Source of the DNA: Isoetes taiwanensis
Taxonomy: Eukaryota; Streptophyta; Lycopodiopsida; Isoetales; Isoetaceae
DNA: 64,000 nucleotides
Assembly: GCA_021234155.1 (NCBI GenBank)
Contig: JAJEKV010000016.1
Coordinates: forward strand, 20,090,441-20,154,440
Direction of reading: 5' to 3'
The notes under the pieces are model-generated. The model was not told the origin of the DNA. It searched no databases and saw only the letters and a program-made list of their open reading frames with translations. This document shows, in pieces, positions 1 through 64,000 of this stretch; position 1 is the first letter of the stretch, and each line of letters opens with the position of its first letter. Made by a program: the position numbers and the translations under genes.

Positions 1-542
1 ATAAGAGAAGCTGATAGGCTTCTTCAGCACTATGGCTTGCAGAATTGATCCGCCATAGCACCTTCAAAATTGTTGTACTCTGTGTTCTTTCCGCATTTTA
101 ATCTGCTGTAATCCTCAACTACTTAAAGGAAGATTATCTAACAGCTGCTTGCAGCATTTTTCCCTTGATAATCCTATGATCACACCGAATTCAAATACAT
201 TGTATTCTCTTTTAACATTATTTCTGCATTTTGGGTCATTCTGTTTGATCTGTTTTCCTAGAGTTTTTGAATTTGGGTCCATTGTATGATTTTTTTTCAG
301 AAATACGGACCAAAAGAAGTTTCTGATATTTGTTTTTTTCCCAATAGTTGTCCCCCAAATCGCCTAAAGCCTTCGAAAATCGGCGGCAAATCCACCAAAA
401 CCTCAGGCAATCAGTAATTCAGGCAGAATCTCGGCCGGTTGCAAACCGATGAGGGATGTAAGGAACACTGACTTTATTTGGGTTTAATTTAAAAAAATCT
501 GAGGGCTGGAATATGGTTGGCAGTGCCTCTTATTTATCAACC
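1..542. other. Intergenic, nothing recognised
   Basis: AT-rich DNA with no open frame of note, no RNA gene and no repeat that I can recognise. Confidence 0.5.
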
Positions 543-680
543 ACGGTCGTGTTTGAACCAAAGAAAATACACGGGGTTTTTGTGGACAGCGAGTTTTTTC
601 CGTGCTTTCATGTTAAAGCCAAAGCCAAAGAAAAAACACATCGAGTTTTTCTGATTTTATACTAGTTCAAACATGATCGT
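543..680. mobile_element. Small inverted-repeat element (MITE candidate)
   Basis: The ends are imperfect inverted repeats. The left end reads ACGGTCGTGTTTGAACCA. The right end, read on the other strand, is ACGATCATGTTTGAACTA, so 15 of 18 positions agree. The total of about 138 bp with no coding capacity fits a MITE. I see no clear target-site duplication, so the superfamily is open. Confidence 0.4.
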
Positions 681-2939
681 ACTTGATATAAATAAGGTGC
701 TCGTATGGTTATACTTTATCGCTATCCTGACCGCTGAAAATCAAGCAATCTCGACCATCCTCTTGGGATCTCCAATTTCAAATACTAAATGTCTAAAAAT
801 ACAAGAGTTTACAGTGAGTGACTGCATGGTTGGCCTTAGATTTATGTGTATATCTCTCATATGTAATTTAGATTGGATAGATTATATTCCATTATTCCCT
901 CTCCAAATAACGACACATCAGTGCATGGCGTGTGGTATGGTTGCTTGAAAAATATTTTCGATACATGTGACAGACTAATTTTGTGGACACACAAAGACCA
1001 CGACGTTGAAACTATTTGTCCAGAAAGGATATATGAAAACTTGAAATTAGTTGTGAAAAAGACCGCGATTGAATGCCGAGCGATACCCAGCACAATGGGG
1101 CTCTTCAGCCGGTTGGAGTAAATGGTATCCTTTTGATTAATTTGTCTTCAGTGCAAAGTGGCTTGAGAACAAGTAGCGACAGCTTAGAGCGGAGGTAATG
1201 CTACTGTATTTTTGTTTTTTCTTAAAACCCTGCTGCATATGCTCAGAATTACTAATTCAAAGATTCTAAGAAGATTCTTAGGATCCGATTACGTTGGCTC
1301 CGAGTACGATGGAATCGTGCCAAAGCACCACTCATTCGAAAGCTCTCGATGAGAGGAATCCAAAGACATGGGCCCCACCTTCATCCGATCCCCTCAAGTG
1401 CAAGTTACGTGCTTTTGAAGGTGATTTAAAAAAAAGGAAGCTTCCTAGAAAGTTCATCTAATAAATGCTTTGCCACCTCACTACCTTTTTATTAATGAAG
1501 TGCCATCTCTCTTCATTTTAAAAAAAAATGCAATGTTTATATTATAATGTTATACCGTAAGTCTTGGATTGGATCAAGCCCTAACTTGAATGGAAGGAAG
1601 GAAGGAAGGAAGGAAGGAAGGAAGGAAGGAAGGAAGGATCATCTGGATGTATTCGAAAACCGAGATTTATCGCACGACTTTCGACAACCATGATCGGTCA
1701 TGCTTTGATCTCTGAAGGGGAAAAAGTAAAGGAAAAAGGGGGGAAATGAAAAGGGAAGAGGAAAGTGAGAATTGACTTCTAAGGCGATGTTAGGGTGCTT
1801 CTAGGGGGGCGACGGCAACCGCATGACCTCCGCAACCCCAACTATTTTGAAATGAGGCGTCTGGAAGAGCATCGATCAATGCCGCTACCTATCTTTCCAA
1901 AAATGGCTTTTTCTTTCCAGGTCTAGTAAGTGTACTAGGTATAGCCGCTACTTCAGAACCTTTCTTTCATGCTTCAGAGATGTGATTGGGTGAGGGGACT
2001 TTTGCTCTGTCATTGGTTTTGTATTAGATAGACTAAAGCTGGCAGTTAGCTTATACTTCAAAGATCTTGGGCATCAGAGAGCCTCTTTGTTCCAGTATAC
2101 CTAGGTCTCATTTTTCTATCTAAATGCCAGAGCTTATGAATAGTATATATAGGGGTGGTTTTTTCAGACATGGGCAGAACTTATATTCTCCTTTATATGA
2201 TATGGACTCTTATAAGCTGCACTCACTTGCAGTAGGGTCTGCACTCATTGTAGGCTCATTTGGTCATTTCTCATGCCGGTTGAGTATTATGGCACATAAC
2301 TCCATGTCTTTTGTATTGCTTACCATGTACTGTTTGTGAGATACGAACATTGAGAGCACTCAGGTTTTGTACATTGTGAATGTGTTTAGAGGAAAGATAG
2401 TATTACATTTTGACAGATCCTTAGTGCTTTATAAAGTGGATTCATCCTTCTTGTCTTGTGACTTGCTCCATGTCCTAAAGAGCTGCAGATCTCGTGGGTG
2501 TCGGAGAGGCTTTCATGGAGCAAGGATGGTGACAGTTCATGGAATGGGGCTTTCGGATTCCTCTTTGGCTGATTCTTGTTTTTTCTTCTACACTTTGCAT
2601 GTATCTTGGCTGTTGATGTCTTTTATGTGATTTGTTCCCTTTCCCAGCAAGGAGGGATCGAGATTTATTGGCGAGTTCAGGAACGAATGCTTTGGGCACG
2701 GATTCAGGTCAAATGGAAAGACTTTGGACAGGAGACTAAAATTTCTTCATCATTCAGACTTGGGAGGCCATGTTTCTAGTGTCCAAGGTGGAGCTTGCTT
2801 CATGGTTTTCTAAGAAAGTTGAGCGTAGTGGAGCTGGTGCCTATGCAAATAGTGAAGATGTATATGGGAGTGATTGGACCACCCCCCGCGGAAGGCTACG
2901 ATCCCATCGATCCGAGACATCGGATCGCCATTCTAGATA
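681..2939. other. Intergenic stretch with a GGAA microsatellite
   Basis: Only short open frames occur. The longest at the left, 873-1121 on the plus strand, is rich in Trp, Cys and charged residues but I do not recognise it. A (GGAA)n microsatellite lies at about 1591-1638. Nothing else can be supported. Confidence 0.4.
1591..1638. repeat. (GGAA)n microsatellite
   Basis: About twelve near-perfect GGAA units. The same tetranucleotide reappears at 11362-11407 inside a polypurine tract. Confidence 0.95.
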
Positions 2940-3216
2940 TTTTGCATGCATGCGGGCGGCGCATGCCCGTTCTGGTTGGGAGTTCGCTATTTTAGGCGCG
3001 TTTTTGCTTCGACTTCTCATCGGCGCTTCCTCTTCTCTCTCAGCAGTACCTTAGACTTAGACTTGCTTCTCATTCATCTCAGCAGATTTTCTACAATGGT
3101 GGATAGTGGGTAGCCGCACACATGCAAACTACCCATAAAAAATAAAGGAAAAATCCAATTATATCATTTGGACCCCAACAAAATACAATGCTAATAGAGA
3201 CTGGGCTAGTGTACCT

Positions 3217-3295
3217 GCCGAAAGCTTATCACCTGGATTAAAAAACCCCGCCCTTTCGGGTTTTCGAGGAAAAACCCTAGTGATAAGCCTTCGGC
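3217..3295. repeat. Inner inverted repeat, 16-nt arms
   Basis: GCCGAAAGCTTATCAC at 3217-3232 faces its reverse complement at 3280-3295 with one mismatch. It sits near the centre of the 114-nt-arm element, so one strand could fold into a hairpin within a hairpin. Confidence 0.8.
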
Positions 3296-3482
3296 AAGGG
3301 GCTTTGACAAATGTAAGGCATAAAAATCGCTCCCAAAACCCACGAATGGAAAAGTCGAAACAGATGCCGCTCGTTAACCTGTACTTGCACATCACCAACA
3401 AAACAACAAGACAAAACAAACCTCCCAGAGTGGAGGGGCTGATTACGCGCGTGCCACGCGATAAAAATACAATAACAAAGAA

Positions 3483-3498
3483 GGGGGGGGAGGGTGGG
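3483..3498 (+). other. G-quadruplex motif
   Basis: A run of eight G, then A, GGG, T, GGG. This meets the four-tract, short-loop pattern on the plus strand and lies beside the inner end of the right 114-nt arm. Confidence 0.6.
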
Positions 3499-3623
3499 TT
3501 CAAAGATAATAAGGTACTGCTGAGAGAGAAGAGGAAGCACCGATGAGAAGTCGAAGCAGAAACGCGCCTAAAATAGCGAACTCCCAACCAGAGCGGGCAT
3601 GCGCCGCCCGCATGCATGCAAAA

Positions 3624-3954
3624 CATGTCGGGCGGTTTGTTGGTTTCATGCGAGTCCCATTCTAGAATGTTCTATTTAGTTGGAGGATAGAAGAGAGAAT
3701 CTCTTAGTACATTATTGGAATAGAGAACCGACCTCTTTTAATACTTCTATGCAGGATAATATAGCAGGCCAAGTTAACGCGTGGAATGACAATTGCTCTT
3801 GTGAGATCTTCATTAGCTTGCATCTTTCGGTGGAGGAGCTTCAGATGGTGGCAGCTTTAGGACTTATAGTGATCTTTATCTCTGCGCTGCCTTGAATAAG
3901 TATAATATGTTCACTATATTAATATAAAAAATCTTACCCTAAACAAAAAAAGGG
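3624..3954. other. Intergenic, nothing recognised
   Basis: Short spacer between the foldback-type element and the polypurine tract. I see no gene or named repeat. Confidence 0.4.
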
Positions 3955-4450
3955 TTTGGGGGATGTGAGGGCAAAAAGGCACTGAGAAAAGGGAAAAGGA
4001 AAAAGGGTGGGGATAAGAGAAGAGAAAAAGGCATGGAAAAAGGAAACGGGAAAGAAGAGAAAAAGGGATGGGTAAAGGGAATCTGGGAAAAGGGCACGAG
4101 GGAAAAGGGAAAAGAGAAGGGGAAAGGGCGCGGGAAAAAGGGGAAGAAGGAAAGGTTAAAGAAAGCGGAAAAGGGAGGAAAAAAAGAGTATGGGAAAAGG
4201 GAAGGAAAAAAGAGCATGGGAAAAAGAAGAAAAACGTTGAGGAAAGAGGAAAAGAGAAGGGAAAATGGCATAGGAAAAAAAGAAAGGGAAAACATTAAGA
4301 GAGAGGAAAAGAGAATGGAAAATGGCATCGAGAAAAGGGAAGAGTGAAAAGTTGGCAAATTGAGGAAAAACGAAGGAAAAGGGGGAACAAGAAAAGGATG
4401 GGGAGAAGGGAAGGAAAAAAGAAAGTGGTAAAAGAAAGAACAAGGTGCTA
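3955..4450 (+). repeat. Polypurine tract, GGGAAAAGG type
   Basis: About 500 nt almost wholly of A and G on the plus strand, built from loose GGGAAAAGG and GGAAAAAG units. It gives long low-complexity frames on both strands (Lys/Glu/Gly-rich plus, Phe/Pro/Ser-rich minus) that should not be called genes. A similar tract lies at 11285-11900. Confidence 0.9.
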
Positions 4451-5085
4451 CGCACGGAGGGTTGCCCTTTATGGTCGGAGAGTGAAGTGGCTTAAATCAT
4501 AGTTCAAAGTCATGTTTTGACAATCAATTTAAATTCACAGATTAGTTCTGCTTGTAACGTAAGGAGACTTTGATAAACTTTCAGAGTGCTAGAGATGGTT
4601 ACAGACAGACCCTTTAGGTTTATTGACGGCAAAATATAATTTTGGAGCCAGCTTCCTTGGAAGAGAATGCCCATCTACATAAATTGTCTCCTTGAGTGGG
4701 TCAACTGGAGTCTGTCACAAAGACATGGAGTCCTTATAAACAACTGGGACAAGCTGGAAAACTGGGTGATAAGGAAAAGCTTTCACCTAAGGAAGATTGC
4801 ACACTTTGCCATTGACAATAACTCGCCCTTCAACGTGATGCAACTGCACTAAATGAAAATTCATTCTATGTGGTCACATGGAGAATGAACTATTTAACAA
4901 AATCGGCTCTAGTAGTGAGAACATGAGGTTCATAGTATTGGTATTATGTACCTCCTGCTGCTGCCAAAATCTTGCCGCTCAGGCTCTCTACACTTCTCAT
5001 TATAAAACCTTATGGCATACTGAATTGAAAAAAATCCTTCTCACACGAGACGGGGAAAGGGTATTCCACCATCGGTGCTGGAAAA
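4451..5085. other. Intergenic, nothing recognised
   Basis: No gene or repeat recognised. Short frames at 4667-4852 and 4878-5213 have no features I can assign. Confidence 0.4.
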
Positions 5086-5154
5086 CCCATTCTTGCCCTT
5101 GTCTCGAATGTCCATACTTGCCCTTGTCCCGAATGCCCATTCTTGCCCTTATCG
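5086..5154 (+). repeat. 25-nt minisatellite, about 2.8 copies
   Basis: Units start at 5086, 5111 and 5136. Each contains TTGCCCTT, and the first two end in CGAATG. Copies differ by a few substitutions. Confidence 0.8.
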
Positions 5155-5199
5155 TGGTCCAAGCTTATTCATCAAATTCAAGCTTCTATCTGCCATGCC

Positions 5200-5386
5200 A
5201 GTTAACCAGTTAGACCATCCTCGATTTAGAACGCAAATGACCGCCAGTTTACAGGGTACAATCGGTTTGGAGCAGTCAAAACATATTCTGAGTATATTCC
5301 AGCATATACTGAAGCATATACTCAGGATATGCCACAACCCCATACAAACGAGGGTTTGGCCCCCTAGGGGCAACCCAAAAATAAAT
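5200..5386 (+). repeat. Dispersed repeat with covarying hairpin, copy A
   Basis: Shares blocks in order with 11105-11282: TTAACCAGTT, GTTTACAGG, GGTTTGGAGCAGTC, a hairpin, and a tail with CCCCCTAGGGGCAACCCAAAA. The hairpin arms are 5282-5297 and 5316-5331, pairing over 16 nt with one T-G wobble. The loop is longer than in copy B. Both copies lie in the same direction and bracket the pseudogene cluster. Confidence 0.75.
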
Positions 5387-5576
5387 ACATTATGTGACCA
5401 ACAATGCAAACTTTTTAAAGATCAACCATTTAATAATGAATAAAAATTGTAGAACTGATGCAATTTGGTGGTACGGTTAGTTATCAATCATTGAATTGAG
5501 AAAAATAATCAATTTAAAATTACAATTGACAACTGAAAAATTGGTCAGGCATATTGTATCTCCTTTAAGGAAGGAT

Positions 5577-8500
5577 TTAACAATTTATGCCACATTGCTC
5601 CAAATCGGGACCTTGAACCTTGTATTGGAATGGATCAATCCGAATCCAAAGAATCGAAAGAATTGCAGCCACAAGAATAGACCATACAATCACAATTATG
5701 GGGGTATGCCGTCGCGGTTTTCCTAATAAGCCTAACCAGAATGGATATAAGTGCAAAATGACTTATATGCCAAAAAATAATTTTCCAAACATTCGTCCCC
5801 AACCACTCTTGACAAACATCACAAAGACCAATAACAACCCCAAAAGCGTTGGCGGTCAAAGCATGTAGAAAGCGAGGAATGTATAGGGTTGACCATTTGC
5901 CGGTGTGAGTCAAACTCATCATCGTCATTAGACTTATGCGCCACATTAGACTTGGAAATCACGGTGAAGGACGTTTGTATACTAGCTAAGACTTTAAGAA
6001 GTCCGTAGCAAACAAAGACAAACAAATGGGTGAGACTCGAGATGACCCAAAAGCTATTCATTTCTCCACCATTCTTCACTCACCCGACTCCGCTCCACCG
6101 CATCTCTAATCAAAGACTTGCAATTATACATCAAAGCGGGGACCGAAACCACAAGGCGCCGTGGTGCCCATCCGCAAGGTACAAGCATAATCTTTGTAGC
6201 AAGCACTTCCCTAAAAGGACAAACATTGCAAGAAGTCAAAGTAAGTTGTACCTCTGGAATTATGAACTTTTCAGTCACCAGACAAATTGGTGGTAAAATG
6301 CAATACGCGAACAATGCTATCGATGTAATTGGATAGATTGTGGTGTTTATATATGCTAATCTTTGGCACCATTTCAGTCGACCCCCGTATCCATACCAAA
6401 TTGCAAAGGATTGCCTCTTGAAAAATATTTCTATCGATCCAAGTGCCCACCTATGCACCTGTTCCAATCTGTCTGACAGGTTAGTTGGGGCAGATCCCTT
6501 GAATGCATCCCTTTCAGACATGCAATAAATTGACCTCCAACCTCGACAATGCATTTTAAGCCCAGTCAAGATGGCTTCAGTAATAGAACCATATATCCAA
6601 CCAAGCTGCATAATTCCAAATATTGGTCATGCCAAGTATAGAAATTTAAACAAGTATCCTGATTAATTTCTAACCTCTTTTCCCCATTATGTCTTGTCTT
6701 CATATCCGCATCTAATAACATGTATAGCTTCGTTCAAAAGTGTGTTAGGAGTGTAAATCTGTGTAACACCTCCATTTTCCATAAGCGTTGATGCAATAAA
6801 TAAGGCGATTGACCGAACCTCTTTTCAAAATTCATTTTGGGGGACATCAACAATGATTTCTCATCCTGAAGATCTAGTGCAACAACTTAGGATCAACATA
6901 TGCAAAGCGTAGAAGGAAACGTTATATATGTGAGAGATACATTTCATAAGTTACCTTCCGTCCCTTGCTCAATATCCTCGAGGTTGAATGTAAGGTCGCT
7001 GTTAGCCTTTCTAATCTGGCTCTTATTTTCAAGTGGAGCATCATAACCATAGAGTGCTTGCCTTCTGAAGACGTAACCAGTACCCACATTCATTGGACCC
7101 TGAATGCCATCTAGACCCTTCATGTTTATCTGCCAAAAAATGCTATCTAAATTCACTGCATTAAATGAGATCATCATAAACAAAACTGCACATACATCAA
7201 AGAAAACAGTATTGTGATTAGCATATCGATCGCTTGGATCGACGTCGTCAAATCATTGAGGAAACTGCACATAGCAGACTTCCTTTCCTACATCAGGATC
7301 CATCATGAAGCACATAGCCTCCTTCAAAGCTTTGCTGTTGTTGATATAGTGATCACAATCAAGATTGATGATATATGGTGCATTTGTGAATACACCAGCA
7401 TGGTTGCTGGTATCATTTCCTGGCCATGGTGTACCATCACACATGGTCCACCCTTCTTCTGGAACCTTTTTAGCTTTTGCAACCAAGGCATTAACCTTTA
7501 CTTTAAACTCTTCATATTCTCTCTGCATTCACCAAATCTAGCATCAGACATCAAGCTAAATACCACGTGATGGCGGAAGAGAAAGAAGAAGGGCATTTTT
7601 TAACATGCAATGGAGACCAACTGGCCTACAAGAGAGACAGATAGTGTGTTTGTTTACCTTCATACTTCGGCGTTCTTTCACAAAGGCAGGCTCTACTTTG
7701 TCTTTCATTTCAAGTAGTTTATCTTTTGCTCAAAATACTTTCCAGGAGCACGAGGCTCAATATTGTACTTCTTACAAAAGGGCACCCATTTCTTTGCAAA
7801 TTCAGAAGTCTCAATAAGGGCCTCAAATGTCAATGTCGATGCACCGCCATCAAATACATAACAAGAAACCTTGCCTATAGGGTAGTCAACAGAGAGAATT
7901 GACAGAACTATATTTCTTCAGAACCAATGGAGGCTCCTTGTGTGGATCTCTTGTACTAACATACACATCAATAGGCGGCAATTGTGATGACTTCCATAAC
8001 AATTCTTTACGTTCGAAACAAATCTTGATTTTCGTTGGCAGAGTTGCTCAATAGGGTTTGGCTGTACTCTTTCATACAAACAAAAGGTTTTTAACATCAT
8101 TGTTATGTTAGGACTACAAAACATACGTAGCAAACATAAAGCAATACCTTTAAAGACAAAACTGTCTAGATATGTTTTGCCGAATAGGACTCCATTTTGG
8201 AACCGATCAAAAATCCATGAAAGTGCAAACCAAATCTCACGACATCGATACTAACTATAAGAGAGGCGAGTTCTTGCCGGGGATTGATGAACGGTAGCGG
8301 AAGAAAAAACATGTGACCACAAGGCGGTGACAATAATCATGCGGTATGAATTGATAAGTTTAGATGCTATAGGCACTTTCCTTGACAATGGTTGTCTCGC
8401 CTCGTCCATCCCGTTAATATGACGGTTAGTATCATCCTGTTATCATGACATAAGTTAGTAACATCCACAAATTATCATCCTCTGAGATGATACAAAAAAG

Positions 8501-9460
8501 ATAGAGCATTTTTCATGGTTTATGCATGTTGATGGATGATATATGCATTAACGCATACATTGGATGATTGAGAAGATCATCAGGATCGCCTTCTTCTTTC
8601 GTCTTCAAGTTCTCTTTTCCACTTTTCCAACTCTATAGTCTTTCCTTCCAATGCCCTGTATCTTGTGGTGAATCTATTTGAACTGTAAATACGAAACAGA
8701 ACTATGATTGAGAAAACTAAATTCTACAATTTTCTGTTTTTTGTTCGGGTTAGATTGTACGTTGAAGGTTGGATTCGACATAAGGAAGGGGGTGAATGCG
8801 CTTTCCTCCACCACCAAGAATTGGAGGAATGCCCAATGCATGATGTTTTGCAGGTACTCTAGGAAAGTTGTCATTTTCCTAAACATAAAAAATATAATCA
8901 GATATTAGCTCCCAATCATACTAAATTAAAGCTCTGGCTTATAGTTATAAGTACCTCTTCACCATTGGTTATACAAAGAGGATGCTAAAACTGAAGGGAT
9001 GATCCAGAATCATCAGTGCGCCAGGAGCCCATGCAATCATCTGCAACTTGCTGCATATCCTCGTGAAAACTGAATTCATTTTCAAGATCATCAGCTTCAT
9101 CCTCTTCTTCATCTCCCTCAACACGAGGACATCCTGAAGTTTGAGGTTTAGTAGAATTGTTTTCTTGAAGAACGTGTGACCACTTTATATTACAAGGTTT
9201 AGTAGAATTTAATCAATCAAGACATTATTTATTTGTTAGTCATAGATCAAGATTATTACCTTTAAGGTACGTGTATTTGGTCTTGCAATTGGGACAGGCT
9301 TGCTCGCCATCGTTCCGCTCATATTCATAACAACCTCGACAAACTGGAAAAGCACATTCATTGCAAGCAACAAAGGGCTCATTATTTATTGTAAAACCAA
9401 CATTGCCCATGCAAATCTGGTAGAGTTGCCCGTCTTGCTGTGTCAATTCCTTCACCTGCA
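5577..9460 (-). pseudogene. CESA: Cellulose synthase catalytic subunit (CesA) pseudogene
   Basis: A decayed CesA on the minus strand, 5' end at about 9460 and a CGINC-type C-terminus with TAA at 5577-5579. In order I see: the RING-like zinc finger ([15 protein letters not shown]) at 9262-9460 with splice-like ends; an acidic RVEGDEEEDEADDLENEF stretch near 9125; GGGGKRIHPLPY near 8800; KEEGDPDD; VKERR; the REYEEFKV to [11 protein letters not shown] block at 7253-7528; GLDGIQGP near 7100; [10 protein letters not shown] near 6840; and the block with QVHRW, EEWWRNE and the last membrane helices at 5600-6611. Several frames are needed and stops interrupt it. Catalytic motifs are eroded: SDDG reads FDGG and TED reads TEA, while DxD and QxxRW remain. 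A segment is missing before the DCDHY block. Introns appear retained, so this is a genomic rather than a processed copy. Confidence 0.93.
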
Positions 9461-9526
9461 TGGCAAATATAGGTAGGCTAAATAGCTCAGATCTTCATTC
9501 CTATAATTTCCAAAGATAAATTGTTC

Positions 9527-10400
9527 TTACTTCAGATTTGATAAATACAGGACCCTCATTCCATCCCACCATAAGTTCGCGTGCTCTACTGGATCAATCA
9601 AGCTGTGAACTTTCCAGCAAATCTTCGATGTAGTCATTGAGAACTTGATCATAAAGTTTCTTAAGACGTTCTGAGGCCCGCTCTTTTTCTTTGTCAGAAG
9701 CATTATCCAAATGAAAATTCTCTGTAATGAATCGCTGAAAACCTCCAGTTGCTTCAAACTGAACAGGACAAGAACCAGCAGTAAACAAAGGATTGAATGC
9801 CAGCAAAATAGAAAACGTCATCATATTCCTGAGCAGGATCACCAGCAGCATATGATGCTTTTGCAAGACCACTCAAATCAACCTTACGGCCAACAACTAG
9901 AGACAGATTTTGGCAGTCCATTCTGTGAATGCAGGGGTGTCAAAGTATCAAAACAAGGGCCACTCTGCCACCAGCAACAGCTAATTAGTAGTACTTGTGC
10001 ATTCAGAAAATGCACTGCTAAATTTTATATATACTGAATAAAGCATCCCAGGCTTAGAACTATTTGATGGTCTAAAGTCAAAATGATATGCTACGTGCCC
10101 ACTATAACTTACAAATGTTGAGAATGAAATGCCTGCTAACAATAATACATTGATGTGCATTCCAGCATTATGCCCATGTCATGCTCTAACACAATGTATC
10201 GAGATTGGAATTAAGACTTACAATGGCATGAATGAGGATGCTGCGTGATTCGACAATTCCCACTTCTGCTCCATCTTGAGAAGCAGACCATCCAGGTTCA
10301 TATGCCTCCAGAAAAGCAAGTTTGGCTTTGTTTGGCAAGTCATGAGGATGAACAAATGGAACGCCAAAAGGCCACCCCAGTTCTGCTCACATTGCTGCAC
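9527..10400 (-). pseudogene. Fragments of an unidentified plant gene
   Basis: Two protein-like stretches on the minus strand look like exons of one gene. The first, about 10219-10390, reads LGWPFGVPFVHPHDLP and on to IVESRSILIHAI, and ends at a good donor, GTAAGT. The second, about 9590-9960, includes GRKVDLSGLAKASYAAGDPA and, in another frame, an acidic-basic helical stretch with ERLKKLYDQVLNDYIEDLLE. The frame changes and stops between and within them indicate decay. I do not recognise the family. The fragments sit between the CesA and PPR remnants on the same strand, which suggests one duplicated or captured block. Confidence 0.5.
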
Positions 10401-10960
10401 AGGGACTGTCTGAAGCAGTGAGATGATGCTCTTCACATTTGAGTTGCCCATCCTGAACAAGTGCAGAAATCATAGCATTCCAAGACAAATTATTTATTGG
10501 CATTTCTTGAAATGATTGGTATGCTTCATCTATATTCCCATTCTGAGCATAAGCTGTAATCATGATATTCCAAGTTGTGATATCATGTTCCGGCATTTGT
10601 TTGAAATTTTGTATAGCGTTCTCCAGTTCTCTATGCTTAGCGTACCCTGAAATTAATGAAGTCCAAGACATCACATTTTTGTGAGGCATTCATTTAAAAA
10701 GCTCTAAAGCCTCTGCCATCTGGCCTACCTGAGTAAAGGCTAAAATCAAGGCACTCCATGAAAATATGTCTGGGTCTGGCATTTGTTCAAAAACCTGCAT
10801 GGCTTCCTTTGGTTGTCCCAAATGGGCATATGAAGCAATCATGGTATTCCAAGAAAAAGCATCATGCTCAGGCATTCTGATGAGGAGCTCAAGTGCTTCG
10901 CTAACATTTGTGCATAAGCAGAAAGTGATCTACTCGAAGCTTATCCTCCAGATTGACCAA
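10387..10960 (-). pseudogene. PPR protein fragment, array of 31-residue repeats
   Basis: Minus-strand frame with at least four complete 31-residue pentatricopeptide repeats, each starting MP and carrying the W-N/T-x-M/L-I core (MPEHDAFSWNTMIASYAH is one start). All are S-type length. PPR proteins usually bind organellar RNA. A TGA at 10690-10692 interrupts the frame between two repeats, and a 1-nt shift near 10905 breaks an upstream repeat. There is no start with a targeting peptide, and the array dissolves after about 10450. It is a remnant, not a gene. It shares strand with the CesA and unidentified fragments next to it. Confidence 0.85.
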
Positions 10961-11104
10961 CATATCCATAACCGATTTCCATAAATCTCGCTCTAAGAAC
11001 TCCTTCCCCTTCTCTAAGGGAAGGCTTATGGACCTCGCTCTAATGCTTGGTTAACCAGTTAACCAGTTCCCACACCAGCTTATGGACCTCACTCTAATGC
11101 TTGG

Positions 11105-11282
11105 CGGTGCCGGTTAACCAGTTCCTACACCAGCCGCACAGCAACAATGGCGACCGAGAGTTTACAGGTAAGAGTAGGTTTGGAGCAGTCACAGCATATT
11201 CTAGGTATATTCCAGCATATACCTAGGATATGCCAACAGCCCACATAAACAAGGGTTTGCCCCCCTAGGGGCAACCCAAAAA
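11105..11282 (+). repeat. Dispersed repeat with covarying hairpin, copy B
   Basis: Second copy of the repeat at 5200-5386, same orientation. Hairpin arms are 11195-11210 and 11217-11232, with a 6-nt loop TCCAGC. The central stem is CTAGG with CCTAG here, against CTGAG with CTCAG in copy A, so paired bases changed together. Confidence 0.75.
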
Positions 11283-11284
11283 GG

Positions 11285-11940
11285 AAGGGGAAAAAGGGAA
11301 AAGGGAACTTGGGAAAAGGGAAAGAGAGAAACGAGAAAAGGGACAGGGGAAAAAGGAAAGAGGAAGGAAGGAAGGAAGGAAGGAAGGAAGGAAGGAAGGA
11401 AGGAAGGTGTATTTTTACGTCGTAGCACTAGCCAGCATCCCTTAGGAAAGAGGAAATGGGTGAAGAAATAAAAAAAAGGAAGCGAAAAAAGACATGGAAA
11501 AGGGAAAAGGAAAAAGAAAAGTGGGAAGCGAGAAAATTTGGAGAAAAGAGGAAACTGGAAAATAAATGTGCAATTTTAAGGCATCGGGAAAGGGAGGGAA
11601 AAGGAAGGAAAGGAAAAAGGGGCACAGGAAAAGGATCGAGAAAGGAAAAAATCCATCAAAAAAAAGGGACAGGAAAAAAGGAAAAGGGAAAAAGGAAGGG
11701 AAGCAGGGGAGGGGAGGGGAAAGTGGAAAAAGACATGGGAATATAGAAAAGAAAAAACAATGAAAAAATGGCACGAAAAAAAAAAGGAGGAAAAGGGTGG
11801 GAAAAAAAGGAAAAGGGAAGGAAAAATGAAGCACGGGACAAAAGGAAAGAGGAAAAAAACGAAAGAGGAAGGAGAAAAGGGAAGGAAAAACGAATCACGA
11901 CATGCACATATATCCCACGTGCAGAGATGCAAAAAAAAAC
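11285..11940 (+). repeat. Polypurine tract with (GGAA)n microsatellite
   Basis: A/G-rich plus strand made of GGAAAAAG and GGGAAAAG units, with a (GGAA)n run at 11362-11407 and one mixed-sequence break at about 11408-11450. Open frames here on either strand are compositional artefacts. Confidence 0.9.
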
Positions 11941-12000
11941 CTCCTTTTTCGGTATATAAGAAGGCTACCCAGATGAGGATAGGCATTCTGGTTCTTGGCT

Positions 12001-12165
12001 AGAAAGTTCTAGAGTGCTCTAGAAAGTTCTAGGATGTTCCAAATAATTGTGGAATGATCTGGAAATTTAGGACCCTCTATAAACTTCTAGAAGGTTCTAG
12101 AACCGTTTGGAATGGTCTAGAAAGTTCTAGCATGGTCTAGAAGCTCCTAGAAGGTTCTAGAATAA
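12001..12165 (-). promoter_or_regulatory. TTCTAGAA cluster resembling heat-shock elements
   Basis: About 165 bp packed with TCTAGAA, GAAAGTTC and TTCTAGAA. At 12085-12102 two TTCTAGAA octamers are spaced by GG, giving TTC-nn-GAA-nn-TTC-nn-GAA, four alternating units of the heat-shock factor site. Another GAA-nn-TTC-nn-GAA lies at about 12148-12162. On the minus strand a TATA-like CTTATATACC (11951-11960) follows the cluster, the usual order for a heat-shock promoter, pointing toward the pseudogene block. It could equally be a simple satellite; no transcript is known. Confidence 0.35.
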
Positions 12166-12299
12166 AGAAATCTCACAAAACCTAAGGGAATCTCATGAAA
12201 CATAAGGGAATCTATGTAAAGCCTTCATGAAGCCTAAGAAACTCTAAGAGAATCTTGATAGCATTCAAAGGTATCTCATGAAATCTAAAAGAACCAAAG

Positions 12300-12420
12300 G
12301 AATTCTCATACTTTTTAGTGAAAATTTTTGTATTAGAGTGGGTTTGAACCCTTGACCTCATCACCCTCAAGGAAATCCCTTATCTCACGAAGTCTAAAAA
12401 AACCCTTCTTGCAAGAAAAT
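12300..12420 (-). repeat. tRNA-like B-box sequence (SINE candidate)
   Basis: On the minus strand GGTCAAGGGTTCAAACCC matches the pol III B box, GGTTCAANCC. A weak A-box-like TGAGATAAGGG precedes it by a few tens of bases. No cloverleaf can be folded, so this is at best a tRNA-derived SINE remnant. Confidence 0.3.
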
Positions 12421-14217
12421 ATGGGAAAATATAGTTACTTCTTACTAGTATAAAACTGGTATATTCATTGCTGCTACAAAGCATTGGAGTTTTAGTAGGA
12501 TATTATTACATATAGGTCATCTTTCATGTATATATTTTTCATGATTGCAGGTCTTCCTTTGCAAAATAACTCTCTATTTTCATATTGAAATAATATATTA
12601 TTTGGAAGATACGAATATAATTAAGGCCATAATAGTTCTGAGGAAGCAGAAAGCAGTTTTGACCCTATCATGTTTGAATGGCCATATCTTTCTTCACAGA
12701 CTTTAGATTGACATGTGGTTTTTTGTGTCTTTTTCTCTTCTCGTGTAGAAAAATATCATGGCAATAAAAAAATTGAAAAAATCTTTTTGATTAAGACAAT
12801 TTAACTTTATCTAAACATGAACGTTTTGATCCTTGACCCCCCTGAGTTTGCTAGATTTGATCCTAGTAAATAGCTAGTATATATATTTTTAGATACTTTT
12901 TTTAGTGGATTATGACTGCCACATATGCACTTCCAGGAAGTTTGAATAGATTGTGTGCCATTGATTTTATATGAATATTAAAGAGTGAACACAGCAAATA
13001 GACCATTTTTGGTCCATCGTGAGACCACTCTAGTGTTAAAAATAAAAAAGGACGTCCAGGTATCAATACCTGATCTATGTAGTAGTGGCGGCTGAGATTA
13101 GGGATCAGGCAATGTTTGAATGAACAATAACACGGCATCAGGTTGATAATCTGGAAACAGTGCCTGAGAAACATTGCTAACAACTAGATTTAACATAACA
13201 ATCGTGGTCATCGACAAATTTCTTGCAGACTGAAACGGCTTCAGCATAAAGCTTTGATCTATGGGAAGCTTTCTCAGACTCAAATCAGATTCCAAGAATA
13301 AATTTTGGTCTGATCAAGCAGTACCCCTCTAGCCTAACCCATTGGAACGCCTACTCTAAAACGCCCTGCACAATGCAAGAAAAATTGAACCCAATGCTGA
13401 AAGGAAATCTGGATACCATTCAAAGCAGCTTGCTTGACATGCTCCACCATAGTCAAACTTCATGAATACTTTAGCCATCGCCCCTTTCTCCTTGAATAAC
13501 TTCTGCATATGGCTTCAAACCTTTACACATCAGTTATAGCAGCGGCTCTAGACAACAAACATACCCGAATAAAGGTGCTCAACCAGCCCGGCATCAACAA
13601 ATTTGACATGCATGCTAGATACAAGGTTTTGGGTCTATGCCTATGCGTAATAGTTGAAGCTTCTTGGGCATTCGCCCCTGCCATGGAATGGAAAAATCTG
13701 GATATGAAGGAGACATTCCACAACCACGTCTCAGCTTGGCAAACAAAAGCAAAAAAAATCCTACAAATTAGCCCACCCAAAGATTCCCTAAAATCAAAGT
13801 ATCAAACCCCCAAATACACTAATATACGGTTCTCTAAAAACAAAGCATCATACCTTCGAATACACTGTAGGTCTATATACCATGTAATACTGGGCACAAT
13901 ATTGCCCAGAATAGCAACCCTAACCAATTACACTGGCCAGGAATTTACGGCATTTGTAAACATTTTCCACATTATACTTACATTTCTCTTTGTCCCACTC
14001 CAAGGCCAAGAAGACACCACATGTTTTACTAACTGACTAGACCCTTTACTAGGTGTAATGGTCTTCTAGAACCAAAGCTATAAGATACCTACTTAACTGA
14101 ATTGACCCCGTCTCAAGTGTAAAACCAGTGATTTATGCCTCTGAAACATTAATCATAATAAATATTTAATAAGACTGTCTATATTTTAATCCAAGGCACA
14201 AACCCTAACTACAGTCC
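12420..14217. other. Intergenic, unassigned frames only
   Basis: Holds a 175-codon open frame (13509-14036, plus) and a minus frame at 13098-13295. Neither has a motif, a family resemblance or a convincing context. I treat the stretch as non-coding. Confidence 0.35.
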
Positions 14218-14290
14218 ATGGAAGATCACCTTTCCAAGATGGAGTTAGTCCTTCAAAAATGTGATGAATCTGGCAGTATGGACAGACCCT
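14218..14290 (+). pseudogene. Possible Ty3/gypsy RT scrap
   Basis: The start of the frame (MEDHLSKMELVLQKCDESG) resembles the helix that follows the catalytic Asp pair in Ty3/gypsy reverse transcriptase. Nothing before or after supports it, so it is only a hint. Confidence 0.2.
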
Positions 14291-14439
14291 ATTTTCTCGC
14301 TCTTCTGGAGCCATCTGCCTATCTCAATTATAAAGGGGTGTGCTTATGTGGGAATAGACGCAATGTTCTATGTTTCTTCATGGGTAGATATGTTAATAGA
14401 TACCATTGTGGACCCCTGGCAAGCATAGGATTAATTTGA

Positions 14440-15230
14440 TTTTTGTAGTGCGATGCCTTTAACAGCTTCAAAACACTATTATCCTAAAGCTTGCTTAAGA
14501 AATATGTGTTCAGGTATTGTTTGAGGTAATTGTGACCCTTATGTTATGTACATGTATGCACCCCTATTCCTGCATATTCCATCTGGAAAACTAGATGACT
14601 TGTTTTTGGGCTTTAAGACATTATGGAGCCATGGCCATTGTATAGGGGAGGTTTGGAAGGCGTGAGTTTCCCATGTTTACCACCTTTTGGTAGTATATTA
14701 TGTGACATTCTAGAGCATCTCTTTGAAGAGGTAGTACTCTTTGAGAAGAACTTGATATGGGACCGTGGACTTGAGTCCAAGTGCTCGAATCAAGAAAATT
14801 TTTTGTACATGTTCCAAGTTCTCCCGAGTGAAAAGTGATATCACTAGCCCTCATACTTCCACTCCATACATAGAATGACAAGGCTTTCTATTATATTTCT
14901 AGCTTTGAACCTTTTAGAGACTTGCAATTTAGAAGAAATGGCAATGCATTTGCAAAATCTGAAGAAGTGAAAGATGTTATTAAATTTATTAGCAGGCTTG
15001 CCTAAAGGGAGGTACAACATTTCCTTACAATTGCACATATCATGCCACCTCAGCTAACTTGATCTAAGCCATTAGATTTCTTCATTTTCAGATGGACGGT
15101 CGAGAAAATTTAAGGAATCTCTAGAAATTCCTCTTCCTCTTCTTTGACCATGGCCGCTTTGTTCCCCAGTACAAAAGACTTATATATTTAATCAATCCAC
15201 ACAGATGCACACTGTATCTGCATTGAGACA
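14440..15230. other. Intergenic, nothing recognised
   Basis: No gene or named repeat recognised; short frames only. Confidence 0.35.
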
Positions 15231-15676
15231 AGGAGATGGATTAGGGAACCGCGACAGGACAGGCTCTGTAGATGCTATCAAATGGAGGCCGTTGAAGATG
15301 AATGCCATACCCTATAGGGATGTCTGACGTATGACCAAATCCGAGCATGTTATGCTGAGTTGGTCAGGCCTGAGCAACCACTACACATGATACTGAGAGG
15401 GGCTTCAATTCGGATGTTGGGATCATACCTCCAGGAGATCATGGATCTGCGAGATGAACTATGTCCCAGGACACTCATATGACTTGTTTCACATATATAC
15501 TTGTACAGTTTGACAGCATTCTTATTATTGCCATGTTTTTTTCCCTCGAAAACCTTTCCTGGGGAAAGGGGGGAGGGGGGGTGAACCAGGCAGCTGCTGC
15601 ACTCTCTCTTTTGGATCCCATAGGCCAATTGTGTCTCTGTGGACGATAAAAGCCTATTCTATTCTATTCTATTCTT
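15231..15676 (+). mobile_element. LINE 3' end with (TTCTA)n tail
   Basis: Plus-strand residue string with RDRLCRCYQMEAVEDECHTL followed by a helical stretch ending LQEIMDLRDEL. This is the layout of the Cys/His end region of many non-LTR ORF2 proteins. A stop interrupts it. A 3' untranslated part follows, with a G-rich run at 15561-15581, then ATAAAAGCC and a pentamer tail at 15654-15676. Some non-LTR elements end in microsatellites instead of poly(A). It may belong to the same lineage as the element at 60.5-64 kb, but no overlapping sequence allows a test here. Confidence 0.55.
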
Positions 15677-16126
15677 CTACTTTTTATAGGTTATATCTTC
15701 TTGCAACAAATGGAAGAAGCAACTTCTACTTCATTCTTAAAAATCAAAATTTTTTCACATGGAACGGATACTGGAATGAAGAAATACCATCTTTATGTTA
15801 TTAAACTATAAATGCTGGATTTGAATTGACCTTAGATCCAAAGGCTTAGGTTTTATTATCCAATCCAATCCGAGGGCTGAAAAGTTTTCAACGAGCTCAA
15901 ACACAAAAAACATCCTAGTTATGGCTATGGCAATAGTGCAATCAGGGAACTGGAAGGAAAGAGGAGCAGCATCATATTGCTATGGTTTGGCTTTGGCCTC
16001 GCTTTCCCCATTCAAAGCTTTTGACTGTGCATCAAACATTAATCCAGCTATGGCATGAATATGTAGTAGACTTCCATTTCTTTTCCTTGGTTCTTTATGT
16101 TTCATGTAGATGAGATGGCACATCCG
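15677..16126. other. Intergenic, nothing recognised
   Basis: AT-rich spacer without a recognisable gene or repeat. Confidence 0.35.
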
Positions 16127-16556
16127 TATTTAGAGTCCGGAATGTGGTATTTTCGGCCTTCTTTGGTGATATTCAGCCAGATGGTATTTTCAACAAAAAA
16201 GTGGTATTTTCAGCCAAAAAGAGTGGTATTTTCGGCCAAAAAAATGGTATTTCTGGCCAAAAACCAAGCGGAAAGTGCGCGGTGGAGCTGAGATCTTTCG
16301 TTGAATCATTCTTACAGCTCCATGGGCAGCTTGAACTACTTCAAAAGCCTTTCTAATCATTTTGCTTACCTCGTTGACGCTGGTTTGATGAAGACAGGAA
16401 GCGATTTAAGCTCAGATAGAGTCGAATCGATCCAAAAATGCCCCAAAACAGTTGGTTCTGGACTTGAAACTGCAAAGCGTATAATGCCTGATAATGGGTG
16501 GCCAGAAATACCACAAACAAAGGCCAAAAATACCACATCCCGAACTCTAAATAAGA
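16127..16556. mobile_element. Inverted-end element with internal TGGTATTT repeats
   Basis: The left end (TTTAGAGTCCGGAATGTGGT and on to TATTTTCGGCC) recurs inverted at about 16512-16556 with several mismatches. Between them, TGGTATTTTCGGCCAAAAA-like units of about 28 bp repeat four or five times at 16145-16265. No coding region. It looks like a small non-autonomous DNA element whose end sequence has been amplified internally. Confidence 0.5.
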
Positions 16557-17780
16557 CGGTCCGACAGGATGGTGGATATTGATTAAAAGAGAGAGAGGGA
16601 AAAAAAAAAAGAGCTTTGGACCATGGCATCTATGTTTGAGCAGATCTCGCAAAGATTCTGCTTGGCAATGCTAGATCTAGACTTAAGTTGGTTGGAGATT
16701 CAAGGTTGCGTTCCATTGTAGGTTATAAGCCACCATGTTCACTCTGAGCATCATGTTCCTTTTTATTTGCCAGTGAGGTTTTGGCAACTTTAATTTCCTT
16801 TTACTCAATGATAATGCTTTGATATTGTCTTTTGTCTTGTCGGCCTTGATTTCTTGCAGGCATAGGTGTTTGGCAGCTGCTTTTCCCCATTCGCAGTGAG
16901 TTCTGTCCTTTATACCTTCTACCAATGATAAGCATCTTCATTTTGTCATGGCAGTTTAAGGCAATAGAATGTATCATGATTTATGCAGCACTTCAGGAAC
17001 AACTGCATTAACCCTCATGAGAAGGCCAAACAGTAAAATCAGCATTGTGGCCCCTGTTCTCTTTGGATATGGCTATGAAGTCCCAGTCTGTTAAAATAAT
17101 ATAATCTGCCATTATAAGAATTAATCTGGAAGATGCTCATCTTCTCTATTTTAAAGAGAGATTTACCTAAAACATCTTGCTTTTCTTGTACACATAATCT
17201 GTTAGAGATAGCATTGTTTCCTTAGCTGATCATCTACTATGTTTGTTTTCTTATCATTTAGTAATATCTCGCAATCAATTGTCTATACATATAATGTCAA
17301 GGGTGTGTTTCATATGCCATGAGGTTATAAGCATTGGCATTTTTTTGTTTTGCCACCAGATATAGAAATATGAATTTCATGCCCATATACTCCATATCTA
17401 TTTGCACCAATTTTGACTCATATTCTCATCAACAGCAGATCCCAAACATTCACTTTCTGTGGACAATAGAAGAAATTTGAAAATGTCCTATCTTAGATGC
17501 TAGGCCCTTATTGCAGAAACCATATACACAATTATTGAACACAAACATGAAGAATATTAAACTTGGGCTAACACATCACACCTTTTAAAAAGAATAAAAA
17601 AAGGTTATGCCATTTGTTTGTTGTATGTACCCAATCGCTTTGTAATAAATACAAGGGGAGTTGCAAGAATGTTACAAATACAAAGGGAGTCGCTAGAACG
17701 AATTTTGCAAATATGAGGAAAATCTGCTATCAAGCGAACAATGAAAAGAAGGGCTTCACCACAAATGAGAGTCAATGTCA
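16557..17780. other. Intergenic, nothing recognised
   Basis: AT-rich, no supported gene. It may include the body of the Helitron whose 3' end lies at 17842, but I cannot place a 5' end. Confidence 0.35.
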
Positions 17781-17804
17781 AGGATAACCCAAGCTTACAT
17801 GTTT

Positions 17805-17842
17805 CTGACTTATGTCTAGCAAACGCTGGGGACCGTAACTAG
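17805..17842 (+). mobile_element. Helitron-like 3' end, copy 1
   Basis: ACTTATG, a degraded hairpin (CTAGC, AAAC, GCTGGG), GACCGTAA, then CTAG at 17839-17842 followed by T. Helitrons end in a short hairpin followed within about 10 nt by CTRR and insert before a T. The same layout recurs at 22183 and 22584. Confidence 0.6.
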
Positions 17843-19756
17843 TACTGAAAGAATACTATCTCGGATGTTGTCTGTGTTTTTAGCTTCAAATCTCTGGTCT
17901 CTATTGTGTCCCGATATTGATAGCGTTGCATTATTATCCGGCATGGTGATATGGGGGTGAAATCGAGGGCCTGCAAGAAGAGTTAAGGCCAACTATATGG
18001 GCACGCCAGGACAGAAGCTGCATCGTGGCTGCCAAGAAGAACTTCCCAAAATGGTCCGATAAGTTTCCTTTCTCACACCATTGAGAAACATGCCACAAAA
18101 GAATAGTAGAATAGAAATTTTCCCTTCACACTAAATAAGCAGCTTAAACGTGCACAAAAAATGCCATTTCGAATACATTACAATACCAGAATCATAGCTC
18201 CAACCACTATGAGAATACCCTCCCGCAATACGAAACGAATTGTGCAAACTTAATGGGATCATAACGATTGCGATTGCATATTCCTTATGTCCTTTTTAAT
18301 GAGGATGTGATCTTAAATTTGCATAGAGTTGTTGGACATGTATGAGTTCAAGGCTTTGTGCATGTGCTTGGGTTCGATTCCCAAGGAGCCTCTAGTTAAT
18401 TGCATTTTTGTTCTCTCATGTGGCCATTACGTATTAATGTCAAAGTTAAATGTTTTTCAATGTATCTTATACTTATATGTTTTGTATTCTATAGGGTTCC
18501 CATCGCGATGGTTAAGATTTAATCTCACATGGCATATTCTAAGTTGACCCTGGTCACATACAAATTTGGAATAACAAAGCATCTTGCGCATCTTTATCAT
18601 GTGTCCCTTTTCCAATAAATCCTAATTTAGAAGTTCTGGCAAATAAGAGTTAGCAAAAATGACATTAAAGAAAAAAAGAAGAAGAAGAGGCCACAAATTC
18701 ACTTCTTACTAAACAAAATCAATGGCGAAATTTTATAGTGATTGAAAATGCATTTAAAGTTGTGTCACAGAATATTGCGCCATTTTTATAGCGATTGAAG
18801 ATGCATTCAGAGTTGTGCCACATAATATTTGTAACGTTTACTTAACATTGCAATAATTGACTCATGTGTATTCAAGGTCGGATTTGCCTCGTACATGATG
18901 ACTCTCCTCTTACATGATAATTTTGTCTCCTGCGGGTTCTCTTAGAGGATGATTCTTACAGGAGGGCAACGGTTCCGGTCTTTGGCTTTGGCAGGGGACC
19001 AATTTCGCAAGACTTTGAGGCGGGGTTAGCAGGTTGTTTGCTGCTGGCAATGGCTTCATGCCGCATTGCGAGACTTGGTGCCCTGGTTTCTTCTTTTTTT
19101 TCCTTCTGGTGTATAGGAACCCCTGCCATTCTAAGCAGATTCGATGGCGTAGCCATAGAGAGCTTGAATTTTTAGATTGTGCCTCAGAGCTTTGGGTTGT
19201 AGATATTTTGTAACCCCTTCAGGTTGTAAATATTTTGTAAACCCTGCTTTTTGTTCATTTCAGGTGCACCATTGAAAGTTCCCACGTAGAAAAAATTAGA
19301 GGCCCTCGATCTAAGAATATTCCAGAGATCAATGGTTCACAAACAAAGATAAAAACATCCCATTTATATAAACATCCCATTAAATAGATCCCATTTAGAA
19401 TCTAAGAAAAAAGAAACAAGGAGAAGAAACAAAATTATATCAAACCTAGTCTGAAGGATATATTCTTATTTAGATCATCATAAAGAAGTTATGGTCGTTT
19501 TATAAAAAATATTTCTAAAACAAGGCATTTTCAAGGTTTTGTAAAAAAATAGGGGTAGTTTTACAATTTGCCCATGAATAAATGATATTTTAACGCCCGT
19601 AAAGACCGAATAGGTCTATTGGACAAATATACAATGTTGATATATGGAATTGATGGATGTGATGTTTTGCATCCACTCCTGTCTATGGTCTTGAAAAGCA
19701 TCGATGTATAAATGGCGTCTTCTGAAAGGATCTAATGGCCAAAACCCTGAAAGGTA
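17843..19756. other. Intergenic with one possible SINE
   Basis: No gene recognised. A minus frame at 18956-19156 has no motif. A tRNA-like T-arm occurs at about 18366-18387. Confidence 0.35.
18320..18400 (+). repeat. tRNA-like T-arm (SINE candidate)
   Basis: TTGGGTTCGATTCCCAA folds as a tRNA T-arm and contains a full B box (GGTTCGATTCC). No matching acceptor or anticodon stem is present, so a tRNA gene is rejected and a SINE remnant preferred. Confidence 0.35.
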
Positions 19757-20318
19757 CCAAAACAATGGTTGAAACTTCTCCCAAGCATTCTTTGGTTCTC
19801 GTAAAAGGTTTCAATTTCGTCTGAAACTTCTTCAAACCAACCTTTAAATTGGAACATTGCAATGCTACTCAAAAGGACTTTGACCCTTCAAAGAATAGTT
19901 GTCTTCTTTTTTGCCATGCAAATGAATGGCAAGATAAAAAAAATGCCATTCAGTTTAAAGGCTCTCATAAATATCACCCTTCAATTGAATGGCATCTTTG
20001 AAAGAAAAGGAAAAAAAAATTGTACATATTTTCTCACAAAACAATGGCTGAAACTTCTTCCAAGCATTCTTTGGTCCTAGTAAAAGTTTCAATTCCGACT
20101 AAAAGTTCTTCAAATCAACATTTAAATTTGGACACTGCAATGCCATTCAAAAGGACTATGGCCCTTCAAAGAATAGTTGTCTTCTTTTTGGCCATGCAAA
20201 TGAATGGCAAGATAAAAAAAATGCCATTCACTTTAAAGGCTCTCACAAATGTCACCCTTCAATTGAATAGCAGGTTTAAAAGAATAGGAAAAAAAAAAAT
20301 ATTTTTTTTGTACATATT
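19757..20318 (+). repeat. Tandem duplication, about 280-bp unit
   Basis: Two diverged copies, starting near 19759 and 20038. Both contain AAGCATTCTTTGGT, CAAAGAATAGTTGTCTTCTT and the perfect hairpin TGAATGGCA/TGCCATTCA around an A-rich loop. Both end in an A-rich run and TTGTACATATTTT. No coding function. Confidence 0.8.
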
Positions 20319-20439
20319 TTTATTACTTTTATAAAATTTCTTTGTCATTACTCATTATCTGCATGTAATTCCATGCAAGGATGCAAGAAAACAAATTGGC
20401 CTTTGCCCATTTGGCCAATACCATTATATTCTTTATATT

Positions 20440-22182
20440 ATAATGTTTTGGTGTAAGTAGTGCATCGCGCCCTAAATTGGGCGGTCCAGATTTAACCTAA
20501 AAGTCGAACGGTCCAAATTGTTTTTCTGCCTTTTCTCGATCCCGGGTTTTTGTTCGATATACCTTTCAGCTTCATCGCCAAAGCTTCGTTCCTGTATTCA
20601 TGAGTTCTTATTCATGGATCATTGCAGTTCGTTGCATATCGTGTAGATTTTGCGGAGCTAAATGTGGTTCTAACAAAATCAAGAACTCAGTTGATAAATT
20701 GCGGGTTATCAGAAAATTCTTCCTCGGCAAGTTCATGGCAAAGAGCTGCAAGATTTATGTCAAATTTGAAGAGAGAGGAAAAACAAGTATGCTGGAATTG
20801 TAATGCTCCACACTTTTTGCATACATTGGGGTTTTTACGCTCTGTTGCGTCTTGCAAGGCTATTCAACCACGATTTCGAAATCGACTTTTTGAGATTCTT
20901 GGCACTGTAAGTTTTTTGAATACTCTGGTTTAAACTTTGTGTGAAATAAAAGTATCTTATATATGTAGAATGCATGGAAGATGTGCACACCTTTAGCAAC
21001 CGAGCGTTTCACGAGATCATAGATGCGGCAATGTTAATGCCATTCCATGAAAGGCGTTTACTTAAGATGCATTTGATCAATAGCTTTACCACTAAATACT
21101 TGAGACCTTCTTTTTCGTCTACATAAAAGCGTTTGACAAGATAGATAGCAAGGGCTACCATTTGAGATTTATTGGATCGAGTTGTCATGAAGTTACATAT
21201 GTGCTATAGTGGATTAAAGCGTCATGATTTTGGACACTATGCTTTTTGTTTTAAATTCTCTTTCATTCAGGGAAAAGGAATTTGATATAGATGTCAAAGA
21301 TTTGGAGAAAGCGTTATAAGGATCTGAAGAAACTTCCCATTTCAAAGGTGCTTCCCATTTTATTTCATCTCTGTTAGCATGTAGTATTTTCATGGCAATG
21401 CTTATGATTACGTTTGTGCTTGCCATTATTAAGGTGGTAATTTTATGTGTAGAGAGCAAAATTATTTGGATCGGTCGTGCATGTTATCGGGGCATATCGG
21501 ATACTATTAAAGCCCTCGTCGAGCTACATATCGGTACACCTTTGTTGGTCTATTTTTGGATATTTTAGAGTAAATATAGTAGATGAGTGGACATAGTTAT
21601 TGTTTATGGCACTGCGTTATATTGATCTATGTAATACCACGGGCATATTAAATTGTGGTCTCTAGCTTTGCAGTTCTTACACTGTATCATAGTTTGTTGC
21701 AGCTGGAGCTTCGTGGATGTGACCTGGAAGGAGAGGAATGTCGATGATCCAGAGTTACTGATGGAGCCTCTCCAGGTACCACAATCAGAGGTGCTCCATT
21801 GTCTTCTCAACTTGCCGTTAAGAAGGTTCTATAAACTTTTTCTACTGAAAAAAATGCAGGGATCATGAGTACATGGCTTATTTAGGCTACCTTGATTTGA
21901 ATTTCTCAGTTATATAATATGTAAATGCAGCCTTTCTAAGCTTAACTTCACCAGCGAATTTGTCAAGTTCGTAGCCAATGTATTTGGCCAATTTGTAGTA
22001 TGTAAATTCGTTACACATCAATGTGAATTAGATGTTACAACATGTGATTGCATTGTTAGAATATTTACTTTAGACATTGTAAATAGCATGTGTACAATTC
22101 AATATTTCTATTTTCACTTCTTCATTATGAAATAAAAAAAGGCAATGTCGAAGAAAGGCAATGACAACATCCCCCAACTTAT
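20440..22182 (+). other. Possible body of Helitron copy 2
   Basis: Lies upstream of the second Helitron 3' end. A stretch near 20452, GTGCATCGCGCCCTAAAT, has a relative at 54036, so it may be repeat-derived. Frames at 20600-20933 (plus) are unrecognised. Whether this is one element is inference. Confidence 0.25.
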
Positions 22183-22210
22183 GCCCAGCAACGCTGGGCA
22201 CCGTAACCAG
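22170..22210 (+). mobile_element. Helitron-like 3' end, copy 2
   Basis: A perfect hairpin, GCCCAGC (22183-22189), loop AAC, GCTGGGC (22193-22199), then ACCGTAA and CCAG followed by T. The CTAG seen in the other two copies is CCAG here, a one-base change. Confidence 0.65.
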
Positions 22211-22573
22211 TAAAATATATAGATGGCCTATATTTGGCTTACAAGTTATTTCGACGGTCCAGATAGTCCATGGTCATCTTGCCCTTTTCTTTTTCCTTTC
22301 TTTTGTTCGAGCAACTTTGTTACCTGGAGCCGATCACGTCTGCTACAATGCCAAGCTTCAGATTATGGTGGAAGCTAGCAGAGCACATTGCAGATTTGCT
22401 TGCTTATTCATAAGGTTTTTAATAAGGTATTCCGTTATTTACTTTGAAGAGTGGATGATGGAAGTAGAAGCAGGGATAACGAAGACTGGATTTGAAGATA
22501 GCAAATTGTTAATAAGTTCGCATGTGTGAGAAATGACTTCATATCAATAAAGACCACATATCCTTGACAGGTT

Positions 22574-22611
22574 CCCAACATTTGCCCAACAACGCTGGGC
22601 ACCATTACTAG
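22574..22611 (+). mobile_element. Helitron-like 3' end, copy 3
   Basis: GCCCAAC (22584-22590), AAC loop, GCTGGGC (22594-22600), ACCATTA, then CTAG at 22608-22611 and T. Only 401 nt separate it from copy 2, so the DNA between may be a short non-autonomous element or a transduced end. Confidence 0.65.
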
Positions 22612-22619
22612 TTAATAAT

Positions 22620-23965
22620 GACACCAAACTAACTACCAGCAGCAGCATTAAACATTAAAAGAAAAATGGAGTTTTGAAAGAAAAAAATTGATAACGAACA
22701 ATGTGACAAATCGATCCTGCAAGAAGAATGATCTCGCATCTCTGAATGATCCTGCTCGCTTTTTGCTGCAGATCTTTGATCTCATCAAGTTCTAGACTTC
22801 ACGAATTTTACCGTTCTAGAGCTTGACAAATATAATTTAAAGGACTTTTGTTTGCTTTCAGGGGGGATTGTTATTATGGTGTCTGGAGTAGTTAAGGCAA
22901 ACAGTTAGTTATGGAAGATACTTTTGTTGCTATAAGCAGCATTACTGGTGATGATCGAGACTCTTTGAATCTGAAAACTCTTGAAACATTGATGATGTTA
23001 TCGTTCTCATCACCTGGCACGGCAAATGCAGAATATAACATGATCTATGCTAATTGGATGGATCATAAACAATGTTGCATGGTGCTATTGTGACTACTAT
23101 TATGAAGGCTTTATATGTAAAATAATTTGCTTTTGTATCGAAGATGTGCTTGTTTGTTGTAACTGCGTCAAATAAAGCACTTTAATGTTGCACTCCCAAG
23201 TCCCGTTTCACATGCTATTGCACGTGCAAAACAGTAAGGACATCAGCATATCCTATGAATCTGATCCATTCCACTATTATCCGTGGCAGGGCCATGAATC
23301 CAGCCCTGCCATAGCTGTTGCATGAAAGAAAAACAGCAAATTCTAGAAGAGAATGAGATCTGCTTGTACTTCAAAGTTCAAAGCTATTTTAAACTGCAGA
23401 GCTTTTGACTATGGCAAGAATCCGGCCCTTGAGATTGCCCATGTTGGTCTTAATCGCCTATAGCCATGACAACAATAAATGTCATTGGAAGGTGAAAAAC
23501 AGAGCATGCAAACATGGCAGAAAAATGAAGAAGTAACACCATGTATCAATCCCGTAGCCAACCCCAGCAGGTCGCCATCTCCCTGTCCTCTTCACAAGCA
23601 TATGCCTGGAATATATAGCAACATATTTGGAATATTTCCACCAATAAAGCGAAGAGTTTGGTCTCATGACAACCCAAAAATCATTTTAGAGTGGGTTCAC
23701 ATGGGCCTCCAGCCTCAAGGATTTTTTGGTGTCGTTTTAGAGTGGTTTCCCATCAGCCTCTAGCCTCAAGGTTTTCTTGTGCCATGCAAGGTTCCCATGG
23801 TCGCCTCACCTTGAGAAATTCGAGTTTCTGACTTGAAATGGAAGTATTTGCAAGGCATTCCTGAGCACTTAGGTTTTGGACTTTGCAAGGTATTTCCAAG
23901 TTTGGATTGGTTTTGGACCTTTCAAGATGTTTCCACGTCTAGAGTTCCATTGAAAACCACCCCTA
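22620..23965. other. Intergenic, nothing recognised
   Basis: No gene, RNA or named repeat recognised; short frames only. Confidence 0.35.
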
Positions 23966-24052
23966 TTCTATTCTATTCTATTCTATTCCATTCCATTCCA
24001 TTCCATTCCATTCCATTCCATTCCATTCTATTCTATTCTATTTGCTCTATTC
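23966..24052 (+). repeat. (ATTCT)n/(ATTCC)n microsatellite
   Basis: A pentamer array in which ATTCT runs flank an ATTCC run. The pentamer equals that at the LINE tail at 15654, so this may be an expanded LINE tail. Confidence 0.9.
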
Positions 24053-24299
24053 TATTCATGTGGAAAGAATAGATCAACTTTCCCTATTCAAGACAATTCA
24101 ACTGTGTCTACAGAGGACATTGGGTTGAGTGATGCCACTAATTAGAAGTTGTAGCACCCAACTCCTATAATGATTTCTTCACTCTATTTCAGTCAAGTTA
24201 GGCTGGTAGAAGTGCAACTACTCTTTGGACATTAGACACTCCAACGTCATTATCTGTACTTCCTTATTCATGGAAGGTGCTTGCTCATAGGCAATCCAC

Positions 24300-24900
24300 T
24301 AATTGCTTGGTATTCCAGTTGAAATCCATATCAGTGTGGGAGCAACATGGGAAAAGATCATTAAAGAGTCGGAGAAGCATCTCTTCTGGTGGAATACTGC
24401 AAAGTTGTCACGTATAGGCCTCATTACTTTAACCAAGTTTGTGCATAGTAGCATTCCTGTGCATATGGCATCCTGCTTGCTAGCTCCATGAATCAAGGTG
24501 TAGGAACTCATAGCCATCATTAGAAGCTTCTTGTGGTGGGGTACAGAAGCAAGTGCAATGATCAAGGTGGCCTGGTCCAAGTATGTCCTTCTCAAGTGGG
24601 CAGGTGGTCTAGGTATGACAGACTTTCTACTCTCAAGTAAAGTTCAAAATCCACATGGAGGCTTTTGAATCAGGCAGATGACTCTCTAGGCTACATCTTC
24701 TCAAACAGTCGCTCTCTCATTATATTCCACTTGGCAAGGTGGTCGTTCAACCCCTTTTGCCATGGGCACTATTTCACCCACTTTAATCATATAATGCCTC
24801 ACGTTTCTTGCGGGGATTGTTGAATGCATGGGCCATGGTATGGGTACTATTTCAGCCATCTCCTTATATTCATGCTATAGGGCTATATTACATATGCCAT
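24300..24900 (+). pseudogene. LINE ORF2 fragment after the RT core
   Basis: LGIPVEIHISVGATWEKII, KHLFWWNTAKLS and, after a stop, AGGLGMTDF match the region beyond the YADD motif in the LINE copy at 58651-59043 (LGIPVGIHIS, KHLFWWNTAKVS, AGGLGMTDF). Stops and frame changes make it non-functional. It is on the plus strand, opposite to its relative. Confidence 0.75.
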
Positions 24901-26340
24901 GTGGTAGGCACCACTATGCCCAGGGATGGGGTTGGTGTACAAAATTTCGAATGAAAATTTGTCGGCAGCAATTTTATTAAATTGGATTTTTCAACTCTTG
25001 GGATGAACCCCTCAAATTTCAACCCAATCCCACCACTAGGACCCAATCATTACAGGCTTCTTGTTGTGATGTTGAATGGAAAGGGGTCCAGCATTCTTGC
25101 CAGCCCCCTGACCTCCCTTTCCATTCCAAGACATCAAGGTAAGAGCTTTACCAGATTCTACAGTTTTTTTATAGCCATTTGTCATTCTACATAAGAGTGA
25201 TTGAGAATCCGCCGCAAGGCAGGCCCACTCCTTGACGTTGTGGGAATGGCTTCTAGTTGTTGCTGATCATAGTGTCATCGCCAAATGCCATAACCATAAC
25301 ATCCTCTTAGTTGATAATGTATCTGGATATCTGTTGGATATACATGATGGGGACTCTGCTTTAAGATGCATCGCTTAATGATATTTTAATTTGTCATCCA
25401 TCCATGGCAGCCGTGCTATTTGAATGTATGTCAAATGTTTCAAGTTCCGTTGAGATCCACTTTTGGAGGATATTTCAAGTTCCGTTAAGATCCACCATTA
25501 ATGTTTGGCAAGCTAGAGAAGCTTGGATCAAGCTATTGTCATTAGCTTAGGGACCGCAAAAAGCTCATAAGGATAGTTTTATAAAACTCTCAAATTTAAA
25601 CAGAGCTGATGTTTATCTATCGGAATATTTCATAGATAAAACTAGGAAAATATTATGTCAGAGTTGCGTCTAAATGACCTAACCTTCTCAAATACTAATC
25701 GCTTGAGAACACTTTGAAATATCACTTAATTCATTCAACCAGAGACGAGACAATGCAAATCCAAGTTGCAAGCAAACAAGTGACAGGGAGATGAAAAAAA
25801 TTGAACCTGATTTATATTTCAGACATATACAAAATACATCGTCAACAGTAGGAACTACATGAATATGATGTATTGCACTGGAAACTTATTCATGTTTATT
25901 CCACCTGTTCATTGTGCCGAAACATGGGTATAAATGTGAGAATATATAAACTGAGTAGCTGGCAGATCTACTCGAAGTACCTTGAAGAATATTAACAAAT
26001 AATAATAATCTCAATGCTGACAAAGTAGCTCCATTCTTCCTAGTCAGCATTTGAAGTCTGCTTTCTACGTGGAACTTTCCCAAAGGAGCTATGAACATAC
26101 CTTTAAAACTCCATACACCTTGCACTCCAGAAGCGCACTCGTCTTATCCACTAAGTAGGAGTAAGATACATCTGAAACTACGAAAATTGTACAAATGAAC
26201 CTCAAATAATTGTTCCAAAACTAGGCGATGAACCTGGTGGGAAAGCGACTGGCTCCTCCACACCCCAGAGGTCATCAGTCGCAGTGCCACCAGAAAAACA
26301 ATCCACCGTCTAGTCAAGAAACACTCAACCCATGAGATGA
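24901..26340. other. Intergenic downstream of KEG
   Basis: No gene recognised. This should hold the 3' untranslated region of the minus-strand KEG gene just below 26341. I see no unambiguous polyadenylation signal. Confidence 0.4.
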
Positions 26341-29069
26341 CTATAATCCATCAGGATCGAGCTCCACATCTGCAGGATCTCCAATCCACAAGCTTTCTTC
26401 ACGCCTCAGAAAACGGATTCTCAACTTTCCATCAGCATCTATGCCAGCAACCTCTCCCTTGCTCGCATATGTTTCAATACCCCAACCCCACCTTGGAGTC
26501 ACTACTGACCTCTTTATCCTTATCCTGTCGCCAATATGAAAAGACATTATCCTCTCCATCTCTGCAGGCTTACACACCCAGAGTCTCTCAAGGAAACAAA
26601 AAGCCACCCTCAAGTCACCATCGTCACCGATCCTATGAACTACACCAATGCTCTTGTGAGTAACTTCACCCCACTGATGGGTTGGTGTAGGAACCGAGGA
26701 CCTAACTCTTACCCAATCTCCTATACATATTGGCTGCTCTTCACAAACCTCCACTTCAGCAGGATCAAGCAACCAGGTTTTCTGAGTGACAAGGGAATAT
26801 GCCCTCAATCTGCCATCTGCATCAATGGATGTTATTGTTGCAAGTGTTCCTGAATCATTTCCAGACCACCCAAACCTAGGCTGAACGATCTGAGGTTTGA
26901 CCCGCACCTGTTCACCAACCTTTAAAGGCATTACCCTTTCTATCTCGCACGGCAACCCAATCCAATGTTCCTGCTCACCACAGACGCCAACAAGAATAGC
27001 TCGTTCCTCATTAACACCACCACAGTCCAACCCAATTCCTTGGACTATTCCAATACTTCCTGGTCGTACTCCCTTCCATCCATAGGTGGGCTCTTTCAAA
27101 TCTTCCTTCACCTTTACCCAGTCTCCAACATCAAACATATCCTCCCTTTCTATGTCGGCAGGATCACCCCGCCAGGGCAAGCTAAGCCCTGAAAATGCAA
27201 CCCTAACAACCCCATCTGCGTGAACTCCTATTATTACTCCTTTAGAATCTGGAGAGCACCCTCGCCAGCCCCATCGTGGCTCTACTACACCTGCGCGAAA
27301 ACGCACATGTTGTCCAACCTTCAAGCTTGTAACCTTTTCAACTTCCGTGTAATGTGCCACCCAGCGACCAGACCTGAAACAACCAGCTACTTCTAAATAT
27401 CCATTGTCTGATATGCTGTGCACCACAGCAACACTGTCTTTTCCAGAACCATGCCAATCATAACTCGGTTTCACTCCAGATGACGAATTCAGACGAACCC
27501 AATCGCCAACCTGGAAGCCTGATAACCTCTCGGCATCTCCCGGTGCTATTCTCCACAGTGTGCTCCTGTTCGCTACTTTTACCTAATAAGGATAAAATTC
27601 ATTGATATTCTTAGAAGAAAGTAAGTATCCAGAGAAATAACAAAGATGGTCTTAAGAGAGTACATTTAGTGTGCCATCCATATCAATCCTTGCAATTTTC
27701 CCAGTGGTTGCAGATGTTTCTCCCAACCACCCCAGCAGTGGCTCACTTACTGATGGCGAGATGTGGATTTCCTGATCAATCTCAAATGGGCTTACCTTTT
27801 CTATGTCAGTCAATGAACAAGAAAAAGCCTTTGTTCTAAAACAGAACCCCAAACCCACATCCCCCTCATCAAGAAAGTACACAACTCCAATGCTGCTCCG
27901 AGTTACATCCTCCCATCCATACTTCGGAGAGGACACAGAAGCTTTAATCCGAACCCAATCGCCAACCTGAAAATAGTTTGTAAGTAGAGTCACCAATAGA
28001 TAGATGCGACCAAGGAGAAAATTGGGACTCAAACTGGACAGCAAAACATACATTGCAACATCCAAACTAATAGATTCTACACCTTAAAATCTTCCACTTT
28101 CTCCATGTCTGATGGATCTGCTTGCCATGAAGTAGGCCGCCCAGGAATATTTATTATAAGTAAGCCATCATTACCCACTTCACTTATCACTCCAACGCTG
28201 TGGTGCGTTTCTCCACCCCATGCATATCTTGGTTCAGCTACAGATCTTTTTACACACACACGATCCCCAACCTTTATAAAGTAGATATTATTAGTCAATC
28301 AGGAAAAAACCATCCTGCTTCCTATTCCACTTTCGAGTTACGAAGTAAGAAACACCTCTGCTTTTATACCTTAAATGGTTCAACAGCTTCAACTTCTTCT
28401 GGTTCACACCGCCACGGACTTTGTAACCAACTCAAGTCAAGAAGCAGACTATTGTCTGGCCTTATGCTATAGACAACGCCAATGCTACCTGGAGTTACTG
28501 GACCCAACCCATGCTTTGCTGAAGTAAGAGAGGGGCGTATTCTAACCCAGTCTCCAACCTTAAATTCTTCCACTCTTTCCATTTCTGCAGGATCTGCCTT
28601 CCAACCCCTTGAAGCTCCAGGAAAACCCACTCGTAAAATACCATCATCATCAATACATAGCACCGTCCCAATGCTGTCACGTGACTGCCCTCTCCATCCA
28701 AACCTGCATTAGGTCCAAGGCCAACTGTCACAACTCTTACAAATATCCATACAAATACATGGACATATGATTGACATGCATTCTGCCCCCATTCTTGGAG
28801 CTTCCTGCTTATATTATGAAATAAAGAAATTAGTTACGCCTCATTTCATCATTACCTTGGCTTTTGATGTCTGACCTCAATCCAAAGGAACAACTTTTAC
28901 CACTTCCTCTCCCAACGCCTTCACCTCACCAGTACAGAATGCAATAATGAGCTCATTCTTATCCAGAATTGCTTGGACAAAGCCCACACTTCTATGCTTT
29001 GCACCCTGCCAACCATACTTTGGGGCCGTTACATCTCTTCTAAACTTTACCCAATCACCTGTTTCATAG
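26341..29069 (-). CDS. KEG: KEG exons 12-16: HERC2-like repeats
   Basis: A run of related units of about 60-65 residues, each opening GDWV or GDRV, then a Pro/Gly/Trp-rich W-G core (GWQGAKHRSVG, GWRGQSRDSIG, AWGGETHHSVG, GWEDVTRSSIG) and a closing W/DP-x-E-x-E segment. In Arabidopsis this region binds ABI5. The last exon is 1,242 nt and ends at TAG 26341-26343 after DPADVELDPDGL. Exons 13-16 are fully open and in phase with each other, but they lie downstream of the stop and frame change in exon 12. Confidence 0.92.
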
Positions 29070-32000
29070 CTGCAAGGGGACAGTTCTATTAAAATTGATT
29101 TAAGTAAAAAAAATACACATTTATGCATGACATACACGGCAGGAGTTAATTGAATCCCCTTTCTAGAAAGGGCCTCGAGAAGATCTTCTGACATCCATTC
29201 CCTTGGAAGTGCTTCAAGAAGGTCTTTCAATGTCTTGCCACTGTAAGCATAAACCATCACCAGTAACATGAGCATTTACTGATCATTTATGTGCCCAAAA
29301 TAATGTTAATAAACAAAGCAACAAGTCCAACTCTAATCACAGGCGGTTTGTTCATTACATTTTGCGGGCATAGTTATAAAAAACAAGTTTGTTAAGCGGG
29401 AGAGAACCACCCTAACTGTAACAGCATGCCAGGTAAAAGTGCATTATGCGGACACTTTGCCCAAACAAGAAGAGGCAAAAGAGAGCACACCAACAACTCA
29501 GTTCAGTTTTCTGGCACGGGCATAGCCCAAGGGTAAACTGCCCACTAAACAATCTTTAAAAGCATGCTTTCATTTAACTCATTCTAACCAATGGATGATG
29601 AAATCAGCATTATAATGGACCTGTGATTCTTGCAATCTGTTGGAGAATTAGAATGCTCCAGCATGGTAACAATCCAACCAAGATTTTCTCTCACCACCTT
29701 CGCCATTTTTGCAGCAATATGAAATGCATTATCTCCTTCATCATCCTGCAAACACAAACATAAAGGTCAATATATTCAGCCTGTAATGAGAAAAAACTTA
29801 ACAGTTGACAGCAGAAAGATCAGAAATGAGTCCAAAACATTTATAGTCAAGATAATAAGAAACATGTAATGCCAAACAACAAAAATATTTAAACATATCT
29901 TTGAGAAAACTTTATGACTTTAACATTCTTCACATTATTGTTTTATTGTACTATTGAAAAACATATTCCGGGTCCCACTGTTGCGCTCAATTTCTCCAAC
30001 AGCCTACAACACATATACGAGGCAGGGCAGCCAGTGAAGAATTACATTTCCTACAATGTCCGCCCATAATGCCCAGGCCAGTGAAAAAGAAACCCGGAGT
30101 CTGTGTAAGACTCTCTCATCCTCTAATCAGATTTCGGGATCAAAAGAATAAATATAGGACCATATATTTAGCAACTAACATAATGCACCCCAGGGGGTCT
30201 GCAGTCTTAAAGGGGGGGTCTGCAGTCTTAAATCTTAAGGTCATAAAGGAGCCCCCGTATTCGGATCTCAATCCAGCACTTGATGCGATGGTAGTAAAAA
30301 TGCCCTACAGTCTCATCTCAGGGATGGACACAGCTTTGCTTCAAAAAGGATGAGCATATTGCCAAAATCTTACATGTAGTTATCTTTAGTAGTTATGGGG
30401 AGAGCAATAAACAGTGACCAGAGTCACAGAGCAGGATTCTAAAAGCATCCTTTTGGAGAGCAAAACAAGCATCAAAAGAGGTTGACAAGATGTCCTCAAG
30501 TGCTAAAGTAAAAACAAATGTTTAAGTTATTAGAGATTCTCTTTTGGTCTGAATACAGCCTACCTACACCATGTCCCTTAGGTTTATTTATATATGCTGT
30601 ATCATGTACACATACAAATTTACAGATCTATCATCACCCACTATTATAAGACTGTACCTGCAAGTTGCAGTTTGCTCCTCTTTCCAAAAGCAAACCAACA
30701 CATTCCTTTGATCCTTTTGTCAAAGCAACATGCAAAGCTGAAGAATTGTGGGAGTCACGAACATCAATATCAACCCCCGCATCCAGAATTATCTGCAAGT
30801 TGAAGACAAAATTTAGACATTCATGACCAGAAACTTTCAATCTGTCTTTTACCTCACCTTCACCATATCAACATCATTAGAAATAGCAGCAGCATGTAAT
30901 GCCGTGTGACCATGTTCGTTATCAATTGCATTTGGATTTGCCCCTGCACCCAAAAGTAGCTGTACAAGCTTCCTTGCCTCTGTAAATTTGAAGAACCAAA
31001 ATGATATAATACAGAACAACCATCATACAGCTATGCACTTCTACAAGAAAAATATATGACCTGTTTCATGTGCCTTCTTAAGGTTGGCTGCTATACAAAG
31101 AGCCGTACCCCTTGGACTAGGAACGTCGATAGCAGCAACTATTTCATCTTCTGTTGCTATTTCTGTCCATTTCTTTACGATTGCAACACTAGGATTAACG
31201 ATGCACATATGCAATGGTCTGCATAACACTTCCACCATATCATAAGCTATCTAACTATCAGAATATTTAAAAATCTAGCGCATTGACCATGCATACGTTA
31301 GGTGTTTAGAATTAAGGACGCTCATGGATCTGCAACCACCATTCTCTAATATCACTATTGCACATTCAACGTGACTTTTTGCTATCGCTTGATGAAGAAC
31401 AGTATCTCCTCCATCGTCTACGGCATTTGGGTCGGCTCCTGCCGAAAGCAATTCCTGTTGAAACAGCTACTAATCAGTCATATCATAAATCTCAAGTAAC
31501 AGCAGATTGCAAAAAAATAATGCTTACCATCATGCATTCTGGTTGGCCATGAAAAGCACAAACATGAGCTACAGTTGGTCCAAGTCCTTCTTTAAGACGT
31601 GCGTTAACATTTGCTCCCTTCTTAATAAGCACTTTTAGGCATTCAGGTGTACCACAAGCCACTGCACATACAAGCGGAGGATCGCCATCCTTGTCTAGAA
31701 TATCGGGATCAGCCTCAGGATGCTCAAGAATCATTTCCATTATGCTGGAATATCCTCTCATGGCAGCCAAATGGAGTGGCGTTTGCCCATCCGAGTTGTG
31801 TGACTCTAAAATAGTACCAAGTGTGTTCGTTGCTTTATCTGAAGCGGCTTTAGATAGCAAATCCCTACAGAGAGAGAGATCTATTAACGTCTACTGGAGA
31901 TCCATCAGATCATACCAAGGTAGATACATGTTGAACTTGCAAGAAGATTATGCACCCTCCTAGTCATTTACTGTACTCATTTAACGTAATCTTGTAGAAT

Positions 32001-35000
32001 GTCATATTTTCAACCCCTGATATCAGATTTGGTGTTGATTGTATCCTTTTCTTTCTACCTAACTTCCTCTTCTCAAGAACTGCTTGTATTGTTGTTAATC
32101 ATTTTATTTTCTTGAAAGTTTGTTAATCTATAAAGCATTTGGTATCGTTCCTAGAAATCACCTATTTACAAGATTGAAGTTCTTAGGACTTTCAAATGAG
32201 CTTACTTGGGTAGTGCTAACTCGCCATAAGAAAATATTTGAAAGGATTAAAATGTCAGATGAGGTAGATGAGCCCTATTACCAACCCTATTTGGGCTCTG
32301 ATGAGCTAGAGAACTTCATTAACACATTTGACGGAGAAGGGTCCTTGTTAAAAATGGATCCCCGTCCTGCTTTATGCAGATGATGTAAGACCGAGGACTA
32401 CACTTCATGGCTTCTTGCAAAGAGAATGTTTCCAGAGGTATGCTGTAAATACTAGTTTTTTTTGTTCAACAGCTTGGTCAAACCAACTGCTTTTTATGGC
32501 AAGTTGGGCACCTGATCTCAGAGAAGATGAATGAAGTGCGTGCAACTTGAGGCTGTCTCCCAAGTAGTAACTTATTTTTATAAACTACAACCTTTTGCTG
32601 AGATTCATCCAAAAGCTCTGCTGACCAAGAAAAAAAGGTTTATTTTTCTACTGCTAAGCGGTTTGGTGAAATGGGCTTCTCGACGGATTGTCTTCCAACA
32701 TTTAAAATCCTTTTTCAGCTACAACCTTGACATAAAAGGTTTACTAGGCAAATATGGTTATTCGACGAAATTTGAAGCACATATATGTGGCAGACAAATG
32801 GACCTCCGCGAAAGAGGCATCTTCTAGAAGACAATTCTACAAGGGTACTCTCTTGATCACGGTACTTTCTTTTCTCGTGTCCTCCACACTAACTTCCTGC
32901 TCCAGATCATCCCTAACAGTGAAGAATCAAATCATTTCTATTTGCCTAAGACCTTTAGGATTCATGCTTTTCACTTTCTTTAAGGATGCACCTTCGTTTG
33001 GAGAAGTTTGTGGATGAACAGGGCCACACATTTCTGGTCATACTATCTCGTGGGCTGCTGCAGAGCAGTTGAATCTCTAAAACGGCAGTGAGAGGAAGAG
33101 AATGATGCTTGGAATTGTTAAACGAGAAGAAAAAAGATCTGTCACAGGAAATCCCAGGATGAGATCGCTTTGTTGAGTGATCCAAGATTGGACTTCAGCC
33201 AGTAAAAAATTCTGGTCCAAAAGCAACCAATTATGGTTCCAGTTGCATTTGCTTATTTCTAATTCACATCATTCTGGTGCCCGCACTGCAGAATTTACTA
33301 ATCATAACCTTCTTTTCAATGTAGCCTAACTGACTCATCTCTTGATCTGCTATATTTACCATTTCCAAACCTGCAAGTGCAGTTTTATTTTGCAGAATCG
33401 AAATAGTAGCCTTGGCCATGGGTTTTGTTGCAAGTATACTTACAGACATAAACACAAAGAAAAAAAAGGAACAGCAACTTATAAGGCACGTATGCCTTTT
33501 GAGCATGTCTTTTGCACATTGACTAATCGATATTGCAATTGACATGATTATGAAAAATTGCAAAGGATCTCAAAGAACTTACTTGACAGCTTCGATGTCG
33601 CCTTCGGAAACAAGCTGATGAAACGATGATTGGTCCATCTGACCAAAGTCGAGAATGCACGAGGGTGATGTCTTGGTTCCTTGTACTTCGCCATCTTTCG
33701 ACGGGTCACTTTACAACAGAAGATTAAATTAGAAAATAGATAGAATGATAAATGCCTAGTAAACACAGCTACAAATTAAAATTAGGAGAAGTAAAAATAA
33801 TTAGAATTTTCAGACTCTACGTATTCTTTTTCTGATTAAAAAAAAAAGAATCTTCTGGTGTTCATCTAACTATAGTCATGTATTTTTAGTGCGCACAATA
33901 TTGTCATGTAAGACCAGTTTATTTGAAAGACTCAGCAGAGTATGCTAGCAATTTGTGTCTTTCAAGTTAAACAGGGGTATCCTACTTTTCCTTATTCCAG
34001 TTGGCTCATACATTGGTAAATCCATCAAAGAACATTGTTCACATGTGATGGCATTAAGAGCACTTTCCAAAAAAAGGAAATGTGTAAAACCAAAAGCCAT
34101 GATCTTTGCACTTGTGTGGCAGCTCTTTCTCCCTTTAAGGTCAACTGTTATATATTTGAATTGCCATTTATAGACACTTTGTGAGTGGAGTTCTCAGGCC
34201 CATTCTTCAGGTTAAAAATTCTGGGTCTGACTGTCATGTCAAGCTATACACTTCCAAGAAGCCAGTGAGTTCTTGCACTGTAGCCAGCTGTTTGAACGAT
34301 GGATCCAAAATTTTGAGGTTGTCAAAAACATGCCCCCAATAAATAGATGAAGAAAGTGATTGATTAATCGAGCAAATGCCTCAAAAGCCTGATATTACTT
34401 CTGCAGTTGCAGGCTTCTTCGATTTCGAGTCTGTTTTGAATGCTCTGAGCTAATGATCAGGCACTCACCAATAAATGGACTCCACTAACAAGACTTTCAA
34501 TACTAAGGGACTGATATATCTTGCGACCTTACAAATCCTAAGGGACACCAGTAAACGTTAATAAGTTCTTTCTTTCAATCCTATCCTATAATGACTAGGA
34601 GCAAATCTTCTGTGGTCCATATAACACTGCTGACGGAAAACCCTTCTAACTTGAAGTAACATTTTAAGCAGTGGCGTGTGTCCACATCATAACCTATATA
34701 AACTCGTGAAAAACAAAAGTCAGTTACAGGATTTGGCTTTGAAACATGGATGAGAGTGGGAATGCTAGTTCTCAAAGATTCAGCTCCCTTGGTTCTGAAC
34801 GACTTGGGCTTCCACTATTTTACCAACTTGAACCATCTTACTTGGAGCAGCTCATACATAGGTGAATACCATAATCAAGGAGCTGTTCACCAAAAGGAAC
34901 AAGTTAACTGATGGTTTTGTTCGATCTTCATTTTCCAACTAATTCATGATTTTTAATGGAGCAGCCATCTAATGACGATTAAGTTAGACTCCAACTGTCA

Positions 35001-36668
35001 AACTTATATTAGTATGTTTAGGAGGACTGTGAAGGAGACTCAGACTAGATCTAAGGAGCTACACAAGCTGTGATGCCTATACACAAAAACTGACGAAGAT
35101 ATATAACGAAACAAAATTCAAAATCCTAAAGGAGGAACTAACATACTTATCAGGGCTGGCAGGTGGACTCAATGGCATTTCTCGCAAATGCCTCAAAAAA
35201 AGTGCCAGCATAGCGTGAAATGTAGGTCTTTTTTGTGGCTTGAACAGTAAGCACTCTCCAATCATTTTCCACAGCTCTCTAGGTATCCCCCCTCCTACCA
35301 CCCCAATGTATTGCGGAGGCTGTCTTTTCGTTTTCACAACTGCCTTGTAGATCTCATCGTGGCTGAAACCTGCCCAGCTGTAACAATTTCTCGTATTAGG
35401 TTTATACAATGGCCAAAACGAATATAAAACATAAAACTAGAGCATCACTCACGGAACAGCCCCTGTACACATCTCAACCAATGAACACCCAAAACTCCAA
35501 GCATCCGATTCTGCTGAAATTCCAATAGCATCTTCCCAAAATATGTTTAATGATGACTTTTTCAATGGTTCCCAGGCTTCTGGAGCAATGTAATTTGGGT
35601 TAAACGTTGCACAATCAATACAAAAATGAGCCTGAACGGCACCATTATCCCCTGGGTTCATGCGTGCTCGCTTACAGTTGGGTCTTTTCAGTATTTCTGG
35701 CATACCATAATCAGACACAACAGCTCGACCTTTGGCATCCAGTAAGAAGTTAGAAGGCTTCAAATTCATGCACACTACCCCAGCTGCTTGCAACTCTGCA
35801 ACTCCACGAGATACGTCAGCCCCATACCTGCAAAGATATAAAAAAATAAGAAACAAAGATGATCTTGCAAAAATTTGATCAATTCAAGCTCCTTCGCCAA
35901 TATCACGTGCATTGGAAGTGTAAAATATCATAAATATCTATCATACCGCAAAATTTGCTCCAATGTTAGGCGCCCTTCATTCTGCTGCATGACAGCCTGA
36001 ACTGAGGTGCTGTATCTTTCCATTAAGATACACAATTTTCCATCCTTCTTGCATGCTCCATAAACTGTGCAAACATTTTGACACCACATAGCTGCCCGCC
36101 GTAAATTTTCTAGTTTGTTTTGGATCCATTCCAAGTCCATGCCCACAGGAATGTCTAACCTCTTAACGGCTACCTTGTGCCTGCAACCATTAGGTCCTGT
36201 TAAGACTGCAGACCACAAGTCCTGCCCTGGCCAGGGGCCAGAACTAATCAATCTCACCAGCCGCATAGAATGGGAACCCAAATCTGTGGAAATGCCATTG
36301 CACGCAATGGGCCAGGAAGAGTTAGCATAACTACTATTTCCTCGGGAACGCTCTGATGAGCAATCCAACTCATATTCCTCTTCAGACTCGTCATCGTGTG
36401 GGCAATCTGATTGTGCCTGTCGGATGAGCGTGAGCATGCCAAAGTTCTTGCGTAATGCTTCCACGCTATTCCCCACGCGTGAAGATTGCCTACAACGTGG
36501 ACACAAAAGTGTATGATCTGTGCTACGTGAAAACATATGTGCCAAACATTCCTTGCAAAAGCTATGGCCACATTGCAACATCATAGGCACCCTTTCATCC
36601 TCATTGTAGGTCATATTACAAAGGGAACACTCGGGCAGCTTCATCTTGGTTCCCTTTGCCAATTCCAT
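26341..36668 (-). CDS. KEG: KEG-type E3 ubiquitin ligase gene, 16 exons, broken in exon 12
   Basis: Exons (minus): 36668-35947, 35827-35453, 35377-35147, 33708-33583, 31864-31528, 31454-31297, 31218-31061, 30979-30858, 30792-30658, 29745-29621, 29240-29136, 29069-28856, 28703-28370, 28271-28083, 27966-27664, 27582-26341. All junctions are GT-AG and phases match, except around exon 12. Domain order is RING, kinase, ankyrin repeats, HERC2-like repeats, unique to KEG. In Arabidopsis KEG ubiquitinates ABI5 and other abscisic-acid factors and acts at the trans-Golgi/early endosome. The summed exons are close to the family's usual length of about 1,600 residues. A TGA at 28877-28879 would end the protein at 928 residues, before most HERC2-like repeats, and about 20 nt appear missing beside it. 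Either the allele is recently dead or the assembly is wrong there. Start chosen as the first ATG before the RING. Confidence 0.93.
28856..28882 (-). other. KEG: Lesion in KEG exon 12
   Basis: After VVPLD (Asp codon at 28880-28882) the frame reads TGA, then GGT CAG and a short run to the donor at 28856. In KEG relatives Asp is followed by Arg-Gly-Gln and about 11 further residues before the Pro-Arg at this junction. The observed segment is about 20 nt too short and leaves exon 13 out of phase. CGA to TGA is one transition. I found no alternative donor in exon 12 that bypasses the stop and restores phase. Confidence 0.75.
29136..33708 (-). CDS. KEG: KEG exons 4-11: ankyrin repeats
   Basis: Residues about 443-864. 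Exon 4 opens the block with FHQLVSEGDIEAV. Exons 5-10 carry ankyrin units with clear TPLHLAA, TVLHQAI, TALCIAA, TALHAAA, SALHVAL and NAFHIAA cores. Exon 11 ends the block with the conserved KTLKDLLEALPREWMSEDLL stretch that leads into the HERC2-like repeats. Introns are mostly short (about 70-120 bp), but those before exon 4 (1,438 bp), exon 5 (1,718 bp) and exon 10 (912 bp) are longer. No lesion is seen in this block. Confidence 0.92.
32120..33090 (+). pseudogene. Nested plus-strand remnant in KEG intron 4, possible B3 fold
   Basis: Within the long intron between exons 4 and 5, the opposite strand carries protein-like pieces. One 87-codon frame (32120-32383) is unrecognised. Around 32840-33060, spread over two frames, HTNFLLQI, FYLPKTFRIHAF and EKFVDEQGHTFLVILSRG sit in the order of a B3 DNA-binding domain. 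Stops and shifts rule out function, and the family call is weak. Confidence 0.25.
35147..36668 (-). CDS. KEG: KEG exons 1-3: RING finger and kinase domain
   Basis: Residues 14-59 form a C3HC4 RING (Cys14, Cys17, Cys33, His35, Cys38, Cys41, Cys56, Cys59) that would bind the E2 enzyme. An acidic linker follows (about 90-103). The kinase domain starts near residue 135, with the ATP-binding lysine in VAVK at about 169. Exon 2 carries the catalytic-loop counterpart VCMNLKPSNFLL, where the usual HRD is absent, and SDYG in place of DFG. The latter part matches the APE and WSFGC segments (APEAWEP, SDAWSFGC). KEG kinases of other plants show similar departures yet have reported activity. Exon 3 ends just after the kinase, at SPPASPD. 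Confidence 0.93.
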
Positions 36669-37354
36669 CCCCTTTCGCCCAATTATCCTTCCCCAAGCAA
36701 ATCCACACTCTACCTACCTACCAATCAACCTGTTTCAACAATTCAACCATCCAAGCTGCTACAAACACTTCATCAGCTCACTGATATGTTGTGTTTCATG
36801 ATGCAAAGCCAACAGGCCATGCTAGAAAGGCCAACATTCCTTTTTTTCGCTGCTTCCAAGACATTCCCTTATGTGGAGATTATCAAAGCGAGAAACTTGA
36901 CAAACCTGTTTTGCTTCTTCACGAATCCTGGAGGATCAAAAAAATGACGTTTTCTACGCCCTTCGTTTTATCGTCTAGGCATGGCTGATCGGCAGAGGCC
37001 GCAGTTCTGGCCAGTCCTCCGTTCCCCTCTTTCAGACTGTGCTTGTTCCAGCCGTCATGGTGAAGGGCCCCCCGTCACACTCTCGGCCAGGGGTTTAAGG
37101 GCAAAAGATGACTCTTGAAGGGCGTTGACGGGTCCGTATTATTGTTTGTTTCTTTTGTTAAACGGGGCCGGCATTTCGGGGGCCAGGGTTTTGCAGATAT
37201 TTAATCGGATTGAAATGTGTATTTTGAATCCGCCGGTTCGGCGGCTTTTCCTTCCATACTGTCTCCTTTTTGCGTGGCGTGGCGAGTCCCATTATAGGGG
37301 CATCACCTTCGTGCCATTTTCCGCGACCCTCAAAAACCGTCACGAAATTTTTTC
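36669..37354. other. Presumed KEG upstream region
   Basis: Directly 5' of the KEG start on the minus strand. It should contain the promoter and 5' leader. I see no convincing TATA box or abscisic-acid element by eye. Confidence 0.4.
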
Positions 37355-37357
37355 TTA

Positions 37358-37543
37358 GGGTGCTTTCCTATGGGCAGAAAACCTCCAGGTTTCCTGAAGG
37401 TCTGGTCTGCTATTCCGATGTTCCCATGAGCTAAGAGCCTAAATGGCTGAGGTTAAGAACCTCATTTGGAAAGTAATCGCGACGATTACTTTTGGACCTG
37501 GATCTGACCTCATCTAGGTCTGTTCGTCCATGGGAAAGCACCC
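37358..37543. mobile_element. MITE 1, PIF/Harbinger-like, TTA target duplication
   Basis: Terminal inverted repeats GGGTGCTTTCCTATGG at the left and CCATGGGAAAGCACCC at the right match at 15 of 16 positions. TTA flanks both sides (37355-37357 and 37544-37546). The length is 186 bp with no coding region. A 3-bp TTA/TAA duplication is the mark of PIF/Harbinger elements. Confidence 0.8.
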
Positions 37544-37546
37544 TTA

Positions 37547-37688
37547 GGCTGAGTTCACATGCACCTTCACGACCCTCACCATCACGTAAAAAGGCTCGCC
37601 GTTTTACGCCGACCATCGCCCACCATCACCAATTTGCGCTGGGCAAAACAGGCCCCTTCTCCGGCGATGGTTGCATGTGAACCTGCCT
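37547..37688. mobile_element. MITE 2, abutting MITE 1
   Basis: The left end GGCTGAGTTCACATGCA pairs with right end TGCATGTGAACCTGCCT; an 11-nt core, GTTCACATGCA, is exact. It is flanked by TTA on both sides (37544-37546 and 37689-37691) and shares the left TTA with MITE 1. 142 bp, non-coding. Confidence 0.7.
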
Positions 37689-37691
37689 TTA

Positions 37692-38120
37692 GGCTAGCAT
37701 TGCAAAGTAAGGCACCATGTCGATGACTCTACATGTAAAGCACTCCATAGGGTATTGGCTATAACATCCCAACTCCTCCCGTGTTGGTCGTGTTATTGAC
37801 GTATTATCACATGTCTGTATACGGGCTCGATAACTAGACTAAAATCCAATTGTTGTAAGGAAGTTTTTATGACAGCCATTAGCAATCAGTGTTGGGCTAA
37901 ATCTTGGCTCCCCTTTTAGGGTTCAATTCTAAAAACATGGAAGTCAGAAGAATACCTTTTGAGTATTTCACAAGTCGAATACCATAACAGCACTCTATGC
38001 AAGATATATGTATCAAAGCACAATCTAGAACGGTCATGTATCAAAGCACAATCTAGAGCAGCTCCATATGATAATATATGTATAGATACTATATGACAAA
38101 TCTCTTTGATATATCAAGTT
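37692..38120. other. Intergenic, nothing recognised
   Basis: No gene or repeat recognised. Confidence 0.35.
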
Positions 38121-38548
38121 CTCTAATTCGTGTTAAAATGTTTCAAGTACTGCTATGCTTGAACATTTTTTATATGGATACTGATATCCAATCATATGCT
38201 CAAGTACTGATATGCTTGCAGCACTTTAGACCAGGTTCTGATATGCCTGTGTCAATCTCAAGTACTACTAAGCTTGAGGGCAGCTGGGGGACTGATATAC
38301 TTCAGCCTACATTCTGTAATCCTTTGCTACAGGTCTAAAATTGGTTGCAAAAGTTTTTGAGAAAAGTATTTGTTGTCTGTTAGTTGTACTTCCTCATCAG
38401 ATGTTGATGTAAGAAAGCTTCTTAAGCATATTATGTATCAGGCCAACAGGGCTTCACTGTGCTTATTCTTCCTATCTGATCTTTAGAGATCAATATTGTA
38501 ACAGCTTCTATATTAATAGAGAACCACCTTGCCTTCCAAAAAAAAAAA
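38121..38548 (+). mobile_element. Retrotransposon 3' tail with poly(A)
   Basis: A non-coding stretch ending TTGCCTTCC followed by 12 A (38537-38548), with ATTAATAGAGAACC just before. This resembles the end of the LINE at 57.4 kb (AATAAAG, then TTCTTCC, then poly(A)). CAAGTACTGATATGCTTG-like motifs repeat within it. No ORF remains, so the family is not certain. Confidence 0.4.
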
Positions 38549-38549
38549 A

Positions 38550-38690
38550 TCTCAAACTTGTGACCTCAAGACAATGGATTTTTAAGGTTCATATTTACTA
38601 GACTAATGTTGAACTCTTGACTTCGAATTTGGCGAGTTCAAGGTCTATTTAAGGTCCTACCACTAGACCGTGCCTTGAATGACAGATTTT
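38550..38690 (-). repeat. SINE candidate, tRNA-like boxes
   Basis: On the minus strand GGTCTAGTGGTAGGA matches a pol III A box. GGTCACAAGTTTGAGATT further on resembles a B box, and the sequence runs into the T tract at 38537-38548. The spacing between boxes is longer than in a tRNA, so this is only a candidate. Confidence 0.3.
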
Positions 38691-38749
38691 ATCTATGTTG
38701 GTCAAAGAACATCAATTTTGAGCTTATTATAATATTCTATATATCATAG

Positions 38750-41570
38750 TATGCTTGGGGGGTGTCCATTGGATGTGCACTTAAGCGCAAAATTGTAGCA
38801 GCCGTGTATGAATCTCAACATCTCTACATGCTACATGATAGCGTGCCACATGAGATAACCTATGTTTCAAGCCTGGTAAGATGCCAGGTAGGCACTGTCA
38901 CCTCAAAAGATGTCAAAGTTTGGGGGGTATTGGTACCACCAGGGCGAGGTGGCACTCCCATAAGATATCAGGAGCCCTTGAAGGCTACAATGATTATAGT
39001 GCACAAAATTGATGAAAAAAAACAACTTTTCTAGCAAAGCCTTATGCAATTAATTTGAGAGAACACCACTTTTCATTTTAGCTTGAATTGGTTAGTTTTG
39101 ATGCTATTTAATGGTGATATTGAAATGTTGAAAAGGAAAAAAGGGCCAATTCTTGTAGCTTGTGCTTCTAGAGATGCATATCAAATTAAAGACTTGCATA
39201 GTATCAATCTTGTTGATTTGGGATTTTTCGGCCTGGCAAACAATATTTTTGGATTTGTTTTTAAATGATTTCCCCAAGATTTTAGAGGTTCTGGCAGCCG
39301 GAAAGAACTCTCGATTCTCCAAAAATCGAGAAAGAATTTGGCTATGATTTATTTTTCTGCATTTCCCCTTCATGCCACGAATCTATCTATTCTATGCATG
39401 CACGAATCCTTCCTTTTTGTGCGCCAAGAGAAGAGATGGATGTGCAACGGATGAATGTGCTTCCCCTTGCAATTTCGTCCACTGGTTTAAGAACCCAATC
39501 GGCTGAACTAGACTGTGTTATGCTTCCGTAGGATCTATATGACAATGGTTGGGGCGTTTTGCCCTGATTGTTTGACTTTTGTGCAAGGACCTGCGGTTGA
39601 GTGGCTGAGGATGCACATCTGCTTGAATCCTAATGTATGGACCAGGTTAATCGTAAACCCTTTCTTATTTCTTTGCATAGATGAGGATAGATGAGATGGT
39701 CTCTGCAGGAGCGAATCCTTTGCTTGAATCCTTTTGTCTGGACTAGGTCAATCCTAAATCCTTTCTTATTTATTTGCACAGATGAGGTGGTCTCTTCAGG
39801 AGCGAAACATCTAAGAAGGGATAGAGGAATTGGGAACATGCTTTAAGCATTGAGGTGTCGCTTGCACAGATGCAGGTAAATATGTAGCAAAGAAAATAGC
39901 AAAAGCATTTGCTTGCAGAGGCCCACAAGGAAATGCATATCTATCAGGCTTAAAGAATTCAAAACATTTTGATGCATGAGGTATTCATCGAAATTGCTAG
40001 TGCTGTATTTTGTAATTTTTTTTGAAATGTAGGGCATTTTGAAAGCCAGATTGCTTTCTATAAATAATCTTTGATTATTTGTTGATTGTCAAAGAGTTAC
40101 ATGCTTTATATTTAGTAGCTGTGTTTCTATTCTTCTATTGTGAGCATACTTGCTTTTGCTTTGTCAAACATCTTTCTTCTTTATTGACATTTCATATTCT
40201 GGGGCAGGAGAAGTTCAAGTGTTGGTGAAGATCATGCAAGAGTGTGTACAAGTTCCTTCTTTACAATGATGTGTTCTCATCATCTTCTTCCATCTTCAAG
40301 GATTGTAGTGTTATTAGAGAGTGGACATATTCCCTGCCAATTCACAAACGTGTAGAGAGTGGGTCCTTCTTTTAGGTCAGTACATATTGAACATGGGTAG
40401 CATCGTCATTGTTTATGTAACATATAATGTTGGAAAATAAAGCAAGGCTGCTCTATTGTATCTTTCTTATTTACTACAAGTATTGATTGTGAGGATATAA
40501 ACTTCTGCTCATGTATGGTTGAAGAAATGCCTTTATTCATGCATGATTAGAATAGTAGAATTCCTCAAGTTGACATTGCAATGTTATGTAGGTCATCATA
40601 CTGCATATAGTTCTGCAGCACTTACAGATTCAAGCTATTTCTATATTCAATGCTGGTCGCTTGAAGTAATTGAGTTCTTCATGCAGAACACATTCAAGGA
40701 TGTTCTATACCTTGGAAACAACTGCTTTATACTCATTCAAATCTACAACATATGCCTTGCTTCGTGCATGGCTGCAGCCTCTCCATTTGCAGAATTGTTG
40801 ATCAGGAAAATGGATATGCTGATACATAGATTGCATACAATTTAGATCATTCTGAATGTTTGCAAAAACAGTTAATATCGCTTTTTTGCATTTGGGAAGG
40901 TCAGGCTTGTGTTGGAGCATTTCAACTATTCTATAAAGCAACAAGATCTCTGAAACAGTGTTCACCTTGCAAGAACTGATCCTTGCTATTAATCAGACAG
41001 GTACGGTTTCGTTTATCTCTATCTAAGATAATTGCTTTTTTCATTCTCCATTTTGAAGCCTCTCACATATGAACTTCTAGGAATCTTAAGATGCTATTTT
41101 TTTTCTGACAAAAAAAATCAAGGAATCAGTTGTTCGGGCAGGAAAAAAATAATTTGTTATGTTGGGGATTGAGATTCCCCATCCCTCAAGCTATGGGAGT
41201 TTGTTTTTCAATTTCTAATGTTGTGGTTTGTTAAGCTATTAATGTATTCTTGATGAACCATTGTTGATAGTCTTCTCAACTACATCTCTGTCCTTTGTAG
41301 ATTATATAACGCTGAAAACAGAAAAATTATTATTAGCAGGGATGTGTATTTTGATGAATAGAAGATGTTGTACACAAAAGCAGGAACATCATTACAGATA
41401 CAAAGGAGACGAAAGAGATGTATCAGTAAGAAAATGATACAAATATCAAGGAACTAATAGAAGATGAAGATATTGAAAATCTGCAATGCGAGAGCAGTTA
41501 TGATGAAGCAGAAAATGCAACAGATGAAATAGTACTGAATCTAACCTACAAGTTTCAAATGATGTTTCAG
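38750..41570. other. Intergenic, nothing recognised
   Basis: Short frames at 38762-39034, 39104-39373, 40519-40845 and elsewhere have no motif I can assign. No RNA gene seen. Confidence 0.35.
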
Positions 41571-41578
41571 ATATTTCT

Positions 41579-43209
41579 TTGAACAAAAGAATAAGGAAAA
41601 CTGAGGGAGAACAGTTGAAATTAGAAGTGGGTTTTGACACATATAACTTTGGCAGAAAAGAAGATGGAAGAAGCAAAAGGTTAGAGCACGAAAATATTGA
41701 TAAAATCATGGCTACTATGGAGTCAAATCTGCCACAGACATATGAGGAAGCAATACATGCAACAGATGGAGAATTATAGAAATAAGCAATGAATGATGAG
41801 CTTGCTTCTTTCAAAAAAACCAAAATCTATGAACTAGTTGAGAGGCCAGCAAACAAGAATATAATTGGAAGCAAATGGATCTTCAAGTTGAAATAGGGAA
41901 TCGATGGAAGCCTAAAACATAAGGCAAGATTGGTGGCACAGGGCTTCTTGCAGAAACAGGGAGTTGTTGATACATTTTCGCCTCTAATAAAGATGAATAG
42001 TATTAGAATACTATTGGCACTTGCTAATGCTAGGGATTTGGAGCTTCACCATATGGACGTCAGTACTGCCTTTTCAAAATAAATGAAGAGGTCTACATGA
42101 GACAAGCCCCCCGGATTTGACAATAAAAAAAAACATGGTATGGAAGCTCAAGAGAGCAATGTATAGACTCAAACAAGCACCTAGGCAGTGGTATCTCTGC
42201 ATTGATACTTATCTGAAGGAACAAGGGTTCAGAAAATTGAACAATGATGGTAATAATGATGTTTTACAACAAGAAGGAAATTATTGCATAATTTCACTAT
42301 ACGTTGATGATTGTCTTATGGTTGCTAATAATGTAAAGTGTCTAGAACACTGCAAATAGATTTTGAAGGACAAATATAAGATGGCAGACTTAGGGGAATT
42401 GAAGAAATTTCAAGTATGGAGATTACAAGGTGCAGAGACAAAAAAGACTTGTCAATCACACAAACAAGCAACATATGTGCAATTTTGAGAAGATTTGAAG
42501 TGGAAGAAAGCAAAACAGTGGTCACACCTATAGTACCAGGTTGCAAACTCACCTCTTGCTGCAGACCAGACATTTCTTTTTGTGTAAACTTGTTGAGCAA
42601 CTTCTGTGAAAATCCAGGAAAGCAATATAGGATGGCTGGAAAAAGGCCCCTCGGATATTTGAAGGGTTCACAAACGCAACGTATATATTTTAGAGGAGAT
42701 AATCTCCAGCTAACAACATACACTGGTGCTGATTGGGGAGGAGATAGAGATAGCATAAAATTAACAACAGGTTATAACTTACTGATTTGTGAAGCATCAA
42801 TAGCATGGAGGAGTAAAAAGCAATCTAGGATTACTATGTCAACTGCAGAAGCTGAGTATAATGCAGCATCATCAGCCTCAAGGGAAATTTTCTGGACAAG
42901 AGCTCGTTGGATGAACTTGATGCCATCCAAATAAGCCCTACTGTAATCTACTGTGATAGTATGAGCTGTATAGCCATTACTAGAAACCCAGTTCTTCATG
43001 AAAGAACCAAACACGTAGAGTTGCATGTCCACTTCATTCGGGATACAGTTCCAAAAGGAAAGATTAAATTGGAATATGTTAGAACAGAAGAACAAACAGC
43101 TGATGTATTAACAAAGGCATTGAATGTACAGAAATTTGATTATTTAAGACTGAAGCTTGGAATCAGACCAGTCGAACAGATGAATGAGATATGCATGAAA
43201 GGGGAATGA
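41579..43209 (+). pseudogene. Ty1/copia polyprotein remnant: RT and RNase H
   Basis: Collinear, interrupted copia pol. PQTYEEAIHATDGEL opens the RT region; then GSKWIFKLK, KARLVAQGF, HHMDVSTAF, a disrupted stretch, LKRAMYRLKQAPRQWY, the catalytic LYVDD at about 42299-42313, and PDISFCVNLLSN. RNase H follows with TYTGADWGGD, SRITMSTAEAEYNAAS, and after a stop VIYCDSMSCIAITRNPVLHERTKH and EEQTADVLTKAL. Several stops and at least two frame changes. No integrase or gag is recognised upstream, so the 5' part is missing or too decayed. Confidence 0.9.
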
Positions 43210-43665
43210 AATTCATTGGGTTATGGGATCAATGGGCATGAATATCTCATTCCATACATAGAATTATTTAGGGTGAAACTTGACATAGACAAATGTGCAA
43301 ATAAAGATTGAACACGTACCATTTAATATTTGAGGAAAGAATTCGACGAGCACCGAGCGAGACTTGGCATATAAAAAGTTCAGAGTAGACAGGTCGATTC
43401 TCAACCGGTTGGTTCATCAGATACAAGGAAAGTAGTTCCGATCAGTATCATCATAAGTTGTGATTTCGGTGAATGTCTGATACAATGCTTGGTGTTATCA
43501 GAATAGTCTACGGTTCTTGTACTAATGGTATATCATTTGTTGCATTGAATAATACTCAAATAAATTGTGATAGAATATTCTGTCTCCACATTTCGCATTC
43601 AATCTTGTAAACTTAGGGTCTTGAATAAATTATACTAGTTGACTTTCTGGTTCATTATTTTAACA
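43207..43665 (+). repeat. Probable 3' LTR of the copia remnant
   Basis: It begins TG just after a purine run (GAAAGGGGAA, a plausible polypurine tract) and could end at TTTTAACA, giving 459 bp. It contains a TATA-like CATATAAAAA at about 43369-43378 and TTGAATAAAT near its end, as expected for U3 and the poly(A) signal. No 5' partner was found in the window, so the limits are tentative. Confidence 0.4.
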
Positions 43666-44079
43666 ATATAGACAAAGGAAAAGAAGAGATGAAAAGAACT
43701 ATGTCTATACATGTTTTATCTTAAAATCAAGTCCGCATCTTGATAATTAAATTAATGATGCCTTGTTACTAAATTTTGATTCTTAGACATGATGAACTAG
43801 ATTGGTCTCATAAAATGGAGACTACATTTTTTCACTTCATCCCGCTTCACAAGCATCATCACATCATATTCAGACACATAAAATTATGCCACAATTGGTC
43901 TAATTTTTAACAAGAACATATAGCAGCTTCAAGTGCACCACGAAGTTTATGGGTCCCCCATTGGACATGATAGTTCAATTGGATGTGTACCAACCCTTTA
44001 ATCATAATAATAATTTTAATCCTCAACGTAGCACATAAAAAATGATGCCCACATCCTCCTTAAAATACCCCCTTTTGGA

Positions 44080-44336
44080 AATGGGGGATTGACGAACAAA
44101 GGATTTTTTATTTTTTTTAGGAGAAGAGGATTTTAGTTCTATGTTAGGGGTACCGAGGGAGTAATAGGGGGATTGCAATTTATAACATGGGAATTTTCTG
44201 TAAAAAAATGAAGAATGGAGGATGAGGAGAAATGGGGTAGTTAGGGGTACTAGGGGTAATGATGGAGTAATAAGGGGATTGCAATTTAGAACATGGGGAT
44301 TCCTTCAAAAAAAATGAAGAATGGGGGATGAGGAAA
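44080..44336 (+). repeat. G-rich minisatellite, left part
   Basis: Units of about 120 bp: GGGGTAGTTAGGGGTA, AGGGGTAATG, GGAGTAATAGGGG, ATTGCAATTTAGAACATGGG, AAAAATGAAGAATGGGGG, ATGAGGAGAAAT. The array stops at the LINE and resumes at 51724. Confidence 0.85.
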
Positions 44337-44344
44337 AACAGTGT

Positions 44345-44346
<2 letters not shown>
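44337..44346. repeat. LINE target-site duplication, left copy
   Basis: AACAGTGTAG, directly next to the 30-T tract. Its partner is at 51714-51723, with one mismatch. Confidence 0.75.
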
Positions 44347-44377
<31 letters not shown>

Positions 44378-44722
44378 AAAGTAAGAGTTGGTTTTATCAT
44401 TAATTAGAGGTATGCTTTAAGAAAAAGCATATCAAAATTAGAGTCAAATCCAGCAAGTGATAACAGAGTGTAAAATAAAGTCTGAACTTTGATGAAGAAG
44501 GTCGATCAGCAGCCACCCGTAAGAGGATGAATTGGAAGTAGGTAAGTAGTAAGTCGCTTTTCTGGAACTGAGCCGATTTCAACGAGCAGAACAAGATTGT
44601 TGAGGATTCTCGGAAGATTATGAACCTGCCAAAAATGTAATCCACCAAAAGAGTAAACTAGAACTAAATTAGATAAAAGCCAGTATATGCTTCTTAGATT
44701 GAAGGCCAAGTGGAAAGGGAAT

Positions 44723-45187
44723 TCAGCAATGATCCGAGAAGTATGAGTTGAAATAGGCATTAAAGGCATCTGTGGAACCAAAGAAGTATTGATCAAGGGG
44801 CCAATTATTGTAGTAACAGAGTCGGAACATGTCCCTGCCCTCCAGAAGAATCAGCAATGATCCATATAGATCAGCCAATAACTTATGACTGTAGTACAGT
44901 GTTCTGTATCTTGATAGCTGAGCCTCTGTGAGAATGAGATTATTGGCTGACAAGAATTTCCACAAGCAATGGATCTGGATGACCTCCCTGCAAAAGATAC
45001 TTGCCCACAAATCTTCACTTTCCTTCTTGTAACTCATATGTCCTCTTTTCATCAGAAATGACTCCATAGAAGTGGCAATGTCATTTTTCATGACTTGATC
45101 CTGAGATTTCTGACTAAAAGGTGAGTTGCTGGTATCAAATTTATTGCTTCCTTCTCCTCGTAAGAAATTAAGATACTCTAGGATCAT
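44723..45187 (-). CDS. Small third frame of the LINE (ORF3 candidate)
   Basis: An ATG at 45185-45187 starts 154 codons in another frame, overlapping the ORF2 stop (45168-45170) by about 20 nt. Composition is protein-like (ESFLMKRGHMSYKKESEDLW, then LYYSHKLLADLYG) but I recognise no domain. ORF2 already has normal L1 length, so this is either a third gene, an ORF2 extension lost by a frameshift, or chance. Confidence 0.3.
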   Translation of the reverse strand: MILEYLNFLRGEGSNKFDTSNSPFSQKSQDQVMKNDIATSMESFLMKRGHMSYKKESEDLWASIFCREVIQIHCLWKFLSANNLILTEAQLSRYRTLYYSHKLLADLYGSLLILLEGRDMFRLCYYNNWPLDQYFFGSTDAFNAYFNSYFSDHC

Positions 45188-48100
45188 CAGAAAGAAATAA
45201 GTTAGAGTCCACAACATTTTGACCCCTATACAATCCATAGTCTTCCCATTTCCTGTCAAAATTAGCTCCAAATTTCTTTTTATGTGCTGTAGCAATAGTC
45301 TCAAAATCAAATTGAAAGTGCAATTTTATCCAGAAGATGGACACACTCTTTTTACCATATAACACCTGATTCCTTGCTTTCCAAATGTTCCAAAGGGCAA
45401 TATTAATAATTGAATTGACAAATTTATCATCATGATTTATAAGGGACATAAGATCCCCATTAATTCCAATCCCAAATTTGTCAGAGAACCAAGACCAGAA
45501 ACCATTCAGAGTGCTACAAAAGAAAATATGGCACATGTCCTCAGGCCTATTACAAGCTAAAGGGCAATTAGCAGAAATATTAGGGTTTCTTCTGGACATG
45601 GAGATCAGATTATTCAGACTGCCATTAGCAATGAGCCATATGAAATATGAGATTTTTGGAGGACAAATGCCAAACATTATGAAATAATTTCTTAAGCTGA
45701 TCATAACTAATGGACCATTTCAGCATAGCTTTACACCCATCAGTGTTGGAAGTCATAGCATTGTAAACATTTTTCACTTTATAATCCCCTTTTTCATTTA
45801 TCCTCCAGTCACTTTTTCCAGAGTTGACAGATAAGTTTGAGAGAAAGGGTTTGATGATAGAATAAATTTTCTTATCAGAAGAGGTGCCTCTAATAATACC
45901 TTTCAATCTAGTCCAAGAAATGATTCTTCCACGTACAAACATGTCTCTGATATAAACTAAACCAGCCCCATTTCTTATAAATTTTGGGATGCTTGATAGC
46001 AAGAACAGGAGAATTTTGCTCAGTCATGATGGGGTTCCAAAAGATTGGAACATCGGCATGTAGCTCATCTCTTTAATGAAATGGAAATTAGGAGAGATAG
46101 CATTCCAAGCCTTGATGAGATTGTGCATAAGAGGGGAGATGCTGGGGCCTGGTTTCAGTTGATTGAATGCAGAATGAGGAAGCAAATGATGAATCGAGGG
46201 GTGATCACAAGGGTGACTTAGAGATATCCAATACCTGATAAAGATATAAGCAGGAGATTGATTCCCATGTATTGCTTTCCAAATGAACTTGCCAGCAAGA
46301 GATTGAGCTTGGATAAAAAGATTCTTGCAACCTAAACCTCCAGATACTTTAGACTTGCAAATGGAATTCCAATTAACCAAATGACTTCCCTTCCAGATGA
46401 AATTTCTAATTATCTTCTCAAGCTCCAAATAAACATATTTGGGAGCTACTAGAGCTGTGGAAAAGTAGACATGAGAACTGGCGAGAACAGCATTAGCAAT
46501 GATAGTTCTACCTGCAAGAGAGAGATAATTCCCATAATTGTTCAACTTCTTTTTGATTCTCGAAATAATAGGATCCCAGAGGCCTTTGATGCTATGATTC
46601 AAAGCTATAGGCAATCCCAATAATTTAGTTGCCTGATTAGTAGGAAGGACATTGATACCAGCTAGAACTGGAATATTGAGGTCTCCAATGATCATACTTT
46701 TACACAAATTCAACTGAATACCAGAGGCAACAGAAAATTGCCTTAAGATCTTAAGAAAGAGATTGATATTCTGAAGATCAGCATCAAGGAAGGAGAAGGT
46801 ATCATCAGCATATTGGAGAATGGATATACTATCATCAGAATTTGGAAGTTTTAAACCTTTCAACCGAGCATTATTCTGATAATGTAGAGTGACCTTGGTT
46901 AAGAGTTCAGCAGCCACAAGAAAAAGATAGGGGGCTAGAGGACATCCTTGTCTAACTCCACAAGAGAGAGGAAAGAAGCCAGAAGGGACACCATTGATGA
47001 GAACAGCAGAATTGGACCTAGAGTTTAAACCATGTATTAGATTCATGAGTTTGGGGTGGAAGCCAATTTTAGACATGGCAAAATCTAAGAAATCCCACCT
47101 CACAGAATCAAAAGCTCTTTTAAAATCCAACTTGAGAAGAATGCAGTTTTGATTTGAGATTTTGTTCCAGTGCAAACCTTCCATAGCAGCCACATAATTA
47201 TCCAAGATATATCTATTTTGAAGGAAAGCTGATTGGTTTTGACTAATGTTCCTTTGAAGGAAGCTTTTGATTCTCAGGGCAATGATCTTAGCACAGAGCT
47301 TGTAAGTGGTGTTTGTGAGAGAGATGGGTCTCCAGTGCTGAAACTTAGAAGGATGATCAGCCTTAGGAATCAAAGAGATAAAGCCACTGGAAATTGAAGG
47401 ATGCAGATGATTATCATTCCAGAAGGCATGGACAAGGGAAATAACATCAGTTTTGAGTATATCCCAGAACTTGATGTAAAATTCTGCAGGGAGGCCATCT
47501 GGCCCAGGAGATTTGCCTTTGCTAAAGGAATTGAGAATCTCATAAATCTCATTGTGAGATGGAATGGCAGTAATAGCATCATCCATGATTTCACTAGGCT
47601 CAGGAAGAATAGAATCCACAGTGGAGATAAACTCTTTGGCTTCTGAGGTCATGTTGGGGGGAATTGGCTTGTCACTAAAGATATCCATATATCTGCTGTT
47701 GAAGAAATTTGCAATTTCAGAATGAGTACTATAATTGTTACCTTGATCATCAAAGGTCTCAGCAATGGAGTTTCTAAGCACCCTACTCTTTGCAACCCTA
47801 AAAAAGAATTTTGAGGAGCCAGAGTCCATATCATTAGTATACTTAATTTTACATCTAATAGCTGAACCCTTAGCTTCCATTTCCTCAATATTCTTAATTC
47901 TTCTCTCTAAAATTTCCTCCCCTACATGAAGATTATAATTAGAAGGATCATTCTGAAGAAGAGACCTAATATCCTTCATATACACTAGGAGCTGGTTTTT
48001 CTCCTTACTTATCTCCTCCTTGATAATTTTAGACCAGTTTTTAATCCACCCTTTGATTTGTTTGATCTTGGAGTAGAAACATTTCATAGAGGGCATCTGA

Positions 48101-48972
48101 TTACCAGCAACCATATTAGAGTTATTTGAGAGAGTCTCATAAAAGGATCTGAATTGAGAGCAAAATTTCTCATTCTCCAGAAGAGAGGAATTGAACTTGT
48201 AAGGCGTGCTCCCTTCTCTTTTAATGTTGATGACATGAGAGGTATGAAGGAACTGTGGCTGATGATCAGAAATAGAAGTTCCTTCATCACTTGTAACATA
48301 GCTATTGTCCCAGAAGGCTGTAGATGGGTTGGAGACATAGAATCTATCCAGAGTACAGAAAACTCTTGCTTTATCTTTTTGTTTGTTCGACCAGGTATAG
48401 GTGGCAGTAGAAGAGGGGATATAGATCAGATTATTATCAGCAATAAGAGAATCCCAATTTTCCCTTTCAGTTCTGGACATATTGATTTTATTTCCCAGTT
48501 TAAGATCCCAAGATGGAGTATTGTTGAAGTCACCAGCAATAATCCAATTTTCAAGAGATTGAGAATCCAACCAGGAATTCATTTCAGCCCAAATTGGTTC
48601 TCTATCTTTGGGAGAAGTAGGAGCATAGACATTGATAATGCCAAATCTGGAGTTAGAAACCGAGCAAATCATGGCTTGCCAGGCTCTTGAGGGACTGTTA
48701 TAAAAAGAAGAGTGATTGATATCTTTTTTCCTGATAATGGCCATTCCCCCACTTGCTCCAGATGAGCTGATCCAAATAGAGGTAGAATTAGGATAAATCC
48801 ACTCCCCTAAGTTACTACATTCAAAGGAGGGAAGTTTAAGCTCTTGAAGAATAATGATGTCTGCATTATATTGCCTGATTTGAGCAATAGCCCTTCTCCT
48901 TTTTAGAGGGCCTTTGATGCCTCTGAGATTCCAAGAAAGAATCTTCATATCAATGAGAGAAGAGAGAGACAA
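45168..48972 (-). pseudogene. LINE ORF2: endonuclease and reverse transcriptase
   Basis: About 1,268 codons. Apurinic-type endonuclease at residues about 9-235 (MKILSWNLRG, ELKLPS, GDFNNTPSW near 147, ISDHQP). The RT spans about 460-745 with LIPKADHPSKFQHWRPISL, LKLDFKRAFDSV, GVRQGCPLAPYLF and the catalytic YADD near 720. The Cys/His end domain follows (PPKISYFIWLI, CPLACNRPEDMCHIFFC). Two lesions: a TGA at 46024-46026, with the same frame open on both sides, and a 1-nt shift near 45671 before PPKISY. The 982-codon first part is intact and includes all catalytic motifs. Confidence 0.93.
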
Positions 48973-49178
48973 TAAGAAAGAAGGATCTATAGCCTAATCT
49001 TTCTAGATTTTCTTTTACTTCTTGTATTCTGAGCAGGAGTTTTATTGAAACCAGATAAAACCAAATCATTTTTAACCCTATCCTTTCTGACAGTTTTTTT
49101 CATAGGCTGGGACTTAATATGCACATGCATAGGATCAATACTAAGATTTTCATTTAAGTATTCTTCTTTGTCCCAGTT

Positions 49179-51002
49179 TTACTTATCACTCCCATATCCC
49201 TCACTATCAGAATAATCAGAACAACCTCCTGGGTAAAAATGAAACATAGAATTTTTATAGTTGTTTAAAGGAGCAGAAGTAAGAACTTGCCTGGAGATTC
49301 CCTTCTCTTGAAGCTCCATGTTTTGCATATCCTCAAGAGTGTCAGGAACAATCTCAGGATCAGCCACAAAGTCATTATCAAAATTACTCTTTGCTTCTTC
49401 TGTATCTGAAGATTGTGAGATATGGTTTTGCAGAGAGGCCATCTGATCAATAAACTTGTTGGATATGTTCAAAGGGTTGCAAGGACTTGCTACCACTTGG
49501 AAGTCCAGATCAATTAAGGAAGGCAATTCAGCAGTGTTTGTATCAACTGGTAGGATATGGACAGATGAGGAAACTTTTAAGGGTGCAGATGAGGGGCAAA
49601 TCTGTGTAGAAGCACATACCTTGCTTTTATTTAATTCAGGATCTAGATTACTATTAAGGTCAGATAGTACCTAAAAAGGATTTGGACTGTTGACCTGTTG
49701 GTTGCCCTGCTGCTGTGCTAACTCCTGAGTCAAGTCTTCAGTGGTTTGACTTGAACTGCTAGCCAGATGAGAGTCCTTTTTTGTCTCATTTGTTTTGTTG
49801 TTGCTTTGCTGATTCAGTCTTGCTGGCAAGGAAATTTTAAGTTGTGAATTCACCTGGTTTGAATTCAGCTGGAACTTTGCTTTGTCTCGAGATTTCATAT
49901 CTAATGACCCACTCTTACTGTTATTCTTGATTGGGAAATCCATAAGATTGTACGAGCATTGAGCTTTCCCTTTGGCCTCTTTAATTATTTCACTCAGAGT
50001 GAAATTTAACTTGTTTGTAGCCTGGGCAGCTTTCCCAATCACATTCCCTTTAACTAGCAGCTTAGGCTCACCCATAGTTAGAGGCATATTATATTTTGTA
50101 TTGTTTGTGTGTACAGTTTCACACACTTTGTCTCTGTCTCTTTCTTCATCTCTAGCTGCCTTATTTTTCTGAATTCTCTTATAGCTTCCATTCACTTTTG
50201 TCCACTTGAACTTGTCACTTTCTGGCAGCCTCTGGAATTGAGTATCCTTACTAGAATTTCCCTTAGTAGAAGTGATCAGATCAGGCTGATCTGCTTGCTT
50301 TTCCTCAGTATCCTTTTGAATGTAAACTTTATTTTGAGGCTGAGTTTCTTGGGTCTGAATTCCATGTTGGAATCTGTCAATTTGAGGGTCCTCTGTTGTT
50401 GAAGTTTTGCAATCAGAGTACCAGAAATGCCTGTGAAAGCATTTCTGACATGTTAAGGGCAATCCAGACCATCTAAGGTTTAATTGAGTTTTAAAACCAA
50501 AGGCATCTATGAATGGTATGGAAAGGGGGATTTCCTTGGAAAGGTCAAGCTGAACAAAGCTTCTGGGAGGTTTGGCAGGGGAATATTCAGTAGATATATA
50601 AGTTCCAACTGAATTGAATAAAAGTTTGAAGCACTCTTCATCCCAATAAATAGGATTGAGACCAAAAAGAGATGTGGAGGCAATGCACAGATTATTCATT
50701 TGATCAATGTCAAGCTTAGGATGCCACTTGAGGAAGGACAATTGAGAAGTATCATAGGTCATAGGTCCATAATTCAGAAAGAAATTTGCTGATCTGGAGT
50801 TCCCACATTCAAGCATAATGTAGGGGTAATTGAGCCAATAGATAGCCTGAATTAGGATCCCTTTGTTGAGACTGAGAAGGAAGGCCCACAATTTTTCCAG
50901 CTTAACTCCACATTTTTGAACTTTGATGATTACAGCAGAATTTGAAAGAGCATCTATTTTTGAATGCACAACAGGAAGATTCAAAGAAATACCGTGATTC
51001 AA
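49179..51002 (-). pseudogene. LINE ORF1: RNA-binding gag-like protein with one stop
   Basis: The N-terminal two hundred residues look like the plant L1 ORF1 fold with a following zinc knuckle at about 185-198, CQKCFHRHFWYSDC. The spacing is CX2CX3HX5C, one residue off the usual CX2CX4HX4C. A Lys/Ser/Gln-rich tail follows. A single TAG at 49671-49673 splits the frame; the same frame continues to TAA at 49179-49181 with an acidic end. ORF1 proteins coat the LINE RNA and act as chaperones. The true start may be upstream of 51002. Confidence 0.85.
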
Positions 51003-51713
51003 AGAAAACCATTAGAATGAAACAAAATTAAACTAAGATGATGGGGAAGCCTATCATGCTGTAATATTTTATTGCAAAGAGATCCACGTACAATTCAAAG
51101 GAATTTAAGGAGAAATTCCTCCAAATTGGGCAGGATCTTGGGGAGAATAAACTTCAACAGAGATCGTATAATCCAACCAATCACAATGGACTCTGAATGT
51201 CCCTACTGGACCAACTGCATTCGAACCCACAAATTCCTCTAGCCAAGAATTGATGATTTGAACCTCGAAATCAATACTGCAGGGCACAAAAGTGAATTCC
51301 GAAAAAAATAGATTGTCCGGGAAAAACCTTTGAGTAATCAAGGAGCTCCAAAGATCAGTAACCGGGCCCTTTAGAAATCCACACGAAATTCTATCTTTCT
51401 CTCTTATAATTATGAAAACAGAGGTTTCCATAAGGAAGGTCGAATGAAGAAAGAACACTGCTTCATAAGTATAACAAAATAGGAGTCAAATTGTAGATCC
51501 GAGTGTGAGGATTGCAGCTGAGGCTACCCTTCTACCAGGGCAGCAGGATGATCCTCAGGAATTGAGCTTCAGATCACAAAAAATTCAAATTTTCCCATAA
51601 TTTTATCAAGAAGAGACTTGTAACAGAAAAATGGGAAAAGGACAAAAGAAGCAAGAAAATTGGCGCACGCCCATCCTCCTTTTTTTCCATCTTTCCCAGT
51701 GATGCGACTTTTC

Positions 51714-51723
51714 AACATTGTAG
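51714..51723. repeat. LINE target-site duplication, right copy
   Basis: AACATTGTAG, directly next to the 5' end of the LINE. The minisatellite resumes immediately after it with TTAGG. Confidence 0.75.
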
Positions 51724-52130
51724 TTAGGATTAGTAGGGGTAATAAGGGAGTAATGGGGGATTGCAAATTTAGAACATGGGGATTTTCTGTAAGAGATGAA
51801 GAATGGGGGATGCGGAGAAATGGGGTAGTCGTGGGACTACTTGGGGGTAATGAAGGAATAATAGGAGGATTGCAATTTAGACCATGGGAATTTCTACTAA
51901 AAAATGAAGAATGGGGGATGACGAGAAATGGGGTAGCCAGGGGTTAATAGGGGTAATGAGGGAGCAATGGAGGATTGCAATTTACAATGGGGAATTGCAA
52001 TTTAGAATGGGGGATAAGTTTAGTAAGGGTAATGAGGGCCTAATAGGGGAATTGCAATTTAGAATGGGGGGATGAGGATAACGGGGATGAGGAGAAATGG
52101 GGATTCACATGAAAAGGGAATGAAGGAAAA
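51724..52130 (+). repeat. G-rich minisatellite, right part
   Basis: Continuation of the array at 44080-44336: repeated TAGGGGTAATGAGGGAG, GGGGGATTGCAATTTAGA and GAAGAATGGGGGATGAGGAG. Copies shorten and degrade toward 52130. Confidence 0.85.
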
Positions 52131-52280
52131 GGAGGATGAGGATTATATTTAAGTTAATATTTCAGTGATTCTTGCTTTAGAAAGTGGGTGTTGCTTTAGA
52201 TTGCCAATTTGAGAACACCACTAATGTAACTAATAACATGTAAACCTTTGCAGTAATCTTATTAATACTTATTATACCAG

Positions 52281-53175
52281 TCAAAAGATTACATGTTGGT
52301 CCGTAAGTGGTTGAATTAGCTCATACCCTAGAATCTTTGTATCATCATATGGCACAGGGATGAACTTTTGAACTAGAGAGTTAATAAACCTGGTCTTTCC
52401 AAAGGCTATATCTAAGGAAAGGATCCATGCCTCTGTAAATGGATCTTTGTTACCTCGATAGAAGTAGTTTGCCTTGTAGTAACTCTTTAGCTCTCCAACA
52501 GATTCATGAACAAAGATTGTTGATATATTACCCTTGGGCTCTACATAGTTTTCCTCACTTAATTCCCACGATGACACATAGTCTCCTTCTTTATATAGTT
52601 CCACAAAAACGAACCTTTTTAAACTTGTAACTTTGCCTCTTCATAAGTGTTTGATCATGTAAACCATTCAGCTCCATCACACCAGTCAAGTCTATAATCA
52701 CCCCTTTTTGCTCACTCCTGGCTGATCCTATAACGATGCCCTTCTTCACAATGGCCTCCTTGTAGCCACAATGATTTGGAAGGTATTCTAACTTATCCAT
52801 AATGCTTTTAGCTACTTCTACTGATGGCACTTGAATAATTCCTTTCCTATAGTCTCGAATGCCAACTGGTACCCAAAGATACCTCATAATGGTAAGTTCA
52901 ACTTCCAAGTTGTTAGTCTTCACTTGCTTATGGATATTCACATCTCGCTCTTGAGAGAAACACCAGGTGCCATCATGAGGTCCATGCCTCAAAATATCAT
53001 CAACGACTTCACCAAGTCCTGTAGAGTGAGAATAAAAATTTAAGAAGGTTATGCTACTAAGAATAAAAATTTTGATGAACTCACCAAGGGCTCTCTTTTT
53101 TGCCTATGTTCTTGTTGTCTACGTTTTGTTGCTTCTTGTTGTTGTTTATGGTAAGCACAATATGGCTTCTGTTCC
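52281..53175 (-). pseudogene. Fragment of an unidentified spliced gene
   Basis: Minus strand. A first piece (about 53175-53090) is Gln/Lys/Arg-rich (KQQQEATKRRQQEHRQKREP) and ends at GTGAGT. The second begins after an acceptor near 53023 with GLGEVVDDILRHGPHDGTW and is open to 52591, then continues one frame over to TAA at 52281 (YKEGDYVSSWELSEENYVEP). One extra T in a T run near 52612 would explain the change. The whole looks like two exons of a real protein of over 240 residues. I do not recognise the family; it could be a host gene fragment or part of a transposon. Confidence 0.5.
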
Positions 53176-53220
53176 CTTGAATCAAAACTCTAGTGGTAAC
53201 ATAGTGTTATAATAATTATC

Positions 53221-53520
53221 AGCACAATCTGGCTTCTGGTTCCTGGAATAATATGCAACTTGGCATCCAAAGGCTTTTGCTCTTTGTACCACATCCGGGA
53301 AAGCACAATGTGGCTTCTGGTTCTTGGAGTAATATGCAACTTGGCATCCAAACACTTTTGCTCCTTGCTCCTAGACTCAGCCAGGTTCTTTTGGATTTGT
53401 TGTAATAGTTTTCAAGGATACGGAAGAACATTATCAAAGACTTTTGCTCCTTGCTCCCAGGCTGCTCCGTTGGCTGGTCAGCCTGGTTCTCTTGGATTTA
53501 TTGTAGTAGTTTTCAAGGGT
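53221..53520. repeat. Two small tandem duplications
   Basis: AGCACAAT(C/G)TGGCTTCTGG units of 81 bp start at 53221 and 53302. Next, TTTTGCTCCTTGCTCC and on to GTAATAGTTTTCAAGG recurs about 85-95 bp further on (53356-53420 and 53441-53517). Confidence 0.75.
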
Positions 53521-56480
53521 AGAAAGCTCAAGGGTAGAGAACGAGAGTATCTCCTTTTTCTTAATGCCTTTGGTGCTTCGAACCATTGCTTTTCTTAACC
53601 AATTTCGAAAATGGTTCGAACCATTGTTTTTTTAAAACAAACTTACCTGATAATACCCATTGTAGGCTCCTATTGTCCCTTGCTAGCATGGTACTTCAAT
53701 GCTTAAATTCTATTCTTGCTATCATGTCCATGGCTTCTCGTTCGGTCTTAGGTGAACCTACTAACCCACCCCTAAAAAATAATACAGCCTAGCTAGGAAA
53801 ACATAAATCTATGGTCTACCATTCTTGCATAGAATGCATAACCCAAATAGAATCCAAGGTATCCTAAACACCACAACACTGTCAAACTAGGCATCTTTGA
53901 CACTAAGACTTTCTCGCACTATTTCGTATAATCATAGTCCAAACTAGAAAACACGTCGGAAAAAAAATGTTCGTGGCGGCCCGTTAAATTTCTTGTATTA
54001 TATATGTTGTGATAAGGTTTTGGTGATAAGATTTTGGTGCATCGTGCCCTAAATGCTATGGCTGAGGTTTAATGGCCTTATCCTATGGTCAAGATTTGAC
54101 GAGTGTTTTCTTTAGGGTTCCTTCGAGGTCGAACGGATCGAGAAATCTTGCAAGGTTTGCACAGATCGGCCTGCGAAAGTTTGCATAGATCGTCATGCCA
54201 AAGAAGCTAAGAGACGAGCCCTTATGCAAACATCAGCTTTCGTTTTTGCTTTAGTCTTCTTTGCACAATAGCGGCATGCAAAGTTTATGGTAGTCTGCTT
54301 GGCTATGGCGACTACAAAAACAGTAGGTTAGTTCAAGCTTTTTTTTCGAAGTTGTATATGCAGCTGAATAGATGCTCTTGGTGAAGTCGTTGAATGGATG
54401 CTCTTGCTGAAGTCGCCGGAGATTAAACAGGGTATGAATTCGTTTTTGCAAATGGCATTGTGTTTCTTTATAGCAGTAGCAGCTTCAACAGGTTATCACT
54501 GGACCGCTGGCTGTTATAAAAAAAATACGGGTGGACAGAAGATGGATCCAGGGTAAGCAATGTTGTCCATTTCAGTTTTTAAATTTTAATTCATCTCTGA
54601 TAAATGATTTATAAATATTACCCGCTAAAGAAGAGTTTGGAAATTTGGACGAGGCCCATAACCATAGTTTGGATGAATTGCACAGCTTTGATGGAATGGC
54701 AGGTGATGGATTCGACCTGTTTATTATGCAGGTTCCAATTCCCAAAGGCAGCTTAAACATGGCCTATATTACAACAGATGAACAGCTTTGTTAAAAATAC
54801 ATTTATGAATATATAAGTAAGTTATGGGACAATAGAGAATGCTTGCAAAGTGTTAGAGACAATGCACGGAAGAACCGTTTTTTCATGAACAATTATTATT
54901 GCATGTTGTGCATGGTATGGTGATGGGAAAGTAGCCCTCAAATATGTTCAAGAAATAGAACAAGAGGACTTGAAGCTCGATAATGCTACATATGTTAGTG
55001 TTCTCAGTGGATGTTGGCCAGGAAAATAAATAGGGCATTAGAAATACAAGGTTCAAATCCTTGAAGACATAGAGTCCAATGTACAGTAGGTGTCATGAAG
55101 AGATAAGCAAATGGGAATGGTTAGAAAAAGAAGTCTTCAAAATCAGAGCATTGATTCTTTGTTCAGCTGGCATGTGTTTTAGGTAAAGCTTCTGTTTCAC
55201 AATATCATTGGCAGATAAGATGTTCACTTATACAGTAGCATTTTCTATACATGGTGCAATGCTGCAAAACCATGGATGCTGAGGAATCTTTCTTCCATGG
55301 CCCTGTAACTTCTTTTGTCTATTGGCGTTCTTATATTTTGCTTATATTTGCAAGTTGCTTTTGCAAATTCTATTTTGTTTGCTGCATGAGCATGAGTGGA
55401 CTCTTTGCAATTTGTTTTGGCATGCAAGGTCCGAAACTACTAATTGTTTTGTGAAAGTTAGCTTCTGAACTTTGCATTTCTGAACTTGCACGCATTTACA
55501 GATTTCAAACAGGGCAGTGAACAAGGCATTTTCCATTCCTTTATGCAGTAGACAAGCAACCTCGAATTCCATTATGCAGGTTAGTTCCTAGAGCTTCCAT
55601 TTGATTCTTCATACAATTTTCGGGATTCTTGCCTTTATGTTAGATAAACCCAGTGTAGTCTGCAGTTATTGTTCCAATTTTTTCTCTGCAAGGGTGTGGA
55701 ATATTTACTGCAAGTGGAGCTTCACCTGTAGGAATACACAAGATACCCATTTCACTGCTAAACTCAACTTTTGAGTTCCTTTGTTCGATACTTTGCTAGC
55801 CTGGATAGTCAGATGTATTGCTTTAGAGGTTTGAATATACATTTTCCCACTTGAGATGCAAGTGATGCAGAGCAATACCAATGATTCATGCAACAGGTAT
55901 ACACAGATCACTGAACAATAGGCACTGTCGCCAGCTTACAAACATTGCATATAGTAATCTGCTGACATGACATGTTATTTTAAGCTATTGTTTAACATAC
56001 ATCTAGCTCATTTTGTGGAGATAGTACACATCTTCACATCATATTGTATAAGCATGGGTTCTGAAGTACACGTCTTTACATCATATTTTATAAGCATGGG
56101 TTCTGATAAATCTTCGTTAACATTTCTGAAGGATCTGCAACTCTTGAACCATGTTATCAACCAATTATGCACAATTGTCATAATTTTGTACTCCAATTAT
56201 TTATTTTCAGAATGTGCGCAATGCCCACATTACAGTATTAACTCAAAAGGGTCTTTAATCTGGGTATTTTTTGGCCTTTATATTGTACATTGCGTTTTGA
56301 ATCCTCAATTTGGAGCAGACGACATAGTAATTCGAATGTTTATTGGAAGGGAGTACAAAAATTAATAGCTATCTTGATATATGCATTTGCGAACGTCCAT
56401 TTATATTTGTTGATTATACCATGGTTTAAGGTGCTTGTAGCATCATAATGAGCTACTGAGGATCATAGCAGAAATATGCT
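53521..56480. other. Intergenic, nothing recognised
   Basis: AT-rich. A stretch at 54033-54060 (TTGGTGCATCGTGCCCTAAA) resembles 20450-20480. Frames such as 55967-56365 have no motif. No RNA gene seen. Confidence 0.35.
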
Positions 56481-56489
56481 CAATGGGAA

Positions 56490-57190
56490 GGCAGTAGGCA
56501 ATAAAGGGGGGATCGTATATAAATTATCTAAAGTGGGGAATGTTTGCCAGAAAGGGGCAAATAAAGAGATTTTTAAGAAGGGGGATATTAAACTACAAAA
56601 TAAAAAAAGGGATTGTTGAGAAAAGGGTATTAACTAAGTACGGGATATTAAATACAAGGCCACAAAGCAGGATGGTTGAGAAGAGGGGTTGAGAAGAGGG
56701 GTATGAACGGAATAAGGGGATCTTGAACACAAAATCACGAAGGGGGGATTTTTAAGAAAAGAGTATTAACTGAGTATGGGATATTAAATTACAAAGTCAC
56801 AAAGGAGGATGGTTGAGAAGAGGGATATGAACAAAATAAGGGGATATTAAACATAAAATCACAAAGGGGGATTTTTGAGAAAAGGGGTATGAACATTGGT
56901 GCACAAAATGGGGCACATTATTGCATATGTCGAAATTGGGTGCAAATGAAATTAAGGGTATATTAAACTACAAAATCACAAAGGGGGATTGTTCCTAAAA
57001 AAGGGGTATGAACATTATTTGAGAGAAAAGGGGTATGACCATTGCATATGGCAATGGGGGATATAAAAAAAACTCAAAAAAGGGGATATTAATCTACAAA
57101 ATCACAACAGGGGGATTGTGGCCAAATCCCCCCTTTCTGAAAATCATGTCCATTCCACGAAAAGGGGGATTTTAAGGGGTTTTTTATGGG
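56490..57190 (+). repeat. G-rich minisatellite, about 60-nt unit
   Basis: Degenerate units: GGGATATTAAACTACAAAAT, CACAAAGGGGGATT, TTGAGAAAAGGGG, TATGAAC. About ten copies with indels. It shares its G-run style with the arrays around the LINE but not the sequence. Confidence 0.85.
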
Positions 57191-57391
57191 GGATTTTAAG
57201 GAGGATATGGGCATCGTTTTTTATGTGTAGCCCAGTTCCTTCTATTGACCTTGACCCTATTCTTAATACGTATGGCAAAGTGAGCTTGCAAATTTTGGAT
57301 CTAACCTTAACACTAACCTAATCCTAAACTTACTTTATAAAGATAACATGACATGATAACTGCATAAATGTAATTCTAGCCCTGAACATCG

Positions 57392-59104
57392 TTTTTTTTT
57401 TTTGGAAGAACGACAAACTTTATTGAAACTGCAAGCCAAAAGTAAAATATAAATGCAGAGGCGGGAATAAAATCTCAGAGAATAATCATGATCCACTAAG
57501 TAGAACCACCAGCCTATGCATAAGACGACAACTCAAATAGGACTCAAATATCAACCGTCGCTTGGCAGGAGCAAGCAAAGAGCAATGGTAGGCCTTAGCG
57601 ATTCTAGCTTGTGCGTCATGGAGGACAACTGCAGGAGGAATATCCAAAGCCTGAAAGATACACAGTCTGCACTTCGAGATGGACCACAACAACCATGCTG
57701 ATGCTAAATGAAATGCTTGCCTTCCCCACAACTTATTCCAAGTATTCGGATAAATAGCCAGAAGCACTTGCTGACTCGTCAATGTCATGTGAAAAAGAGA
57801 AAGCAACCAAGACCAAATATGCTGGAGATGGTCACATAAATAGAAACAATGCTCAATGGTCTCGTCTCTTTGCTGGCACAGTGGGCAGAGTGCTGACACT
57901 CGAGGATCAAATATGTGGACAAGCACATTCATACGAGGGCATCTGTGAAGAATCTGCCGTCAAAGCACAAACATCTTAGGATGGAGTAGTTTATCCCAAG
58001 CCCATGTCCACATACGTCTCTAACTAGGAGGTGAGAGCTAAAGGGACCACCTAGTGGATGGCGGAAGGATATCACCATTGACAAGCAGCCTATACATAGA
58101 GTTCACAAGCCTATGCTCGTGAACACTCTGGTGGAAAACCCTCATGCGCCCTTCAATAGCCTCTGGAGCAACCAATGGCAGAATACTAGCAACCTTTTGC
58201 CAAATCAGTCTGTCCCATCAAGACAATGAGAATTTTGTTTGAAAGATTTGCCATGTCGCTAACCGGCCAGAATCATACCATGCCCGCAATTGTCAAGATT
58301 CCTGCTAACCTCCAGCGCCATTGAGTTAGTGGATGAACTGAGGCATAAAGTGGAAGATTATTTTCCATAGATATCCGCCAACAAGGGGCAGTCAACTGAT
58401 GACATGCAGAAAGATCAATACAAAATAAAGTTCGTACTGTCTCCGAAGACTCCAGCAAGCCTTTCAAAAAAAAGGGAGGCATTAGGAAAGGGCATAGCTG
58501 ATAAAAGAGACCCCAAGGAAGATGCGGTTTTAACGAAGCTTTCCCAAAAGGAACACAATGTGCAAGTGACTGCTTCACCAACCGCACTCCAGGTGAGTCA
58601 ACCATATCCTTAAGGATCCTCTAAATGAACTTAGAAATTAGAATCTTACTCTACAGATGGAAGTCTGTCATACCTAAACCACCTGCAAATTTTGGCCTGG
58701 TGCATTTGGACCATGCAACCTTGACCACAGCATGCTCCTCAGTCCCACCACAAATAAAATTATGGACAATGGTGACAATCACCTGAAATTTTGACTGAGA
58801 AGCCAGAAGGACAGAGGCCATATAGATGTGGGAATTACTTAAAACATGCTTAGCAACAATTATGCGCGCTGGCAGAGAGACTTTAGCAGTATTCCACCAA
58901 AACAAATGCTTTTGCAACCCTTCTATGATAATATCCCAAGCATCGGAGGTAGAAATATGAATGCCCACAGGAATGCCAAGAAGTTTAGTAGCCTTCCCAT
59001 GAGGAAACACCTTCCAAGAAAAATCCGCAACACAAGGAGGCACAACCCCATCAAGCGTCCATAATGCAGAACACTTTGGCCAACCAACAAGAACTCCAGA
59101 TGCT
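57392..59104 (-). mobile_element. 5'-truncated LINE, minus strand
   Basis: 3' end marked by 12 T (57392-57403), preceded on the minus strand by TTTCAATAAAGTTTG with a poly(A) signal. Reading from 59104, ORF2 remains after the RT core: SGVLVGWPKCSALW, LGIPVGIHIS, KHLFWWNTAKVSLPARIIVAKHV, AGGLGMTDFHL (58651-59043), a decayed middle, and the Cys/His end (SALCPLCQQRDETIEHCFYLCDH) at 57486-57932. Stops and shifts lie between. Its 5' portion is duplicated in inverse orientation at 59640-59757. Confidence 0.85.
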
Positions 59105-59757
59105 AAAGAGAAAGTATCAAGAAGATCTTATTCATAATCACGGTTATAAATCTCCCTTTGCATGTCAAGTTTTGGGTTACGTTAGGTAGGAGAAAGAGTA
59201 GAATTAGGGTTCAAGCTTAGGAAAAAGATTAGAATTAGAGTTGGGGTTGGTGTTACAACTAGCCCATCTAGTGATAACCAACACACTAGACGGGAAGATC
59301 CTTCATAGAAATCATTATCCAATAGCCCCAACCTTTCCAAGGTTTTATCCCATATCCCACAGACCATATTAATTTCTTCCCTTCCTCGAGATGCTTGCCC
59401 TGAAATTAATATAGTGCGTGGGATAAAAAAGGATAAAAGGTTGGGGCTATTAAGATAACGATTTCTATGAAGATCTTAAAATCTATGTGTTGGTTATCAC
59501 TAGATGGGCTAGTTGTAACACCAACCCCAACTCTAATTCTAATCTTTTTCCTAAGCTTGAACCCTAATTCTACTCTTTCTCCTACCTAACATAACCCAAA
59601 ACTTGACATGCAAAGGGAGACTTATAACCGTGATTATGAATAAGATCTTCTTGATACTTTCTCTTTAGCATCTGGAGTTCTTGTTGGTTGGCCAAAGTGT
59701 TCTGCATTATGGAGGCTTGATGGGGTTGTGCCTCTTTGTGTTGCGGAAGGTGTTTCC
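59003..59757. repeat. Large palindrome, about 360-nt arms, 25-nt loop
   Basis: The left arm (59003-59376) and right arm (59402-59757) are reverse complements with scattered mismatches and a 12-nt gap. Near the centre ATATTAATTTC faces GAAATTAATAT across the loop at 59377-59401. The outer part of both arms is LINE ORF2 sequence (WPKCSALW region); the inner part is unrelated AT-rich DNA. A transcript across it would fold into a long hairpin. Confidence 0.85.
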
Positions 59758-59773
59758 GGGTCAGGTGCTAGGG

Positions 59774-60540
59774 TTTCGGGGTAATCGGTGAGACACTTCC
59801 ACCGACCGTATCTCTCACATCCCAGTGTCGATTTTCATGTGTTTAGCTTGTTGGAAAGCTGGTTCAGAGAGCTTTCCAAGGGTGTATGATACCTGCATGC
59901 TTGTCTTTGTTTCAGTGCTCAAATCTGCACTTTTCCGGGCTGTGTGCTAGGGTTTTTGTGGCAGCCCTTCTTCTTCCTTCTTTGAGAAGTATAGCCCTCG
60001 CCTGATGCCGTTGTTGGCCTTGGCCACACGGTGTTGAATGGTGTGCGTTGTACTCTTATTGAAGGTTACGAGAATGTTTTACTAATTCATACCCTAGTTC
60101 CTGATGGTGTTGTTGATGAAAATCCGACACCAATATAGGGATTGGCGTATGTTTTAGTAAGTATTCGATTGGTCTCGTCTTGCGGCAGAATTTTGATCGG
60201 TCATATCTCTCACATCCGGTGTCAGATTTTCATGTGCTTGGGCTTGTTGGAAAGCTGGTTCAGAGATCTTTCCAATGGTGTATGGTACCTGCATGCTTGG
60301 CTTTGTTTCTGTGCTCAAATTGGCACTTTTCCGGGCTGTGTCTAGGGTTTCTGTGGCAACCGGTAGACGCTCGGACAGACTATATCTCTCACATCGATTG
60401 TCGATTTTCATATGCTTGGGCTTGTTGGAAAGCTGATTCAGAGAGCTTTCCAACGGTGTATGATACCTGTATGCTTGTCTTTGTTTCTGTGCTCAAATCT
60501 GCACTTTTCCGGGCTGTGTGCTAGGGGTTTTTGTGGCACC
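59774..60540 (+). repeat. Three copies of a hairpin-bearing repeat, about 180 bp
   Basis: Copies start near 59774, 60181 and 60363. Each runs TATCTCTCACATC, GATTTTCAT, GCTTGTTGGAAAGCT, then CTTTCCAA, GGTGTATG, TTTGTTTC, GCACTTTTCCGGGCTGTGT and CTAGGG. TTGGAAAGCT with AGCTTTCCAA forms a 10-bp hairpin stem, exact in copies 1 and 3 and with one mismatch in copy 2. Copies 2 and 3 are directly tandem. The sequence style recalls LTR-retrotransposon untranslated regions, but no LTR limits are seen. Confidence 0.8.
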
Positions 60541-60559
60541 CAGTACACACCGGATATCC

Positions 60560-62400
60560 GTGAGTCTATTAGCCACTTTCCTTTTTGCCCCTTTCAGCCC
60601 CTTTGCTCCCAACCCTAATTTGGGCAGTCAGAGCATACAAATTAATGTTGAGCTAGGCTCCAACATCTACCCCGACATTGCCATAGCCCAACCAATCGCC
60701 TCTTTGCCTTGCCTAGCCAAAGCCACGACCGCCATACCGGGCCTAGCCCCCGCATGCACTGATAAGCCCCTGCCATAGCCTACCTAAAACCCTGCTTGAC
60801 CTGTCGCGGGCCCAAGTCATACCCCAAGTCATGGCCACGCAGACGCCCCGCAGGTTGACCCACACTTGGTTGGTGAGCTACCGCGGACCACACCAACCCA
60901 TCCCGGAAGGCCCAAACACACCAACCACGGGTTGACCCCACACAGCGAGAGCCCTCCTGGGAAGACCATGAAGGGGGGACACCAAGGAAGAGGCCTCTGC
61001 AGAGGGAGAGGCGCCTTCCATGAAGAGGGAGGCCCGAGCCAAGGCCGGGGCCGACCCGACAAAGTGGCCACACAGCAATCCGCCAACAAACCTTGGAACC
61101 GCATCCAAAGCGAGGGTTGAGGCCACAAGTGCACGCCTTTGTGCCCTCACAGAGGTGGAGAACATAACATCTCGGATGTTGCGCAGTAGTTGGTGCCGTA
61201 AAAACGACGTAATCACGTAATTGGAGGATCGGAGGACACAGCAGTGCGATGATAGCATCCACTTGCTACAATTTGTGACAAAGAATACAAGCCAGAGCTT
61301 GCAAATATGAGGGGGTGTAGACACCGTGGTTGGCAGCTATGGAAGCCGGGACACGGGACAAGAACCGGTAGAGCAGAGACACCAGAACCCCGCCTCGATC
61401 CGTGCCGAGGTTGAGGAGGCTAAGGCCATGGCACGAGGAGATAATAGTGCAGCCCTCCCCGCCGAGGTTGCGAGGCCGCCACGGTGGAGACAAGGAGTCC
61501 GTCGCTTTGGAAGCTAGCCGTGCGTAATCGAAGCCGAGTAAGGATTTAGCACTTGAGATCGGAGCTGGAGAGTCGGGCGGCCATTGCCCAGAAGAAGGCA
61601 AGGGCCTCCCGTGCCGCAGGCACATGAGCAACTCGCCATTGCACGCGGGAGATGGCAAGACATGACAACGCCCCCGCAAGAGCCGAAGCCTAGATCGAGA
61701 ACGAAACCAGAAAGAACACACCAACCCCGCCAACCCACCAACCTGCTGTGTGGCCAACTCAAGCAACACCGGGCCGTAGACACACATCGACGCCGCCGCC
61801 ACCACCCAGCGCCGCCACGCCTATGCCTCACCCACCTCAACCAACATTCTGGCGCGGCCCAACAACTCAGAACAGACGCCAGGAGCCGCAATGGTAGTGC
61901 GCGAGGCCCGGGACGGAGGAGTCGGGAGAACATCTCACTTCCCGACCTGCCGCACAAAATCTTGGATCGGATGATGTTCCCGCACTCGCGTGACCATTGG
62001 AAAGGCGAAGTCGCCATGGAATTCGGGCCAATGACCGACGCCCGGTGGTCATCTTTCACAGTTGAGCGTGTCGTCGAGCGGGTGGCCATCCCGCCGGGCC
62101 GAAGTTGAAGGGGACGGCTCAGACGCTGATGTGGACTTGACCCCAAAGACAAAGAAGAGACCCGGGCGAGCTGGCCAAAGTCGTGGACCCGCCGCAGACA
62201 TGGAGGGGCAGCGGTGCTGGTCCGGGGAAGGATGCGGAATTCAGGCACCAAACAGGGATGCAGGCACTCAGGCCCCTACCGAGTCCCCCTCCGGGGGCCC
62301 CGGTGGCATGCATCCACATCTTCCACTCGGGATCACCACTACCACCGGACCTGAAGTGGCTTATGCATGCCACTAAATAGGGATCGCGGCCCAACAAGTG
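60560..62400 (+). mobile_element. GC-rich 5' part of the terminal LINE
   Basis: Base composition changes sharply at about 60,560 to GC-rich, Pro/Arg/Gly-coding sequence with many stops. It directly precedes a LINE endonuclease on the same strand, so it is probably the 5' region and ORF1 of that element. I see no RNA-binding domain. Long minus-strand frames at 61266-62251 are likely compositional. Confidence 0.5.
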
Positions 62401-64000
62401 GTATCTCCGAATTGCCATGGCTTTCCATGGCGAAGGGGGACATCTCAATTCCGCCGCCATGGACATGGACCTTATCTTCCTCATGGAAACATGGGAACAT
62501 GTCGGGTCACAAGCTACCGATTTGACAGATACCCGGCTTACTCCGTCTTCAATGAGTGCAGGAAATGAGGACGGCGGAGGAATTGCGTGTTACTACCGCA
62601 TTTTGGCCCAATCGGTCTCCCGTGCAAGGCATGCACAAGCACAACAGATACTGTGGGTACGAGTGCGGAAACGGCGATGGCAGCCCTCTCTTTGTGGCGG
62701 CTTGCTACTTCCCACATGCCGAGAGCAACTTTACCACACGCACTTGGATGTGGGCCGGCGGAGAGCCCTATGTCGATCTATATGATGACATACAGATGCA
62801 GAACAATTGGGCAAGGTCATGTTGCTTGGAGATTTCAATGCACGCTACAAAGGCAGAGTATCCCAAAATTCGAACCTCTAGGCGAGGATGTGTTGCAAAT
62901 GGACCCCGCAGAGATGGTTTGGCCAAGGGCGCCGATGATGACCTGTGTGACATGGTATGGCCGGCAAACATTGGCCGGGCAAGATCTTTGACCCGGGTCA
63001 TTTGCAATGGGTTGGCACGATGGCCGCCCTCCGGCCGCTTCACTTGTAGACAGAGAACCGGGGGGGCGGCACCGGTGGTGGTGGATTACGTATAGCGACG
63101 CGCAGCAATGCCTACACTTGATCACTCGCTTGGGGGGACAGGTGGCCGGACGCAGGAAGTAGACTCACCACCGGCCCACCGTTCTTGCAAGATAGATTGG
63201 CAAAGCCAACCGAGAGCACTCCATTGCCCCAACACCCCATGTACCACGGGTTGCGGCCCGACTATGATCATGCGGGCGGTCTATGCGAGGATGCTTGAGC
63301 ATGAGTGCCGAGTGCCGCAGCTCCCCACACTTCAACAGCCAGACGGCCCAAATTAAACGGCTCGCCGAGGGTAGGGGCAGATGTTTTGGGGAGAGGCCGC
63401 CTCGACGCATCCACGGGGGCTGCAACCACCTTCCCCGCATCACTGGTTCGATGTGAATGTCGAGTAAAACGATGGCTCGCCAAGTCTTGGACCCCACCAT
63501 TCGCCCCGCCCGTCCGTCAATACCGCTCCTTCCTCAAGACCCGGTACCTTTGCGAGCACCAACAAGAGATGTTTGGTGCGCTGGACCGCCACCCTAGGGG
63601 CCCTACGGAGAAAGGTCTTGAGTAAGCCTGCCTGACCCACGGGAAATATTACCCAGGAACAATGGGTGAGATACTTGCGGCGGTATGTATGACCCAATGA
63701 GAAGCCGGGCACCGTACCTCGTGAGACGAGGCCTAGCGGTCATTCTTGAAGGGGATGTCATAATGGGCACCGCGAAAGCTACTTGAGGAAGGCGGCAGAT
63801 TTGGATGGTATGCGAGGCAAAGCTTCTAAAGTGGGCGGGCCCCAATGGTGCGGTTCTCCGCGGACTCTTCAACGAGGGGCATTGCAAGAAGGCTTTCCCC
63901 GCATTGGACTACCGGTTGAGAGTCGTGCCCCCATATACAAAGCGGGGACCCCCCGCAGCCGACCAACCATCGTACCATTATGGTGATTCTGTCTTTGCCA
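62401..64000 (+). pseudogene. GC-rich LINE ORF2: endonuclease and start of RT, running off the window
   Basis: Plus strand, several frames. Endonuclease: DLIFLMETWE (catalytic Glu) near 62467, GGIACYYR near 62576, CYFPHAES near 62703, WAGGEPYVDLYDD, MLLGDFNARYKGRV at about 62818-62860, and FTCRQRTGG...VVDYV at 63040-63095. After a spacer with ECRVKRWLAKSW come the RT opening motifs: KAADLDGMRGK at 63790, ALQEGFP and PIYKAGTPRS near 63934-63963. Stops and shifts make it dead. It differs from the AT-rich L1 at 44-51 kb in endonuclease and RT motifs and in composition. The catalytic RT core lies beyond 64000. Confidence 0.8.

Follow-up and report, generated by a model that had tools for sequence, protein, structure and literature searches.

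Apparent stop and 20-nt loss in the single KEG-type gene of Isoetes taiwanensis may be a local assembly error at an exon piece shared with Helitron elements

The window analysed here, a 64,000-nucleotide stretch of contig JAJEKV010000016.1 of the quillwort Isoetes taiwanensis, contains a KEG-type gene of 16 exons on the minus strand (26341..36668) whose only break lies at the end of exon 12, where an in-frame stop and a loss of 20 nt are found. We see an even chance that the plant carries an intact, single-copy KEG and that the stop and the 20-nt loss are a local long-read consensus error, and a local sequence error is considered more likely than a dead essential gene. The sequence-only reading of this DNA had named three outcomes, a copy that died recently while another exists, a 928-residue ligase, and an assembly error. 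The last is the best supported of these, because copies of the exon 12-13 region occur in Helitron elements and CG-centred patches of discordance occur in the assembly, although this support does not amount to proof.

The coding model of the gene, obtained from exon modelling, Pfam and tblastn, is 4,876 nt long. Exon 1 (35947..36668, minus strand), for which the first ATG was taken as the start codon with a second in-frame ATG downstream, encodes the N-terminal RING (zf-RING_UBOX, E 5.2e-9; zf-RING_2, E 2e-7) and the start of the kinase domain, which was detected after the RING in exon 2 (Pkinase, E 8.6e-11). Ankyrin repeats follow in exon 5 (Ank, E 1.7e-17), and the frames of exons 12, 13, 15 and 16 as well as a stretch of exon 14 contain SH3_15 (HERC2-like) repeats, exon 16 (26341..27582, minus strand) being a 413-codon open frame of repeats with no stop or frameshift. 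The sequence-only description of fifteen GT-AG introns (15 of 15 in the gene model) and of a full set of domains was borne out. Arabidopsis KEEP ON GOING (KEG), a RING E3 ligase of 1,625 aa whose loss is reported to be lethal, has the same domain order of RING, kinase, ankyrin and HERC2-like repeats. When an Arabidopsis KEG sequence was used as the tblastn query, a near-full-length alignment was obtained, in whose main stretches 45-82% of positions are identical when introns that were read through are counted in. Unlike Arabidopsis KEG, the quillwort gene has a broken exon 12 end in the assembly, and the HERC2-like array, which a KEG needs in frame with the rest of the protein, is out of frame in exons 13-16 as assembled on the annotated path. 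An erroneous lesion, or its removal by splicing, would leave the array in frame, and the locus was filed as a KEG gene by descent and not as a working KEG. Elsewhere in the window, an open frame of 989 codons that encodes endonuclease and reverse transcriptase domains marks a LINE-type element (46024-48993, minus strand), an RVT_2 match marks the remnant of a Copia-type element (42087-42359, plus strand), and a PPR-repeat frame lies at 10387-10689 on the minus strand, which accords with lycophytes having large PPR families.

The lesion was then defined at the nucleotide level. Exon 11 (29136..29240, minus strand) ends in phase 2 (CCTGCCGT/GTATGT), and exon 12 (28856..29069, minus strand; 214 nt as assembled), which carries SH3_15 repeat 1 and the start of repeat 2, begins in phase 2. 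The tail of exon 12 reads GTT GTT CCT TTG GAT TGA GGTCAGACATCAAAAGCCAAG/GTAATG, that is, VVPLD directly followed by the TGA that had been pointed out from the sequence (28879-28877, minus strand), and the donor is reached 21 nt past this stop. Exon 13 (28370..28703, minus strand) is open and requires phase 2 at its acceptor (TAATGCAG/G), and it proved out of frame on the annotated path, along which the first stop comes after 928 aa, as had also been claimed. Two other copies of this junction, on contigs C962 and C930, have CGA in place of the TGA, and the suspected shortage of about 20 nt was found to be exact, with 20 gap columns in KEG against both. The expected exon end is retained in these copies as LDRG, a stop and then SVRLKYDIKQPR, compared with LDRGQHVRLRADVKEPR in the Arabidopsis protein. 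In the simplest reading, the lesioned exon end (28856..28882, minus strand) would have lost 19 nt in one deletion and a single nt in another, and would carry a C-to-T change in a CG together with one more base difference, all within 37 alignment columns; the aligner itself split the gap otherwise than in this 19+1 reading. The lesion lies at the only spot of the piece captured in these copies with 3 CG in 24 nt, and the 1-nt loss sits away from any CG. A 31-nt string of the lesion had a single match in the genome with up to 3 mismatches allowed, so the idea that another copy of the lesion had overwritten KEG was rejected.

To place these copies, the DNA matches of the junction were surveyed genome-wide; besides the gene itself, they comprised two long matches, on C962 (90% identity) and C930 (88%), and a piece of ~70 bp on each of C325 and C1076. 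In the 20 kb examined around each of the two longer matches, only ~690 bp align to KEG, with identical ends in both, and the shared piece (28354..29026, minus strand) takes in the greater part of exon 12 together with intron 12 and exon 13. Both KEG pieces lie inside a common stretch of more than 10 kb that is 93-96% identical, and on C962 Pfam matches to Helitron_like_N (E 1.8e-39) and PIF1 helicase (E 7.4e-29) were found on the same strand as the KEG piece. From these Rep and helicase domains, the two pieces are read as putative Helitron captures, the element on C962 at L001:2192-8435 carrying KEG exons 12-13 with their intron and the KEG piece on C930 lying at L004:1776-2468. Capture of gene fragments by Helitrons is known from maize and other plants, and the present case resembles it in that a KEG piece with its intron and with the same ends stands beside Helitron_like_N and PIF1 domains; it differs in that the helicase matches on C962 are split over several open frames. 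The ~70-bp pieces of exon 12 on C325 (L005:3967-4039) and C1076 (L006:3965-4033), whose surrounding DNA also matches the Helitron copies, are probably further descendants of the capture. Both captured copies are themselves damaged, with TAG at an Arabidopsis glutamine position and an intron 12 acceptor that reads AA where AG is required, and both keep the exon end that is missing from KEG. Therefore, the capture carries the older state, and the change in KEG is either younger than the capture or not real.

The captured piece also allowed the state of KEG around the lesion to be assessed. KEG and the C962 piece differ in 16 codons, 11 of them nonsynonymous; at 9 of these 11 sites the KEG residue equals the Arabidopsis residue, the captured residue does so at none, and the remaining 2 gave no decision. 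Sites with kept KEG residues flank the lesion on either side, KEG and C962 show no indel among their 24 other differences, and no other stop, frameshift or splice-site loss indicative of pseudogene decay was seen across the 16 exons. The kept amino acids and the lack of KEG indels thus indicate that KEG was under constraint until very recently, with all damage confined to the columns of the lesion. An old pseudogene was rejected, since there is no other lesion and no amino-acid decay on either side of this one, the KEG-side amino acids being kept over the captured piece.

A search of the genome (1,658,258,908 bases in 1110 contigs) found no second full KEG, either by protein with three exons or by DNA with the junction and the rest of the gene. 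The gene in the window was the only high-identity match for the RING/kinase exon, an ankyrin exon and the 413-aa repeat exon, with at most 39% identity elsewhere; exons 14-16 had no other DNA match in the genome, nor had exons 1-4 except for an intron repeat, and the remaining DNA searches returned only dispersed pieces of ~360 bp or less. Within the limits of these searches, the view of KEG as a single gene is supported, and the other copy required by the proposal of a recent death did not turn up. A dead copy here with a functional KEG elsewhere is the least probable of the explanations considered: gapped stretches (N) could conceal a copy and the searches ran exon by exon, but no match of comparable strength to the RING/kinase, ankyrin or repeat exons was obtained. 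Genes on C974 (at 11.6 Mb), C248 and C1087 that encode a kinase domain with SH3_15 repeats were rejected as a second KEG because they have no match to the KEG RING exon. They form a small family (L007:2205-4534 on C974, L010 on C248 and L008 on C1087) that is possibly KEG-derived, and, compared with the C974 gene, the C1087 copy has its repeat frame divided over two frames that overlap. No title among the literature matches listed concerned KEG in Isoetes.

The same searches showed that KEG has been copied piecemeal more than once. A second duplicated piece, comprising exons 8-9 and intron 8 (30655..31009, minus strand), is 91-96% identical to copies on C1045 (L014:3727-4082), C963 (L015:4249-4604), C1063 (L016:3564-3916) and C1064. 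The first three of these places were compared; they have 0.6-1.9 kb in common with one another and no match to the C962 Helitron, and the copy at L015 adjoins PPR-repeat frames. Further copies are of a stretch of intron 9, present in at least four places, of the end of exon 7 (three places) and of part of exon 10 (one place). Counted from the exon table, the duplicated share of the coding model is ~18%, of which 505 nt fall in the lesioned piece, so the location of the lesion in duplicated sequence is less telling. KEG is unbroken in the exon 8-9 piece and in all other duplicated pieces outside the lesioned one; duplication alone is therefore no cause of an error.

Consensus quality was evaluated by comparing duplicated sequences within the assembly. 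According to the assembly passages of PMC8566536, the I. taiwanensis genome was produced from ONT reads with miniasm, racon and pilon, gap filling by LR_Gapcloser, and purge_haplotigs, and in the benchmark passages of PMC6591954 methylation motifs, mainly Dcm sites, dominate ONT consensus errors in bacteria. In a 7044-column block aligned between C962 and C930, 30 identical runs of at least 60 nt hold 4861 columns, against 915 expected if the differences were evenly spread, and dense scrambled patches lie between these runs. Within 3 nt of a CG were 63% of the differing columns vs 21% of the matching ones, compared with 65% vs 37% near a GC, so the enrichment is strongest at CG and is not confined to it. 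Counted by site, a nearby difference was present at 77 of the 172 CG sites and at 729 of the 4908 positions that served as controls. Differences are unevenly spread in the adjoining 3926-column block as well, where the CG excess is smaller (43% vs 25%). In other pairs, the share of differing vs matching columns near CG was 48% vs 15% for L005/L006, 28-60% vs 8-30% for the exon 8-9 copies, 29% vs 13% for the L007/L008 gene pair, 19% vs 12% for L007/L010, and 17% vs 15% in the main block and 60% vs 20% in the flank for L012/L013. None of the 112 gaps in the patchy 7-kb Helitron block exceeds 8 nt. Longer gaps occur in the adjoining 3.9-kb block (16 and 45) and between L005 and L006, a CG-enriched pair (11 and 13), and clean indels of 8-45 nt separate gene-like duplicates in this genome. 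CG-centred patches, which hold most of the differences in the aligned front part of the two Helitron copies, were also seen among the exon 8-9 copies. The patches between the Helitron copies are read as probable nanopore consensus that escaped polishing, a reading compatible with the published pipeline, and genuine loss of methylated CG may have contributed to them; they are a warning on consensus quality in the repeats of this assembly.

On these grounds, the following course is proposed for the favoured consensus error. A Helitron appears to have picked up a KEG piece running from within exon 12 through intron 12 into exon 13, and then to have multiplied. The raw consensus of KEG may have been wrong at the CG-dense spot at the end of exon 12, and short reads from the true KEG would then fit the Helitron copies better than the wrong draft, leaving polishing blind and the spot unrepaired, while draft errors elsewhere in the gene, the remainder of which is clean, were presumably small enough for polishing. 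In a read score model that presupposes the lesion already in the draft, reads from an intact KEG scored higher on the Helitron copy in all 94 placements (median 130 vs 88), and such better alignment of reads across the lesion would make polishing blind exactly there. An error is further favoured by the intact splice sites of all 15 introns, the open state of all other exons, the exon end kept in the captured copies, the KEG residues kept on either side of the lesion, the confinement of the changes to 37 columns and the CG-dense setting, and, as in published nanopore errors at methylated sites, the discordances here cluster at CG between identical stretches. Against it, most of the lesion is a clean deletion of 19 nt, a length that no gap in the patchy block reaches, and the published cases in the passages of PMC6591954 are mainly bacterial Dcm sites. 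The 1-nt loss away from a CG and the intact state of KEG in its other duplicated pieces also count against an error. The CG signal is moreover impure, with GC-adjacent columns enriched too and an excess near CG even in the L007/L008 gene pair; real decay of methylated CG would add CG-centred substitutions; and long reads should place uniquely on KEG.

A real, recent loss-of-function allele is in our view unlikely but deserves some weight. Such an allele would have arisen by one complex mutation that broke exon 12 on one haplotype, the intact haplotype having been purged as redundant or the individual tolerating the loss. Its 19-nt deletion resembles the clean indels between gene-like duplicates, which are of the kind real mutations would give, and the lack of decay elsewhere fits a very young event. 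Because purge_haplotigs was applied to a diploid, as stated in the assembly passages of PMC8566536, a real and perhaps heterozygous allele becomes more possible. On the other hand, several changes within 37 columns require one complex event, and no second haplotype of the junction was found in the assembly. It is very improbable, in our estimation, that the product is instead a 928-residue ligase in which RING, kinase and ankyrin repeats are followed by only a small part of the repeat array. This product is possible on paper, with the N-terminal domains open up to the TGA, and in passages of the Arabidopsis work PMC11020294 a RING-kinase-ankyrin fragment pulled down MAPKKK18. The proposal fares poorly, however, against the ~690 fully open codons of exons 13-16 and the amino acids of exon 13, which have been kept since the capture. 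A stop four introns before the end of the gene is also expected to trigger mRNA decay.

Splicing around a real lesion, either from a latent donor inside exon 12 to exon 13 or by skipping of the whole of exon 12, was also considered, and we judge it rather unlikely. The latent donor, AAA/GTATGG at 29019/29018 on the minus strand, is in phase 2, and joining it to 28703 would stay in frame and remove one repeat unit together with the lesion; skipping exon 12 also keeps the frame, since exons 12 and 13 are both entered in phase 2. The latent donor scored 8.3, compared with 8.0 for the annotated exon 12 donor and, for the 14 other donors, 0.4-8.0 with a leave-one-out matrix and 3.5-9.2 otherwise, and only 2 of 303 exonic GT reached 8.0. 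The products of the two paths are open (1570 aa with the latent donor and 1553 aa with exon 12 skipped), and the fused repeat is a full-length SH3_15 (61.6 bits, 1-67 of 67), the latent donor K/YGW in repeat 1 being the register-equivalent of the exon boundary R/FGW in repeat 2. However, nothing is broken in exon 12 ahead of the lesion or at the splice sites of this exon, and KEG-side conservation was seen at 28999 and 28903, inside the part to be excised; exon 12 was therefore coding until recently. The donor matrix, furthermore, came from 14 donors of one gene, the other exonic GT above 8.0 (27796 in exon 15, score 9.9) shows that such sites also arise where no use is suspected, and AAG-TAT-GG is present in exon 15 too. 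Exon 12 skipping as the main answer was rejected, as it predicts relaxation of the whole exon, contrary to this conservation, and acceptors upstream of the annotated one were rejected as well, with all 11 AG sites listed (28860-28704) running into a stop in the exon 13 frame. The narrower version, in which the lesion is real and fixed and KEG would survive by splicing K/YGW to R/FGW with one repeat unit excised, is doubtful to a greater degree than the bypass taken as a whole. If it were true, the AAG-TAT-GG motifs of the repeats would be built-in, in-phase donors, and the array could withstand a frameshift by having one unit spliced out.

A broken single-copy KEG in a lycophyte, if true, would challenge the view of abscisic-acid signalling outside seed plants. 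If the favoured consensus error is correct, a gene piece captured by a transposon could blind short-read polishing at exactly that piece, and where a long-read assembly shows an apparent lesion in a gene of which fragments have been captured, a read check is warranted before a loss is called.
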